Assembly (NCBI GenBank): GCA_946699065.1 | Contig: CAMPDV010001036.1 | Location: forward strand, 62,001-126,000 | From: Loxodes magnus | Lineage: Eukaryota > Ciliophora > Karyorelictea > Loxodida > Loxodidae | Length of the DNA stretch: 64,000 nt | Reading direction: 5' to 3' | In this document: positions 1 through 64,000 of the stretch, in pieces | How the letters are laid out: each line of letters starts with the position of its first letter | Numbering within the stretch: position 1 is the first letter of the stretch | The notes under the pieces: model-generated | Told to the model about the DNA's origin: nothing | Database searches by the model: none | What the model saw: only the letters and a program-made list of their open reading frames with translations | Program-made: the position numbers and the translations under genes

Positions 1-420
1 TCACTATCTCACGCAGTCATGATTGAGTAATTTTTACGCCTGCTGTCTTCTTTAGATGTGGTTATCGTCTTTCAAGCTTCTTCTCCGAATTGAACCCTAA
101 TTCTCCGTTACTCGTTACTGCTCTGATAATCTAATATTTTACCATTGAAATTTGATAGTGTAGAAACTTAATGATCTGTCATACTTCTTAGCATAGTCCT
201 TGTGTATTATAATTCCATTTTTAAGATATCTAATAAACATCTTTTAGTTATTTGTTCGTTCTAGGGTTACTATAATTACGTATCTAACATACCATCAAAT
301 AAACTATCACTGGTTAATGATCTATTCGCAGTTCCACAATTCAATACTAGCATTTATACAGAATGGCTTAGACTAAGAGATAAGAATCCATCTACATGTA
401 GGATCAACCAGATTTATTTC
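1..420 (-). CDS. C-terminal part of an unrecognised protein
   Basis: Read on the minus strand with TAA/TAG as Gln and TGA as Trp, codons run without a break from about 420 down to a terminal TGA at 3-1, so the gene ends exactly at the window edge. The frame is rich in ordinary residues (for example VDPTCRWILISQSKPFCI, then IHKDYAKKYDRSLSFYTIKF, and a basic tail ending NHDCVRQ). Two TGA codons fall inside it, in the segment QWQFIWWYV. The segment is clearly richer in G+C than the flanking DNA. An alternative frame from an ATG near 180 is also protein-like, so an unseen intron or frameshift is possible. The upstream end beyond 420 is lost in a pyrimidine-rich stretch. I do not recognise the family. 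Confidence 0.42.
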
Positions 421-429
421 CTTCTTTCC

Positions 430-2270
430 TTCTTTCCTTTTGATCTTATTTTTCTTTATACTTTTTTCCACTTTTTTATTATAAGTATTTTGACAATCTA
501 TTCTCTTTTCTAGCCTTTGACCTCAATGAATTTTAAAGATGATATAAAAGTTTGATAGACAAAAGCAAGGTAAATGATTTAGAGGTAAAAAATGAAAGTG
601 TTATTAAATAATCTAAGCAATTAAGATCTATTTTATTATTCTTCTTAAATAATTAAATTAAATACTTTCATTTTTACAGAATTGCTCAAAACTAAAGACT
701 GTTGACTTAAAATCTTTTAATTTATAGTAAATATTAGATAGAAGTAGAAAGATAAATATTATAACTTAGTCTCTTATAAAGGCAATAAAGTCCATTAAAT
801 ATCATTAAGCTTAAAGTTAAAAGGTAATTCTTATTAAAGTTCACAGTAGAATATTTTATGCTTTTAATTACTATACGATGTATCCCATTAAATAACTTAG
901 TAGAAGAGGTTTTGCTAATAACCATGTACCCTATAAACTTTTAATATAGCTTGGTTTTATAATTAAAACTAATCAAAGTAACTAAATCTAAACTAATGAA
1001 ATGCTTTAATTTTTAACAATCTTATTATTTTTACTTTTTTTGGATTTAATTTAAAATCTAATTATTTGGATTAAAAAATGTGCATCATTTATATTAATAT
1101 TGAATATCCAAAAAATCCATTATTTAGAAACTTTTTTTTAATTAATAAATTTCTTCGATAAGAAATTTAATGGCTTGCTTTATAATAATAAGATTAATAT
1201 ATAAAATTAGATAACGCTTTCTTTGAACTATTTTATAAAAGTTTGATTAGCATAATTTAATTGAATAATAGTAAATATAATATGTATTAATATAAATTTC
1301 TTATAATCAATATTTATAATTTTAAGTATTTGCTTACTGACTTTTAAACCATTTCTATATATGAAAGGTTTGGTATGATAGTTAATAAAACTTCAAATAA
1401 AACTATATTTTAAACTAATAGTTGAAATCTATAAAATGCTGATCTGGTTTTTTTCCACTGTAGTTTCAACTTAAAAATATTAAATAATTTAAAGATTTTA
1501 TGATTGATACTTATTAAATGCTTTATGTGCTTTAAGGAATTTTCTTAAAATAAATTCATATATCTGTCTGTTAAAAATATATTTATTATATATATTAAAA
1601 GTATAATAAAAAGAGAGAAATTTGCTATTTTAATACGATTAGAAGTTAAAATTGGTTAAATTTTAATTTGGTATAATAAAAAATAGAATAGTTAAGGTTA
1701 TAAAAAGAGATAGCTTTAAAGTTATTATAATTTTAGCAGAATAATTAATACATTTCAAGGACTATGGCAAGAGAAATAAGACTTAACTGCTTTTGAAACT
1801 TCTATAAGATTAAGCAAATTAAATTAAAACTCATTCGCGAATGTATAGGAACCGAAATAGCATTAATATTAAAGATTATGAAACAGAACTACTAAAGTAA
1901 CTCAGAATCGAAAGTGTAATATTCTTTTATATAGAATAAAAAAGCTACAATAAATATTAAGCATGTGAGAAAATAATATCTTACTACTAATATCAACATT
2001 TTTCTATAGAGAATAATCAATTTAACCATGAAACAATAATAAAAAATTAACTTAAAATTTAATGTAAAAATAAAAATTTTCTGACTTTATGACTTTTTTA
2101 TATAGTTAACTTGACTATAATAATTTAAATAACTTGTAATGATTATTTAGATCATATAAAGAATTAAAATTAACTTTAAAAATGCATATAAATTATTTTA
2201 TAAATTTAATTAGTAATATATTTAATTTATAAAATAATAATAATAAATAAATTAAGTGAATCTATCTTTA
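430..2270. other. AT-rich spacer
   Basis: About 1.8 kb of very AT-rich DNA. No frame stays protein-like under the reassigned code and I see no motif, RNA gene or clear repeat. A short polypyrimidine run (about 420-475) lies at its left edge, just upstream of the minus-strand reading frame. Confidence 0.5.
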
Positions 2271-2274
2271 TTAG

Positions 2275-2890
2275 GTTAACAACTTCAGTTTTATTTGTTC
2301 TTATAAAATTTTTGCTGTCTCCTTTGAAACCATTCATAGATTTTTATTCTTCGTTTCTTTAATTCAATCTTCATCTTATTCTGAAGGCTATTCCTTATCT
2401 TCTCCTCTTAGTTCTATTTTTCCTGTAGCTCCTTGTTTTATTTTCCTCATCTATATATGTTCGCTTCCATTATTGATCAATATTCAGTTTTCTTCAAAGT
2501 TTTTGATTCTATCTTTACTTAATCTTAAACTGTAAATATTACCTTACTAGGTGTCCTTTTCTTTTGCAGAATCAACATCTTAATATTTTTCTCAGTTTAC
2601 AGATGTAATTAAGTTTTATTCCTTCTCAATTTCCATAAAATATTCATTTTTTAGTTTTTCTAGATTGATAATTGTTAACACACAGTAAAATAATTGAATC
2701 TTTATTTTATTTTTTATAGATGAAAACTTACTTCTAGATTTTCCGATTTGTTACTTAATTCCTTTTTTAATTAGCTATTTTTCTATTTGATTTTTACTGC
2801 AGTTTATAGTAAGGTCCTAATTTTTGTTTAGCCCTGAGATTTGAAATTTCAGAGTTTTATTTTCCAAGAAAATTGTTATATTTTTATTGA
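2275..2890 (-). other. coiled-coil-like coding patch, frame uncertain
   Basis: On the minus strand this segment gives Lys/Glu/Gln-rich, helix-like peptide in more than one frame (for example KNKELQEKQNQEEKIRNSLQ in one and KIELRGEDKEQPSEQDED in another). TGA codons in these frames fit Trp. It resembles the coiled-coil portion of the Gag-like repeat family elsewhere in the window, but no zinc knuckle or tail was found. It may be a decayed copy or an exon of an unknown gene. Confidence 0.22.
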
Positions 2891-2899
2891 TAATCCATT

Positions 2900-5080
2900 T
2901 TTAGATTATTTGTCTAAGACTTTAAAAGGAGTTAAATAAATTTTGAATATTTATTCTATAAACATATATGAAATTTTCTTATATGTAATTATTATAAATT
3001 TTAAATATTTTTGTATAACTTAAATAGAATTATGTAAATATTTTAATAGAGGGATTATATTTTATTATTGCTAGTTTAAATTATATTTTATAGAAAAGTC
3101 TTTACTTTATCAAACTTCTTATTATCATTAAACAGATAGAATTACTCAAAAAGTATGAGGATAAACGGGTGAAATTTCTTTATGGGATAAAGGAATTGAT
3201 TATAATATAGAAATTGAATAAAGTAAAGTAATAAGCATTTTAAAACTTGAATAAGATGCAAGGATATTTTATTTATTATTTTAAATAACTAAAAAAATCT
3301 TTTCCAAGATTCAAATCCTCTTCTTTAATTAAAAAAAACCTTATCTCTAAAAATTTACTTCAGAAATAGGAATTTTATTCATAAAATTTGATCTAATGCA
3401 TTATTAAATAAATTTAAGAGTAAAATGAAGAAGAAAAATAAGAAAAATAGTAAGAAAATCTGCTTAAAAGGAAATTATAAGGTTTGCATATTTAACATTA
3501 ATAATATTAAAAAAGTAAGAATGAAAAGATTTCTAAAAATAGTAAAAAGTCCAAAACTCATGGAATTCTCACTTAATGAACGTCTTTAAGCTTTTTAGAT
3601 CGAATTATTGAAGTTAATTAAGCTTTATTTTGAAGTTTTCGATAAAAAGCTTCTAGATTGAAACTATTAATTTTTAAATTAGTTATATAAAGATCTAATC
3701 TATTTTAATTTTGCTATAATTTCTTTAGAAATTATGTTTATTATTTATAATAGTTCTATTTGCTATTAAATAGTAATTATTTTTTCTGTCTGTATCTTAT
3801 AATAAATAACATTTAAATAAGTAAAAATATTTAAATTATTATAATTGTTAAAGATAAAGTTGAGGATCTCTTAATGTAGATGTAAATAAGTAAGTGTAAA
3901 AAATTTGATTAAATAAAAAATGATGAAATCTTAACTATATTTAAAATTCAATAACTTATATAAAGAAAGATTGAAATTTCATCGAGAAAAAGGAATAAAG
4001 AATTGTAGTTATGACATTCTAATATTGCCACTCTTTACTAATACTATCTGATTCATTAAATAAGTTTCACTCTGTTATAGGAATTACTTTAGAGCTTTTC
4101 AATACATCTCCCCATCAATTTTTGCTACTCTTCTATTTGAGGTAGTTTAAAGAAGGAATTTTATCCTAATTATTTTCAATTTACTGCTATAAGATTTACT
4201 GATAGTAAATCTCAAATAGAAACAGATTTATAAATTAACTTAATAGCATTGATAACTAAAAAATCTGAAAATCCTTTATAGAGAAAATCATCCTCAAATT
4301 TTTAAATTTTTTATTTTAATTATTTTAAAATAAATCTTAATTTTGTACTATACTCTTTTATGCCTTTTTAATCTTAATTTAATTTCTGATTTATGAGATT
4401 CTTTATTATAAAATTCTTGCTTCCTAAAAGTTTATTTTATTTATAATCAACTAGTGTTTGCACTATCTTTATTTTTAGAGGGATTTCTTACTAAGAAGAT
4501 AAAAATTAATCGCTGATTAAAACTTATTTTTTACTTTTTCTTTTAAAATTAATTTAAATCATTAATTGACTTCCAAGTTTTGAAGCCAAGATAATTTGAT
4601 TTTAAACTTTAAAGTAAACAAATTAAAATTTTTAGACTGAGAAAAATATGAAAATAACAATAAGAAAAGAGTTATAATAGCTAAGTATGAAAATAAAAAA
4701 TTAATTTATAGTATATATTAGTAGCTTAATATAAATTTAATTATTATTTTAATTAAGAATTTTTAGTCTTTATTTAAGTCTAATAGATTAATTACTATAG
4801 CTCTTCTAATGCATAATGTCTTTTATTATTAGAAATTAAAAACTAAATAATTTAAGAAATTTAGTTAGTTAATTTTTAAATTAAACCTATCCAATTTCTT
4901 TATCTGATAGTAAATATTCTTAGGAAAAATGAATAGAGAAAAATTATTATTATAAAAATAATCTATGATAATTAAATTTTTATGTGGAAACTCATAATAA
5001 AATTGGAATCATGTAAAAAAGAAAATAATTTAGAAAAATTAGTCTTAAATATTTAATTTAAACATATTATTATAAAAAAA
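2900..5080. other. AT-rich spacer
   Basis: No supported gene. The DNA is very AT-rich with homopolymer runs. Short Lys/Asn/Ile-rich frames occur by chance, as expected when only TGA can terminate. Confidence 0.45.
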
Positions 5081-5084
5081 TTAC

Positions 5085-5841
5085 TCCTAAGAAATAATCC
5101 TCTTAAAATTAGTAGAACATCGACTAATAAAGTTCTCTCATTGAAATATACTCCCTAGAAACGGAAAGTAAAAAGATTTAACAGTCATTATTTGGCCTGA
5201 ATTAGCGGATTGAATCTTTGAATTTTACTGTGAAATAATTATAAAGTGAAAATAAATGACTAAAAACGGAATTAAGAAACAAAGTCTCAAATTTTCAACT
5301 TAGTGAAGAACTGGAAAAAATGGAGTTTAAACTAAATAAAATAATAGGCAAAATAATTAGTAATAACTTCTTTTCCTTCATAATTATCCTATGATTGTGA
5401 AATAAGAGAATTCCAAATTTTTTTCTAATCGGAAAAAATTTTTAAATGTGGAAAATCAGGGCACGATTCAAAAAACTGCAATTAAAGATATTTCTACTGT
5501 TTTAAAATAGGACATTTATATAAAAACTACAGACAATTCCAATTTAAATAAAAATTAGAAAACTAGAAAATATAGAGCAAAATGACTAAATTTACTGAAC
5601 TGCAAATGGATAAACATTTAGAAGAAAATTGTACAGTGAAGAACAGCTTCTGGAAGACATTGCTAATGTATAGGAGAGAAGAATCAGACTAATATTCGGC
5701 AAAGACTGAGATTGGAACACGATTACAATAGTAAAGAAGGGCTAAGTCGCCACCGGAAGGTACATAATAGAAAAAATTGATCCTTACGAAAAAATTCAAG
5801 ATTATGAGGATAACTACCATTAATTTTTTAATCATCTGTGA
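5085..5841 (+). pseudogene. Gag/ORF1-like retroelement protein, copy A (frameshifted)
   Basis: This copy has the family layout in order. First is a leucine-zipper-like coiled coil (about 5117-5345; residues such as LNQRIESLNFTVKQLQSENK). Next are two degenerate CCHC knuckles near 5450-5530 (KCGKSGHDSKNC, then YFYCFKIGHLYKNY with Cys lost). The C-terminal region carries FGKDWDWNTITIVKK. The first Trp of WDW is TGA (5707-5709), the second TGG (5713-5715). The frame shifts at least once after the knuckles. The stop is TGA 5839-5841, followed by the family 3' UTR and a degenerate CACGTAA. Gag/ORF1 proteins of this type bind element RNA. Here the broken frame argues for a dead copy. Confidence 0.55.
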
Positions 5842-5859
5842 TCAGCCTATTGAAGGCAT

Positions 5860-7700
5860 TTATCACGTAAATTGACTTATCTTATAGAGTGGTTAAAAAA
5901 ATTCGAATAATGATTGAATCATAGTGATATTTTAAAAATATCATTAATATTTTAACTTGAAGAAAGGAATTCTGATAATTAAAAGCATTAAAAAATTATA
6001 GTTTGAGTTTTGAATAAAATGTTTGCACCTATAATTTATTAACATAATAGATTTTTGGTAAAGCTGAATAAAACGATTTAAGAAAACAGATTTAAAAAAT
6101 TTCGTTTATTTTTTAATAAATGTTACTAAAATTAGCAGACTGCTTCGTAAAAATTAATAATTTTGTTAATTAAAAATATCATTAATTTTAGCTTTTAAAA
6201 TGAAAATAAAATTCTTACTAGCATTTTAACTTTCTTATTTTTGTCTTTTCACTTGCTTATAAGAAATTTTTTAAGAATAGAATGGAAATAATATAATGCA
6301 ATAACTAGAAACAAAAAAAGGGAACTAAAAATGCAAAATTTATCTTTAAGCAATATTACTATTAGTAAAATTTCCCAAAAATAAAATATATGCTAAAGTA
6401 TAATTTTTAAACTTGAATTTAACTACTACTTTTTGAAGTGATTTAAGCGATAGATAAATAATATAAAAAGAAACATTGTACATTTGTAAACGTGTTGAAA
6501 CCTACAGGCTCATATGATTGTTTCTACTATCAAGGCGCCCTTAAATTTCAAGTAAATTTAGAAAACCATTTATTAAGAAAATAAAAAAATTAATCTTATT
6601 CTCTCAGTTTAAACTAATAAAAAATAAAATAATTACTAGAATATAAGTAGATCCTTATAACAACAATAAGAATAAATAGATAAAATACTAAAATCTCATT
6701 GAAATTGTATCGAGCTTAAGAAAAATATAATAAGAAAATTTTAAGAAGAAAAATAAGCATTAATAATCTTTTAAGGAGTTTAAATACAAGAAAAAATAGA
6801 AAAATTTTTAGAAGATGAAAAATAAAATGACGAATGATGATTAGTAAACATTTCAAAGCTTTAAACAAGCATAAAATTTTATTTTAGAAAATTTATCTTT
6901 TCAATTGTTGAAATTTTAATTTCTATTTATATTCAAAAATAGAATATCAAAAATTTCATCATTTTTTAATAAATGAATTATATTCTTCTTCAATCCTAAA
7001 AAAAGCTTTCCTATTAACTTGTATTAAGAAAATTAAAATTTATTTTAAATGTAAGTTATCTTAATTATTTATCCTATTTATTATCAATAACTTTAAAAAT
7101 ATTTTATTTTACTTAGCTTACATAGCGCTTGGGTTTCGTTGAAGTTTTTCTCTATAGAACATTATCAGAAATATATTGCGGATATTTAAAATAGAAATTG
7201 AAATGTGCTAAAATTATGGTATAAAATCATTAAATTAAATTTCTTAATAGACGAAAAATTCCTAGAAATATTTTGACACGTTGATAAAGCAAGGAATATA
7301 TAATTTATTAAAAAATATTTAGAATTTTTGAGACAGGAATAGGATAAAATATAAAAATTACCCATATATCCAGATAAATATTTTTATTTATATCATATTA
7401 TATAATAATAAATATGCTTTTACTATATTTTCTTATAGGTAATAAGTAAGTTTAATATATTTCTTGATTAAATGTTTTGTTCCATATCTGTTTTATCTAA
7501 ATCTTTATATCAAATCATATTTTTTAATATTTATTTTAACGCAATATTTTTAATGCCTTTTTTCCTATTTAAAACAATGTTAAATTAATATGAATCTATA
7601 AAATTTTATATTTAGTCTTATAATTTTAAAATCAACATTCATAATTACATTTCTATTAATCCTTTAAGTTCAAAATAGTTCCTTTCTATAGTTAATCTAA
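5860..7700. other. AT-rich spacer
   Basis: No supported coding region. A small less AT-rich spot lies near 6500-6540. Nothing else stands out. Confidence 0.45.
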
Positions 7701-7709
7701 TTTAAAAAA

Positions 7710-8600
7710 ATGGATAAAAAAAATATGAAAAACATAAAAAATAAAAACTGGATGATAAATAAGACTTGAAGAGAAAAAATAAAAGCTAAAGAACTTCATC
7801 ATAAAATAAAGGAAAAATAATACAAGGTAATTAGGACAGAATCATAATAATCAAATAGTAAAATGAATTCTTTCATTGGTAAAGTGATAAAATGAAGAAA
7901 AATCTGAAAAAAAGAAGAGCAAGTCTGTAACTTTTAGAAAAATAATAAAAAAATGATGGAATTAGAAAAATTGATCTTAGAAACAAAGTAATTAAAAAAG
8001 TAACTTACTTAAAATAAAACTTTAACAGAAAATAAAACTTATTCGTTAACTTTAATTCACCTTAATGAAGAAGTTCCAATTATTACTGAAGAAACTAAGA
8101 CTGATATCACAACTAATCAATTAAATATTTAAATAGAAATTTTAAGAATTGAAGGAGCAAGAAAATTGGAAGAATTTAAGAAATTTCTTCTTTCAAATCA
8201 ATTTAACTTAAAAGAGTTTTTAATATCTTTTCATTATTGGATTTGCTTTCTTCAATTAAATGTGATATCCAGTATTTAAAAGTTTTTCATTTCCTCGCCC
8301 TTTCATTCAGCTAAATAATCTTACTAAAAATAAAAATAGAAGATAAAGAGGTGTTGATATTGCAAATCTTCTTAACAATTAATGAAAAATACTATATTTC
8401 AAAAGATTTAATAGACTAGAGGATTAGAGAACCTGAAAAGAATTAAATTAGAACTTTTTTTTAAATAGCAATAGAGTTTATATAAATAAGATTTGAGACA
8501 AAAGTGACTTAAGCAAGATGGAGGAGTGGTAACCATCCACATAAAAAAATGGTCGATGAATTCCAACCTCGAAAAAAAATGGACAACTGGAACTGGCTGA
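7710..8600 (+). CDS. Gag/ORF1-like retroelement protein, copy F (uninterrupted frame)
   Basis: A single frame of 296 codons runs from ATG 7710 to TGA 8598-8600, in register by arithmetic. Five internal TGA codons read as Trp beside four TGG. The order is a Lys-rich N-terminus, a helical region (MMELEKLILETKQLKKQL), an acidic segment (NEEVPIITEETKTD), and a knuckle remnant RCWYCKSS near 8350 whose second position is TGA, as in copy C. The C-terminus VVTIHIKKW resembles the WDW-ITIVKK region of copy A. The terminal TGA is followed by TAATTCAAGGAAAGCAT, matching the 3' UTR of the family. The knuckle has lost its His and last Cys, so RNA binding may be impaired. The neighbourhood is AT desert on both sides. 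Confidence 0.58.
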
Positions 8601-8649
8601 TAATTCAAGGAAAGCATACATTTCTTAAATTTGACATTGATAATTATAA

Positions 8650-10500
8650 TAAATCTTTAAAAAAAGCATGATCGATTTTACTAGCTTTTTAAGACTTATT
8701 TACATCAATGCTTACTAAAAAGTTATTTAAAATGTCTCAATAAATAAAATTAAGGCTTAAAAAAATACATATATTTATCATCTATAATAATTAATTTTTC
8801 GAATAAAGTATTTATAATAAAGAGTAGATATATAATTTTTTAAGCGAATAAATCTTTTTACTCGTTTTTCCTTTTTCGCCTCTTAAAAATAAATTTTTTT
8901 AATTATATTTAATAATAATTATTCCAAAAGCTATTTAATTATAAATTACTTATCTTTTATATAGTAAATTAATTTGATAAAATATAACGTTTCAAATATT
9001 AATGTTCCAATTTTTATTTATGGATTGCTTAATTTTTTTTAATTTAACTAGCCAAAAGAAATTTTTTAACAATATTTTTAAAGTTCTTATTTAATTTTAA
9101 AGCATTATTCTTATTCTTAGATTATTTAATAAATTATGGTGAATTTAATTTGATTACCTATAATCTTAATAAATCACTTCTTCAAAATAAAGCAATTAAT
9201 TACTTAAAGTCTATAAAAATAATGCTAATAATACACAAAATAATATATAGTCATAGATATTCATAAAATTATATTAAAAATTCTTCTTCAATTATTAGGA
9301 AAAAAATTAATAAGTATATCTAATTATTTACTGAACCTATATATAATGGAAATAGTAATACTAATTAAAAATTTATAATTTTTATTACAATATCTGTATT
9401 CTTATTTTATCATCTTTATCATTTTGTCATAATAAATTTTAAATTATAAGGTAAAGTTTTTAAAAATTAGCTTTTTTCTTCAATATATAAAATTATTAAA
9501 TTTTAATTAATTTTTTAATTGTTAATTGTTTTAAAGATATTATTTCATCATATCTAAAATTTAATTTTTTAATTTTTTTAATTTTTTTAATCTATTAATT
9601 TTTAAATAAAATATTTCTATATATGTTGCTCAAAAATAAATGTTTGAACATTCAAAATAATTTTTATTCTAGTTGTTTCCGATCCCAAAATAGATAATAA
9701 TCAGTATCAAAATTTTTTGTTTTATTAAATTTTAAGAATTTTTTCAATATTAGATCTTTCAATAGATTAATCAATTTTTAGATATTAAAATTTATTAATT
9801 TCCTTTTAATAAAAGATAAAAAATATTTAAAATATTTTTTAGGATTGTTAAATTTAGTTTCTATGATACTTAAAATCAGTTTTAATGTTTATCTAGAATA
9901 TAGCATTAATTATTGCTATTATTTTTAATCGGACTTATATCTTTTCTATATTTATTTACCTTATTTGATTTTATTTTTACTTTTCTCTAACTTTTTTATT
10001 TAGCATTCGGTTTTAAATCAAACTTGCTAAATTAATTTTAGTATCTTTTTATTAAAGTATATTTCATATTATTTGCTAAAAAATTTGAAATTTTTGATAA
10101 GAAGAATCACTTCTAGTAATAAATTGATAAATGTATTTAATATTATTTCTAATTACAAACTTATTTTACGCGGCGGTGATGTAGACTGCATCGAAACATT
10201 TAAATCCAATTATTATTATTATTATTATTCACATTTAAAAAACAGCATCCTGATATTCAAGTATATCTTACTTAAAATTTGTTTCATTTTTTAAAGAAAA
10301 ATGTTATAATTTATATAATAAAATTTTCCCTTATCGGTTCTAAGACTAGATTTATTATAACTTCAATGAGATAACCAATATTTAAAAACTAAAACAGTAA
10401 ATTTATTTAAATTAATATGTGATAGAGTAATTTTTTTAACATTTACTTAGCATTTTTCGATCATAAGATTCTCTCTTACTTTAATTAGAAAATAGAAAAA
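8650..10500. other. AT-rich spacer with a (TTA)n run
   Basis: No gene supported. A short (ATT)n run at about 10206-10230 follows a GC-richer blip (GCGGCGGTGATG near 10170). This resembles the microsatellite tails of the retroelement copies, but no coding portion could be attached to it. Confidence 0.4.
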
Positions 10501-10539
10501 TTATAAATCAATAGAAAAATGGTTCCTTAAAAATAACTA

Positions 10540-11466
10540 ACCAAGAACTATCAGGACATCGAATAATAAAACCCTCTCTTTGAAGCAGAAAACAGAAAAT
10601 TGTAACAGTTATCTTAAGACTTAATTTAACGAATAAATTCTCTAATTTATACTAAATAATAACTATAAAATGAAAATTAATTATTAAAAATAGAAATAAA
10701 CACCAAAGCTTTAAAGACTCAATTTAGCAAAGGATTGGAAAAAACGGAATTAAAAATAAAAGAAATTAATAAGAAAAATAATTCCGATTAACTTCTTTTC
10801 CTTCACAATTCCAATAATGATCCCTTGATAATAGAATAGCAGGACTCATAAATATTTTCGAATCAAATAAAAATTTTTAAAAAGTAGAGTTTATGCATAT
10901 CTTAAAGTTAAACTAAAGAATACTGTAAGTATTATTTATTTAGATGCTAGAAAAATCCCTTTTTATTATAGAACATGCCAATCTTTTAGATCTTAAAAGT
11001 TCAAATGACTTAGTTCAATAGCAAGCTGAAAAAATAGCAGCTATACAATCTAAAAAGCAATTATGAGCTTTAATTTCAACAAATAGGTAATGATTCGAAG
11101 AAATGCAAATCAAGATACTTCTATTGCTTTAAGATGTGACTTGTGAATATATACTGCAGATAATCCAGAAAAAATAAAAATTTTACAATAAGATAATATG
11201 GAAAAACTTTAAAAACTATACTGCACTACAAATTGATAATTATTTAGTAGAAAGCTAATAATAGGGATTAATTTCTAGTAAATATAGCTTATGCTTAAGA
11301 GAGAAGAACTAGACTTATATTTGAGAAAGAATGATACTGGATTAAGATTCCTATCGTAAAGAAGAAATGGTTCACAACAAATTAGTTTGTAATAGAAGAA
11401 ATTTATCAGATAGAAGAAAACTATGAATACGAAAATGCAAATTAACAATTTATAGAACAAGCATGA
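10540..11466 (+). pseudogene. Gag/ORF1-like retroelement protein, copy B
   Basis: The coiled coil at 10554-10800 aligns residue by residue with copies A and E (for example QRINSLIYTKQQLQNENQLL here, QRIESLNFTVKQLQSENK in A). Knuckle remnants CKSRYFYCFKM lie near 11104-11140. The C-terminal region reads LIFEKEWYWIKIPIVKKKW, where the first Trp is TGA 11332-11334 and the second TGG 11338-11340, matching the WDW of copy A. The terminal TGA is at 11464-11466, then TTAATCTATTAAAGG, the family 3' UTR. At least one frameshift separates the coil, knuckles and C-terminus, so this copy is probably dead. Confidence 0.53.
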
Positions 11467-11488
11467 TTAATCTATTAAAGGTAGACAT

Positions 11489-11518
11489 CACGTTAATAAA
11501 CTATTATTATTATTATCT
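11489..11518 (+). repeat. Retroelement 3' end: CACGTTAA plus (TTA)n tail
   Basis: CACGTTAA at 11489-11496 is followed by a short TTA/ATT microsatellite. The same ending follows copy D and the 46.8-kb island. Microsatellite tails without poly(A) are known from several non-LTR retrotransposons. Confidence 0.6.
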
Positions 11519-12198
11519 TTAATTATTTTACGTATTTATTTTAATTTTAAGATAGTATTTTCATTAAAAAGATAAAATAATTAAAATTTTAATTCTCCTT
11601 TCATCAACTCAGAATATAGAAAAATAATATTATATTTAAACATTTATTTTTTATGCTTAATCTAATTTCTATCTTACAAAATTTTAAACAATTATAATAA
11701 AATTAATAGAAAAAACTATAATTTTTATTTTTTTTAGTTAATTTAGTTTATAAATAAGATATTTAAAGTTTCATTATTTAATAAAAAAATGTTATACATG
11801 ATAACTTTCTTATATTGTTTCCTGATAGTAAATAGCAATTAAAAAATATTATATTTTAGATATTTAAATTAATTTTACTTAAATAAGTTTATATTTCTCT
11901 ATTTAATTGTATCCTAAAATTTTAAATATTATAAAATAAAATTTATATATTGAACTCTTTTCTAAGAAATTTTGGCTTCTTAATTTAATTTCAGGAATAT
12001 AGTTTTTTTAATTTACAATAATTGAATATTTAATCACGTAAAATTTCTTACTTTACTAAATAAATATTTTTAATATTCTAATTGAAGCAAAGAGATAATC
12101 CTTAAAAATAAAGGCTGAAAGTTTGATGCAACGATAAATAAGGAAAAGGAACAAGATAGGTAATTCTTTTACAACAAATACTTTTTGTGATTTTTTCT

Positions 12199-12420
12199 AT
12201 GATATCAACGGAAAGTAAAAGGTTCTGTAATCTAAATAAAATTAGCTAAAATATTGTGTAGAAATTCTTATGGACATGAGCGATATTTAAGAATGCCCAT
12301 AACATTGGAATTGAAGGAAAAACTGCAGATAAAAATCCAGAAAAGTGTGTATGGATTTAAAAAGAAATTTTAATTTAGTTAAAGTATCTTGCTATTTAAT
12401 ACGGACATAATTAAATTTCT
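12199..12420 (+). CDS. Start of an unrecognised protein running into a duplicated block
   Basis: From ATG 12199 the frame gives MISTESKRFCNLNKISQNIV, then FLWTWAIFKNAHNIGIEG and KTADKNPEKCVW, with one TGA (as Trp) beside TGG. From about 12288 the sequence is shared with an inverted copy at 38915, where it reads KNVHNTGIEGKTADKNPEKC. The conservation of this peptide between the two copies, despite base changes, suggests it is or was coding. No domain recognised. The downstream end is not resolved. Confidence 0.33.
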
Positions 12421-13376
12421 ATAATTTTTAATTTTTAGAAATATAAAATGTATATAATAGTAAATATTTACCTTTAAATTATACTTATAACATTATCTCA
12501 AATAATATTGAAAAATAAATTTTAAGAAGTTTGAAATTCTAATAATTTAGTTAAATTAAATGAATTTTATATTTGATAACCTAAATTTAAGTTAATTCAA
12601 TCAAAAAAAAATGTTAATATAAAACATTAACTTTCAAAATTTTCAATAGTAATACTCTTAGATGAAATGTAAAAAGAAATAGGAATATTATAATAAATTG
12701 GAAAATTATGAGCAAACATAGCATCGGAAGCAAAAGATATGCAAATTCCATATAGAAAAATTAAAATTTAAGGAAAACATTTATATTAATTATAAAATTT
12801 TAGAAAGAATTATTTAAAAAAGTACTTGGAATATAGTAAAAAGAAATTTTTAATTAAGATAAAAATATAAATAATTAATTTTGCTATGATTTTATCATAA
12901 ATTAATTTAAAATTAATTTAGTTAAAATTTAATTGAATTCATAAATAGTAAATTGGGACTTTCTATAGGAATATTTAAAAAAAATTTAGAAAATCAAATT
13001 TTAGAATTATTTTTCGATTGAATTTTCAAGATATCACGTGACAGAAAAGATTCTTATATAGCTAATAAATGTATTTTTGAATAAAAATAAAATTTGAGTA
13101 TTCATAAAGAAATTTAAAATATATTTCTCCACTAATAAATTTGTATAATAATATTCTTAATCTTATTGTTTTAAAAATCATATTTCTATTAAATTTTATA
13201 ATTTTACAAAAAATTTAATTTTTTCTACTTTTAAAAAATAATTTTTTTTTATTTAAATTTTAAAATTATTATTAAGAGATTTTTTTATTAAGTTTTAACT
13301 AATAAAATATTTGCACATATATCTTAATTCCTTATAGAAATTTTAATTTTTAGCCAAAAAATTATATGTTCAAGTA
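12288..13376 (+). repeat. 1.09-kb duplicated block, copy 1 (inverted partner at 37828-38915)
   Basis: The whole stretch matches the reverse complement of 37828-38915 with only scattered substitutions and almost no length change. Landmarks are GGAATTGAAGGAAAAACTGC near 12308 and AGCCAAAAAATTATATGTTC near 13352. Homology stops sharply at both ends (around GAATG on the left and CAAGTA on the right). I see no terminal inverted repeats or transposase. Confidence 0.85.
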
Positions 13377-13702
13377 AACTTAAATAGTTAAATTATAAAT
13401 TATCAATTTGAATTAGATATTAAAATGTATTTATTCCTATAAAATTCTTCGATACCTTTATTTCTGTATTTATTCTTTACTATTTCTTTATAAACATCAT
13501 TATTTTTATTTATATCTTATTTACTTTTCATGTAATAATACTAAATTCTATTTAAGAAATAAAATTTTTTAAGGATATAATAATTAAATTTTTGATTTAT
13601 TATTTAATTTTTTCTTTAATTTAATCCTATTGAAGCATTTTTAGGTACAATTTAAAATTTTGAGCTCGTTCACAAAATATTTATAAATTAATTTAACATA
13701 AT
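13377..13702 (+). repeat. 326-bp direct repeat, copy 1 (partner at 42777-43102)
   Basis: Begins AACTTAAATAGTTAAAT and ends at AATTTAACATAAT in both copies, which are nearly colinear with few substitutions. It starts at the very base where the 1.09-kb block ends, so this locus is a junction of two repeat families. Confidence 0.85.
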
Positions 13703-14039
13703 ATATCTTAATATTTTGATATTTACTTTGATTACTAAATTTTTTATTGTAGTTGATTCGACTAAATTATGTAATTAATTATGAATGTTTTGCTTACTTT
13801 ATTTTTATAATTTCAATTCTTTTTCAATTTTTCAATTTTATATCTTTTATTAGGCATTTTAGATTTAAGCTAGAAAAGCAAGAATCTATGATGAAATTTT
13901 TATTTGAGTCATGAGTTCTTGGATTCGTTGCTAGAGATAATTAATTCTGAATTATCCTAACAAATATTATTTAAGAAAATCAGTTTCCTTCTAATATTTT
14001 TCATTAAATTTATTATATATATATAATTTTTAAAACCGC

Positions 14040-14375
14040 CATAGTTGTTCGAAGGTGAACAACAAGGTCATCTTCATCAGAGGTTGGGGAAATTAAGTAC
14101 CCATAATTGACACATGTCGTCCTCTGCTTTGGTGATGCAATGAGACACAATCCTACCATGTTCTTGGACCTCCAGCAAGTATTAAAGATTACGAGTATTC
14201 TAAAATTATATCAGTATTGAACATTTTTATCAGTACTGAATAATTATACCAGTATTGAACAAGGTCTTCCAGTATCTGATAATTTTATCAGTAAGAAACA
14301 TTCTTGTCAATATGAAACATTTTTTTTAAAGAGTTGCGCACCAACGAGAGTGCTACGCGCTCTATAATCAAATTT
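14040..14375 (+). CDS. Coding-like segment with internal ~20-bp repeats
   Basis: One plus-strand frame reads smoothly across a GC-richer island: SEVGEIKYPQLTHVVLCFGD, AMRHNPTMFLDLQQVLKITS, then LKSCAPTRVLRAL, with TGA twice as Trp. Part of the segment (about 14197-14325) is also a degenerate tandem repeat, which could create or mimic the frame. The segment ends in a TTTA-rich stretch similar to retroposon tails. No family recognised, so coding status is uncertain. Confidence 0.33.
14197..14325. repeat. Degenerate ~20-bp tandem repeat, about six units
   Basis: Units of 19-20 bp resemble ATCAGTATTGAACATTTT, with variants such as ATCAGTACTGAATAATTA and CCAGTATTGAACAAGGTC. Periodicity is clear by eye although units differ by several bases. 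Confidence 0.65.
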
Positions 14376-14774
14376 ATTTATTATTTATCTATTATTTATC
14401 TCTTGTTTTAAATTTTAGCCTGATTTACTAAATAAGATATTATTATTTAAATAAATCCATTAAATTTAGTCTAGATAAATTTTTATAATAGTATAAATAA
14501 ATTAAATTAAATTACCGTTGTAACACCATTGTTTGACTCACCACGAAAAAAAATTTATTATTAATAATAGGTTAGAAATGTTTCTAACTTCATCTGGTCT
14601 CTTTGATTCTTATCTTCTTCTCTCCGGCTTATAATCAAATTTGATTGCCTTCACTCTTTTAATTATTGTAATTCTTTCAAAGGTTGAAGCTAGAAGGAGT
14701 TAAAGAACATTCCAATATTTGCATCAAATGACTCAATTAGGTTAAATTATTCTAAACAATAATTATTTGGGATC

Positions 14775-15030
14775 TTAATTATGTCTTTGTTGTTTTCTAA
14801 ATTCTTGATTAGCGAAATGTAAAATCAAGATAACTCTGAGATCTGGATTTTGGTTTCTAGTCGACCTCTCGTACCGATAGAAAGAACCCTCAAAAAAGTT
14901 AGGCTTTTCACACAATGGATCCGTCCTTACTTGTTTGTGGTGGCATCTATTGCAAGAGAACATGCAATGCAAACATGAATGCACCGGATTACCTACTCGG
15001 TCGACTAGAAACCAGAATCCATTAAAAAAT
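14775..15030 (-). CDS. Cys/His-rich coding-like segment
   Basis: On the minus strand one frame gives VDRVGNPVHSCLHCMFSC, then NRCHHKQVRTDPLCEKPNFF and GSFYRYERSTRNQNPDL. The Cys/His spacing (C-x2-C, C-x2-C-H-H) resembles a zinc-binding region. The frame is even readable in the standard code. The first residues resemble a second start-like segment at 55780 (EQVGNLVQCFLH). A 23-bp inverted repeat overlaps it, so it could instead be part of a small mobile sequence. Confidence 0.35.
14843..15021. repeat. 23-bp inverted repeat enclosing about 130 bp
   Basis: The arms 14843-14865 and 14999-15021 are reverse complements except for one base (centre GGTTTCTAGTCGACC). The transcript could form a long stem, or this may be a miniature inverted-repeat element. 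No target-site duplication was identified. Confidence 0.7.
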
Positions 15031-15039
15031 GAATATTAT

Positions 15040-16590
15040 AATAAAAATCTAATTTAATACTATATTATTTAAATTATTATTAAAAGCGAACATTTGCTTG
15101 CAACTTGACTTTTTATAACCAAAATTTTTTGGTTATATCTTTCTTTCATAAATTTAAAGCCAACATAAATGTAATAAGTAAAAAAAAATTTATTTTTAAA
15201 ATTAATTTTATTTTTTTGTTTAATTGCTTTTATAAAATTAACGATCTCTACTATTTTATTCAAAACAAAAATTTCAATTATATAAAATTTTTATCTTTAT
15301 AATTATTAAGATATTCATCGTTCATCTTTATTTATTTTCATTTAATATTAAAATTTGACCTTCTTAAGATAGATTAAAAAGTAAAATTTTAGATTGAAAA
15401 TCTTTATTTTGACAACTAACTGCGACTTTTTCTCCTTTTACTCGAAACTACCGAATTCTTTTTTATTTACTTACCCTCTTTTTTATTCTTCTTTCTCTTT
15501 ATTTCTAGATATTAATAAAAAGTGTTAAAGATTAATCATCTTACCTAATGCATTTTATTTAATACGTTTTTAAAACAACAAAATAATGTTACTATATGCA
15601 AATGTTACATTTTATTATCTATATTTTTGTAAATTTACTGTATTAAGTATAATTAATTGAAATAGAGTCTATTTATAAATTTAAATAAAAATAGAAAATA
15701 TATTAGAAATTTATCATAATTTAATAAGAATCATATAGAGTTATATGTTATGAATTTATAAATAGGTTTTTAGTTATTTATATTAAACTTTTATTTTTAT
15801 TTTTATAAGTTTAAAAATCCTACGGAAAATTAATAAAGAACGTGCAATAATCCAAAGAAACCTAATCGTATTCTATTCAATTATGAATAAGATTCAAACA
15901 GCATCAAAATCTATATTAATAAAGAGATTTTTCAAATTTAGGAGACTCAAGAAACTTCAGTTATGAGAGAACCTACAAAATTTGTACATATCTTCGAGAA
16001 ATACCTTTCTTGCAATTTAAGTTAATGAGCCTAATGAGAAATTTAGCATTTCTAGGTATTAAATTATTAATATATAACATTTATTTCGAATCTGATCGTC
16101 ACTATGACAATAATAATTAAAAAAAGCTATCTTCTTGAATTAGATTTCAGGTCTGATTTTATATTGTAAATTAGCAGTAAAAGCCTTAATTTGAACCACT
16201 TTAATAACCTATTATAGTAACTATGATGTCAACGAAAATATAGGAAATTTGATTATTGCATTTTTACAAGCTCCATCTAAAAAAGCGTTAAAAGGTAAAT
16301 AAGAAACACTGCAATTGTGCGAATGGGAATTAATTATATCTGTAATAATAAATGTTAAAATAAAATTAATAAGCTAAATTTTTAAGTAAATTTATATATA
16401 AATTATTTAAATATAATTAAAATAATATCTAAATTATTTAAGAAAAACAGTAATGTAAAATTTATAATAGTAAAAAATAATATTAATAGAAAATAAAAAT
16501 TTTCGTAAATTATTATATAAAATATTTAGGAAAATGTTCTAATATTTACTTTGCAAAAATTGAATATTGATGTGAAAATTTTAATTTATT
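15040..16590. other. AT-rich spacer
   Basis: No supported gene. Both strands give only short Lys/Phe/Asn/Ile-rich frames. Confidence 0.45.
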
Positions 16591-16595
16591 ATTAT

Positions 16596-16910
16596 AAAGA
16601 TGAAATCAGTTTAAAGATTTCGTAATTTAAGTAGGACCTACAACACAGCCGCATTAAGAGTGAAGAGATTTGGGGGATGAGCTGCAAAAACGGAAGTGGA
16701 AGGCTCTCAATATTGAAAAAAATCATGCAAAGGGAGAATTCTCATTGGTTTTTAAGCCGAAGTTTTAAAGCTAGTAAGTCCGATGAGCGGAAAAACTTTT
16801 ATTTAATCAGAAGTGGAAGGAAAATTCTAACTGAGATTTTATGGCTTTAATATCCTTCTTTAAATTTTAACTGTATATCATAATATAATAAATTAGAAAA
16901 TAAATATTGA
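16596..16910 (+). CDS. Unrecognised basic protein segment
   Basis: A frame of 104 codons runs from 16596 to TGA 16908-16910 across a GC-richer patch. It reads KISQFKQDLQHSRIKSEEIW, then GMSCKNGSGRLSILKKIMQR and FKASKSDERKNFYLIRSGRK. All three Trp codons are TGG. The upstream limit is arbitrary because no ATG fits well. I cannot name a family; it may be an exon or a decayed element fragment. Confidence 0.42.
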
Positions 16911-16915
16911 CTATA

Positions 16916-17050
16916 TTTTCTATGCAAAAACTTGAAAGTTTGCAACTTCACTTTTTGTGTTATAAAGGAAACATCTTCATTAGTTTAAATTTTTTTTAAT
17001 TTTAAACTTGAAATAACCATTATTTATAAAATCGTTAAAAATTTATTAAT
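16916..17050 (+). repeat. ~135-bp direct repeat (partner about 18532-18665)
   Basis: Both copies contain TTTCTATGCAAAAA-TTGAAAGTTTG, then AACTTCACTTTTTGTGTTAT and, further on, TTTATAAAAT. Divergence is higher toward the right. The copies lie 1.6 kb apart. Confidence 0.6.
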
Positions 17051-17059
17051 TTATAAACA

Positions 17060-18900
17060 GTTAGAAAAACTGTTAATATATAAGATAAATAATCCCTGTG
17101 AGACATTCTACTAATGAAAGTTATATAAAAAATTTTAATTTCTACGTTTCTTTTTTAGTATAAAAAAATGACTTAATAAACATATATTTGAAAAAACTTT
17201 TATTATATGATAGTAATTATTTTCATTTTTTATGTTAAATTTTATAAGCTTTGAATTAAAAAAATATAAAATATGAATTGCTACATTCTTATATTTAATT
17301 TATATAATTAAAAAAAGTGTAAGATCTAATAAGAAATATTTTTTTATTATAAAATTTTAATATATTTTACAAGCTATTTGTTTAAATTTCATAACATTTA
17401 TCTTATAGTAGTATTTATAGATTAGCAATATAAAATGTAAAATTTTAACACTTTATTATATTATAAATAATATTTTTTATATAGAATCATCTACAAATAT
17501 AAAAAATAGCTCTAATTTTATTAAATATGATATGAAAAAGTGTTTAAGTGAAATATTTTATAAAATTTGAATTAATATTTTAATTTAATATATATTATTT
17601 TAGTAAAAATAAAAATATAGCTTTTATTTTATTTCTCTTTAAAATTAAAAAATATCAAAATGACTTATGTAAGTTCTTATTATAAAAAATAGTTATTCAA
17701 GAGGTTTTTTAATCTCTTAACTAAAAAAAATTTAATCCAATTTAGTTCTACTTTTTTCCTTGTTTTATTTATGACTTAAATTTATTGAATAGAAAAAGTT
17801 TTTTTATTATTTAAAAAATTAAGATAGCCAATATAAAGAATATTAATTTAGCAATTAATGTATAATTTAACCTAATACTAGTAGAAATAGATTGCGACTT
17901 TTTTATAACATTTATGAACATTAAGACTTTTTTGTTAATTTTTATAATTAAATAAAGCATGTGAACTAAAATTAAATTTCGACTTACAATGATTGCTGGA
18001 AACGATTATAGTCTTAACTAATACTAAAAACTTTGCTAACTAAGTTTTAACTAGCAATGGAGCTAAACTTTTTTTAAATTAGTTAAAGGTATACTAGTAA
18101 TGCAGTTGAAATTAACTATAAACTAAAAAGTTTACCTTAATTTCATGAATAAATTCGTTAAATATTTAAAAAATATGTTTAATCCTTAATATTTCGGATT
18201 AAAATTTACTGAATAAATAATTTTTATTAATTAAACTACCAAGAAAATTAATATTAAATTAGTTTGTGAAGAATTACTCAGATATTTCGAAAATAATGTA
18301 AATATAAAAAAATAATGTTCTTATAAATTATGTTGCTAGTATGTAAAAAAAACTAAAATGAAAAAGGTCTCGAAAGGGCACAAAATTTTTTATATCAATT
18401 TAAAAAGTAAGCAAATAATATGATTTTGAGAAGTTAAAACTAAAGTTAAAAATATCATCTTGGTAATTTTCAGAACATTTTATGACTGAATAAGAAACTA
18501 ATGAGTTTTTTATAAATCTTTAATTACTATTTTTCTATGCAAAAATTTGAAAGTTTGTAACTTCACTTTTTGTGTTATCTAGAAATATCTTAATTAATTT
18601 ATTTTAATAACATTTTACACTTTAAACAACCTTTATTTATAAAATTAATAAAAATTTAGTATTTTAAATCTAGAAATATTTAACCTTAACTACTTCTTTA
18701 GGCAAAAATTCTATTAATATGTTGATTCTGCAATAATAGGGCACCTAGTAAGATAATGTTAAAAATTTAACAAAAAGTTAAGAATAGAGGAAAAAAATAT
18801 TCTGGAGAAAGTTTATCTTGACATATTCACGTGAGCAAGTAAAATTTACTATAAAATATTGTATCAAGGGATTTAATTATATGGATTAATAAAGGAAAAG
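17060..18900. other. AT-rich spacer with second copy of the 135-bp repeat
   Basis: Contains the partner repeat at about 18532-18665. No gene supported otherwise. Confidence 0.45.
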
Positions 18901-18912
18901 AAAAATATAATA

Positions 18913-19125
18913 ATGAGAAATATATTTAAAGGAGTTTTTGGACGCGTAATAATAAAAGAGAAAGAAGAAGACAGAAACCTAGAGTAATTTGAAAACTTTG
19001 TGAAGAAAAAGAAAACAAGAAATTTATGAATAACTTAAAAAGGAAGTAGCAGAAACATTATTAAAAAAATATAATTGATTTTAAATGTGGTTAACATTAG
19101 AAAAGTAGATAATCTAAAATTTATT
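18913..19125 (+). CDS. Short basic coding-like patch
   Basis: From ATG 18913 the frame reads MRNIFKGVFGRVIIKEKEED, then NLEQFENFVKKKKTRNLW, with one TGA as Trp. It is more balanced than the surrounding translation but short, and no family is recognised. Confidence 0.23.
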
Positions 19126-19129
19126 ATTT

Positions 19130-22100
19130 TTATTTTTAAATATTATATTATAACATAACATAATTTATTATAGTGGTTGTACCTTTATTCGGTTTGCTGC
19201 TATAAGTTTGCTAGTTTATTGCTTAAAAATAACCCTTCAATTTAAATTTGCTTGGATCTTCACTGTCATGTTTCTTGATAATTTAAGATAATTTTCCTTC
19301 ATTTTTCCGATAGGTCAATTTCCAACGATTTTCTATTTAAATTATTTACTGTCTTTTAGAAATTAGGAGCTTCTTTGTTTAGTTGGAGTATTTTTTCCGA
19401 TAGAATAAATCTTCACTTGTGCAAAATATTCTAAATATATATTACCATTGATTTTTATTATTCTCTTTTATTTTTTTTAAATTGGAAAAAAATTTTTACT
19501 TTATATCCTTAACTCATGCAATGCAGACATATCATTTTTTTCTGATAGGGAATATATTTTTTTTATAGATAGTTGTACTATTTTCATTAAGTAATTTTGT
19601 ATTTAGGATTGCTCTGGTTTACATATTTTCGAATTTTAAATTTCTCTTATTAGTTATTATGTCTGTAAAATTCGACCTAAAATTTGTTGTAAACGCGGGT
19701 TTAGATCTAAATGTAGATAAAAGTTTTGAGAATAAGACAAGTTAAAACTATTGAAACTTTAGTTGAGTTTAAGTATAAGCAATTTAATAAATTATTATTT
19801 AGTTTCTTTAGATTAAATATCTACTTTTAACCTTTAATTTGATGAGATTTTTAAAAATTTTATCTGTTATTATTCATAAATAATAAAAACTATGCAATTA
19901 AAATCTGAATAAAATTGTAAAACGCATTAATAACTTACTAAAAATTGTTATTAGGTTATTTATACTTATAATGTATTTATTTTTACTTATTTTTTATTAT
20001 TATTTTGCTTATAAATAATTAAAAAATAATTAAAAGTATCATAGCAGTAACTACTTAATTTTATAATATTTGTTGAATTCTATTATTTTTATAGTGTTTA
20101 AAATTATTCTAGCTATTAAAACAATAATATTAAAATTTATATGTTTAATTTTTTTATATGGTAAATTGATTAAATTTTTCTGACAGCTTTACTATTAGAA
20201 ATAATAAATAAAAAATCACGCATTCATCAATCAGCAAATAAACTTGTAAATTTGCAATAAAAGAAAGATGAGAATATTTTTCTTTGATTTTAAATCTTTT
20301 TATGATCTCCAGAAGTTTTTACTCATCTTTAAGACTAAGTTAAAGCATTTTTATTTTAGTTTCAGATCTTACTACTAAATTTCTACAACTGCTACTTCAA
20401 ACTTCTTATTTATTTTAGAATCACAATCTTAAAATTTTACTATAATAGGTTTATTAACCTTAAATTTTATAATAATTTTCTAAATAGTTGTTAATATATT
20501 TACAATTAATATAAAGTACTAAATTAAATATCTTATTTTAATGTAGCTTCATTTATTTAATTTAAAACATTTAATTATTTTTTCTTTAAACATATTTAAA
20601 TTCGTGATACTACTTTTTACTTCTAAATAATTAAAATGTTTTAATCTACATAATTTGTTCTAGTTTTATATACTGATTTGAATTATTCATAACAATGTCT
20701 AAATCTAAGATCAAAAATAATATAATAATTAATTAAATTAAAAATGCAAGAGTAGGTTAGGCATGATTGTTTAAAAAGATTTCACTAAACTTATTGTTAT
20801 TTATATAAGTTAGAAAATGCATAATTTATTTTTTAATCACCTTAGGAATTTAGAAATATAAATTATTAAAAAGCATAACTTATGTAGGTGGGTTCGAAAC
20901 CTACCACTTGGAAAAAACGGATTATAAATCGGTATAAAAAATTAGATAATATAAATAATTAATTAAAAGTAATAAAATTTAAATTTTACAAAATTAATTA
21001 TAAAATTTAATAAAATATCAAAGTTTAAAACAAATTTTTAACTTTTCTAAATATTTTAATTTTAATATTTATCTAATAAAATTTATACAATATTAATAAA
21101 ATTTATAATATTTAATTGCTTTCGTGCATAATAGTCTTTATCTTACTATATTTAAAATATCCTTTTTCTAGTTGAATATAAAAATTATAAAAAATTTATA
21201 ATTTGAGATTTAAATTGTCAAAATTAAAAAAAATAATAAGCTATTACTAAATGTAATAAAAAATTTAAATAAATGGAATTATTTTTTTAATTAAAAAATC
21301 ACCATCATCACAAAAGATAAATTTATTTAAATAAAGGATTTTAAATTCTGTAATCAGCTTAAAAGAAAAAAATAAAAATCACTTAATCTTAGATTTCAAA
21401 AATAGTATTAAGATACCTATAAAATAAAAATTAAAGATAAATGTATCAATAAATCATCCTCATTAGTATTACATAAAATAAATTTTTAACAATTTGAAAG
21501 AGTAAATAAAATAAAATTTATAAAAAGTAAAAATTTATAAAATTTAGCAAATAAAAAATTTCATCTTAAATAATACATTTTATATATTTAAAAAATCAAA
21601 GCATAAAGCTCGAAAAAATTATAATTTAAAAATTTTTTCAGTTATATATAAAATCTTTTTAAGATTTGATTCTAAAAATTATATTTAGATTATCCTAAAT
21701 TAATTTTTTAAGTAAAAGAAGAATTAAACTAATTTTTTTAATAGAAAAAACGCTAAAAAAAAATTCTAAAAGGAGATTATTAAATTTACATAATCTTTAG
21801 AAATATTTATACGATTTAAAAGAGCCAAAAGAGCATTTATAAAAATTGAAATGTAAAAAATATATCTTAACGTAAAATTTAAATATATTAATTTTGAGAT
21901 AATTTTGAATTGCAACTCTTTCTTTAAACAAATTATTTAATGATTGTTGAGATTTACTTAAAAAATAACTATAATTTTTTTACTTAAAAAATTTTAAAAT
22001 CTATTTGAAAAACACGAATAAAAACGCATAATTTTTTTTATAAATGTAAAAGCTTGTGATAATCAAAAGCGATGCATACATAAAATTAAAAACTAAATTA

Positions 22101-25100
22101 ACCTATTTAAAACAAAAAAATGACTAATTCGAAGCTTAAAAAAGATAACTTAAACCCGTCTTCAAATTTTTCAGATTCTTTATTCTTTGATAACAATTTT
22201 TAAGTTAAAAATAAAACAAAAATTATTCTTAAAAAAGTATTAAAAAGTAAAAATATTAAAAATCTTAAATATTAAAATCTTAAAAATAACTTTTTAAACG
22301 GTCACTTGAAAAAACAGAACCCTTCTATCCACATATAATCTGCAAATTCAAACAAAAATTGTCAGAACACAATAAATTAAAATTAAAATTAAAAAAATCC
22401 TCATTAAAAGTATAAAAATCCTTCTCTAAAGCCTTATCATTAAAAAAACTCATAAATAAAGATTCTTTGTTTTGCATAATAAAAAATTCTAAAAATCATG
22501 ATTTCTTATACTGAAAGAATTAAATTATAGAAAATATTTTGAAAAAACATGAATTTACATTTTAGAAAAATATTCATCTTTATGATTAAAACCTTCTTAA
22601 GTTCTTCAAATTTATGATTAAATAATCAAGTGTAAACGATTTGATTTATTAAAGGCTTATGTGTTTATTTGCTCCAAAAAGAAACTTAATAATTTCATCA
22701 TCACTAAATGTAAATTCTATTTTTATTTTAAAAGAAGGAATTTCGAAAAATCCTGTGTTTTTAATTTTTTTCCTTAAAAATTTGAAGAATGAATACTTCC
22801 TTTTTATAAATAAATCGATGACAAAGATTTTAAGAGATTCAGATTCTATTTTGTTCGATTTCGACGAATATTATAAACATAACTAAAAAGAATTTTTATT
22901 GCCATGTTGATAAAATTTTAATTTAGTCTTTAATATTAAGAGAAATCTACAATTCTTCTTAATTTTCTTACTCATTTGTCTAAGTTGACTAAGTTTACCT
23001 TCTTTCTGAAGAAATTTTTAACATAAATGATATTAAAAAATTTAATTAATACTATAATATAAGAAAATATTTTTTAGAAAAGGTCAAAAAATCATTTGTG
23101 AAGAATTATTTATATCTAATAAGACTTAATTTTGATCAAAATAAAAACATTTTACTTTCGTAATTTTATGTACTTTATTTAATAAAATATACATAGAAAA
23201 TATCTTAAACATTTTAAAGAAGAGAAAATATGTGTTCTAAATTAAACCTAGTTTTTGACTAATTTTGATAAAAATTACAAAAAAATTGTCTTATAATTAA
23301 AAAATTTAAACTGATAATCTTTTTGAACTCATGTTTATTTAAATCTTTTTAAATAAAAAAGCCTCCTGTTGTTGCGTTTTCTTGATATTTTAGATTTTTA
23401 AATAATGTTTTTTTATGATCAAATATTTTTATTTATGGATTGACAGTTAAGATCAATTTTTTTAGTGTTTAATTAATGGGACTCTCTTATAAGTTAAAAG
23501 CTAATTCGATTTTCTTTATTTTATCTAATTGAAGTAATTTTCTAGTTATTAAAATTATTGCTTTTGGAAAAGTGATTAAAAAATTAAAAATTAAAATTTA
23601 ACTTTGAAGTTTAAATCAGTTATCTAGTGAAGCTTCTCATATTAAAATATCATAACCGAAATTGTTTTTAACAAAGAATATAACTAAACATTGATTGATG
23701 AAAAATTTCAAAAGATTCGACTTCAGGTGAATATAAAGATTTCTTTTAAGTTAAAACTTTTTTTCAAGATTAGATTATGCACTGCTGATAATAATCATTC
23801 TTAAAAGCACTTAAAAGTTAGTTTATTTGTTGTTCCAATAAAAGATTTATTTGAAACTAAAATTACCAAACAAAAATATATTTAAGTTTAAAAATATAAC
23901 TTAAAAATTATTAGTCTAAAATCAATAATTGTTAATTAAATTATTGAGAAAGATGTCAATTTTCGATAGATCTTTTAGATTTTTATGCGTTTTAAGTAAA
24001 AAATATAATAAAATATTAGGAAATTTAATGTTTATAGAAAGAAAAATAGATAAATTTAAAATTTAAATAATTAAATGACATTTACATATAGTTGCTGAAT
24101 CTAAATTAAAAGTAAATGCTCTTTTGTAAATTAACTTTTTACCGAAAATTAATAAAAGAAAAGTAAATTGATATAATAAGGTATTTTAATCAAGGAATAA
24201 GTAGAATTTTATTAAAAGAAATTTATTTCATAAATTATAAATGAAGATCAGCAAATTTAAATATTATGTAGATACTAAGAAATTAAAACTAGCATAAAAA
24301 AGTGTAACAGAAAAATTAATTTTGAAAAAAATAAATTACTGATAAGAATTTGAGAGAAAACAATAAAAAGAAAAAAATTTATCGGTTTAGATCGAAATAA
24401 TTTCAAATATAGCTTTTTGAGGAATTGTGATTGTTATTATATATATTAACTTGACGTTTCTCTATAAGAAATTTTGAATTTAAATAAAGTAGAAGAAATA
24501 AAATTATAGATTTTATAAATCCTTAAGCAAAAGCATTTAATGAATATTTAATTAATCATAATTTAGGAATTTAAAAATGAAAAGAAAATTTATGCTTACA
24601 TTAAAGATTCAGAACTAAAAAAAGAAATAAGAGAGTTTGAACTAATATTTTTAGAAATAATTAAAATGAAGCCCAGATACTAAGACAATTTAAATAAGTA
24701 AACTTTATGATAATAAACAACTTTATTGAGTAAATACTTATAATTTGTAATAAAACACAATACCCTCTACTCCGTCCTTTATTTATGTGGAATTATAAAA
24801 AAATATAAAAAGGAAATGGAGAAAAGCACATTTAAGTTAAGAAATAGCAAGTAAAATTGCAAGATGACATTCTGATATATAAACATTTCTATATAATATT
24901 ATATTCTTTTCTCAAAATTTATTTTAAAAATTTTTGTTGAAGATATTTAATAAAGTTTTTTTATTCTCACCTTCAAATAATTTATTGGATTTATACATCT
25001 CACTTATAAAATACACCTGAGTCACTTTTTATTGTTATCTGAAGTGCTACATAATTTCTTGTAAATTATTAAATCTTATTAATTTATCCTTATAAATGTA

Positions 25101-27540
25101 AAACAATTTAAATAATATGTTATACTCTCAATTATTCAACCTATGAAAGATCAGAGTTCTCTTATTGCAATACAGATTTAGCTTACTTCAGTATTTTGTT
25201 TCATTGGTATTCAAAGTATAAAGGGTTATTTTCTGATTTTTTTAATTTGCCTTCTGTTTCTAATAATATATTTGAAAAATAATTTTAAAAATATTATTAT
25301 TATGATTTATTGATAATATTGCTGAACAATGTGAAAGCTCAATTTATAGAATACTAAATTGTAAAAAGTGCTGAATCTTCATCTTTAAATTATATCCTTT
25401 TACTTATAATGTTAAATTAGTTGAAAAGACCAAACAATAGAAACATTTAAATTTTATTTTTTTTATCTAAATTTTTTCTATTTTACTAGTGAAAAACTTA
25501 CAAATTTTTTTGCAAAATATATGCTAAACCTTTTACAGTAAAAAATTCTTTTATAAATCAAAATCCTTAGTTATTACTTAAGGCGTAATATATAGTTTAT
25601 TTATAAAATAACTAAGGGTTATTTTTATATATCGAGTATATTGAATACTTACCTATCTATTATAGTTTATAAAGGAAATTAAATTAAATTTATAGGAAAA
25701 TGCTTTTATTTCATTAAGACTTTTTTAATTTAATTATTTTTATTTGATTTAAATTTATTTTTTTATATTTTATTTCTAATTTTTTAAATAGTTTCAAATT
25801 TAAATTTATTTAGTTGCTTTTCATACTTTTTTTAAAACTTTTTTAAAATACAAATGAAAAAAGTTTATCTTTATTTTTAAAAATTCAAATAACTAATTTA
25901 AGGAAAATTAGTTTTAATAAATAATGCTTAATTTAACAAAAAAATTGGAGAATTGAATTGGAGTTTTTGACATTTAAAAGCATTAAAACTTATTTATTAA
26001 TGCTTTCTAATAAATGAAATGTGCTAACCAGGAATAAATTTAGAATTTCGATGAGTGTGAGCAACAAATATATTACAAAAAAACTTATAAAGAATTTTCC
26101 AACGTATATTTAACTAATTAAGGTAGTTATTAATTTTTTACTTAACTAAAAGTTACACTAATAGAGTAGTTTTCGAATAAAAAATTTAAAATAATTCTGT
26201 GAATTGTATTACTAAACAATTTAAAAAATTTGTATAATCCTAAATATGTTGGATGAAAATGAATTAAGAAAGTTATTTAAACTCTTTATTAATAAGATGA
26301 CAATTTTAATTAATGTTTAACCGATTCTTTAAGAGATCTAAATTTTATGTTAATTATATGAAGTAAAAAGAGAGCTCTTTCATTAATTTTAATGTAAACG
26401 TTTAAAACATTTATATCTAAGCAAAATCTTACATGAGCTATTAATTATTTAAAATAATTAAAAAAAATGTTTTTTAAAGACGACATAACCTAAGCAATGG
26501 AAAACAGATTGGAAACAATTATAAAATTCTGAAAGGAACTATTTATAGAGATACCGAAAATTAAAGTAAAATTATCAATCTAATATTTTTGAATATTATT
26601 CCGCATATTAATTTTATATTTTATGAGATTAATTATTATAAATATTTACAATCTAAATTTCATTTGTATCATTAATTTAAATTTATAATTTGTGAAGTAT
26701 TGTATTATAAGTATAAAAACTTTTTTCTTTCTTATCCTAAATATAAATTTTAAAAACTTTATAAATATAAAAATAGACTATTTTAAATTAAAAGCGAATA
26801 ATTTTACATTTAAAAAAGTAATTTTTATTTGAAACAAAGCATCATTTTTACTTTTTTAATATTATTTATTTAAAAATAGAAAATCTCATAATAATAGCAC
26901 TGAAAAACTTCTTTTCTTGAAATATGTTTAAGAAATTTTAAATTTTGATAATTTAATATACTTTTTTTGAGTAAAATACACATAAATCTATAAGAATAAT
27001 TGCTACAAAATTTATTAAATTTATTCTAATATCTAAAAGAATAAATTAAATAAAGTAATTATTTTCTAATTTTCTACTAAATATTTTTTATTTTTCATCC
27101 TAATTAATACTTCAATAAATTATTAAGTCTTTTATTTTAGGTTATGCGAAATTAAGGAATTTAACGTTAATTTATTATTTTTAACAATTTTATTTTCTAA
27201 AATCAAGCAAAATTTATATATATAAATAGAACTGCCTTTACTAGCATTATAAAGATGAAATAATTTAAATTTTATTTGTTTTAATTATTAAATAGTTCAG
27301 CTTATAAGCCATTAAATATTGATAATTGTAAATAAAAAATTTGAGCTAATGTTACAATCTTTAAAATTTGCCATTAAATCAATAGAAATTAATTTTTTTA
27401 AAATATTCAATCTATAATATTTTAATTTCTGTGTAATTAAAATATCTAAGTCATATTAGTATTGCAACTATTTTATAATTCTTAGTAACATATTCCTTTT
27501 ATAAATAATTAAATCTCTTAATTTTATTATTACAAAAATT
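19130..27540. other. 8.4-kb AT desert
   Basis: The longest stretch without a supported gene. A possible coding patch lies at 22659-22886 (contains RNLIISSSLNVNSIFILKEG and DSILFDFDEYYKHN), but it is isolated. A tRNA T-arm-like hairpin sits near 20884-20913. Otherwise only AT-rich sequence is seen. Confidence 0.4.
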
Positions 27541-27543
27541 TAA

Positions 27544-28244
27544 ATGCAAAATTTCTTGTAATAAATCTTTTCTAAACAGGATTCATCTCAATCGTTTTAC
27601 GATCAAAAAAATATTCTTCAAGAAATCAAAGTTATGCAATAGGATAATTTTAAACATTTAAGAATCGTATAAGAATTAGAAGGAAAAATCGCATACTCAA
27701 TGTCAAACGCCTAAATACTAAAAATCGAAAATTTCCATTCAATTTGAGAATTGAACAAATAGTTTTCAAATTCAAATAATAAGCGGATTTGACTGAAAGC
27801 TTATTTTTTTAAATAAAATAACAATGATCTCATGGATATGGAACTGAATCTTTAACCAAAAAAAATTAATATAGTAAAGAGTAAAATGTAATGTTGATAC
27901 TGCAGGAAATATGGACATATTTTAATATTATGTTGAAAATTTTAATAAAAATAAGAATTTGAAAGCTTTAAGTTATGGAAATCCATAAGTAATCTATACA
28001 GCACTCCAGAAGGACTCGTATATAGGAAAAAAATGTATATTACAAGTGAAATACTGATGGACTTGCATATGCACAATAAAGAAGAAATAGACAAATGCTT
28101 GGAATGGAACTCGATTGAAATTAGTTTCTAATGATCAAGATTGGAGAATATACTACAGCAAGATATGTACTTTAAGAAAGTGACCCAAAAAAAGAAGACT
28201 GGAAATGGAAAATTTAACAAAACTATTAAACTTTTTAAAAGTGA
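27544..28244 (+). CDS. Gag/ORF1-like retroelement protein, copy C
   Basis: From ATG 27544 one frame stays open to about 28240. Coiled-coil-like residues come first (YDQKNILQEIKVMQQDNFKH). Next is a perfect CCHC knuckle, CWYCRKYGHILILC (27892-27933), then CW-KFQQKQEFESFKLW, and STPEGLVYRKKMY. At least five Trp codons in it are TGA, including the aromatic second position of the knuckle (27895-27897) and the residue after the last Cys (27934-27936). A CCHC knuckle with coiled coil is typical of RNA-binding Gag/ORF1 proteins. The family stop (TGA 28242-28244) lies two bases out of this frame, so one indel near the end has damaged the C-terminus. Confidence 0.6.
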
Positions 28245-28302
28245 AGAGCCTAACAAGGGCGTTATCATTATAATTCATTATTATTATTATTATTTAAATC
28301 TT
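28245..28302 (+). repeat. Retroelement 3' UTR and (ATT)n tail of copy C
   Basis: AGAGCCTAACAAGGGCGTTATCA aligns with the 3' UTR after copy A (AGCCTATTGAAGGCATTTATCA) and is followed by a CATTATTATT run. Confidence 0.5.
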
Positions 28303-28349
28303 CTTATTTTCGTGATTTTAAAGCTTTTTAATTCAAAGATTTGAATTTT

Positions 28350-29650
28350 ACAAAATTTTAATCAATATCAAAGTAAAAAAGAAAATTCAGAATCAATTAA
28401 CAATTAAAATTATAATTTTTACTTAATTTTAAATATTATATTATAAATTAATATGAAAAATTTCAAATATTTAGAAACCGTGATATTATTCTAGTTTAGA
28501 CATAATTATCATTTCCTTTTAAATTTTGTTAATTAAATTTTTTACCATTTCATCTTTGTATTAATTTTTTCATAGGCAAACTTTTCCCATCTTATCTTTT
28601 ATATTTTTTCTATATAAACCAAAAATAATAATATCATTTATTATGGTGGCTTTATACATCAATTGGCAACCACTTTAACACAAATGATTTCGGACTTTAT
28701 TTCAATATTAATCGAAAATATCTAGAGTTTAAATTTTATTTTAAGTTATATTAGTCTATTCATCAATCTGAGCTTATTTTATTCAAAATAATTTAGTCAA
28801 AAAATTTTTTTTGCATTTTTTGTTTTGATTATAAGTATTTTTAAAAGAGTTTATTAAATTAGCTTTTTAAATCTTAAAAATAAAAATGTATCAAGTTTAT
28901 ATAGATCTTTCTTATTATCAATTACCAATATATTTTTTTTATAAATGGATTTAAATTAAAAAATATTTATTTTTAGATATAAACTAATTCTTTGCTAAAT
29001 TGCATAGTCCGTTATGATTTCAGTTGCTTTATCAGATCATTTTATTAAATGAATGTCATTTTTGAAAAGTAAATAAAAAATTTTTATCTTCTAATCGTCT
29101 AAAATAAGACTATGAATTAAAATAAATCAAACTATGTTAAATATATTTTAACTTTATATCTTTTTATTTTTTAGTATTTTAGAAGTTATAAATAAAAACT
29201 ATCATTCTTTATTTATCTAAATTAGAAATTTTATGAAATTTACAAGAAAAACTTTTTTATGATTTGCCATTCAAAACTTAGTATCAAAGAAATTTTTCAA
29301 GGTTTTCATCTCATTTTTTAGTTTTGTCATTTTTTTAATTAATGTAATTAGATATAGAGAACTTAAGTTTCTTAAAACAATTGAATAATTAGAAATAAAA
29401 TACCTTAAAATTGTATTAATTAATTTCATTTATTTATTAAACAAATTTTATATTTTTTATAAGCATTCAATATCCTAGTAAAAGTGGTTTTAGAGAGAAC
29501 CTTTTATTTTTTGACTTTTTATTGTTTTTTATATATATTTTTAATTTTTTAATTTTTAATGCTTTTATGCTATTTTTAAACGATTTTATATTATTGTTTG
29601 ATGTTTTCTTAAATTTATTATTCTTAAAAAATAAAATAAACTTTAATTGC
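28350..29650. other. AT-rich spacer
   Basis: No supported gene, RNA or clear repeat. Confidence 0.45.
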
Positions 29651-29659
29651 TTATATTAA

Positions 29660-30250
29660 ATGGATTAAACTTCTTCTAAAAGAAAAATTACAAAACCTTA
29701 ACTTTGAACTACTAAAAAGAGATAAAAAAGTTATTCTTGCAGAATCAGACCCTAAAATCTTAAGTCTTGGAATGAAATGAAAAATTATGATCTTGTTTTA
29801 AGTCATGTTTAGAACCAGCAAGAAAAATTAATTAAAAAAGGAAATTATAAACAAATCGGAAAATGTAAAGGGTAAAATTACAACTAAAATTAATAAAGGA
29901 AGATTTAACCAATTTACCTTGTAGATATAACTAATAGTCCAATAAAAATAAACCATTGTAGATCCTATGAATATTGAGAAAGAACAAAAACTAATTTATA
30001 CCTATAATCAGAGAAATATATTAAAATATTGATTCTTCAAGAGGAAATATATTTAGTAAGATGATGCTATACTTTTATAAAAGTAAAAAATATAAGAAAA
30101 AAGCGATGGATTAAGCTGAACTGAAAATATCGCTCAACAGAAGGTGAAATTTTTAGAAGAAAAATACATTAAAGAATAGAATTATAATAATAAATGACTG
30201 AAGTGAATAATACAATAACGATGAAAATGATAAAAGGAGTTACAGATTGA
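29660..30250 (+). CDS. Possible Gag-like protein, distant copy J
   Basis: An uninterrupted frame of 196 codons runs from ATG 29660 to TGA 30248-30250. Four internal TGA codons read as Trp beside two TGG. The N-terminus is MDQTSSKRKITKPQLWTTKK. The region RWCYTFIKVKNIRKKRW could be a decayed zinc knuckle. STEGEIFRRKIHQ resembles STPEGLVYRKKMY of copy C. Similarity to the family is weak and no CACGTTAA tail follows, so an unrelated gene remains possible. Confidence 0.42.
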
Positions 30251-30879
30251 ATAATTTTAAATAATTCAAATCACTTCAAACTGCATACTGATTCCCAATT
30301 TTAGGTTCAACAACATTTCCTCAATAATTAGTCCTTTAAGCCTTAAGTAGTTTAACTGTTTTTGATCAAAGTAATACCTACATCATTCTTATGAAAACTT
30401 ACTAAATTGTAGCAACTAAGTCACTTTAAAAATCTTAACTACAAATACTTAATCACAAGGTATAGAGCATTCTATTATAACATCTAAACACATTTAAAGT
30501 TCCGGTCTAATGTATATCTTAGACTGTACTAATATAGCTAGACTTCTCTTAGAAACTCAGAACTTTAATACTTTTTTTGCTTTCTTCTTAAAAATATATA
30601 GGAATAGCTATAATAATGCTATCAAAACTTAACCTTAATAGTAAGATATAAAGAATAAGATAATAGTAGACAATAAATCTTAGGATAATAAAGAGACTTG
30701 TTTTAATAAAGGATTATATAATAACTATTAACTTTTCTTTATTAACAATAATTAGTTATTCTATATTAGATACTGTATTTCTATTTAAATTTAACTAAAA
30801 GAATCTTGAGATGTTTTTTCATTGTTGTAATTAATTCCTTCAATTAAAGATGATATAATGTTTTTAAAAGTTTTTCAAC

Positions 30880-31430
30880 TCAAGCACTTTCTACTTCATC
30901 TTCTTTTTCAGCTATATCATCTTTGTCATCAGTTTATTCATTCTAATCTCACTTGCTCATCTTTTTCTTCTTGTTTTTCTTTATCTCCCTCATTTTCATC
31001 ATTCTATTCATCTTTATCTTGCTCTTTCGCTACTTTATCCTTTGTCTCAGAACTTTCTTATTATAAGTATTTTTTAATTGGAATAATTCTAATCTCCTTT
31101 TAAGTAACATCCTATGGAAAATTTTAATTTGTAGATCAATGTATTCTAATTTGTTTTTTGGGAATTAATTGATATAATTTTGGTCATAGGTTATTAACTT
31201 TCTAATGTTGCATTTTCCAATTTTTGCTATTACCCATTCTTGTAAATCTATATAGCAATTGCATTCCAAAATATGTTCAAATTAATCAAATCTTCCACAC
31301 GAACAACGGGAATTTTCAACAAAACAATGTCTGTCTTAAAGATCCTTACGAAAGTTGTAACTTTAGGTTCTGAATTTGTATAAACTAATTATTTCTTTTC
31401 GATACTATTTATTTAGTTTTGAATAAGTAA
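30880..31430 (-). mobile_element. Non-LTR retrotransposon ORF2 C-terminus (Cys-His zinc motif)
   Basis: Minus-strand frame: FRTQSYNFRKDLQDRHCF, then SRCSCGRFDQFEHILECNCY. The motif C-x-C-x7-H-x4-C, preceded by an LRT-like segment, is the C-terminal zinc-binding signature seen after the reverse transcriptase or RNase H of Jockey, I and R1-like elements. A long basic then acidic tail follows and ends at TGA 30882-30880, after a one-base frameshift near 30950. Its relation to the RT remnant upstream at 32-33.5 kb (same strand, same order) suggests one element with an interruption between 31.43 and 31.87 kb, or two nested copies. Confidence 0.55.
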
Positions 31431-31639
31431 TTTAGGGGAATTATTATTATTATTCTAATTATTCAATAAATAACTTTGCAGTGGGCATCCTTTTTATTTT
31501 TTTAATAGTTACTTCATAAAATTAATGTTGAATCTTACTTTTAATATATTTTGTAAAAGTATTAAAGCTACTATTATTTTAATAATAATAATGTAAACTA
31601 AATGTTAAGAGTTTTGGAGTTCTTCGGGATTCCAACCGA

Positions 31640-31720
31640 TTTCGCTCCGCCTTTTTTTTAACGTGGATGTATACCACGGCCTTTTTTTGAATGTGGGTGG
31701 CTACAACAATGAATTTTCCA
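31640..31720. repeat. GC-richer repeat with hairpin and CACGTTAA on the minus strand
   Basis: Two ~33-bp units share GCC-T7-GTGG. The sequence CGTGG-ATGTATA-CCACG can form a 5-bp hairpin (about 31662-31678). On the minus strand CACGTTAA lies at 31665-31658, the same octamer that ends the Gag-like copies. Confidence 0.5.
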
Positions 31721-31868
31721 TGTTACCACTAAATAATTTCTATTTATAAATTCCTGAGTCGGTTATTCAAAGTTTGTTTAACATCCTTCATGTTTTTATT
31801 TCTTCTCTTTTTTTCAATTTTTATCATTTTTAACAATTTTTTAATAAGTGATATTTCGACCTACAACA

Positions 31869-33480
31869 TCAACAATTTTTTGTCTATTTTTTTTTATTCA
31901 ACTAAGACAAAACTAATTTTTCTATTTGTTCTATTCTTTTAATTAAACTTTTATCAGCATTTTATTCTATATTTATTTCTTAATCTTTTGCTTAAGAAGG
32001 GAGAACTTCAATACTCATATTTACCCCTTGTTTGAAATTATTTTAAGACTGAGTATAGAGCTATTGTTCTGTCACAATATTGTTTTATATAAGCTATTTC
32101 CTAAGAATTAATAGTTCGTTATTTTGATCCTCAATGTTATTCATAAGCTCTCTAATTCTTTCTCCTTGATTATATGTTTCTTCTTCATATTTAGAAATTA
32201 ATTTTTCCATCTTTTCCATTTCAATTGAAAGCGAAGTGCTCTCATTAACTTGTCCAACCATTACTTTGCCTTCTGAAGAGGAGCTTGATAAGTGTTCCAT
32301 TGATTTCTACTTCTTCTCTAGTTCTTTGTTAGCTCTTCTTCTTGCGTTCCTTGCCTAATTTTTAGATAGTCAAATGTGTATTCCATTTCCATTTTTTTAT
32401 TTAGCTACTATTATTTTATAATTATTAATATCTATTTCGTAATATTCAGATAGTCTTTTTACTTAATCTCTTATATTAATATCCTTCTTACCAATTGTTC
32501 TTAAAAAGGGATCCTATTGTTGACTAGGAAGATTAATACTTTCTTATCGTATTTTGTAAAAAAATTTAAATAACCTTAGAGCCATTATATGCTTAAATGG
32601 CATTCAGTTAAGATCTTAATAACAAGACTCATTAAAAATATTTCCAGATGTTTAAATGGCTTTTCTTGCTATCAATCTCATGCTTTTATCAATTTTATTT
32701 AATATTGCAGTAATTCCATTTTAGATAGCCCAAGGTACTAGTTCATCACCATATTCTGCTTTAGGGAGTGTGAACATTCGGCACAAAGTCTTAGAATGTC
32801 AGGGTGTCACATTTTTATACCTAGATTAATACTACCCTTTTCATAGCAGACAGATAATTAATTGATACCTATTTGCAATTATTAATTAAGTCTTTTTTAT
32901 GAAGAATTACTCCTAAATATAAAATTTACTATTTTTACGTAATATCATGATTTCCAATCTTCATGTTTAAGTTTTCCTCTTTTCTTTTATGCATTTTTTA
33001 TAAACTGAATTGCTTCACATTTGGTGGCATTTATTTTAAGTTAAGTTAAATTAAATACTCTGATTGTTTCATCTATTAATGATTACATGTTCTTTTTAGA
33101 TTTTGAAAGGAGTATTAAATAATCTGGCATACTATACTTCTATTATGTTTAATTCTCTTAGTTCATTATAAAGCTAATTAATATTATTAATCTTATCTAA
33201 ATTGTTTCAAACTGAAATTTTAACTGTGATAATGCTGTTGTAGTTATATGAAATATTATTGTAAGAGTCTGCTTTTTATCTACTAATAATATAAAATAGT
33301 TATTTCTCTGCTGGTAATCTGATGCTATTTATATTCTAGATATATACTAGCAATAGATAAAATTATCTATCATAATCAATCCTTTTTCTTTATTTATATC
33401 TATGATATCTTTAATATCTTAAAGTGATATTAGCTAATTCAAAATTTGTTAGTCAAGTCTTTAAATAAAAAATTGTCCTT
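31869..33480 (-). mobile_element. Non-LTR reverse transcriptase remnant with C-terminal coiled coil
   Basis: Reading the minus strand, the RT catalytic box is VQYA-DYLILLSKSKKNM near 33116-33135, where YADD has become YA-D-Y with one extra base. It is followed by LTQLKINATKCEAIQF, then QQILYLGVILHKKDLINNC, FTLPKAEYGDELVPWAIQNG and LNWMPFKHIMALRLFKFFYK, all standard landmarks of non-LTR RTs. After the RT comes a segment GIHIWLSKNQARNARRRA, vaguely like homeodomain helix 3, and a coiled coil (MEKMEKLISKYEEE, LMNNIEDQNNELLILRKQ). At least three TGA codons fall where Trp is expected (LNW-MPF, HIW-LSK, TPW-HSK). Several frameshifts show that it is degenerate. The terminal TGA may be 31871-31869. 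Confidence 0.7.
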
Positions 33481-33760
33481 AAGATATAGTAACTGGATTA
33501 ATAGTCAATATACATAGAAGATAGAACATGAAAGAGATAAACTAGGATAAAAAAAATAATCTTGTAAAGCCAGCAAGAAGCTGGATAAGCTAGTACAAGA
33601 TTGGATGTGGATATATGCAAGTAGAACTATTAAATGTGTCTGATTATATAAGAAACTGAACTATATTTTGATTTAACTTAGTTGAGAAATAATGTAGATT
33701 AAGTGCTGTTTTCGTTTTAAGATTCAGGTAGCTGAGCAATCATATCAACGTATTTGACAG

Positions 33761-34486
33761 ATGTAAGTTTCAAGCTTGTAGATTTTTACCCAAGTAACGC
33801 TGACAATATATAAAAAATTTAAAGTATCAAAATCTGGAGATTTAAAGTAGAATTATATGAAAGGTAAAGATAAAGCTTAGTAGAGTGCTAAGCTCGATAA
33901 AGAGATAAATTTAAAAGGGAATTAGCTGGTACTGGAAATGTAAAAGTGAAGTTAATATTGTAAAGCTCAGGGTATAAAATGAGATCTTAGGACTTATCGT
34001 TAGCAAGCTGTATAAAATCTACATAACTAAAATTGAATGCTCTACAACAGACTTTGCTCATTTCTATAACTATTTCTTAACTCTAGAAACGTGTGCTACA
34101 ACTAATAATTTACTGAGATCTTTTCAATGAAGAAGATTAGTATCTAATAGAGGTAAAATCTCACCAAGTAATTAACTTCAGTAATATTTAGAAAAGGAGT
34201 TCAAGGGATAGATAAGGAAGACTTATAGCGATAAATTATCAAGAAATAACTTTTCGAAGTTAATAGTCTTACCGATTCCATTAGCTTTAAATTTAAATTC
34301 TATTAATCCTAAAAACTCAAAAAAGCAACAACCACCAAAGTACTTTTATCTTAAAATTGCTCGATTATATAGCTATTAATAATTATTTAGATTTATAGAG
34401 TAGCAGTCTACAGTAGCTCACTAGTCTCACAAGCTGAGAAATAAAAATGTATTTTTTTAAATTAGAGATAATTTTTTTATTATTGA
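33761..34486 (+). CDS. Unrecognised reading frame opposite the RT remnant
   Basis: A 241-codon frame from ATG 33761 to TGA 34484-34486, in register. It contains MKGKDKAQQSAKLDKEI, GIKWDLRTYRQQAVQNLHNQ and GVQGIDKEDLQRQIIKKQLF. Three TGA codons (as Trp) occur between 33949 and 34038. The minus strand also gives protein-like segments here (NGIGKTINFEKLFLDNLSL), which could be the N-terminal part of the degenerate retrotransposon. The strand is therefore not settled. Confidence 0.3.
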
Positions 34487-34489
34487 TAA

Positions 34490-36110
34490 TATTTATTTAT
34501 ATTGATTATATGATATTTTTACTATAGTGATATTTTTGATTTTGATAATTATAAAGTAGAATTTTAATAGTTTATATATTTTGGATTATCTTAAGAAGTA
34601 AAAATATTATAATATAAATAAAAAATTAATCCTTTTATGTAAAAATCCTTTATTTATTTGAAACTTCAATCCCATTTTAAATATTGCATAAATTTTAGTA
34701 ATTTTATTTGATATTTATATACAAAACTTAACTATTTTCGCTATCATTCTTCAAATTATAATTTTCTAAAATTTTGATAACTCTATTTCTATAGAACTCT
34801 TGATAAGGTGTAATACATTTAATTTTAAGAATTACCTTATAGAATATATTAGATGTTATAATCTATTTATATTAACTTTGCTATAATACTAAGAGTATGT
34901 AAAATCTTTTTTAGATTAGAAATTATATAAGCATTAATTAATTACTATAGATAAAAGAATAAACTGTTAAAGATTAAAAGCAAAGCTAAATAGTTATACT
35001 TATTTTTTTCAGTAGATTAAGTAAATTTAAATACACCATTACTTTACAAACTATTATACCAATCATTATTTGCAAACGTATTCACTTAAAAAATATCTAA
35101 ATAGAATAAAGTTTTAATTAGGCTAAATTATTTTTGGAGTCCTGTCTAATCGTTGGTGAAAATAAAAGATTTATTATTTCATCAAAATTTAAGAAAGCAT
35201 ATAAATGAATTAAATGAGAGTCTATATAAAAATTGTAAGAGAGTGCTGTCTTAATTATAAAATCAGATTTTAATTGATACAGTAATATAACTTTGTTTAA
35301 TTTTTATAACTTAAACAATTATTTTAAAATCATCATTTTTCTTAAAAAAGAGAATTTAAGAAGCAAAAGAAAAATTGTAAGCATAAAAAGTGATAGATAT
35401 TTAAATTACGGGAGTAAATGCTATAAAGAAAAACAGTTTTATTAAAATTGTTAGGCTTTTTTTAATATTTTTAAATATATTCATAAAATATTACCAATTA
35501 AAACCTTCTCCTATATAATAAAATTTATATTTATTTAAATTTTTAAATTGCATTAATGCTATTTTAAAGAAAGAAATAAAGTCTTAAAGTAAAAACTAAA
35601 ATAAGGAAAGTTTAAATTTATATTTTTTAATTAATAATTTTAATCAATATTATAATAAAATTTAATAAAAAACTTTATTGTATGAAACTTTCAACTTAAA
35701 TCAGAATTTTTTAGTTAAGTTTATTAATATAATACTCTTTTTTCTCATAGTTTCTTCTCTCTTCTAATTTTAACTACATCTCTTAAAATTCTTGCCTCTC
35801 TTCTTAAAATTTAATTCTATTAATTTTAATTTATAAAATAATAATTTATTTTTCTTAGTGAATTCTTGTGAAAAATTAACGTTTTATTTTTGCTTTAAAA
35901 TAGAAGTAAATTGTTAGTTTTAGAAGTAATATAATTTTATGCTTAATTTAAGATTCAAATTACCGATTTTTATTCATTTCTAGCCTATTAAAATTATAAA
36001 TTCTTATTATGATTAGGATGAATTTAGATGATAATATGAATTGATAATAATATAAACATAGAATTTAAAATTTATTTACAACTTATATTTAAAATAAATT
36101 ATAATGTAAA
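34490..36110. other. AT-rich spacer
   Basis: No supported gene. Nothing distinctive was seen. Confidence 0.45.
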
Positions 36111-36123
36111 TATAATCATAAAA

Positions 36124-36904
36124 ATGGCCCCGAAAAAGTAATCATCACTTATCTAGCCAAGCAAAGCTCAAAATTATTACTTAATCGATCTGGAATTTCT
36201 CTTAAGTGAGAATCAAAAGTTATAATATTCGGTTCAAGAGTTACAGAGAATATTAGAGTCCTATAGGAAAGCATCACTAGTTCACATCAATAGCAATGAG
36301 ATCAAATAGCAACTTAATCTTATTCCTTCAACTGAACAAATTAATTAGATAATTTAAAGTGAATGAAGCAAAATTAGAGATTTTCCGATAAAACGATGTT
36401 TTTATCTTTAAAAATGTTTTTAACTTTTTCATGTTTCTTTAACTCACTTTGATATGAAAATTTATCGTTCTCACTAATTTATGAAAAGTTGGTAACTTAG
36501 ATCATGCAAAATCAAAGAAAAAATCCGATGGGCATTGAAGTAAAAGTACCATTGTAATTTACTTTCAGAAAAAGAAAAATCGCATTATGAGTCTTAAAAA
36601 ATCGAACACATGATAAGAGATTGTTGGTAGATTAAAAAAAAATAAGAATATGAAAGCATAAATAATGATATAATTTAAATAAGTTGTGATGCAAGCAATA
36701 TTCAGAAAAAATGATTGTAAATACACTTGGAATACTCCCTAAATTCAAGCAGCTGTAAGTAATTTCAACAGAAGTTGTTTAGGATTCGAAACAGAAGAGA
36801 TACTGAGAAAGAAAAGATCCAGATTTGTCAAGAGGCATGATAACGAAGAAAGGAACAAATTTAAAGTAGAAGGTGAATTTTTTTTTAACTTAACAAACTT
36901 TTGA
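36124..36904 (+). pseudogene. Gag/ORF1-like retroelement protein, copy D
   Basis: Starts at ATG 36124 (MAPKKQSSLIQPSKAQ), followed by a coiled coil (LEFLLSENQKLQYSVQEL, LQRILESYRKASL). A decayed knuckle reads IEHMIRDCW-QIKKKQEYES. This aligns with HILILCW-KFQQKQEFES of copy C; the Trp after the last Cys is TGG here (36625-36627) and TGA in C. The C-terminus is in a second frame (EILRKKRSRFVKRHDNEERN) and ends at TGA 36902-36904. The two frames differ by one base, so one indel lies between about 36740 and 36800. The start codon and tail delimit the element well: short 5' region, one ORF, 3' UTR, tail. Confidence 0.58.
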
Positions 36905-36961
36905 TTCGTGACAAAACTAATAATGATGAAGTCACGTTAATATTTTATTATTATTATTAGT
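36905..36961 (+). repeat. Retroelement 3' end of copy D
   Basis: A ~28-bp 3' UTR, then CACGTTAA at 36933-36940 and a TTATTATTATTA tail (about 36946-36959). Confidence 0.62.
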
Positions 36962-36969
36962 AAATTTAA

Positions 36970-37827
36970 ATGATATTGCTTATAACTTGGTTGAGAGCAG
37001 GTTACTTAAATATTTTTGATATTTGCTTTTATTATGTTTTAATAAACCAAAATTTTTAAGATATCCTCAATATTCTACGTAACTCAATTATCTTTTTGGA
37101 ATGATTTCAACTTGAAATTTTGATTTCTTTAGTAAACTATTTACTTTTTTTGATTTCAACTAGATTTCTAAATGTTGAGTCTTAAAATTTATGAATTAAA
37201 ATTACTCACTTTTTATAAAGATGTTCTATAGAAAAAAGTATAAATTCTTGCAAAATAACATATTAAGCAATTAATCATATTTATGCTAATTTATATAACA
37301 AGAGCTAATATCTAAAATAGTCACCATTTTAGATATTTATTTAAATAAAAAATATTAATTATTTCTAATTACTAAGAAATTCCAATTTCAAATATTCCTT
37401 TACTAATTAATATTAAATTTTTTAAGTCATCTATATTTTAATAAACTATAGCTAGAAATATAAGTTATATACAACTTTAAGTTTTAATGGATGCATATTT
37501 AACTCAGAATTATATAAGAATAATTAAATATTAATGGATTCTACAATCATACAATCCTTCCCTTATTATATTTTTAACCTTAATAAAAGTATTTTTGCTA
37601 TAAGTATTTTCCTTTATATTTCTTTATTTTAAATTTAGTTATTCTAATTACATAAGCTCATTTTTTTGATTAGTAGTGAAACTATTTTTATTTTCTTATA
37701 TCAAATATGCAATTTTCAAAATAATAAGACAGAAAATTTTAATTAAAACTATTACATTTCATACTAAGTTAATGCAATTGATTATACTAAGTGAACTAAT
37801 TCTTATTTTAAATTTGCTTTTATTTTA
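36970..37827. other. AT-rich spacer
   Basis: No supported gene. Confidence 0.45.
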
Positions 37828-38915
37828 TACTTGAGCATATAATTTTTTGGCTAAAAATTAAAGTTCCTATAAGGAATTAAGATATATGTGCAAATATTTT
37901 TTTAGTTAAAACTTAATCAAAAATCTCTTAATAATAATTTTAAAATTTAAGTTAAAAAAATTATTTTTTAAAAGTAGAAAAAATTAAATTTTTGTAAAAT
38001 TATAAAATTTATTAGAAATATGATTTTTTAAAACAACAAGATTAAGAATATTATTATAAAAATTTATTAGTGGAGAAATATATTTTAAATTTCTGTATGA
38101 ATTCTTAAATTTTATTTTTATTCAAAAATATATTTATTAACTATATAAGAATCTTTTCTGTCACTAGATATCTTGAAATTTCAATCGAAAAAATAATTCT
38201 AAAATTACCTTTACTATATTTGTTTTAAATATTCGTATAGAAAGTCCCAATTTACTCTTTATGAATTTAATTAAATTTTAGCTAAATTAATTTTAAATTA
38301 ATTTATGATAAAATAATAGCAAGATTAATTATTTATATTTTTATCTTAAATAAAAATTTCTTTTTACTATATTCCAAGTACTTTTTTAAATAATTCTTTC
38401 TAAAATTTTATAATTAATATAAATACTTTTCATTAAAATTTCATTTTTCTATATGGAAATTGATTATCTTTTGCTTCCGATGCTATGTTTGCTCATAATT
38501 TTCTAATTTATTATAATATTCATATTTCTTTTTACATTTCATCTAAGAATATTACTATTGAAAATTTTGAAAGTTAATGTTTTAAATTAAAATTTTTTTT
38601 GATTGAATTAACTTAAATTTAGGTTATCAAATATAAAATTCATTTAATTTAACTAAATTATCAGAATTTCAAACTTCTTAAAATCTATTTTTCAATATTA
38701 CTTGAGATAATGTTATAAGTATAATTTTAAGGTAAATATTTACTATTATATACATTTTATATTTCTAAAAATTAAAAATTATAGAAATCTAATTATGTCC
38801 GTATTAAATAGCAAGATACTTTAACTAAATTAAAATTTCTTTATAAATCCATATACACTTTTCTGGATTTTTATCTGCAGTTTTTCCTTCAATTCCAGTG
38901 TTATGGACATTCTTG
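37828..38915 (-). repeat. 1.09-kb duplicated block, copy 2 (inverted relative to 12288-13376)
   Basis: Reverse complement of 12288-13376 with scattered substitutions. Flanks differ completely on both sides. On the minus strand it lies directly downstream of the reading frame at 38925-39850, whose frame continues into it. Confidence 0.85.
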
Positions 38916-38924
38916 TTTTATCTT

Positions 38925-39850
38925 AGTAAGAGGGTTTATATTTCCATTTTATATGAGATACTCTAAATTTTTCCAGTTAGAATTAGAACTAAATCTTTGT
39001 TTACTGATATTTAGTCATAAGCTAGCAAATAAACTGAACTGATCATTTTTTAGAAGGTTTCAAGTTATAAACCTTCAAACTGCTGTTAGTTATGTTTAGC
39101 AAATTAGAATATAAAATATTTACTAAGTTTTGTGGCATAAAAGCCAAATCAGTATTTTTTGCTTGAATGTACCAAATTTAAGCTTATAATTTGGTAGTAA
39201 TTCCATTGCAGTTACCATTTTAATGAGTGTCTTACTAAGTGTAAGCTAGATATATTTTCAAGTGCTTTAAAATTTTTGCATAATAGCTAATAAATCTTAA
39301 TATCCTCACTATTAACTAAAGATTCTAATTTAGTTACTAATCCAGTGTCTTTTTATGTATAATACTGCATTTCATTAAATATTAGTTTCTTTTTTATTTA
39401 GACTTTCTTATTTAATTGTTGCTTGATAAGAATAAATCTTCTTCTTTTATCCCTCTCTAGTCTATTAAGATAAAACTCTTGACTAATTTATTTAATTTAT
39501 TACTTATATTCACCTTAAGCAGTTCTTTGAAGTTCTAGTCTCTAATAATTTATTATATTTATCCATCCTTAATGATCTTTATTCAAAAGTAGTTTAAATG
39601 ATAACTTACTTGGATATTATCGTTTAAATTTGGATATTACGCTAATGCTACTTTTATCTATCTAATTTTAGTATATTGATTATGAAGATGAAAGAGCTAA
39701 TCTCTTAATATCTAATCTTATTGCTAATTTTATTTTTTCCTTCTATGCTAACTATATGGCTTAAGGGGTACTAATAATTTGCTCTAATTTGCTACTTATT
39801 AAAGCTAAAATTTTATAAATTGCTTTATAAAATTAAATAAAATAAAACTT
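38925..39850 (-). CDS. Unrecognised protein, long minus-strand frame
   Basis: About 300 codons in one frame with a single TGA (in SKKYWFGFYATKLSKYF). Segments read as ordinary protein: KEKIKLAIRLDIKRLALSSS, KDHQGWINIINYQRLELQRT, EFYLNRLERDKRRRFILIKQ, TKLESLVNSEDIKIYQLL. It continues into the 1.09-kb block, where the frame gives NTGIEGKTADKNPEKC. No start codon could be fixed at the upstream end. A retroelement or a host gene are both possible; no catalytic motif recognised. Confidence 0.4.
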
Positions 39851-39859
39851 TAAAAGCAA

Positions 39860-41030
39860 AGTGATTGTAATGAAAAGTCTAGGAAGCAATGGAAGTTTGA
39901 CTTCTAGTAGGTTATAATTGAAATTTGCTTTATGAAGAAGACTGAGTTTAAATAGAAGAATAGGAAAGAAAGTTATCAACAATTTGGAAGCAGCAAGAAA
40001 GATTCCATAAGCAATAATACAATTAAATTAATTTAAAACAGCGATAATCTTATTAAAGGAGGAATTATGATAATCTATAACATTATTATTAAAAATTGTG
40101 ACTTAATTTTAAACTTTATTTATGTAAATAACTTTTATTGATTAGCACGATTAAGGAAGATATTTCCGATAACTTATTTAATGCAATTTATTTTTTTAGT
40201 ATATATAATTTAAAAAATGAATTTAACATAATTTTGACTACTTAAAAATAATGATCTGTTTAGATTGAGATATTTATTGACATATAATATTTATTTCTTG
40301 CAATATCTTTATTTATTAACAGATTAAACAATATTTAAGCATTTTATTAAAATATTTAAAATTTAATCACTTTTTGTATTAAGAAACTTATTTGAAAGTA
40401 GTAGCAGAACTTTTCCTATAATTTTTAGGTTAAGAATTTTTATATAAAAATAGCTAAAAATGTATTACGAGAGATTAAAACTTACAAAAAATTAAGATAT
40501 GTATAATTTAGAAAAAAGGCTTGTAAAATTTTAATTATAAATAGAAAATTTCTATTTTTAAATTAAACTATAATGAAATAAATAAAAAGTATCTTAATTA
40601 TTTTGTTATTTAATCAAATATTGAAGCTATTAGTACTAATAGGTATTACTATAAAGATAAAAGATTGCTACTTATTTTATAGAAAATATTAAAAATTAAT
40701 CAATTAGTCATTAAAAATCTTTAATTAAATCTTAAATATTTTCAGAATAAAAGACAGGTAAATAACTAAAATAAAAAATAAATGATAATATAAATAGTAC
40801 AATCAAAATAGGAAAATAAATAAAGAATCTAAAGATTTAAAAGAAAACAGTAATCTATTAATATATTGAGATAATTTAGACAAAATCAAATAATAGATTT
40901 ATATATATTTTTGAATTAATTGTTGTAATTTTAAAGAGCTAAATTAAGAACTACAAATTATACTTTATATTTTGAATATTTTTAAATTACTAAAAAGAAT
41001 AGCAAAAATAAAATTAAGTAAGAATTAAAA
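39860..41030. other. AT-rich spacer
   Basis: A small less AT-rich patch near 39870-40010 gives mixed frames. No gene supported. Confidence 0.4.
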
Positions 41031-41033
41031 GAA

Positions 41034-41375
41034 ATGCTAGCTTCTGAAATGAGCAGAAACTAAAAAGAGCTATTAAAATTATTTGACTTTATTGATTTCT
41101 TTAAGAGACATAAACATTTTCGAGTGTCTGGGAAGTTACGATAATAGAAATATAAGCGAATGTTTGTATTAGTGGAAAAATTAAGTTCAGTAAAATTTAA
41201 AATAATAATAGTAATCTAATTTAAAAAGTAATTTTAAATAACTAAAATGAAAAATAAACTTAAGAAAAATTAAAAAAATGGACTTTATAAATTACTACAA
41301 TAACAAATTAGAAGATAATAGTTTCCCAGAAACTTCAAAGAAATAAAAAGATTTAAAAGGCTTAAGTTACCATGA
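41034..41375 (+). CDS. Small basic protein, unrecognised
   Basis: A 113-codon frame from ATG 41034 to TGA 41373-41375 with no internal TGA. It reads MLASEMSRNQKELLKLFDFI, then DFFKRHKHFRVSGKLRQQKY, with a Lys/Gln-rich C-terminus. The frame is also open for several codons upstream. An overlapping frame (SLRDINIFECLGSYDNRN) is equally plausible locally. Confidence 0.33.
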
Positions 41376-41389
41376 GATTTATTTATATT

Positions 41390-42776
41390 TTAGAATAAAA
41401 ATAAAAAAATTTACAAGGAGTACTGATAAAAAAAGATTATTTAGTAAGATGTTTATATATAATCAGAACACACAAACGAATATTTTAACCAAAAATATAA
41501 AATAAAACTATTTATAAGTAAAAATATTTAATGCCTATGAATAAGAATATCTATTTGTAAATAATTAAGATTATTATTCAAAATTTAAAAAAATTGAATT
41601 TTAATAAAAAGAAAAAGAAAATTTAGTAGTATTAGTGATAAAATATCTCTTTGATTAAAAATAAATAAACATATTAATTTTAAAATTTTTTAAGTTTATT
41701 TACTTCATATTTTTATAAAATAATTGAAAACGTTTGAAATATTAAATTCTGTAAAAAATTACTAGTCTATTTAGTTAATATTATTTATATTAATAATGTT
41801 AAAAAGTTATAAAAATTAATTTAAAAATTATAAAATTAATCAAAACACTTTATAATGAATATAAAAATTAAAGATTACTGCAATTAAATTAATAAATAAT
41901 AAATACCGTTCTGCAATAATTAAAAATAATTTCAAAAATTAAACGCTAAATTTTTACTTTGCAAATTAATTTTCTAAATATTTAAATTTTATAATTTATT
42001 GTTTTTTATCTTTCATTTCTTTTTTAAAGTTTATTAAAGCTTAAATAATTTTAAATTAGTAATTCTGTTTTTTATTTAATTTTTATATTTACAAAAAAAC
42101 TATTTTAAAGCATTTTAATTTTACTATTTTTTTAGGACAAATTTTCTGATTTTCAGTTTTTTAATTTATAAAATCATAATTTTTGAAATTTTTGAAATTA
42201 TTTTCGAAATTTTTAAGTTTTTGTAATTTTAATATTTTTAACTTACGCTAGCTTAAATAAAATGAATATTGTTTTTTCATGAATCATTTTATATATTTAT
42301 ATTACTTTTTAAGAATGAAAAGATATATCTTAATTTATATAGTTATTTAATTTATATTTACTGATTTGAATTTATTTACATTAATACTTGAGATATATAA
42401 AAAATGAATAAATTCTAAATCTAAATGTTCCTTTTAAACTAAAAGTTAAAATATTAAATCTATTTAATTTATTAAGCAATGCTTATATTCCAATATAATT
42501 TTATTTTATATTTATCTAATTAAAATTTATTTAATAATAAGTTAATATTTTTTAATAAGTTATCTACAAAATGCAATATTTTCATTTTAAATTAAGTTAG
42601 TTTTTTGTTTCATTTTGATGTTTATATTTTTAAATAATGAAAAAGATAATTACGATTATAAATTTAAAAAGTAACAAATTTATAATTATAGCTAATATTT
42701 TAAAAATATAAATGATTTTTATTTCTTTAATAAAATATAAAAATAATAATTTTATTTTACAATTAATTTAGCATTA
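41390..42776. other. AT-rich spacer
   Basis: No supported gene. Confidence 0.45.
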
Positions 42777-43102
42777 AACTTAAATAGTTAAATAATAAAT
42801 TATCAATTTTAATTAGATATTAATTTGTATTTATTCCTATAAAATTCTTCGATACCTTTATTTCTGTATTTATTCTTTACTCTTTCTTTATAAGCATCAT
42901 GATTTTTATTTATATCTTATTTACTTTTCATGTGCTAATACTAAATTTTATTTAAGAAATAAAATTTTTTAAGGATATAACAATTAAATTTTTGATTTAT
43001 TTTTTAATGTTTTCTTTACATTAATCCTATTGAAGCATTTTTAGGTACAATTTAAAATTTTGAGTTCGTTCACAAAATATTTATAAATTAATTTAACATA
43101 AT
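42777..43102 (+). repeat. 326-bp direct repeat, copy 2
   Basis: Same limits as 13377-13702, with scattered substitutions. Here it is not joined to the 1.09-kb block. Confidence 0.85.
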
Positions 43103-43405
43103 TTCTTTTTCTGGTATATAGCTTAACTGTTTTTTTAATTTTTTTATTTAAATACTAAAGTATTAGATAAAACTTAATAAATTTAAAATATTTTAAAAAT
43201 ATAATTAGCATTTATTTTGGCTTTAAGTAAAAGATATAAAATTTACAGAATTAGCTATTTTTTTATCTCCAAATATAATATAAATTTTAAGAATTAGAAA
43301 TTAAAATTATGATATTAAGACTTCTTCTATTAAACATATAACTTCATTTATTTAAGTTTTAAAATTTCATATTGAGCTAAAGTGGGCCTTAGAATATCTT
43401 TATAT

Positions 43406-43615
43406 ATGGAAAAATTTAGAAAATAATTCTTCTGTTGCATTCGATCCAAGTTGGAGGAGTAGTTAACTCTCAATAATGTTAAAACTTACTACCGGAAGAA
43501 GTTGGATCTCTCAGAAGATAATTTAATTAGAACATAAGGAACATTTTTAAATCTCGGATTGTATTTGTGGACTGAAAATCACATAAAAATCCTAATAAAT
43601 TGTTTTTTAAGTTGA
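43406..43615 (+). CDS. Small protein, unrecognised (69 aa)
   Basis: ATG 43406 to TGA 43613-43615, in register, across a GC-richer island. Residues include CCIRSKLEEQLTLNNVKTYY and RKKLDLSEDNLIRTQGTF. No internal TGA and one TGG. It could be an exon of a longer gene. Confidence 0.4.
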
Positions 43616-43619
43616 ACTT

Positions 43620-44400
43620 AAACTTTTTGCTGACTTTAATTTTAAATTGGTAAAGTTTAAATTCCTTAATAATTTTAAAAATATTAAGTAGCATTACAAA
43701 GATAAGAAGTAAAAATTTACAAATGTAAAAGTTTACAAATTAAAACAATTTTAAAATCAAGAAACGAAAAAAGGAATAAAATTCTCTTAATTGAATAATA
43801 TTTAAAAAAACGTAAAGTTAAAAGAAAAGATAAAATTTTGAAAATTAAAAAATTAAAAAAGGTAAAAATATTATAATTGCAAGTAATTTAGTTTTAATTA
43901 CAATATATTGTTGAAAAAATCGACTTCATAAGTAAATATATTCTTTTATAAAGTTGTAAAAAATATATCTCAAAGATAGAAAATAAGTCTATTTGATGAA
44001 CATAAAAAATTTACTAACTTATTATAAGATATCGTAAATATGATTTTAAAAAGATTCAAAAGAAAAATATTTTAATTTAAAAAACAAAAAACATAAATTT
44101 TTTAAATAAAATTTATTTAATAAAAAAACCAAATCAATTCAAAGTAAAAAAACTCTAAAATAATCCATAATTTTTAATTTTAAATATCTCAAAACTAAGT
44201 GAAATATCTCTTTTCTTTCTTTTAATAATTTTTAAGATTCAAGATTAATTTCAGCTAAAAGTTTAGAAGTTTCTTAAAAAATTAAGAAAGTATTAACGAT
44301 TTTATAATTACAAATTCTTCATTTATCCTATATTTATTTTTATTAGAATATATTGTTTAAATAATTATAATTATTAATTTTTGCTACTAAAAATTAATTT
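43620..44400. other. AT-rich spacer
   Basis: No supported gene. Confidence 0.45.
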
Positions 44401-44419
44401 TAAAAGTATATCAACTAAT

Positions 44420-45064
44420 TTAGATTGCTCATTGAAATTTATTTCCTTGAAGAAAATAAAAAAAGTTAGCAAAAATTCAAAGACTTAAATTAACGAATCA
44501 ATTCTCTAACCTATGCTATACAACAAATATTAAATGAAAATAAATAATTAAAAACTGAAATTTATACTAAGGCTTCAATATCGCGAGTTAATTAAGAACT
44601 GAAAAAAGAGCAAAGAATAGAAAAAATTAATGAACTAAGCAGCTATGTATAACTCATTTCCCATCACTGTCCTAATAAAGATCCTATAGCAATTGAAGAA
44701 CATAATGCAAAAACTCTTTCAAAACAAATAAAGTTCTAAAAATTTCAAAACGTCAAAAAATGTCTAAAAATAGATTGTGACTCAAAGCTTGTAGAACAAG
44801 ACGTTTATACTGTTAGAATATTGGGCATATTTTTAGAAGAAGCAATAATTAAATACCTAAAAGATATGAAATAATATAACTAAAACATATTGCTCTCCAG
44901 AAGGAAAGATCTAAAAGAAAAATATACACAGTGGAGATTAATTACTATTAGATAGTAAATGCTAAAAAAAGAAAAAAAATGTTTGTGCTAAAATGAGATT
45001 GAGGCAAGATGTCTGTGATAAGAATGCTAAAATCGTGCAAGCTGTTACGCAACAGAAGAAGTGA
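44420..45064 (+). pseudogene. Gag/ORF1-like retroelement protein, copy E
   Basis: The coiled coil (LNQRINSLTYAIQQILNENK) aligns with copies A and B, then NKDPIAIEEHNAKTLSKQ matches NNDPLIIEQQDSQIFSNQ of B. Knuckle remnants include KCLKIDCDSK and LYCQNIGHIFRRS. YCSPEGKIQKKN matches the STPEG motif of copy C. In the C-terminal region the WDW motif is TGA-GAT-TGA (44994-45002). At least two frameshifts are needed. The end is uncertain, because no clean CACGTTAA tail follows. Confidence 0.48.
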
Positions 45065-45129
45065 ACTCTAAAGAAAACTGCAATTATTCTATGATTGCAT
45101 GAAACAATCCTATCATCTCATAAAACAAC

Positions 45130-46640
45130 TTATAAACATATCAGTGCTAAACCTAATAATAGAAATATCACTTTAATTATCTTAACCAAAATTATTTTTA
45201 TTTAAATTTTTATTATTTTCTTTGACAATTTATAACTTTTATATTGATAGATATACACCTTAACTAATTAATATTTAAAATTATATTAATTCGATCTAAT
45301 TATTAGAATTTCATTCTCGCTATTTTAAACTTTATTATTTTCACATGCAGATATTAAATTTAAATAAGATATACACTTTTATTAATTTTAACTCAAAAAT
45401 ATTTTTTTAGTTAAATATAAAATTATTATATAAGTTTTTATCAAATTGGCTATAAATTATTTATTATCTTACTTACTTTTTGTTTTTATTAATTATTTAT
45501 TCTACTAATTTGTAATTTTATATTAATATTATAAAAATTTGAAACATCTTTAAGTATGATTTTTTTCAATAAAGCAACTTTATATTTCTAGATAGTAATA
45601 TTTATAGATTTTTCTAATTTTTATGCGAAATCATCTAGTAATTTAAAAAGTTTCAAAATCATTAAAAATAGTGAAAGCACTTGAACATTTCAAACAATGT
45701 ATAAAAATTAAATGTATTTGCATAGCTTATCTTATAATTTAAAGATTCTTAACGAACATTAAATATAAATTTTATTAGAAGAAATATTGATTTTTACTTC
45801 TTTTTGATACTTTACATTAAAAGAAGATGAAAATACTTCTTAAATGTTGTGAAAATAAAAATAAATTATTAAAATTTAAATTACTTTTAAACTTAAACTT
45901 ATTTCCAAACTTTATAATTTTCAATTAAAATACTTTGATTTAAATATTCATTTATATTTAAAATTTCTTTTAGATATTTTAGAAAATTTTCAGTAATTTA
46001 TTTAGTGTAGTTTAGAGTTATTCATTTCTAACTACTTTTTTAAATAGCAAAAATATAGATCTAAGAATCAATTTTTTGCTAAATCTTAATTTTTTCTAAA
46101 ATTTCTTTGATATTATAGAGTATTCTATGCTTTCTTTGCTTAAGTGCTCTTAAAGATAGTTAAATATAATAAATTAAAGGAAGTAACATTAATTTATTGA
46201 ATTTTTACAGAAAAATAGTTAAAAGATTAAAATATTTTATTATTATTGATATATTCTTATAATTTTAATATTTATAATGTAATATCTTATAATCTTTAAA
46301 ATATAAGTTATCATCATTAGAATATTATCTTTATAACCTTTATTTTCTAATAGGAATTAATAAGATAAAGAAAAATTTAAATAAGTTATTGATGATATTT
46401 AAAAAATTAAATAATCAATAATTACTTTATAAAGATGCAACATTCTTAATGAGATATAAAACAAAATGCTAAATAATAATAAATAAGCGTTGCAATTAAT
46501 CTCTTAAAATATATTAAATATTTATTTATTTCTTAATTTAATATTATATATAAAAAGGATTATTATTTTTATTTAATGTTATCAAATTAATTATTTTCAT
46601 TATTACTGTTATCTTTTTAAACCTTATTACTCTATATAAT
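45130..46640. other. AT-rich spacer
   Basis: No supported gene. Confidence 0.45.
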
Positions 46641-46650
46641 TCAAAATATG

Positions 46651-46860
46651 GATGGTGAGTCTTAAGCTAGTCTCTAGCTTGAGACTCGATATCAGAAAAG
46701 CGAGTCTTATTCTGTAGTCCACGCCTCAGAATAGAGAGAAGAAGTTTTCACATTTGTGAATTAAAACAAGGAGAAAAGAGTATCAAGACTATTTTATTAA
46801 AACATTAATCCGTGGATAGTCTATAATGGCAGACCCACGTTAATTAATTAATTTTTTATT
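46651..46860 (+). repeat. Structured GC-richer island with CACGTTAA(TTAA)n end; SINE-like
   Basis: A 14-bp stem with a 3-nt loop (GAGTCTTAAGCTAG at 46657-46670 against 46674-46687, one G-T pair) is followed by a 7-bp stem (TATTCTG 46708 / CAGAATA 46727). The loop GTCCACG of the latter could pair with CGTGGAT at 46811. The unit ends CACGTTAA (46836-46843) followed by TTAATTAATTAATT. It has no reading frame. A shared 3' end with the coding copies is how SINEs borrow LINE machinery, so a non-coding passenger is the best guess. Confidence 0.45.
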
Positions 46861-47539
46861 TATAACGTAAAATTTCCACGAAAAAATAATATAATGCAAT
46901 TGTTGTTTAATTATAACTAGAAATATTTAAAAACTGTTATTATAATTATCAACATTTTAAATTTTAGATTTATATATTTTATTGTTTTAAATATTTTATC
47001 TTATATTTAACAAAAGTAATAAATTAGTATTTTTAATGGTAAATAGAAAATTATTTATTAAAGCTTTATGAAATTTAATTTATAGCATAATATTATTAAT
47101 AATATTCAAATATATGCTTTTTTAAATTACTTAACTTTCTAAATAAGTACTATTATTACAAAGATTATGCAGTAGCATAAATTTTATAAAATTAAATCCA
47201 ATAGAAAACAGTTTAAATATAAACATTATATTTTATTAAATACAACTAATTATAAATTAGAAAACAGATTTATGATCTTTAATAAATTTAAAAATGAAAA
47301 ATATAAATTATTTAGGCTAATATCAACAAAATTTATCATATTAAAGTAACTTTTTTTGTATCTCTCATATGAATGCAGATAAGAAATCTATTATTTATAA
47401 TTTTTTATGTTTAATTTTTTAAGTTTTAAAATTATGTAATTTTTAATTCTAATTTTATAAAATTAATTTGTAATTGATTAAAAAAATTTAGAAAATCTCT
47501 CTTTTCTAACAGTAAATTTATTTATTTTAACATATAATT

Positions 47540-47905
47540 AAAAGAAAGACAGGAGTAAAATTTTGAACTGTTAATTATACCTCCGATCCTTAGGAAGAAT
47601 CTTAATTAGATCTAATATCTTGAAGGAAACGCATCTGGAAATTATTAAGTTTTAAAAGGAGCTTGAAATCTATGATTATAGATTATGCATTCAATACACA
47701 TGGTGGTCTCTGTTTGCAGAAATGATCAGCAGAATATTCCCGTTATATCAGTAAAAAGGTTGTTAAGTGTATTACTCAAGGCGAAAGTTAGACTGTCCTT
47801 AATCTCTAAAAGTTAATAATAAATTAATTTAAATAAAATATTAAAAACTATGAAAAATTAGTTGGATAACTTAAATTGCTTCGTCTGATTAATTGCTCTA
47901 ATTTT
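47540..47905 (+). CDS. Unrecognised coding-like segment
   Basis: A plus-strand frame over a GC-richer patch reads LYLRSLGRILIRSNILKETH, then FQKELEIYDYRLCIQYTWW, SLFAEMISRIFPLYQQKGCQ and YYSRRKLDCPQSLKV. The double Trp is TGG-TGG. Neither end is defined; the frame continues as AT-rich translation. It may be an exon. Confidence 0.38.
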
Positions 47906-47909
47906 TTAA

Positions 47910-48880
47910 AATTTTGCTTATTTATTTGTAATAGGTTAAGTTATTGCTTTTAAAAATTATTTAACTCCTTCTAATGAAATTTCATATTTAATTTTATAAA
48001 TCGCTATTTCAAATTTTGAAAAAGTGAAAAGTATATATTAATTTTCTTTTGTAACTATTATTAGAAATTTCCTATCAAAAATATATAAAATTTTAATTTT
48101 AGGAATTTTCTTTTCAATTACTTCTTCTTTTTATTTTTTCAGCAATAGTTTTATATTTGTATATTTTTATAGTTTTCAAATTGTTATAAACATATTTATC
48201 TTGATTCAGTTAACTTTATAAAAAATATTATTTTGGTTCTATCACATCTAGGATTGATAATTATTAAAGTCTACATTATTTATTTTTTAATCTTTTATGA
48301 TTTGCTTTTTTTAAGAAAGTATATTAACGACTAACTAACTATCAATAATTTAATATGAATTACTACAGTAATTATTTTTATGTAATTCTTATAAAATGTA
48401 CTAAATTTATTTTAAGTAGCTTATTTAAAGTCTATTTGTATATAAAAAAGTATTTTTGTTAATCTAAATTTTATTACAAAACTATTCATTTCATTTATTT
48501 TTCTAAATTTTATTATAAGAAGTAATAAATCCTTTATATTAAAAAAACATTTTTACTATTTTAATTATTATTTATTTTGCTTTATAAACACAAAACCTTT
48601 CTTCTTACCTAAGAAAAAATTGTAGCTAGTTTTTATTTCAAATTATTAAAATTAGAGTATTAAAAATTATAGTTATTATTGTTAGATTTTTATAATATAA
48701 AGAAGCTATTTTATAATGTTGTTTATTATTAGAAAAATTTACTATTTTCTTAAATTTATAATTTTAAAATTTTAAAATTTCTATATTCATGCTTAGAGAT
48801 ATATTAATTAGTATAATAGTAAAGGAAATATTTTGCTCATTTAGTTTTTTAATTAATTAATGAAATTTAACCTCTCATTT
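47910..48880. other. AT-rich spacer
   Basis: No supported gene. Confidence 0.45.
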
Positions 48881-48889
48881 TATGCTAAA

Positions 48890-49420
48890 AAGCTGAGAGA
48901 GATCTATCTAAATTATTGTTAAAGGCAAAGTTCCTCTTAGCGTTGCCAGTTTCTTGAATATCTTTTCCCTGTAGAATCAACCATTAGAGTAATATATTTT
49001 GCTTAGTCTCTCGCATAATTCTCTTGATTTTTTTGCTTTAAAATTTTTGAACTCTAAACTCCGTCTTATTAGGTGATTCGTCTACTTACAGTAATAACAT
49101 CTTTTGAGAACTCGTTTTTGTCTTGATTGTTGTTCTTTAGGTTTTTTTACAATAAGGAAAGGAGAGTATTGGGATAAGTTCAACTTCCATCTTGTTCAGA
49201 GGAATCTAAGGTTGAAGTTGAAGTTGGAAATTAACTGTCACTCCAGGAAACTCCACTTAGGATCCTTTCAGCTTGGTGATCTCTCCCTTTAGATAGTAGA
49301 TATGTGATTTTTGAGGTATATATACTTTATTAAAAAGTCCCATCAGAAAATTACCCTAGAAGACAATAAAATGTTCTAGTAAGCCTATATTAAATACTGT
49401 TAAGTACTCGACTTTTATAT
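48890..49420 (-). pseudogene. Gag/ORF1-like retroelement protein, copy G
   Basis: Minus strand. A knuckle-type segment KRCYYCKQTNHLIRRS (about 49085-49130) matches KRCYICNST-HLWRKC of copy H, with the last Cys replaced by Ser. Upstream, IPLNKMEVELIPILSFPY parallels IPMEIEKQEKIFP of H. A one-base shift at a run of seven A separates the two, so the copy is decayed. No tail was identified. Confidence 0.43.
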
Positions 49421-49429
49421 TGCTCAACT

Positions 49430-52400
49430 ATTTCGACACAATATTATCTTAAATACAAATAAACAAAAAATGCCAAACATATAAAGATTCAAGATAGTCA
49501 ATTTTGAATGACGATATCGAATTCTTAGAAGTAAAAACATTTTAGAAGGAATTTTAAGCTTAAAATGTTAAAATAAAAATAAATATTAAAAAAATTAGGC
49601 TCAGTTTTTTGATCCTATGTAACAAATTTTTCTAGCATTTTTGGCTCCATATAGTTTTTTAATTGTACTTTTTGATGCTAAATTATTCAATAATATTTCT
49701 AAAGAATTTTTGTTCTAATTTTTTTCAGATTTATGGTATAATTCTTAATAATTATAACTGATAGTTTTAGGCATATTATAAAACTTTATCTTTATTTTAC
49801 AGGATTGTATAAAATTCTGATCTAAGCCCTGGATTTCTCAGTTTTTTATTATTATTAAGATATCTAAGAAAGTAAATTTCAAATATTTTTTTAATTTAAT
49901 TCAGCAAAAATTAAATTAACTAATTTTCTTTTGTTTAAGTTTTTCTATTAAAAGTCAATATTGTTTTTTTATACTTTTTTTCATTAATATTAAATAAGTA
50001 TTAATATAAATTTTTACATCAAAAATATAACTAAATTTATAAAGCATTTTCTTTATTAGTTATCTTTTATAGTCTAATACTTCTTAATATAATTAGTATA
50101 CTTATCAAATATTTATAACAATTTAAAATAAAATTTATTTGTTTTAATAGTCAAAAATCAATTTTTTATCAATTTTTTATCTATTTTCTATAATTTTCTT
50201 ATTTTTATGATGATTAAAAAAAAATAAAAATTTTTCAACACTCTTTTTATTTCCATTTTGATATCTATTTGGATATAAACTATTTTTCAAAATTTAATTT
50301 TCATTTATTTTAATTCAAGCAATTATAATATTTTAATATATATTTCTTAAGAAAAAGTAATTTAAAAAAATAAATAAATATTGAAGCAGCAATTAATACT
50401 TTTGCTAATAAAAAAGGTTATACATTTTTAATGTAATTTTTATGTTACAATCTTTTATTTTCAGGACCCTTAAAATTATATTGATTTTTTAAAGTTAAAT
50501 TTACATCTAATTGAAATTAACTTTTATTAAGCGTTTTAATATTTTATTATTTTCGTTATTCATATTTTTCTAATCAGTTATAGGTATTAAATTTTTAATT
50601 TAAATAATGCTTATTTAATTCTTATCAATCTTTACTTCTTAGAGTTAATTAATTTACCAGCAATTTTAACTAAAATTTTGATTAGTTAAAAAAAGTTTAT
50701 TTAAAAGAGATTCCTTCAAAAATATATTAGTCTATATAAAATTATATAACTTTTTGCTTTCAAATAACTTTTCTCATCTATTTTACTTTTCATTTAGCTT
50801 ATTATATATACATATATTACTACAGACTAATTTGAAAATTTAGTTTATAATAATTATAAATCTTTAAATATAAACTTTTTGAAATATAGTTTAATTTTAC
50901 TATTTTTAATAGTCTTAGACATATTCTTAAAATTATATAAAGAAATTTATTTACTTAATAGCAGTTTGTAAAAACCATATTTGATATATAATTTTTAGCT
51001 ATTTTATTATTTATATACTTTTATTTCTGATATTTTTTCATTGGTCAGCATGAAAATTATTATATTTGAAAAACTTGTCTTATTTCTTTTTTGAATTACT
51101 CTAAAACAAATGAATCTTAGAAATAAATTATAAAGAAAATTTTAGAATCTAGAATAAAATCAGATTTTAAAAATACAAATACAAGGAATAGATTTAGTTC
51201 TTTTTCTCTTTCGATTGCATTTAAAATTTAAAAATATCATTTCTAAAGTTTTAAATGGAAAGCTCTTTTCAATAGTGCTTCTAAAAATTTTATTATTAGA
51301 AGTAAAAAAATGTATTTATTAAGTGAAACTACAGTAAAAAGAGTAGCAATAATTTAAATAATAAAGCATTATTATATATTTTAAATGTATTATGTTGCTT
51401 TATTCTTTTTTTATAATTATATTGCTTTTAGTAGAAATAAACTTTCTATGCTTGATTTTATAATAATTAAATTTTACTACATCTTCTATTTAATACTATA
51501 GCAAAGTAATTTCAACATTAATATATATGATAATTCTATTTTAAAATGATGTGTTTATAATTTCTAAAACTTTTGAACTTTTAAATTTTATTAACTAATA
51601 AATGTAAAATTATGATAATTACATAAATTTTTTAATTAGAACAGAAAGACTTTTAGTAGAAATTATATAAAAAATGAATTAAAAAAATAAAAATTTTATT
51701 TTAATTTAGTAAATTCAGTAAAGCAGTTAAAAACAAGAAGATTATATATTTTCAAATTATAGTCTTAATATAATATTTACTTCTATTATTTAAATAAAAG
51801 TTGCGAATAACTAAAAAGAATGCAGTTCGAAATTTAGATATAAAACAATTATTTAAACTATATGAAAAAATAAATATTAATGCTTATGTCAAGTAGAGCG
51901 AATTTACGTTAAACTTTTTAATATCTTAGTTAAGAAATAGTTTTAATCTATTATCTAATATAATTATTAGATATGTATGTTTTAATAAACTTTTAAATTA
52001 TTTTACATTCATTTTATTTATAAATACTCCATCTTACAACTTATATTTATCTATATTTACTATTGTAAATATAAATTGGTATAGTTTTCATCTTTTACAT
52101 AGTATTTGAAATGTATCAATTATTAAAATTTTATATTTTAAAGATAAAAATTATAATTTAAAATACTAAAAAATGATGGAAAAAGCCGTATTTATATTAC
52201 TAGTATTATTAATTTTATAAATTGAGTAAAGATTTTAACATAAATAGTTCAAAAAATAATAATAAAATAGAAAATTTTAAGGTAATAAATATATACTCAA
52301 TTTTAGTGATTAAGTGTTTTTTCAAATTTCTTATGGTAAAAAGAGAAGAAAAAATTACATATTTTTTGACTAGAAATTGCAGAATCTGTAAATATATTAA

Positions 52401-52630
52401 AAAAATATTAAAGAGCAAAGTTTTGAACTTGTTCTAATAGAAGAAAAATGTAAAATGCTATTTGAGTATTAATTATTTAAAATAACTTTTTCCAAAAGAT
52501 TTTTATATAATTATGCAAGAAATTCTTAGCAAAATAAATTATTTGCAAATAAAAAAGTAGATACAATTTTAAAATGCAATTAAATAAAAATGAACGAGTT
52601 TATTATGAAAATATTTCATTTATTACTGAT
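49430..52630. other. AT-rich spacer
   Basis: About 3.2 kb with no supported gene. An AT-rich frame with almost no TGA on the minus strand at 52215-52640 continues the gene to its right but looks compositional rather than coding. Confidence 0.42.
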
Positions 52631-52639
52631 TAATTATAA

Positions 52640-53133
52640 AAAATGACTATGGTATCTAATCGATCACCAACTAATTAAAGTTTTGGAGTTTGAACCTGTT
52701 TTTACGAGCCCTAACACTCGTGAAGTTTTCATCCCCAATTCTTCTTCTTCTGTTATTAGTTAAGTCTAAGTCTTCTTGTTCTTCTAGTTCAGAATTCTTC
52801 CTCATTCTGCAAACTGACCCTTTTTTTTTGCATCAGATCTAATTTTTCCTTTTACTAATTTTACAATAGTAGCATAATTTCTAAATATTGAGTTTTGGTT
52901 AAATTATCTTCACTTGTTGAGGATTCTTCTCAATCTCCATCTTTTCGAAATTTACCTACTCTATGGGATCTGCGAGCTTCTCTGATTTTACAGGATGCTT
53001 TCAATGTGTTGACTCTAATCTTGTATCCTTTGCACATAGAAGTTAGTTTGTCTAAACTACTCTTGGTAATACTTCCATAGTACATAAAACTCTCTTCCCT
53101 ATTTAACCATTTTTTACTGATAAAAAATAACAT
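52640..53133 (-). CDS. Unrecognised charged protein with one internal TGA
   Basis: From ATG 53133 the frame reads SITKSSLDKLTSMCKGYKIR, then ASCKIREARRSHRVGKFRKD, then GDW-EESSTSEDNLTK where Trp is TGA. Further on come RKNSELEEQEDLDL, NNRRRRIGDENF and VRARKNRFKLQNFNQ. The acid- and Arg-rich text continues without a break after the TGA, which argues against a stop there. The C-terminus cannot be fixed: no TGA occurs for several hundred bases downstream. No family recognised. Confidence 0.45.
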
Positions 53134-53139
53134 TATCAG

Positions 53140-54490
53140 TAAAATATTATATCTAAGTTGAAAAGACTATGTTATCTAAAAGATGAAATTCTAAATTTTT
53201 AAGAAAACAAACAAAAAGGAAATATTTTAAAACTTGCAAAATTATGTAAAATAATGTTTATTACATTCTTTTAAATTTTCTATAAATAGATTATCGATTT
53301 TAATTTATATGAACATAATAGTAAATTTTATTTAATTAAAATTATAGAGTTTAGATAATAATATAGCAAAATATTAATTTAAGAAATATTTAGGATTTAT
53401 TGAGTTTTTATTTTTATAGATATTTAAAAATACCTAAAAAATTACAATTAATTTTGGAATTTTATCATAATATAATTCATAAGTCTATTTATATATTGAG
53501 AATACTCATAGTAATTATTAGTAAATGCTATTTCATAAAAGCTATCAATATATTGCAGACTATTTATTTTTGATTTAAATAAATTGTTAGATAATATTTG
53601 GATTGAAGATAAAATTTTAAAAAGTTTAGAAAATAGGATAAAATATAATAATAATAAAAAGAAATATATTTTAATCATTAAAAAATTATAAATAGCTCAT
53701 AAAATTAAGGATTATGTATTAATTTTAAATTAAAAAGTGATATTTTTAAATAGCCAAACTAATTTAATTAAAGCAAGATCATGTCATCATATGAAAATTT
53801 ATCAATTCATAATAAGAGTAAGAAAGTTGAATTTTTAAAAAAGTTTTTAATTGAATGTAATTGCTTATTTATCTACTTGATTATAATTATTACGATCATT
53901 AACCAATATTTCTAAATAAGGAAACTATTTTTTAATTTAGTTTAGAATATTAAATATTTTAAGACTTAGTAGAAGGTAATTTAATGATTAATCAAGCTAT
54001 TACTAAAAAACATATCAAAGTAGAACTAATTTTTATAAAAAGTAGCCATATTTACGGTTAGTATTCTTATTTTGAAAGAAAAACTCTAATTTAAGGCCAA
54101 TTTCATAAAAATTTAGCAAAATTAAATTTTTTGATTAATTTTAACTCTTATTAATTAAAATAAAAAAGTGTAAACTTCATATAAACATCACTAAATGATA
54201 CACATGAGATTAAAAATAATTACTTAAAACACTATAGAAAATATAGTTAAATATTTTAACTAATTTATTATAACTGATAGTAAAATATTTAATTAGAAAG
54301 AATAAAGTAAATTTCTTGGAGATAGTTGAAAAATTTTTGACTAAGAATAAAAAAATATTTTAATTTCGTCAATTTTGAACTTAATTAAAAGCTATAGGAA
54401 ATAAAAATTTTATTGCAATTTTTTAATTAAAATACCAAAATATATTTAAAAATAAAAAAGTTTAAAATCTATGTGATATTATATTAAATA
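53140..54490. other. AT-rich spacer
   Basis: No supported gene. Confidence 0.45.
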
Positions 54491-54495
54491 AAATA

Positions 54496-55290
54496 TCATC
54501 TTCTTAATTAATTTAAAAATATATCAAATTAAATTAAGTATAATAAAAATAACCTAAAAAATAAAATATCACAAAAGCAGGTATCTGATTTCGCAGATCT
54601 TTATGAAATTTGAGGAAGAAAGAATTGCTTATAAATAAATAAAAAATTGCAGAATAGTTAATATTGAATCTAAGTCTTATGGATAAAATTTGCTTGAATC
54701 TAAGAAAAAATTAAGAACTGCATAATTAATAAGAATTTCATAACTTAATGTATTTAAAAAGTTTAAATATTGAACTTTGTAGATTTAAAACATATTTCAT
54801 TCTCTTTTAATTACAAATTTTCAATTAAATCTAAGCAAGAATCTTTTCGATAAAAAAATTTAGAAAAGAATACTGTAAATATTAAAAATTCTAACTTTTA
54901 TACTTTTAGGAATCTTCCAATAAAATATAAGTATGATTATGCGAAGTTGAGTTTAAACATTAAATTAGAAACTTCTTGAAATTCTAGATAATTAAAAAGA
55001 TAGTTGGAGCTGAGATTGGCCTTCTTGACTAAATTTCTGGTTTTATGGCTAGGAGCAAGTTCTTTTCTTGTTGCTGAGAAAATCTCCGATCAGAGTCTCT
55101 TTCCGAAGGAAATACTGTCTTCGAGATTATCCGCTCTTGGTAGGAACTTGAAATCTGGCTGCTCATAGCGATGGAACTCTCTGACATCTGTATCTGGAAC
55201 ACGACAGGATATCCCCGACATTCCTAAAAAAGAGAGCATCGGGTCGTTTGGCTGTAAAGGAGTTTCCGGTCCCCAAAATTCTTTAGGTTT
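54496..55290 (-). CDS. Unrecognised protein with a well-conserved-looking N-terminal exon
   Basis: One frame joins the GC-rich part (about 55290-54990) to a TGA at 54498-54496, in register by arithmetic. The GC-rich part reads KEFWGPETPLQPNDPMLSF, GMSGISCRVPDTDVREFH, YEQPDFKFLPRADNLEDSIS and SATRKELAPSHKTRNLVKKA. One TGA (55092-55090) sits in GKRLW-SEIF. The AT-rich remainder still reads as protein, ending near AKSDTCFCDIL. An AG precedes AATTTTGGGG at about 55283, a possible 3' splice site, so the true start may be further upstream. The (TTAA)n run at 55294-55312 lies just outside. I do not recognise the family. Confidence 0.48.
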
Positions 55291-55399
55291 AAAATTAATT
55301 AATTAATTAATTTTGAAATCCTTAATTAATGGACATAATGAAAAACTTAAATAATTATTATTAACAAAAGTTTAACAATTGCTTGACTTCCTTGGAATT

Positions 55400-55625
55400 T
55401 CATTCAATTCCAGCTAAATATTTTTTATCAAAGTTGAATTCCTCAACCATTTTTTTAATGTAAATTGTTACCATTCCATCTCAGTCTCATTTAGGTCTAT
55501 TCTGTATCCATTCTTTTTCTTGTAAGCATTGCTGTTATTTATATAGAATCTTCTTAATTCTCTTCTGGAATTTTAGTCCTCTTTTGTTATATGATGAGAA
55601 TAATTAAAATATGAGAAAATATAGC
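55400..55625 (-). pseudogene. C-terminal remnant of the Gag/ORF1-like family
   Basis: On the minus strand RPKWDWDGMVTIYIKKM aligns with FGKDWDWNTITIVKK of copy A and VVTIHIKKW of copy F. Both Trp of WDW are TGA (55489-55487 and 55483-55481). The frame ends at TGA 55402-55400, followed by AATTCCAAGGAAG, similar to the 3' UTR after copy F. The upstream coil and knuckles are missing or unrecognisable. It lies between the gene at 54.5-55.3 kb and a start-like segment at 55780, so it may be an insertion into that gene. Confidence 0.52.
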
Positions 55626-55704
55626 ATTTTTAAAATAATTATTTTTTAAGTAATATAATTACTAAATATTTGCTTTTTATTATTAAAAAATTCCATTCTT
55701 ACTA

Positions 55705-55784
55705 CTTACAATAATGTTGATTTTTTATGCAGAAAACACTGCACCAGATTACCTACTTGTTCTCCTGACGCAGCCGACATCCAT
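55705..55784 (-). other. Short start-like coding segment
   Basis: ATG 55780 begins MSAASGEQVGNLVQCFLHKK, resembling DRVGNPVHSCLHCMF on the minus strand near 14990. At DNA level GCACC-GATTACCTACT is shared (14980-14997 and 55741-55757). It could be the first exon of the gene at 54.5-55.3 kb or part of a small repeat. Confidence 0.3.
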
Positions 55785-55799
55785 TTTATATTATATATA

Positions 55800-56340
55800 A
55801 TAAAATTACAATAAGGTAATTAGATTTATTTTAATTGAAAAATCATAAATGTGAAATTACCAATATATGTCTCACGTTAACTGTGAGTTTAAAATAGATT
55901 ATAACTAATAAAAATAAAACTTAAGATTTAACTTTTAAGAGTAAAATTAATTGATAAATTTATTAAAATGCTATTCAAAATTGAGTATTTTAAAATAAAT
56001 CTACTTAAAAGTAAAAATTTTATTATTATAATATCAACTAAATTAATTCTAATGAGAAATCAAATCAGGACTTATATCATTATAATTGTTAATTTAAGAT
56101 AATCTGAAATACTATCTAAATAGTAACTTTTATTTAAAACTTAATAAAGAGTCTTGCTTCTTCAAAAGAATATAATGCGTTGCTTTCATGAAAGTTATAA
56201 CATGAAATTAAATTAAAATCAAGTTAGTAGAAAAAGTAAAACTAATTTCGAAAATATAAGGTGGAATACGTTTATTTGAAATATCTACTGAAAAGCAAGT
56301 TTCATTTAAAAATATAAGCTTTAGTTTAAAATAAAATATT
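55800..56340. other. AT-rich spacer
   Basis: No supported gene. Confidence 0.45.
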
Positions 56341-56344
56341 TGCG

Positions 56345-57415
56345 ATCAAATTGAAAATTAAATCTTTAAATAATTAAAATAACTGTTCGCCTTCCGGCTT
56401 AATTGAAGTTTTAAATGTATAAAATCTCCTTTCCTGCATGTTCGTTCCTTGTGCTCTTTTTCCAGGACTTCTCTCTTTTTAATAGTCTGAGTTAAGAATT
56501 TGCTTTTTTTTCAGATTTTCCCATTTCCCGATGGGAAGAATTCCGTCGCTCGCCATTTCAGTTGCTAATAGTTAATATTACTCCAAATATTCATTCTTAT
56601 TCTTTTTTATTGGGGACATTTTCGCCATAGATGTCAAGTGCTGTTGCAAATGTAACATCTTTTCCTTGCTCTAGGAAATATCTTTTCTTGTTTCTCTATT
56701 TCCATTGGAATTTCTTAAAAAGGCTTCTACAGGTTTTCTTCTATTAATTTAAGTCTGGAATCTAATTTTACTCAGTTTTTCTCGTCTTGCTCTTGCAGTA
56801 CTCAAATATCATTCTCTAAATTTTAAATTGACTCATAGACTCCGACTTTAGCTCTTCGGTCTACCATATGGATTTCGTCATCATCTTCATGGTTTATCAG
56901 ATCCTGACTTATTGTAAGCATCTCTTCCTTCTGGGAGTTTAATTCCTCTTCGAGTTTTTTTTATGTTTCTAATAAGTAGATGAATCAGCTGTTTCATCTA
57001 TTCAGAGTTCATTTGTTCTATTTCAATGTTGTCTAAATAAAAGGTAATAGGATCTATATTAAATTATCGTACTTTACCATCTTCGTTTATTTTTTATTTC
57101 TTCGTTATTATTTTTATTGATTCAGTTGAGTGGTCTCTTTTTTTCATTTTTCAATGGAGGCGTTGAGAGCTGTGTCAACTTTTCTTTTCTGAATTTTTGT
57201 CTCAGTTCCTGCTTGTCCTTTGACGGAAGAAGTCCGCTTTATTTTAATTTGTAGGATTTAGTATTTTTTATTAGTTCTTCTAATTTATTTTGATGTTCTG
57301 GTTATTTTTATTAAGAAGAGCGTTAAGTTGAAGAAGACGTGGTGAGAATATTTGCTTCTGGTTTTCTCTTCTGTTCTGAGGAGGTGGTAAAAAAGCCCTT
57401 CTTGAAGCCAGCCAT
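56345..57415 (-). pseudogene. Gag/ORF1-like retroelement protein, copy H
   Basis: Starts at ATG 57415 with a clean, GC-richer N-terminus (MAGFKKGFFTTSSEQKRKPE, then GLLPSKDKQELRQKFRKE). It then shifts frame at runs of seven and eight A: EIEQMNSEQMKQLIHLLI, then KLEEELNSQKEEMLTIS and HEDDDEIHMVDRRAKVGV. Next come a basic/acidic linker IPMEIEKQEKIFPRARKR and the CCHC-type knuckle CYICNST-W-HLWRKC, where the residue before His is TGA. After it another shift gives IKKNKNEYLEQY and GILPIGKWENLKKKQ, matching the post-knuckle region of copies C and D. A 17-nt GT-AG stretch (GTCAATTTAAAATTTAG) offers an intron explanation for one shift. The homopolymer shifts look like indels or assembly error. Confidence 0.5.
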
Positions 57416-57419
57416 TTTA

Positions 57420-57870
57420 TATTAAATACTGTATTAAATTATATTATATAACAAATTTATTATTATTTTTTAAACAAGTAAAAACAAATCATCCAAGATT
57501 AGTCCATCCTAAAATTCTTCTATAGTGTAAATCTCCAAAAAAAAACTCTACACTTTTCCTTTCTCTCTTAATTATATTTCTTTTTTTGTTTTCTTTTTAT
57601 TAATTTAGTTAGTTATCTCTTTTCATCATTATCTATTCTTATATTCAAATTATTTTTACTTCTCTAAATATTTTATAAGATAATTCTTCTTTAACTTAGT
57701 TTTTCTTATCAATAAGTCTAAATAATTAAATTTATAAATATTTTAATCTTTTTATTATATCGAAGCTTACTTTATTCTATTTTCTAAATTATTTTTTTAT
57801 TATTCATGACTCTATTATTTTTTATTTAAAAATATTACGTTTTAACCCTTTTCCTTAATTTTGCAAAATT
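57420..57870. other. AT-rich spacer upstream of copy H
   Basis: Upstream region of the minus-strand copy H. No motif recognised. Confidence 0.4.
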
Positions 57871-57874
57871 TTTT

Positions 57875-57990
57875 AGTCCATTCCAAAATTTTTAGTCCAT
57901 TCCAAAATTTTTAGTCCATTCCAAAATTTTTTAGTCCAACCCAAAATTTTTTAGTCCAACCCAAAATTTTTTAGTCCAACCCAAAATTTT
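57875..57990. repeat. Tandem array of a 19-22-bp unit
   Basis: About six units of AGTCCATTCCAAAATTTTT and its variant AGTCCAACCCAAAATTTTTT. The variants are grouped (TTCC units first, ACCC units later), a sign of local amplification. Confidence 0.85.
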
Positions 57991-58056
57991 AGTCCATCAA
58001 AAAAAATCTCTTGCAGTGTAAAACGCTGAGCAAAAAAAGGCTTTCACCATTTTTCA
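57991..58056 (+). repeat. 66-bp direct repeat, copy 1 (copy 2 at 58427-58493)
   Basis: Shared block from AGTCCATCAAAA through GCAGTGTAAAACGCTGAGC to CACCATTTTTCA. The second copy differs by one extra A and one substitution. Both follow pyrimidine-rich DNA. Confidence 0.85.
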
Positions 58057-58426
58057 CTTTATAACACTTCTCATTTTCTAAAAAAATTTCCCTTCTAACA
58101 TCTGACTCATCCCAAAACAATCCATTAATCTTTCCTTTCACCTTCTCTTACTCTTATCACCAAATTACTTTTTACTCGTTTTCAAAAATCAAAAAAATTT
58201 TCGATTCCTTTCACTCAAAAAAAAAATTTTATTCTCGCTCATTCACAAAATATTTTAGAAAAATAAATTTCAAATTTTTTTATTCCTAACTCTATTTTCA
58301 TTAAACCAAAAAAAAATGTCCCTTTCTTAAATTTTTTACCTTTTTTCAAAAAATATTTTATACAATTATTTTTTTTTTACACATAATTCATTCCATCCCA
58401 CCCCTTATCCACTTTAACCCTCCTCT

Positions 58427-58493
58427 AGTCCATCAAAAAAAAATCTCTTGCAGTGTAAAACGCTGAGCAAAAAAAGACTTTCACCATTTTTCA
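58427..58493 (+). repeat. 67-bp direct repeat, copy 2
   Basis: Nearly identical to 57991-58056, at a spacing of 436 bp. The interval between them is C/T-rich with little G. Confidence 0.85.
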
Positions 58494-58684
58494 TGAATTT
58501 ACAACCACTTCTACACACTAAATTGCACCCTTTTTATTCCTCTACTCTTCTTCCTTTAACTCCACTATCTCTTTCTACACTTATTTATTTTACACTCCTT
58601 CTCCCTTCTTTCAATTTTTTTTATTCTTTCCCTTGCTTACTTTTCTTTTCTTCTCTTCTTTACTTTAAAATTTTTCCCCTTTTT

Positions 58685-59625
58685 TACTTACATTTTTTCT
58701 CTTACAAAAAAAATTTTTTTTTTTTTTCTTTTTCTTTTTTTTTTCTTTCTTTTTTTCCTTTCTTTTCTTTCTTACTTTTTCTTTTTTCATTTCTTTTCTT
58801 TGTTCTTAATTTTTTTTTTCTTTTTTTCTTACTTTTTTTTCTTTTTCTTTTTTTTTCTTTCTTACTTTCTTTTTTCCTTTCCTTTCTTTTCTTTCTTTCT
58901 TTTCTTTCTTTCTTTCTTTCATTTTTTCTTCTTTTCTTTCTTTCCTTTTTTCTTCTTTCTTTCTTTCTTTCCTTTTTTCTTCTTTTCTTTTCTTTCCTTT
59001 TTTCTTCTTTTCTTTCTTTCTTTTTCTTTCTTTCTTTCTTCCTTTCTTGCTTTTCTTTCTTACATTTCTTTCTTGCTTTTCTTTTTTCTTTTTTCTTTTT
59101 TCTTTTTTTTCTTTTTTCTTTTTTCTTTTTTTCTTTTTTCTTTTTTTCTTTTTTCTTTTTTCTTTTTTTCTTTTTTTCTTTTTTCTTTTTTCTTTTTTCT
59201 TTTTTCTTTTTTCTTTTTTCTTTTTTCTTTTTTCTTTTTTCTTTTTTCTTTTTTCTTTTTTCTTTTTTCTTTTTTCTTTTTTCTTTTTTCTTTTTTCTTT
59301 TTTCTTTTTTCTTTTTTCTTTTTTCTTTTTTCTTTTTTCTTTTTTCTTTTTTCTTTTTTCTTTTTTCTTTTTTCTTTTTTTCTTTTTTCTTTTTTCTTTT
59401 TTCTTTTTTTCTTTTTTCTTTTTTCTTTTTTTCTTTTTTCTTTTTTCTTTTTTCTTTTTTCTTTTTTCTTTTTTCTTTTTTCTTTTTTTTTTTTTTTTTT
59501 TTTTTTCTTTTTTTCTTTTTTCTTTTTTCTTTTTTCTTTTTTTCTTTTTTCTTTTTTCTTTTTTCTTTTTTCTTTTTTTCTTTTTTCTTTTTTCTTTTTT
59601 CTTTTTTCTTTTTTCTTTTCTTACT
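58685..59625. repeat. ~0.94-kb polypyrimidine tract, mainly (CTTTTTT)n
   Basis: Almost purine-free on the plus strand. The left part is irregular (CTTTC, CCTTTTTT, CTTCTTT). From about 59085 it becomes a nearly regular heptamer CTTTTTT with occasional CTTTTTTT units and one run of more than 20 T near 59482. Long reading frames in this tract are artefacts of the repeat. Confidence 0.95.
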
Positions 59626-59670
59626 TCATTTAACTCACTCGCCTCATACACTCTTACCATACTTTATTCG

Positions 59671-59797
59671 CATTCTATACATACTCTATACTTACTATAT
59701 ACATACTCTATACATACTCTATACATACTCTATACATACTCTATACATACTCTATACATACTCTATACATACTCTATACATACTCTATACATACTCT
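59671..59797. repeat. 11-bp tandem array (TATACATACTC)n
   Basis: Around ten near-perfect units, with the first two slightly different. Confidence 0.9.
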
Positions 59798-59799
59798 AA

Positions 59800-60060
59800 T
59801 ATACTTTAATATACTTATAATACTTTAATTTAATTTATAATACTTTATAATACTTTAAATACTTATAATATACTTATAATATACTATAATATACTTTATA
59901 ATACTTCAAATATATTTTAATATACTTTAATATACTTTATAATACTTTATAATACTCTATATACTTTAAATATACTTTAATACTTTTAATACTCTAATTT
60001 ACTTTATAATACTCTATAATATACTTTAATAACTTTATAATATACTTAAAATATATTTTA
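59800..60060. repeat. Degenerate ATACTTTAAT-type repeat
   Basis: Irregular units such as TATACTTTAA, ATAATACTTT and TACTTATAAT fill the space between the 11-bp array and the kelch gene's 3' end, consistent with decay of a former array. Confidence 0.7.
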
Positions 60061-60098
60061 AAAATAATTACTTATAACTTTACTCATTAAGAAAGAAC

Positions 60099-62551
60099 TC
60101 ACTCACTCAATTGCATAGATTTCCACTCTCTATCCTTCAAAGCACCTACTTTTATGTCGTAATAATATATCACATTTGCCTATTGTTCTTCATCACTACT
60201 CCACATCCATATTACATTATTCACTTATTGACCATTGTATCAGAAAGGAGATGCGTTTGGTATGTATGGATATTAACTACCATCCCTTATCATTGACCTA
60301 GTGTCAAACACACAAGTTTACTAAAGAAGATTATAACTGTCCCAAATATAAGCACACTCAGTCTCATTCACTCACACACTTGCCAAAGAAGATGCCGGCT
60401 TAGGTAACTACATCCCATACTACTAATACACACTCAACATCACGTCATATGATGATACCAAACTTGATCTATGGAAATTATTAGATAAATCTGAACTTTA
60501 TATTTAACCACCCACTATCCATACTCTCTCATGTGATACCCATATTCCATTACCAGCGATACAATCCTTATTACTCAACAATGACACAGACTTATTCAAA
60601 ACTATGTCGTACACCTCCAATGAATTGTAGTAATTATAATAATCATGAGATGAACCAGACTTTGATTAAGGATCCACCCCTCCTAATATATACAACAATC
60701 TACCATTGTCATATCCCATTTAAGAAATTGCTCTTGGCTAGATCAAAGAAGCTGAGGCTTTTATCACTGAATCACTACCAATTGTTATTTATAAGATCTT
60801 ATCCAGATGTGATTTAGTTGAGTTACCACCTACCTAGATTAGTAACTCATCAGAGATCTAATATGTCGAGGATCAATTACCAGTTATTGGAGTCATTTTT
60901 GATACCACATTGTAAACACAGGAGCCATTGATACTGTCCAACTAAAAAGATTAGATCTTATTGGTACCAAGGAATACTCTCCTATATACTGCTATCCTTG
61001 GTGGAGAATTATTCACTCTCTTAGCCAAATTATACTTGAAACTTGACTCTCTCAATAAATCACTCCAACCATTATCCTTATGTTATTGAACTTAAGTCTT
61101 ATATTCCTCCAATGACTATGAAAGATCTTATAATTATTATTCCTTTTATCTAAGCTAGTCATTATTATTCTTATTATCTGCTTCCAAGTAAATAACTGCA
61201 GACTTCATACTCTCCTACTCCTTCAATAATATATTTGTCTACTCTTTGTATCTGAGATTCTCTTAAGATAATTTATGTAACTAGTCTTATAACTGATTGA
61301 AGGATGATTGACTAAAATCTATTTCCTATTGAAGATTGACTTTTTATTGTTGCAACTCTTATATCTCTTAAACATACTAGAGCTATTAGATTTAAAGTTA
61401 TTAGTCCTTATTCTTCAACTAATGTTGATACTCAAGTGTATTTTGCTAGAGGACTTAAGAAGATTCTTATTTAGCTTTGACTAACTCGTCATTTAAATCT
61501 TTTATTGTCTTATTCTATCCGATAATCTATGTATTCAAACCATTGACCAAACTTAGGTAAGATGTAACCTATTATTCTAAGGAGGATATTTGCTTGCGAT
61601 ACTCCTATTCACGCTTTTCTTACTAGATGAACTATTACTGAAAGTCTTGACATAAATGCTTTATTGATTACTGTAACTGCTTTATCTTACTAGCTTATCT
61701 CATGTAACTCTAGTAAACTTAGCCTGACTAAAACTTCTCCATTAACTTAACTTGAAATCTATTCTAGATACTTTAGAAAACGAACTATTCTTAACATAAG
61801 ATATCGTTCGACTATGATACTTATCGGAACTTACTCTAGATGTCTTACTCAAACTAATCCAACTTACTCCTCTTATCCTCACATTGAACGATACTGTCCT
61901 AAGAAACATTCGAAATGTCATTAACCTAACTTCCTATCTACTAGCAGTAATCCGCAGTGCCTTCCAATAACTACACCTACTACTCTATTTACAACTATTA
62001 GTCATCCACCATCTCCTTAAAAACTTATTAATTTGCTACTTAACTCCCATTAACAACTAAAATATCCTATTTCTACCACATACCTATTCTTCATTCATTT
62101 TCTACTAACGCTGATCCAAAATAGAAATATATTAGTCTATCCTCTACTTGATAACTCCAAAAGTTTATTCTATGTAATTTTTGAATTGTTAGAGTGCCTC
62201 CTACGTTGTAATACATCCATGTCCTTGATGCGATTCTTATTAGCATTATACACAGATTCTTATGCTGTCCTATACACAATACAGGGTTAAGGAATTCTAA
62301 ATATGAGTCTAGCAAATATCCTAAAGATTGATAAGGTTCTATACTTAATGACTTACTAGATCTGGGATTTGTAGTTACTCAATTGGTCTTTCAGTTATGA
62401 CGTTGTGCTTTCTGCATATAAACATTTGTTGTAGTCTATAAATGCCTTTCAAGCATTTCTCACAGAGAATACATCCACAGTCCAACTACCTAGGCTTTTT
62501 AAGCTCTTAGTTGAAATCTTCTTCACATAATTCACACTTGGCTGCTGACAT
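60099..62551 (-). CDS. RING / B-box / coiled-coil / kelch protein (TRIM-like), about 811 aa
   Basis: ATG 62551, terminal TGA 60101-60099; one 17-nt intron gives exactly 812 codons. Residues 6-49 form a RING-like finger (CELC ... CGCILCEKC ... CRKH) and about 79-115 a B-box (CQTH ... CVQC ... HQGH). A Gln-rich coiled coil of several hundred residues follows (LQEIQELQQQKVNLQQEI type). The C-terminus is a kelch propeller: LLIQVGG, NGRLLYILGGVD, NSLEVYDI, RVWIVGG, ECAYIWDSYN, NVIWMWSS. Three in-frame TGA (60875-60873, 60374-60372, 60242-60240) lie inside kelch text and read as Trp, beside seven TGG. RING/B-box proteins are usually ubiquitin ligases, and kelch domains bind partners or substrates; that role here is inferred. 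A second TGA closely follows the terminal stop. Confidence 0.88.
62067..62083 (-). other. 17-nt intron in the RING-kelch gene
   Basis: GTATGTGGTAGAAATAG. Before it the frame reads QQKMNEEQ, after it DILVVNGSQVANQQVFKEMV. Removing 17 nt restores a single frame through the coil and kelch domain. An 11-nt choice (GTATGTGGTAG) also fits the frame but is less intron-like. Confidence 0.7.
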
Positions 62552-62704
62552 TTAATTTTTTTATTGAGTAAAAAAATAAAAATGCTACTTAATATTTGAT
62601 TGGATTGAAATTACTTAAGAAAATAATTTAAATTAAATTAATTGAATGAAAATAGTTATGAAATTAAATAGAAGAATTAACTACTTTTAAAATTATTACA
62701 TAAA
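62552..62704. promoter_or_regulatory. 153-bp divergent intergenic region
   Basis: Separates the minus-strand RING-kelch start (62551) from the plus-strand start (62705). Purely AT-rich, no recognised motif. Any promoters for both genes must lie here or within the genes, if both starts are right. Confidence 0.4.
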
Positions 62705-64000
62705 ATGGAAGAAAATAACCTCTAAAAGGAATAAATTACTTATAAAACTAAATACTTAGAAATAGATGAAACTAATAAAAAGAACAAACAGAAAAGAAAC
62801 ATGTGATACTTTTAAAATTAGTAATAGCTATATTATTCTAATTTTATTAAGAAACATTATATAAACTAAATATAGATATAAATAGGTATCTAACCAAACT
62901 CATATAAAATTTATTTAATGAAAAGTTTTTCAAATTATAGTAATCACATAAAGCAAATGTGCTATTTTTAGATAAAAAGATAAAATAGATGATATATTAT
63001 AATTTTAATTAATGCAGAAGAGAAAGTAAAGCTGAATTAAATAATAAACAATTATTAATATTTCTAAATAAACTAAGGATAACAGTAAAGATATAATGGA
63101 GTAATTGAACACATAGAGATTTTATTTAAATGGGAGAAGTATCTTCTAAAAGCAAGTACCTTGATGATCTTAAGATTAATTCTTTTTACCTGAATAATCA
63201 TATAAAATTTGAACTATATTACTTACTTAATCTCTTCTAAAGTACTTAGCCTTTCTGTAAGATAAATAAAATATATTAGACATTATAAAACTTTTTAACA
63301 GGAGCTAGATAAAGTAATTTCTAAATTATGCTATTAATTAGAACTAAATTAGCCAAGAATAATTCCTATTGATTAATTTTTACATGTTTCACGTCTAAGA
63401 TGAAGGAGAAATATCAGCAAAATTAAGAAAAGTAAGAAAGTAAAAGGACTTTTAGGAGGAATAATTCAACTAAAGGCAAGTTCAATTAACTGATGGAAAG
63501 CATGGAATAATTAGAAAAGAAATAACTAAAATAACAAGCTGAAATTTTAATACTTTGCATTTAATCAGAGTAAAAGCAGAAATGCTTAGTTATCGAAAAT
63601 CTTAAAAAATAGAAGACTATATTCAGCTGAAAATTTTTTTGTGCCATATCGTTATAAAAAGCTAGTAGCAGTATTTAGAAAGGTATCCTGAAGTTAGTTA
63701 AATAAAATTCATAGCCCTAATTACTAAATTACAAGCATTGGGACCTGAAAGAATATGTGAAGATGAGAAAAACCTAAGACTAGACTATCTGGTTTCCGTT
63801 CCTTAAATAATTAACCTAAGATCTATACAAGAACTAATCAAAGTATAGTATTAAGAGAAGAGGAGAAAATGCTTATCCAGCTGAGCTAAAGCAAAAATAG
63901 AAAGAAAGAAAAACAATTAAGACGTAATTCTATAAAAGATAGGGAAAATTCTTCCATTTTATGTTTAAAAGGAAGAAGTAACTTAAAAATAATAAAATCT
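62705..64000 (+). CDS. Unrecognised protein, three exons, runs off the window
   Basis: ATG 62705; exons 62705-63138, 63153-63385 and 63400 to beyond 64000. Removing two 14-nt introns (GTATCTTCTAAAAG at 63139-63152, GTTTCACGTCTAAG at 63386-63399) joins three different frames into one open frame to the window edge. Exon 2 reads YLDDLKINSFYLNNHIKFEL and NFLTGARQSNFQIMLLIRTK. Exon 3 reads EGEISAKLRKVRKQKDFQEE, YLERYPEVSQIKFIALITKL and DEKNLRLDYLVSVPQIINLR. TGA occurs about five times as Trp (e.g. NMW-YF, NSYW-LIF, SSW-AKA). It is rich in Lys, Gln, Ile and Leu with short coiled-coil stretches and no signal peptide. No domain recognised. Frames elsewhere in this AT-rich DNA can look coding by chance, so exon 1 is the least certain. 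Confidence 0.55.
63139..63152 (+). other. 14-nt intron 1
   Basis: GTATCTTCTAAAAG, GT-AG. Splits a codon: WE-N-KYLDDLKI across the junction. Its removal switches from the frame that would end at TGA 63191-63193 to the frame with stronger protein character. Confidence 0.55.
63386..63399 (+). other. 14-nt intron 2
   Basis: GTTTCACGTCTAAG, GT-AG, same length as intron 1. The junction reads SYWLIFT-Y-EGEISAKL. The resulting frame then runs to the window end. Confidence 0.5.

Follow-up and report, generated by a model that had tools for sequence, protein, structure and literature searches.

A gene that carries TAA, TAG and TGA in its reading frame raises the question of what these three standard stop codons mean in the genome that encodes it. 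The gene, which encodes a predicted RING, B-box and kelch protein, lies in the window analysed here, a 64,000-nt stretch of Loxodes magnus DNA (C1036:62001–126000). A sequence-only reading had proposed that TAA and TAG stand for Gln and that TGA stands for both Trp and stop, as in karyorelict ciliates that use NCBI table 27. We examined this proposal in the window and in the assembly that contains it, whose 705,730,643 bases match the 706 Mbp of the published L. magnus MAC assembly (PMC11441545). We put a probability of about 0.96 on the view, drawn from sequence comparison, that the window belongs to the karyorelict Loxodes magnus and follows NCBI code 27, in which UAA and UAG specify Gln and UGA specifies Trp within genes and stop at their ends.

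The RING-kelch gene runs from 62551 to 60099 on the minus strand and encodes 811 aa, interrupted by one intron; the range of 60099–64000 previously assigned to it is too long, because its ATG is at 62551. Exon 1 (62084..62551) begins with this ATG and bears the RING and B-box domains. We take the 17 nt that follow it (62067..62083; GT..AG; GTATGTGGTAGAAATAG) as an intron, predicted from the sequence, because their removal brings exon 1 and the coiled-coil and kelch frames into one. Exon 2 (60099..62066) leads from a TAA/TAG-rich coiled coil to kelch-like blades and ends with, and includes, a terminal TGA that would act as the stop (60099..60101); a further in-frame TGA is present past it at 60084–60086. 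In Pfam searches of the protein, the B-box (PF00643, aa 77–114) scored above the cut-off (2.7e-7), and RING (PF13445, aa 6–41; 0.0025) and Kelch_6 (0.049, a weak match) scored below it. The length of this single intron agrees with the published mode of 17 bp for L. magnus introns (PMC11441545), and assembly size and intron length both fit the karyorelict L. magnus, for which table 27 is published, in agreement with the origin and code that had been proposed from the letters of the window.

The in-frame codons of the gene comprise 50 TAA, 51 TAG, 19 CAA, 5 CAG, 7 TGG and three internal TGA, and the many TAA and TAG, the three internal TGA in their quoted contexts and the terminal TGA were all found as described earlier. 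The internal TGA codons, on the minus strand like the rest of the gene, lie within ITGN-W-SSTY (60873..60875), LASV-W-VNE (60372..60374) and SPF-W-YNG (60240..60242). Relative to 2000 codon-position shuffles of the spliced frame, TGA is depleted, with four occurrences including the terminal one against 13.0 ± 3.3 expected (fraction at or below the observed value, 0.002), whereas TAA plus TAG occurs 101 times where 73.7 ± 6.4 would be expected. TGA is found 22 and 28 times in the two alternative sense frames. The GC content of the gene by codon position is 0.34, 0.28 and 0.37.

These codons might nevertheless be true premature stops in a decayed pseudogene, and the family to which the gene belongs bears on this possibility from both sides. 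The kelch part has at least 131 matches in the genome, window copy included (130 scored of 686 candidates), a large family that would be compatible with decay, as would the existence of at least one identical copy. The printed identities of these matches span 54–93%. Since even the window's own copy is given 93%, TAA, TAG and TGA were apparently scored as mismatches. In-frame TGA occurs in 129 of the 131. Codon columns were compared in 23 copies, namely the window copy, L084, L086 and 20 others, which are not all independent, since the window copy and L084 show no difference over 297 codons. At the first internal TGA of the window gene, 16 of the 23 copies have TGA and none has TGG; the second column holds 18 TGA, four TAT and one TGG, and the third holds 20 TGA and one each of TGG, CGA and TGC. 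TGG appears in 7 of the 18 TGA-bearing columns, and CGA, AGA, TTA and GGA in two each.

Selection on the family is moderate, as judged from dN/dS values moderately below 1, which is a further point in favour of a pseudogene. The median pairwise dN/dS among the 23 copies is 0.52 over the whole stretch; constraint is looser over the first 46 columns (0.72), and in pairs with the window copy the values are about 0.72 for L086, 0.94 for L087 and 0.83 for L089. However, the median past the last internal TGA is 0.49, which shows constraint to persist downstream of TGA. Against decay there also stand the depletion of TGA in the frame, the exchange of TGA with TGG between copies and the occurrence of TGA as Trp in tubulins, described below, and we consider a pseudogene very improbable.

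A second frame, 'copy F' (7710..8600, plus strand), had been offered as another example of the code; it stays open only when TAA, TAG and TGA are each read as sense. The TGA counts given for it are correct, with five internal and one more (six in total), but its support for the code did not hold up: the remaining five frames contain 11, 4, 4, 9 and 3 TGA, GC is flat at 0.24 at every codon position, and the single match in a Pfam scan fell below its cut-off. In the absence of codon periodicity, TGA depletion or an accepted Pfam match, 'copy F' lacks a coding signal and drops out as evidence for the code.

Codon meaning was read from 32 tubulin loci, 12 from a search and 20 picked for TGA in the N-terminal domain, aligned to a ciliate-type beta-tubulin, 6u0h_B, which we take to be that of Tetrahymena. 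TGA stands opposite Trp at 54 of 72 positions, and TGG does so at 47 of 57; the check that had been suggested, whether TGA aligns mainly to Trp columns, thus gave a positive answer in these loci. The Trp-aligned TGA codons are spread over W21 (13), W101 (15), W344 (14) and W397 (12), and those at W344 or W397 (26 of the 54) lie beyond the domain used in picking loci. The other 18 TGA face Phe (three), Gln, Glu, Ser and Lys (two each) and seven further residues (one each). TAA is opposite Gln at 183 of 388 positions (next, Glu with 29) and TAG at 56 of 131 (next, Ile with 12), with CAA as the yardstick at 51 of 193. These alignments bear out the assignment of TAA and TAG to Gln and of TGA to Trp. 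The 12 alpha-tubulin copies L037–L048 contain no TGA within the first 211 residues. WD40 arrays (404 units) were set aside as a test of TGA identity: TGA falls mostly in columns that hold TCA, TTT or mixed codons, so by themselves the arrays indicate open frames but do not identify TGA as Trp.

The in-frame TGA codons of otherwise intact genes could in principle mark selenocysteine or occasional stop readthrough instead of Trp. Several TGA per gene argue against this, as do the 54 of 72 tubulin TGA in Trp columns and the absence of any tubulin TGA opposite Cys (0 of 72), and we give this explanation almost no credence. The reading of internal UGA as Trp is supported by both the tubulin alignments and the kelch columns.

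TGA is also found where proteins are expected to end, in line with its proposed second role as stop. In 28 of the 32 tubulin loci, 12 of them closely related alpha-tubulins, a TGA lies no more than 14 codons past the aligned end. The four others, which lack a TGA past the aligned end, are L054, L065, L066 and L067; in L067, a TGA lies just inside the aligned end, and the ends of L065 and L066 are ambiguous. Tails read by eye show a terminal TGA in 22 of the 23 kelch copies, one of which (L096) is disturbed, the exception being L105; in most copies the sequence REWKSMQL or a variant immediately precedes it. The gene for the release factor eRF1 also ends at TGA. UGA as the terminal stop is thus seen in tubulins, kelch copies and eRF1.

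Two loci depart from this pattern in a way that would favour a Condylostoma-type code (table 28), with all three codons both sense and able to end genes. In tubulin L054, TAA occupies the place of the TGA that follows SEDEEL in five paralogues (L052, L053, L056, L057 and L058), and the 60 codons past its aligned end contain no TGA. In kelch copy L105, TAA comes after SE at the site where its relatives have their terminal TGA, and the remaining 19 codons of the stretch also lack TGA. However, these are 2 of 55 loci sampled, with no regular use of TAA at expected ends, and could be C-terminal extensions or decaying genes; the predominance of TGA at tubulin and kelch ends and the abundance of TAA and TAG within genes also speak against table 28, which we regard as unlikely. 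Within code 27, L054 and L105 hint at UAA as a minor stop. They would fit the minority use of UAA stops that Seah et al. reportedly noted in 2022.

The sequence that follows TGA differs between the two roles. The 60 nt downstream have a GC content of 31% after sense TGA and 18% after terminal TGA, in line with what is published for L. magnus coding sequence (33.5%) and 3′-UTRs (18.6%) (PMC11441545); the 3′-UTRs are short, with a mean of 53 bp (PMC11441545). The +4 base does not separate sense from stop TGA in tubulins, where it is G after 30 of 72 sense TGA and after 18 of 28 terminal TGA overall, or 6 of 16 in the divergent set L049–L068. In kelch copies, G follows 16 of 20 terminal TGA against 25 of 84 sense TGA, although the copies are related and the 84 include two terminal codons. 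Given this bias, there may be a local signal near stop TGA.

We then considered the tRNA genes that could read these codons. A tRNA gene with the anticodon UUA is present, and the pattern for its family, which also admitted CUA, gave 264 matches against 0 in the control, with UUA and UUG members mixed among the matches listed. The UUA tRNA would carry Gln, in keeping with the tubulin alignments. For tRNA-Trp(CCA), 34 of 40 scored matches, of 131 candidates, form an array on contig C148. Four copies read from this array are alike, and U27 faces C43 to leave a 4-bp anticodon stem; two of the four were run through cmscan. A second array, on C67, accounts for at least 49 places among the 100 listed of 213 matches to a second tRNA-Trp pattern (58 in its control); of three copies read, two are intact with a 4-bp stem, in which A27 faces C43, and one is incomplete. 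Three copies on C110 (L070, L071 and L073) have a 5-bp stem, and in a fourth tRNA-Trp(CCA), L072, a mismatched pair occurs further down the stem. The 4-bp-stem form in Loxodes has already been reported (PMC13092985, PMC12005148).

A dedicated tRNA-Trp(UCA) was not seen among the matches listed by two patterns. The first gave two matches, both with CCA, one a tRNA (L070) and the other not (L069). Among the 100 listed of the 213 matches to the second, no match with CTTCA appeared tRNA-like by eye, and examination of one such match, L083, found no tRNA.

The eRF1 gene (L005) encodes 436 aa and has no internal TGA. At stop-recognition positions taken from the available part of the literature, the protein differs from human eRF1 by E55A, T58R, S60Q, S70A and Y125F and keeps the NIKS motif. 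Such differences call for caution, as the Cell 2016 study warns that individual eRF1 substitutions do not follow the genetic code in use.

These elements suggest how code 27 could be implemented. Gln would be inserted at UAA and UAG by tRNAs with cognate anticodons, and UGA would be read as Trp by the multi-copy tRNA-Trp(CCA) with its 4-bp anticodon stem, in which 27 is unpaired with 43; others have shown that this form can read UGA. The eRF1 changes would weaken its hold on UAA and UAG and slow its action on UGA, and the last UGA would terminate, favoured by the nearness of the poly(A) tail, a rule we adopt from published work. This scheme presumes that the tRNA genes are active, that their products receive the amino acids given here, and that they and eRF1 L005 carry out the decoding. 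In karyorelicts including Loxodes (table 27), UGA is described as the sole stop and as a Trp codon wherever it lies at a sufficient distance upstream of the poly(A) tail (PMC11441545). Context-dependent stop recognition, which the sequence-only reading had called for, is thus the published model (PMC11441545, PMC4967479).

Comparison with known systems places these observations. Code 27 (Swart et al. 2016; Seah et al. 2024) has the same UAA and UAG as Gln and UGA as Trp and stop (PMC11441545, PMC4967479), together with introns of about 17 nt and AT-rich sequence past the stop, as here (PMC11441545); we found no clear difference from it in the portions of these papers available. Code 28 of Condylostoma magnum shares the three sense codons and context-dependent stops (PMC4967479), and this ciliate has a 4-bp-stem tRNA-Trp(CCA) as well (PMC13092985). 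All three codons are inferred to serve as stops for the Condylostoma eRF1 (PMC4967479), whereas the Loxodes loci sampled end nearly all at TGA. Blastocrithidia resembles Loxodes in a 4-bp-stem tRNA-Trp(CCA) and in an eRF1 substitution at the position of human Ser70 (PMC12153298, PMC13092985). The change is to Gly in Blastocrithidia and to Ala in Loxodes, and Blastocrithidia reads UAR as Glu and UAA as stop, unlike Loxodes. In Amoebophrya sp. ex Karlodinium veneficum, all three stops are presumably sense. This dinoflagellate has UAA and UAG tRNAs, and one of its seven tRNA-Trp(CCA) has a 4-bp stem whose unpaired bases, U and C, match those of the C148 array (PMC12005148); on our reading, positions 26/42 there correspond to 27/43 in the numbering used here. 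Its eRF1 has RIKS in place of NIKS, which Loxodes keeps.

Beyond the code itself, UGA decoding may involve two unequal pools of tRNA-Trp(CCA), with tandem arrays of the 4-bp form on C148 and C67 (tens of copies each) beside a few 5-bp genes on C110, together with a minor UAA stop, seen in genes such as L054 and L105 that would have switched their terminal TGA to TAA. We offer this extension tentatively and think it somewhat doubtful.

That all codons are sense in L. magnus was already published. Seah et al. are said to have extended such a code to karyorelicts in 2022. Remarkable as a code without any codon reserved for stop is, its description dates from 2016 and its statement for L. magnus from 2024; the present analysis adds an independent confirmation, drawn from tubulins and from a kelch family of many members. 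The tRNA-Trp array and the eRF1 data bear on how UGA is read in this organism and, if the two-pool arrangement is true, the organization of the arrays and their copy numbers would be new, although the code itself would not.

Two loci may represent a minority use of UAA as a stop: in the tubulin locus L054 and in L105, a copy of the kelch family, TAA occupies the position of the terminal TGA of their relatives, and no TGA follows shortly downstream. On this comparison of sequences we consider both to be candidates. Tubulin is itself greatly expanded in the genome, with at least 150 matches (150 scored of 258 candidates), many of which contain in-frame TGA, and matches of near-equal score are clustered in places, such as contigs C441 and C64.

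In-frame TGA also occurs among the near-identical WD40 repeats, which form huge tandem arrays of a 126-nt unit (C1503, C119, C9, C4046, C620, C272, C1832 and C6957; stretches L007–L036). Across 404 units from four contigs, variation is greatest at unit positions such as 3, 4, 8, 9, 11, 27 and 29, and TGA accounts for part of the variation at the most variable positions. The tRNA-Trp(CCA) genes (L076–L082) are likewise arranged in tandem, spaced by about 241 bp on C148 and about 188 bp on C67, and the intact copies read from these two arrays have an anticodon stem of 4 bp. Relatives with a similar body and the anticodons CCT and CAT are found on C110 (L074 and L075).

Within the window, long inverted repeats pair positions 12289–13398 with 37806–38914, separated by about 25 kb, and the complementarity of the five longest arms is 87–94%. 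The RING/B-box/kelch gene (60099–62551) is a member of a very large family, with at least 131 genome matches to its kelch part and at least one copy identical to that in the window across 297 codons. A further copy lies 94 kb away on the same contig (C1036:27764–28657), and the spacing between kelch copies is shorter on C848 and C420 than on C481.

The window also carries, at positions 1–414 on the minus strand, a divergent 5′ fragment of eukaryotic SSU rRNA (115 bits, model positions 1–470 of 1831); a second such fragment was found on the plus strand of stretch L002 (6905–7412; 138 bits, model positions 26–602 of 1831). No other rRNA match reached the gathering threshold in the window and the adjoining 30 kb of the contig. 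Genome matches to the window fragment are 91–100% identical among the 40 scored of 384 candidates. Counted by eye among the matches listed for the SSU fragment and for the kelch part, 19 of the 34 contigs bearing an SSU-fragment match also have a kelch match. On C481 the order is SSU, kelch, SSU, kelch, SSU across about 190 kb, with a unit length of about 80–106 kb. The window looks like a piece of a large repeated block.
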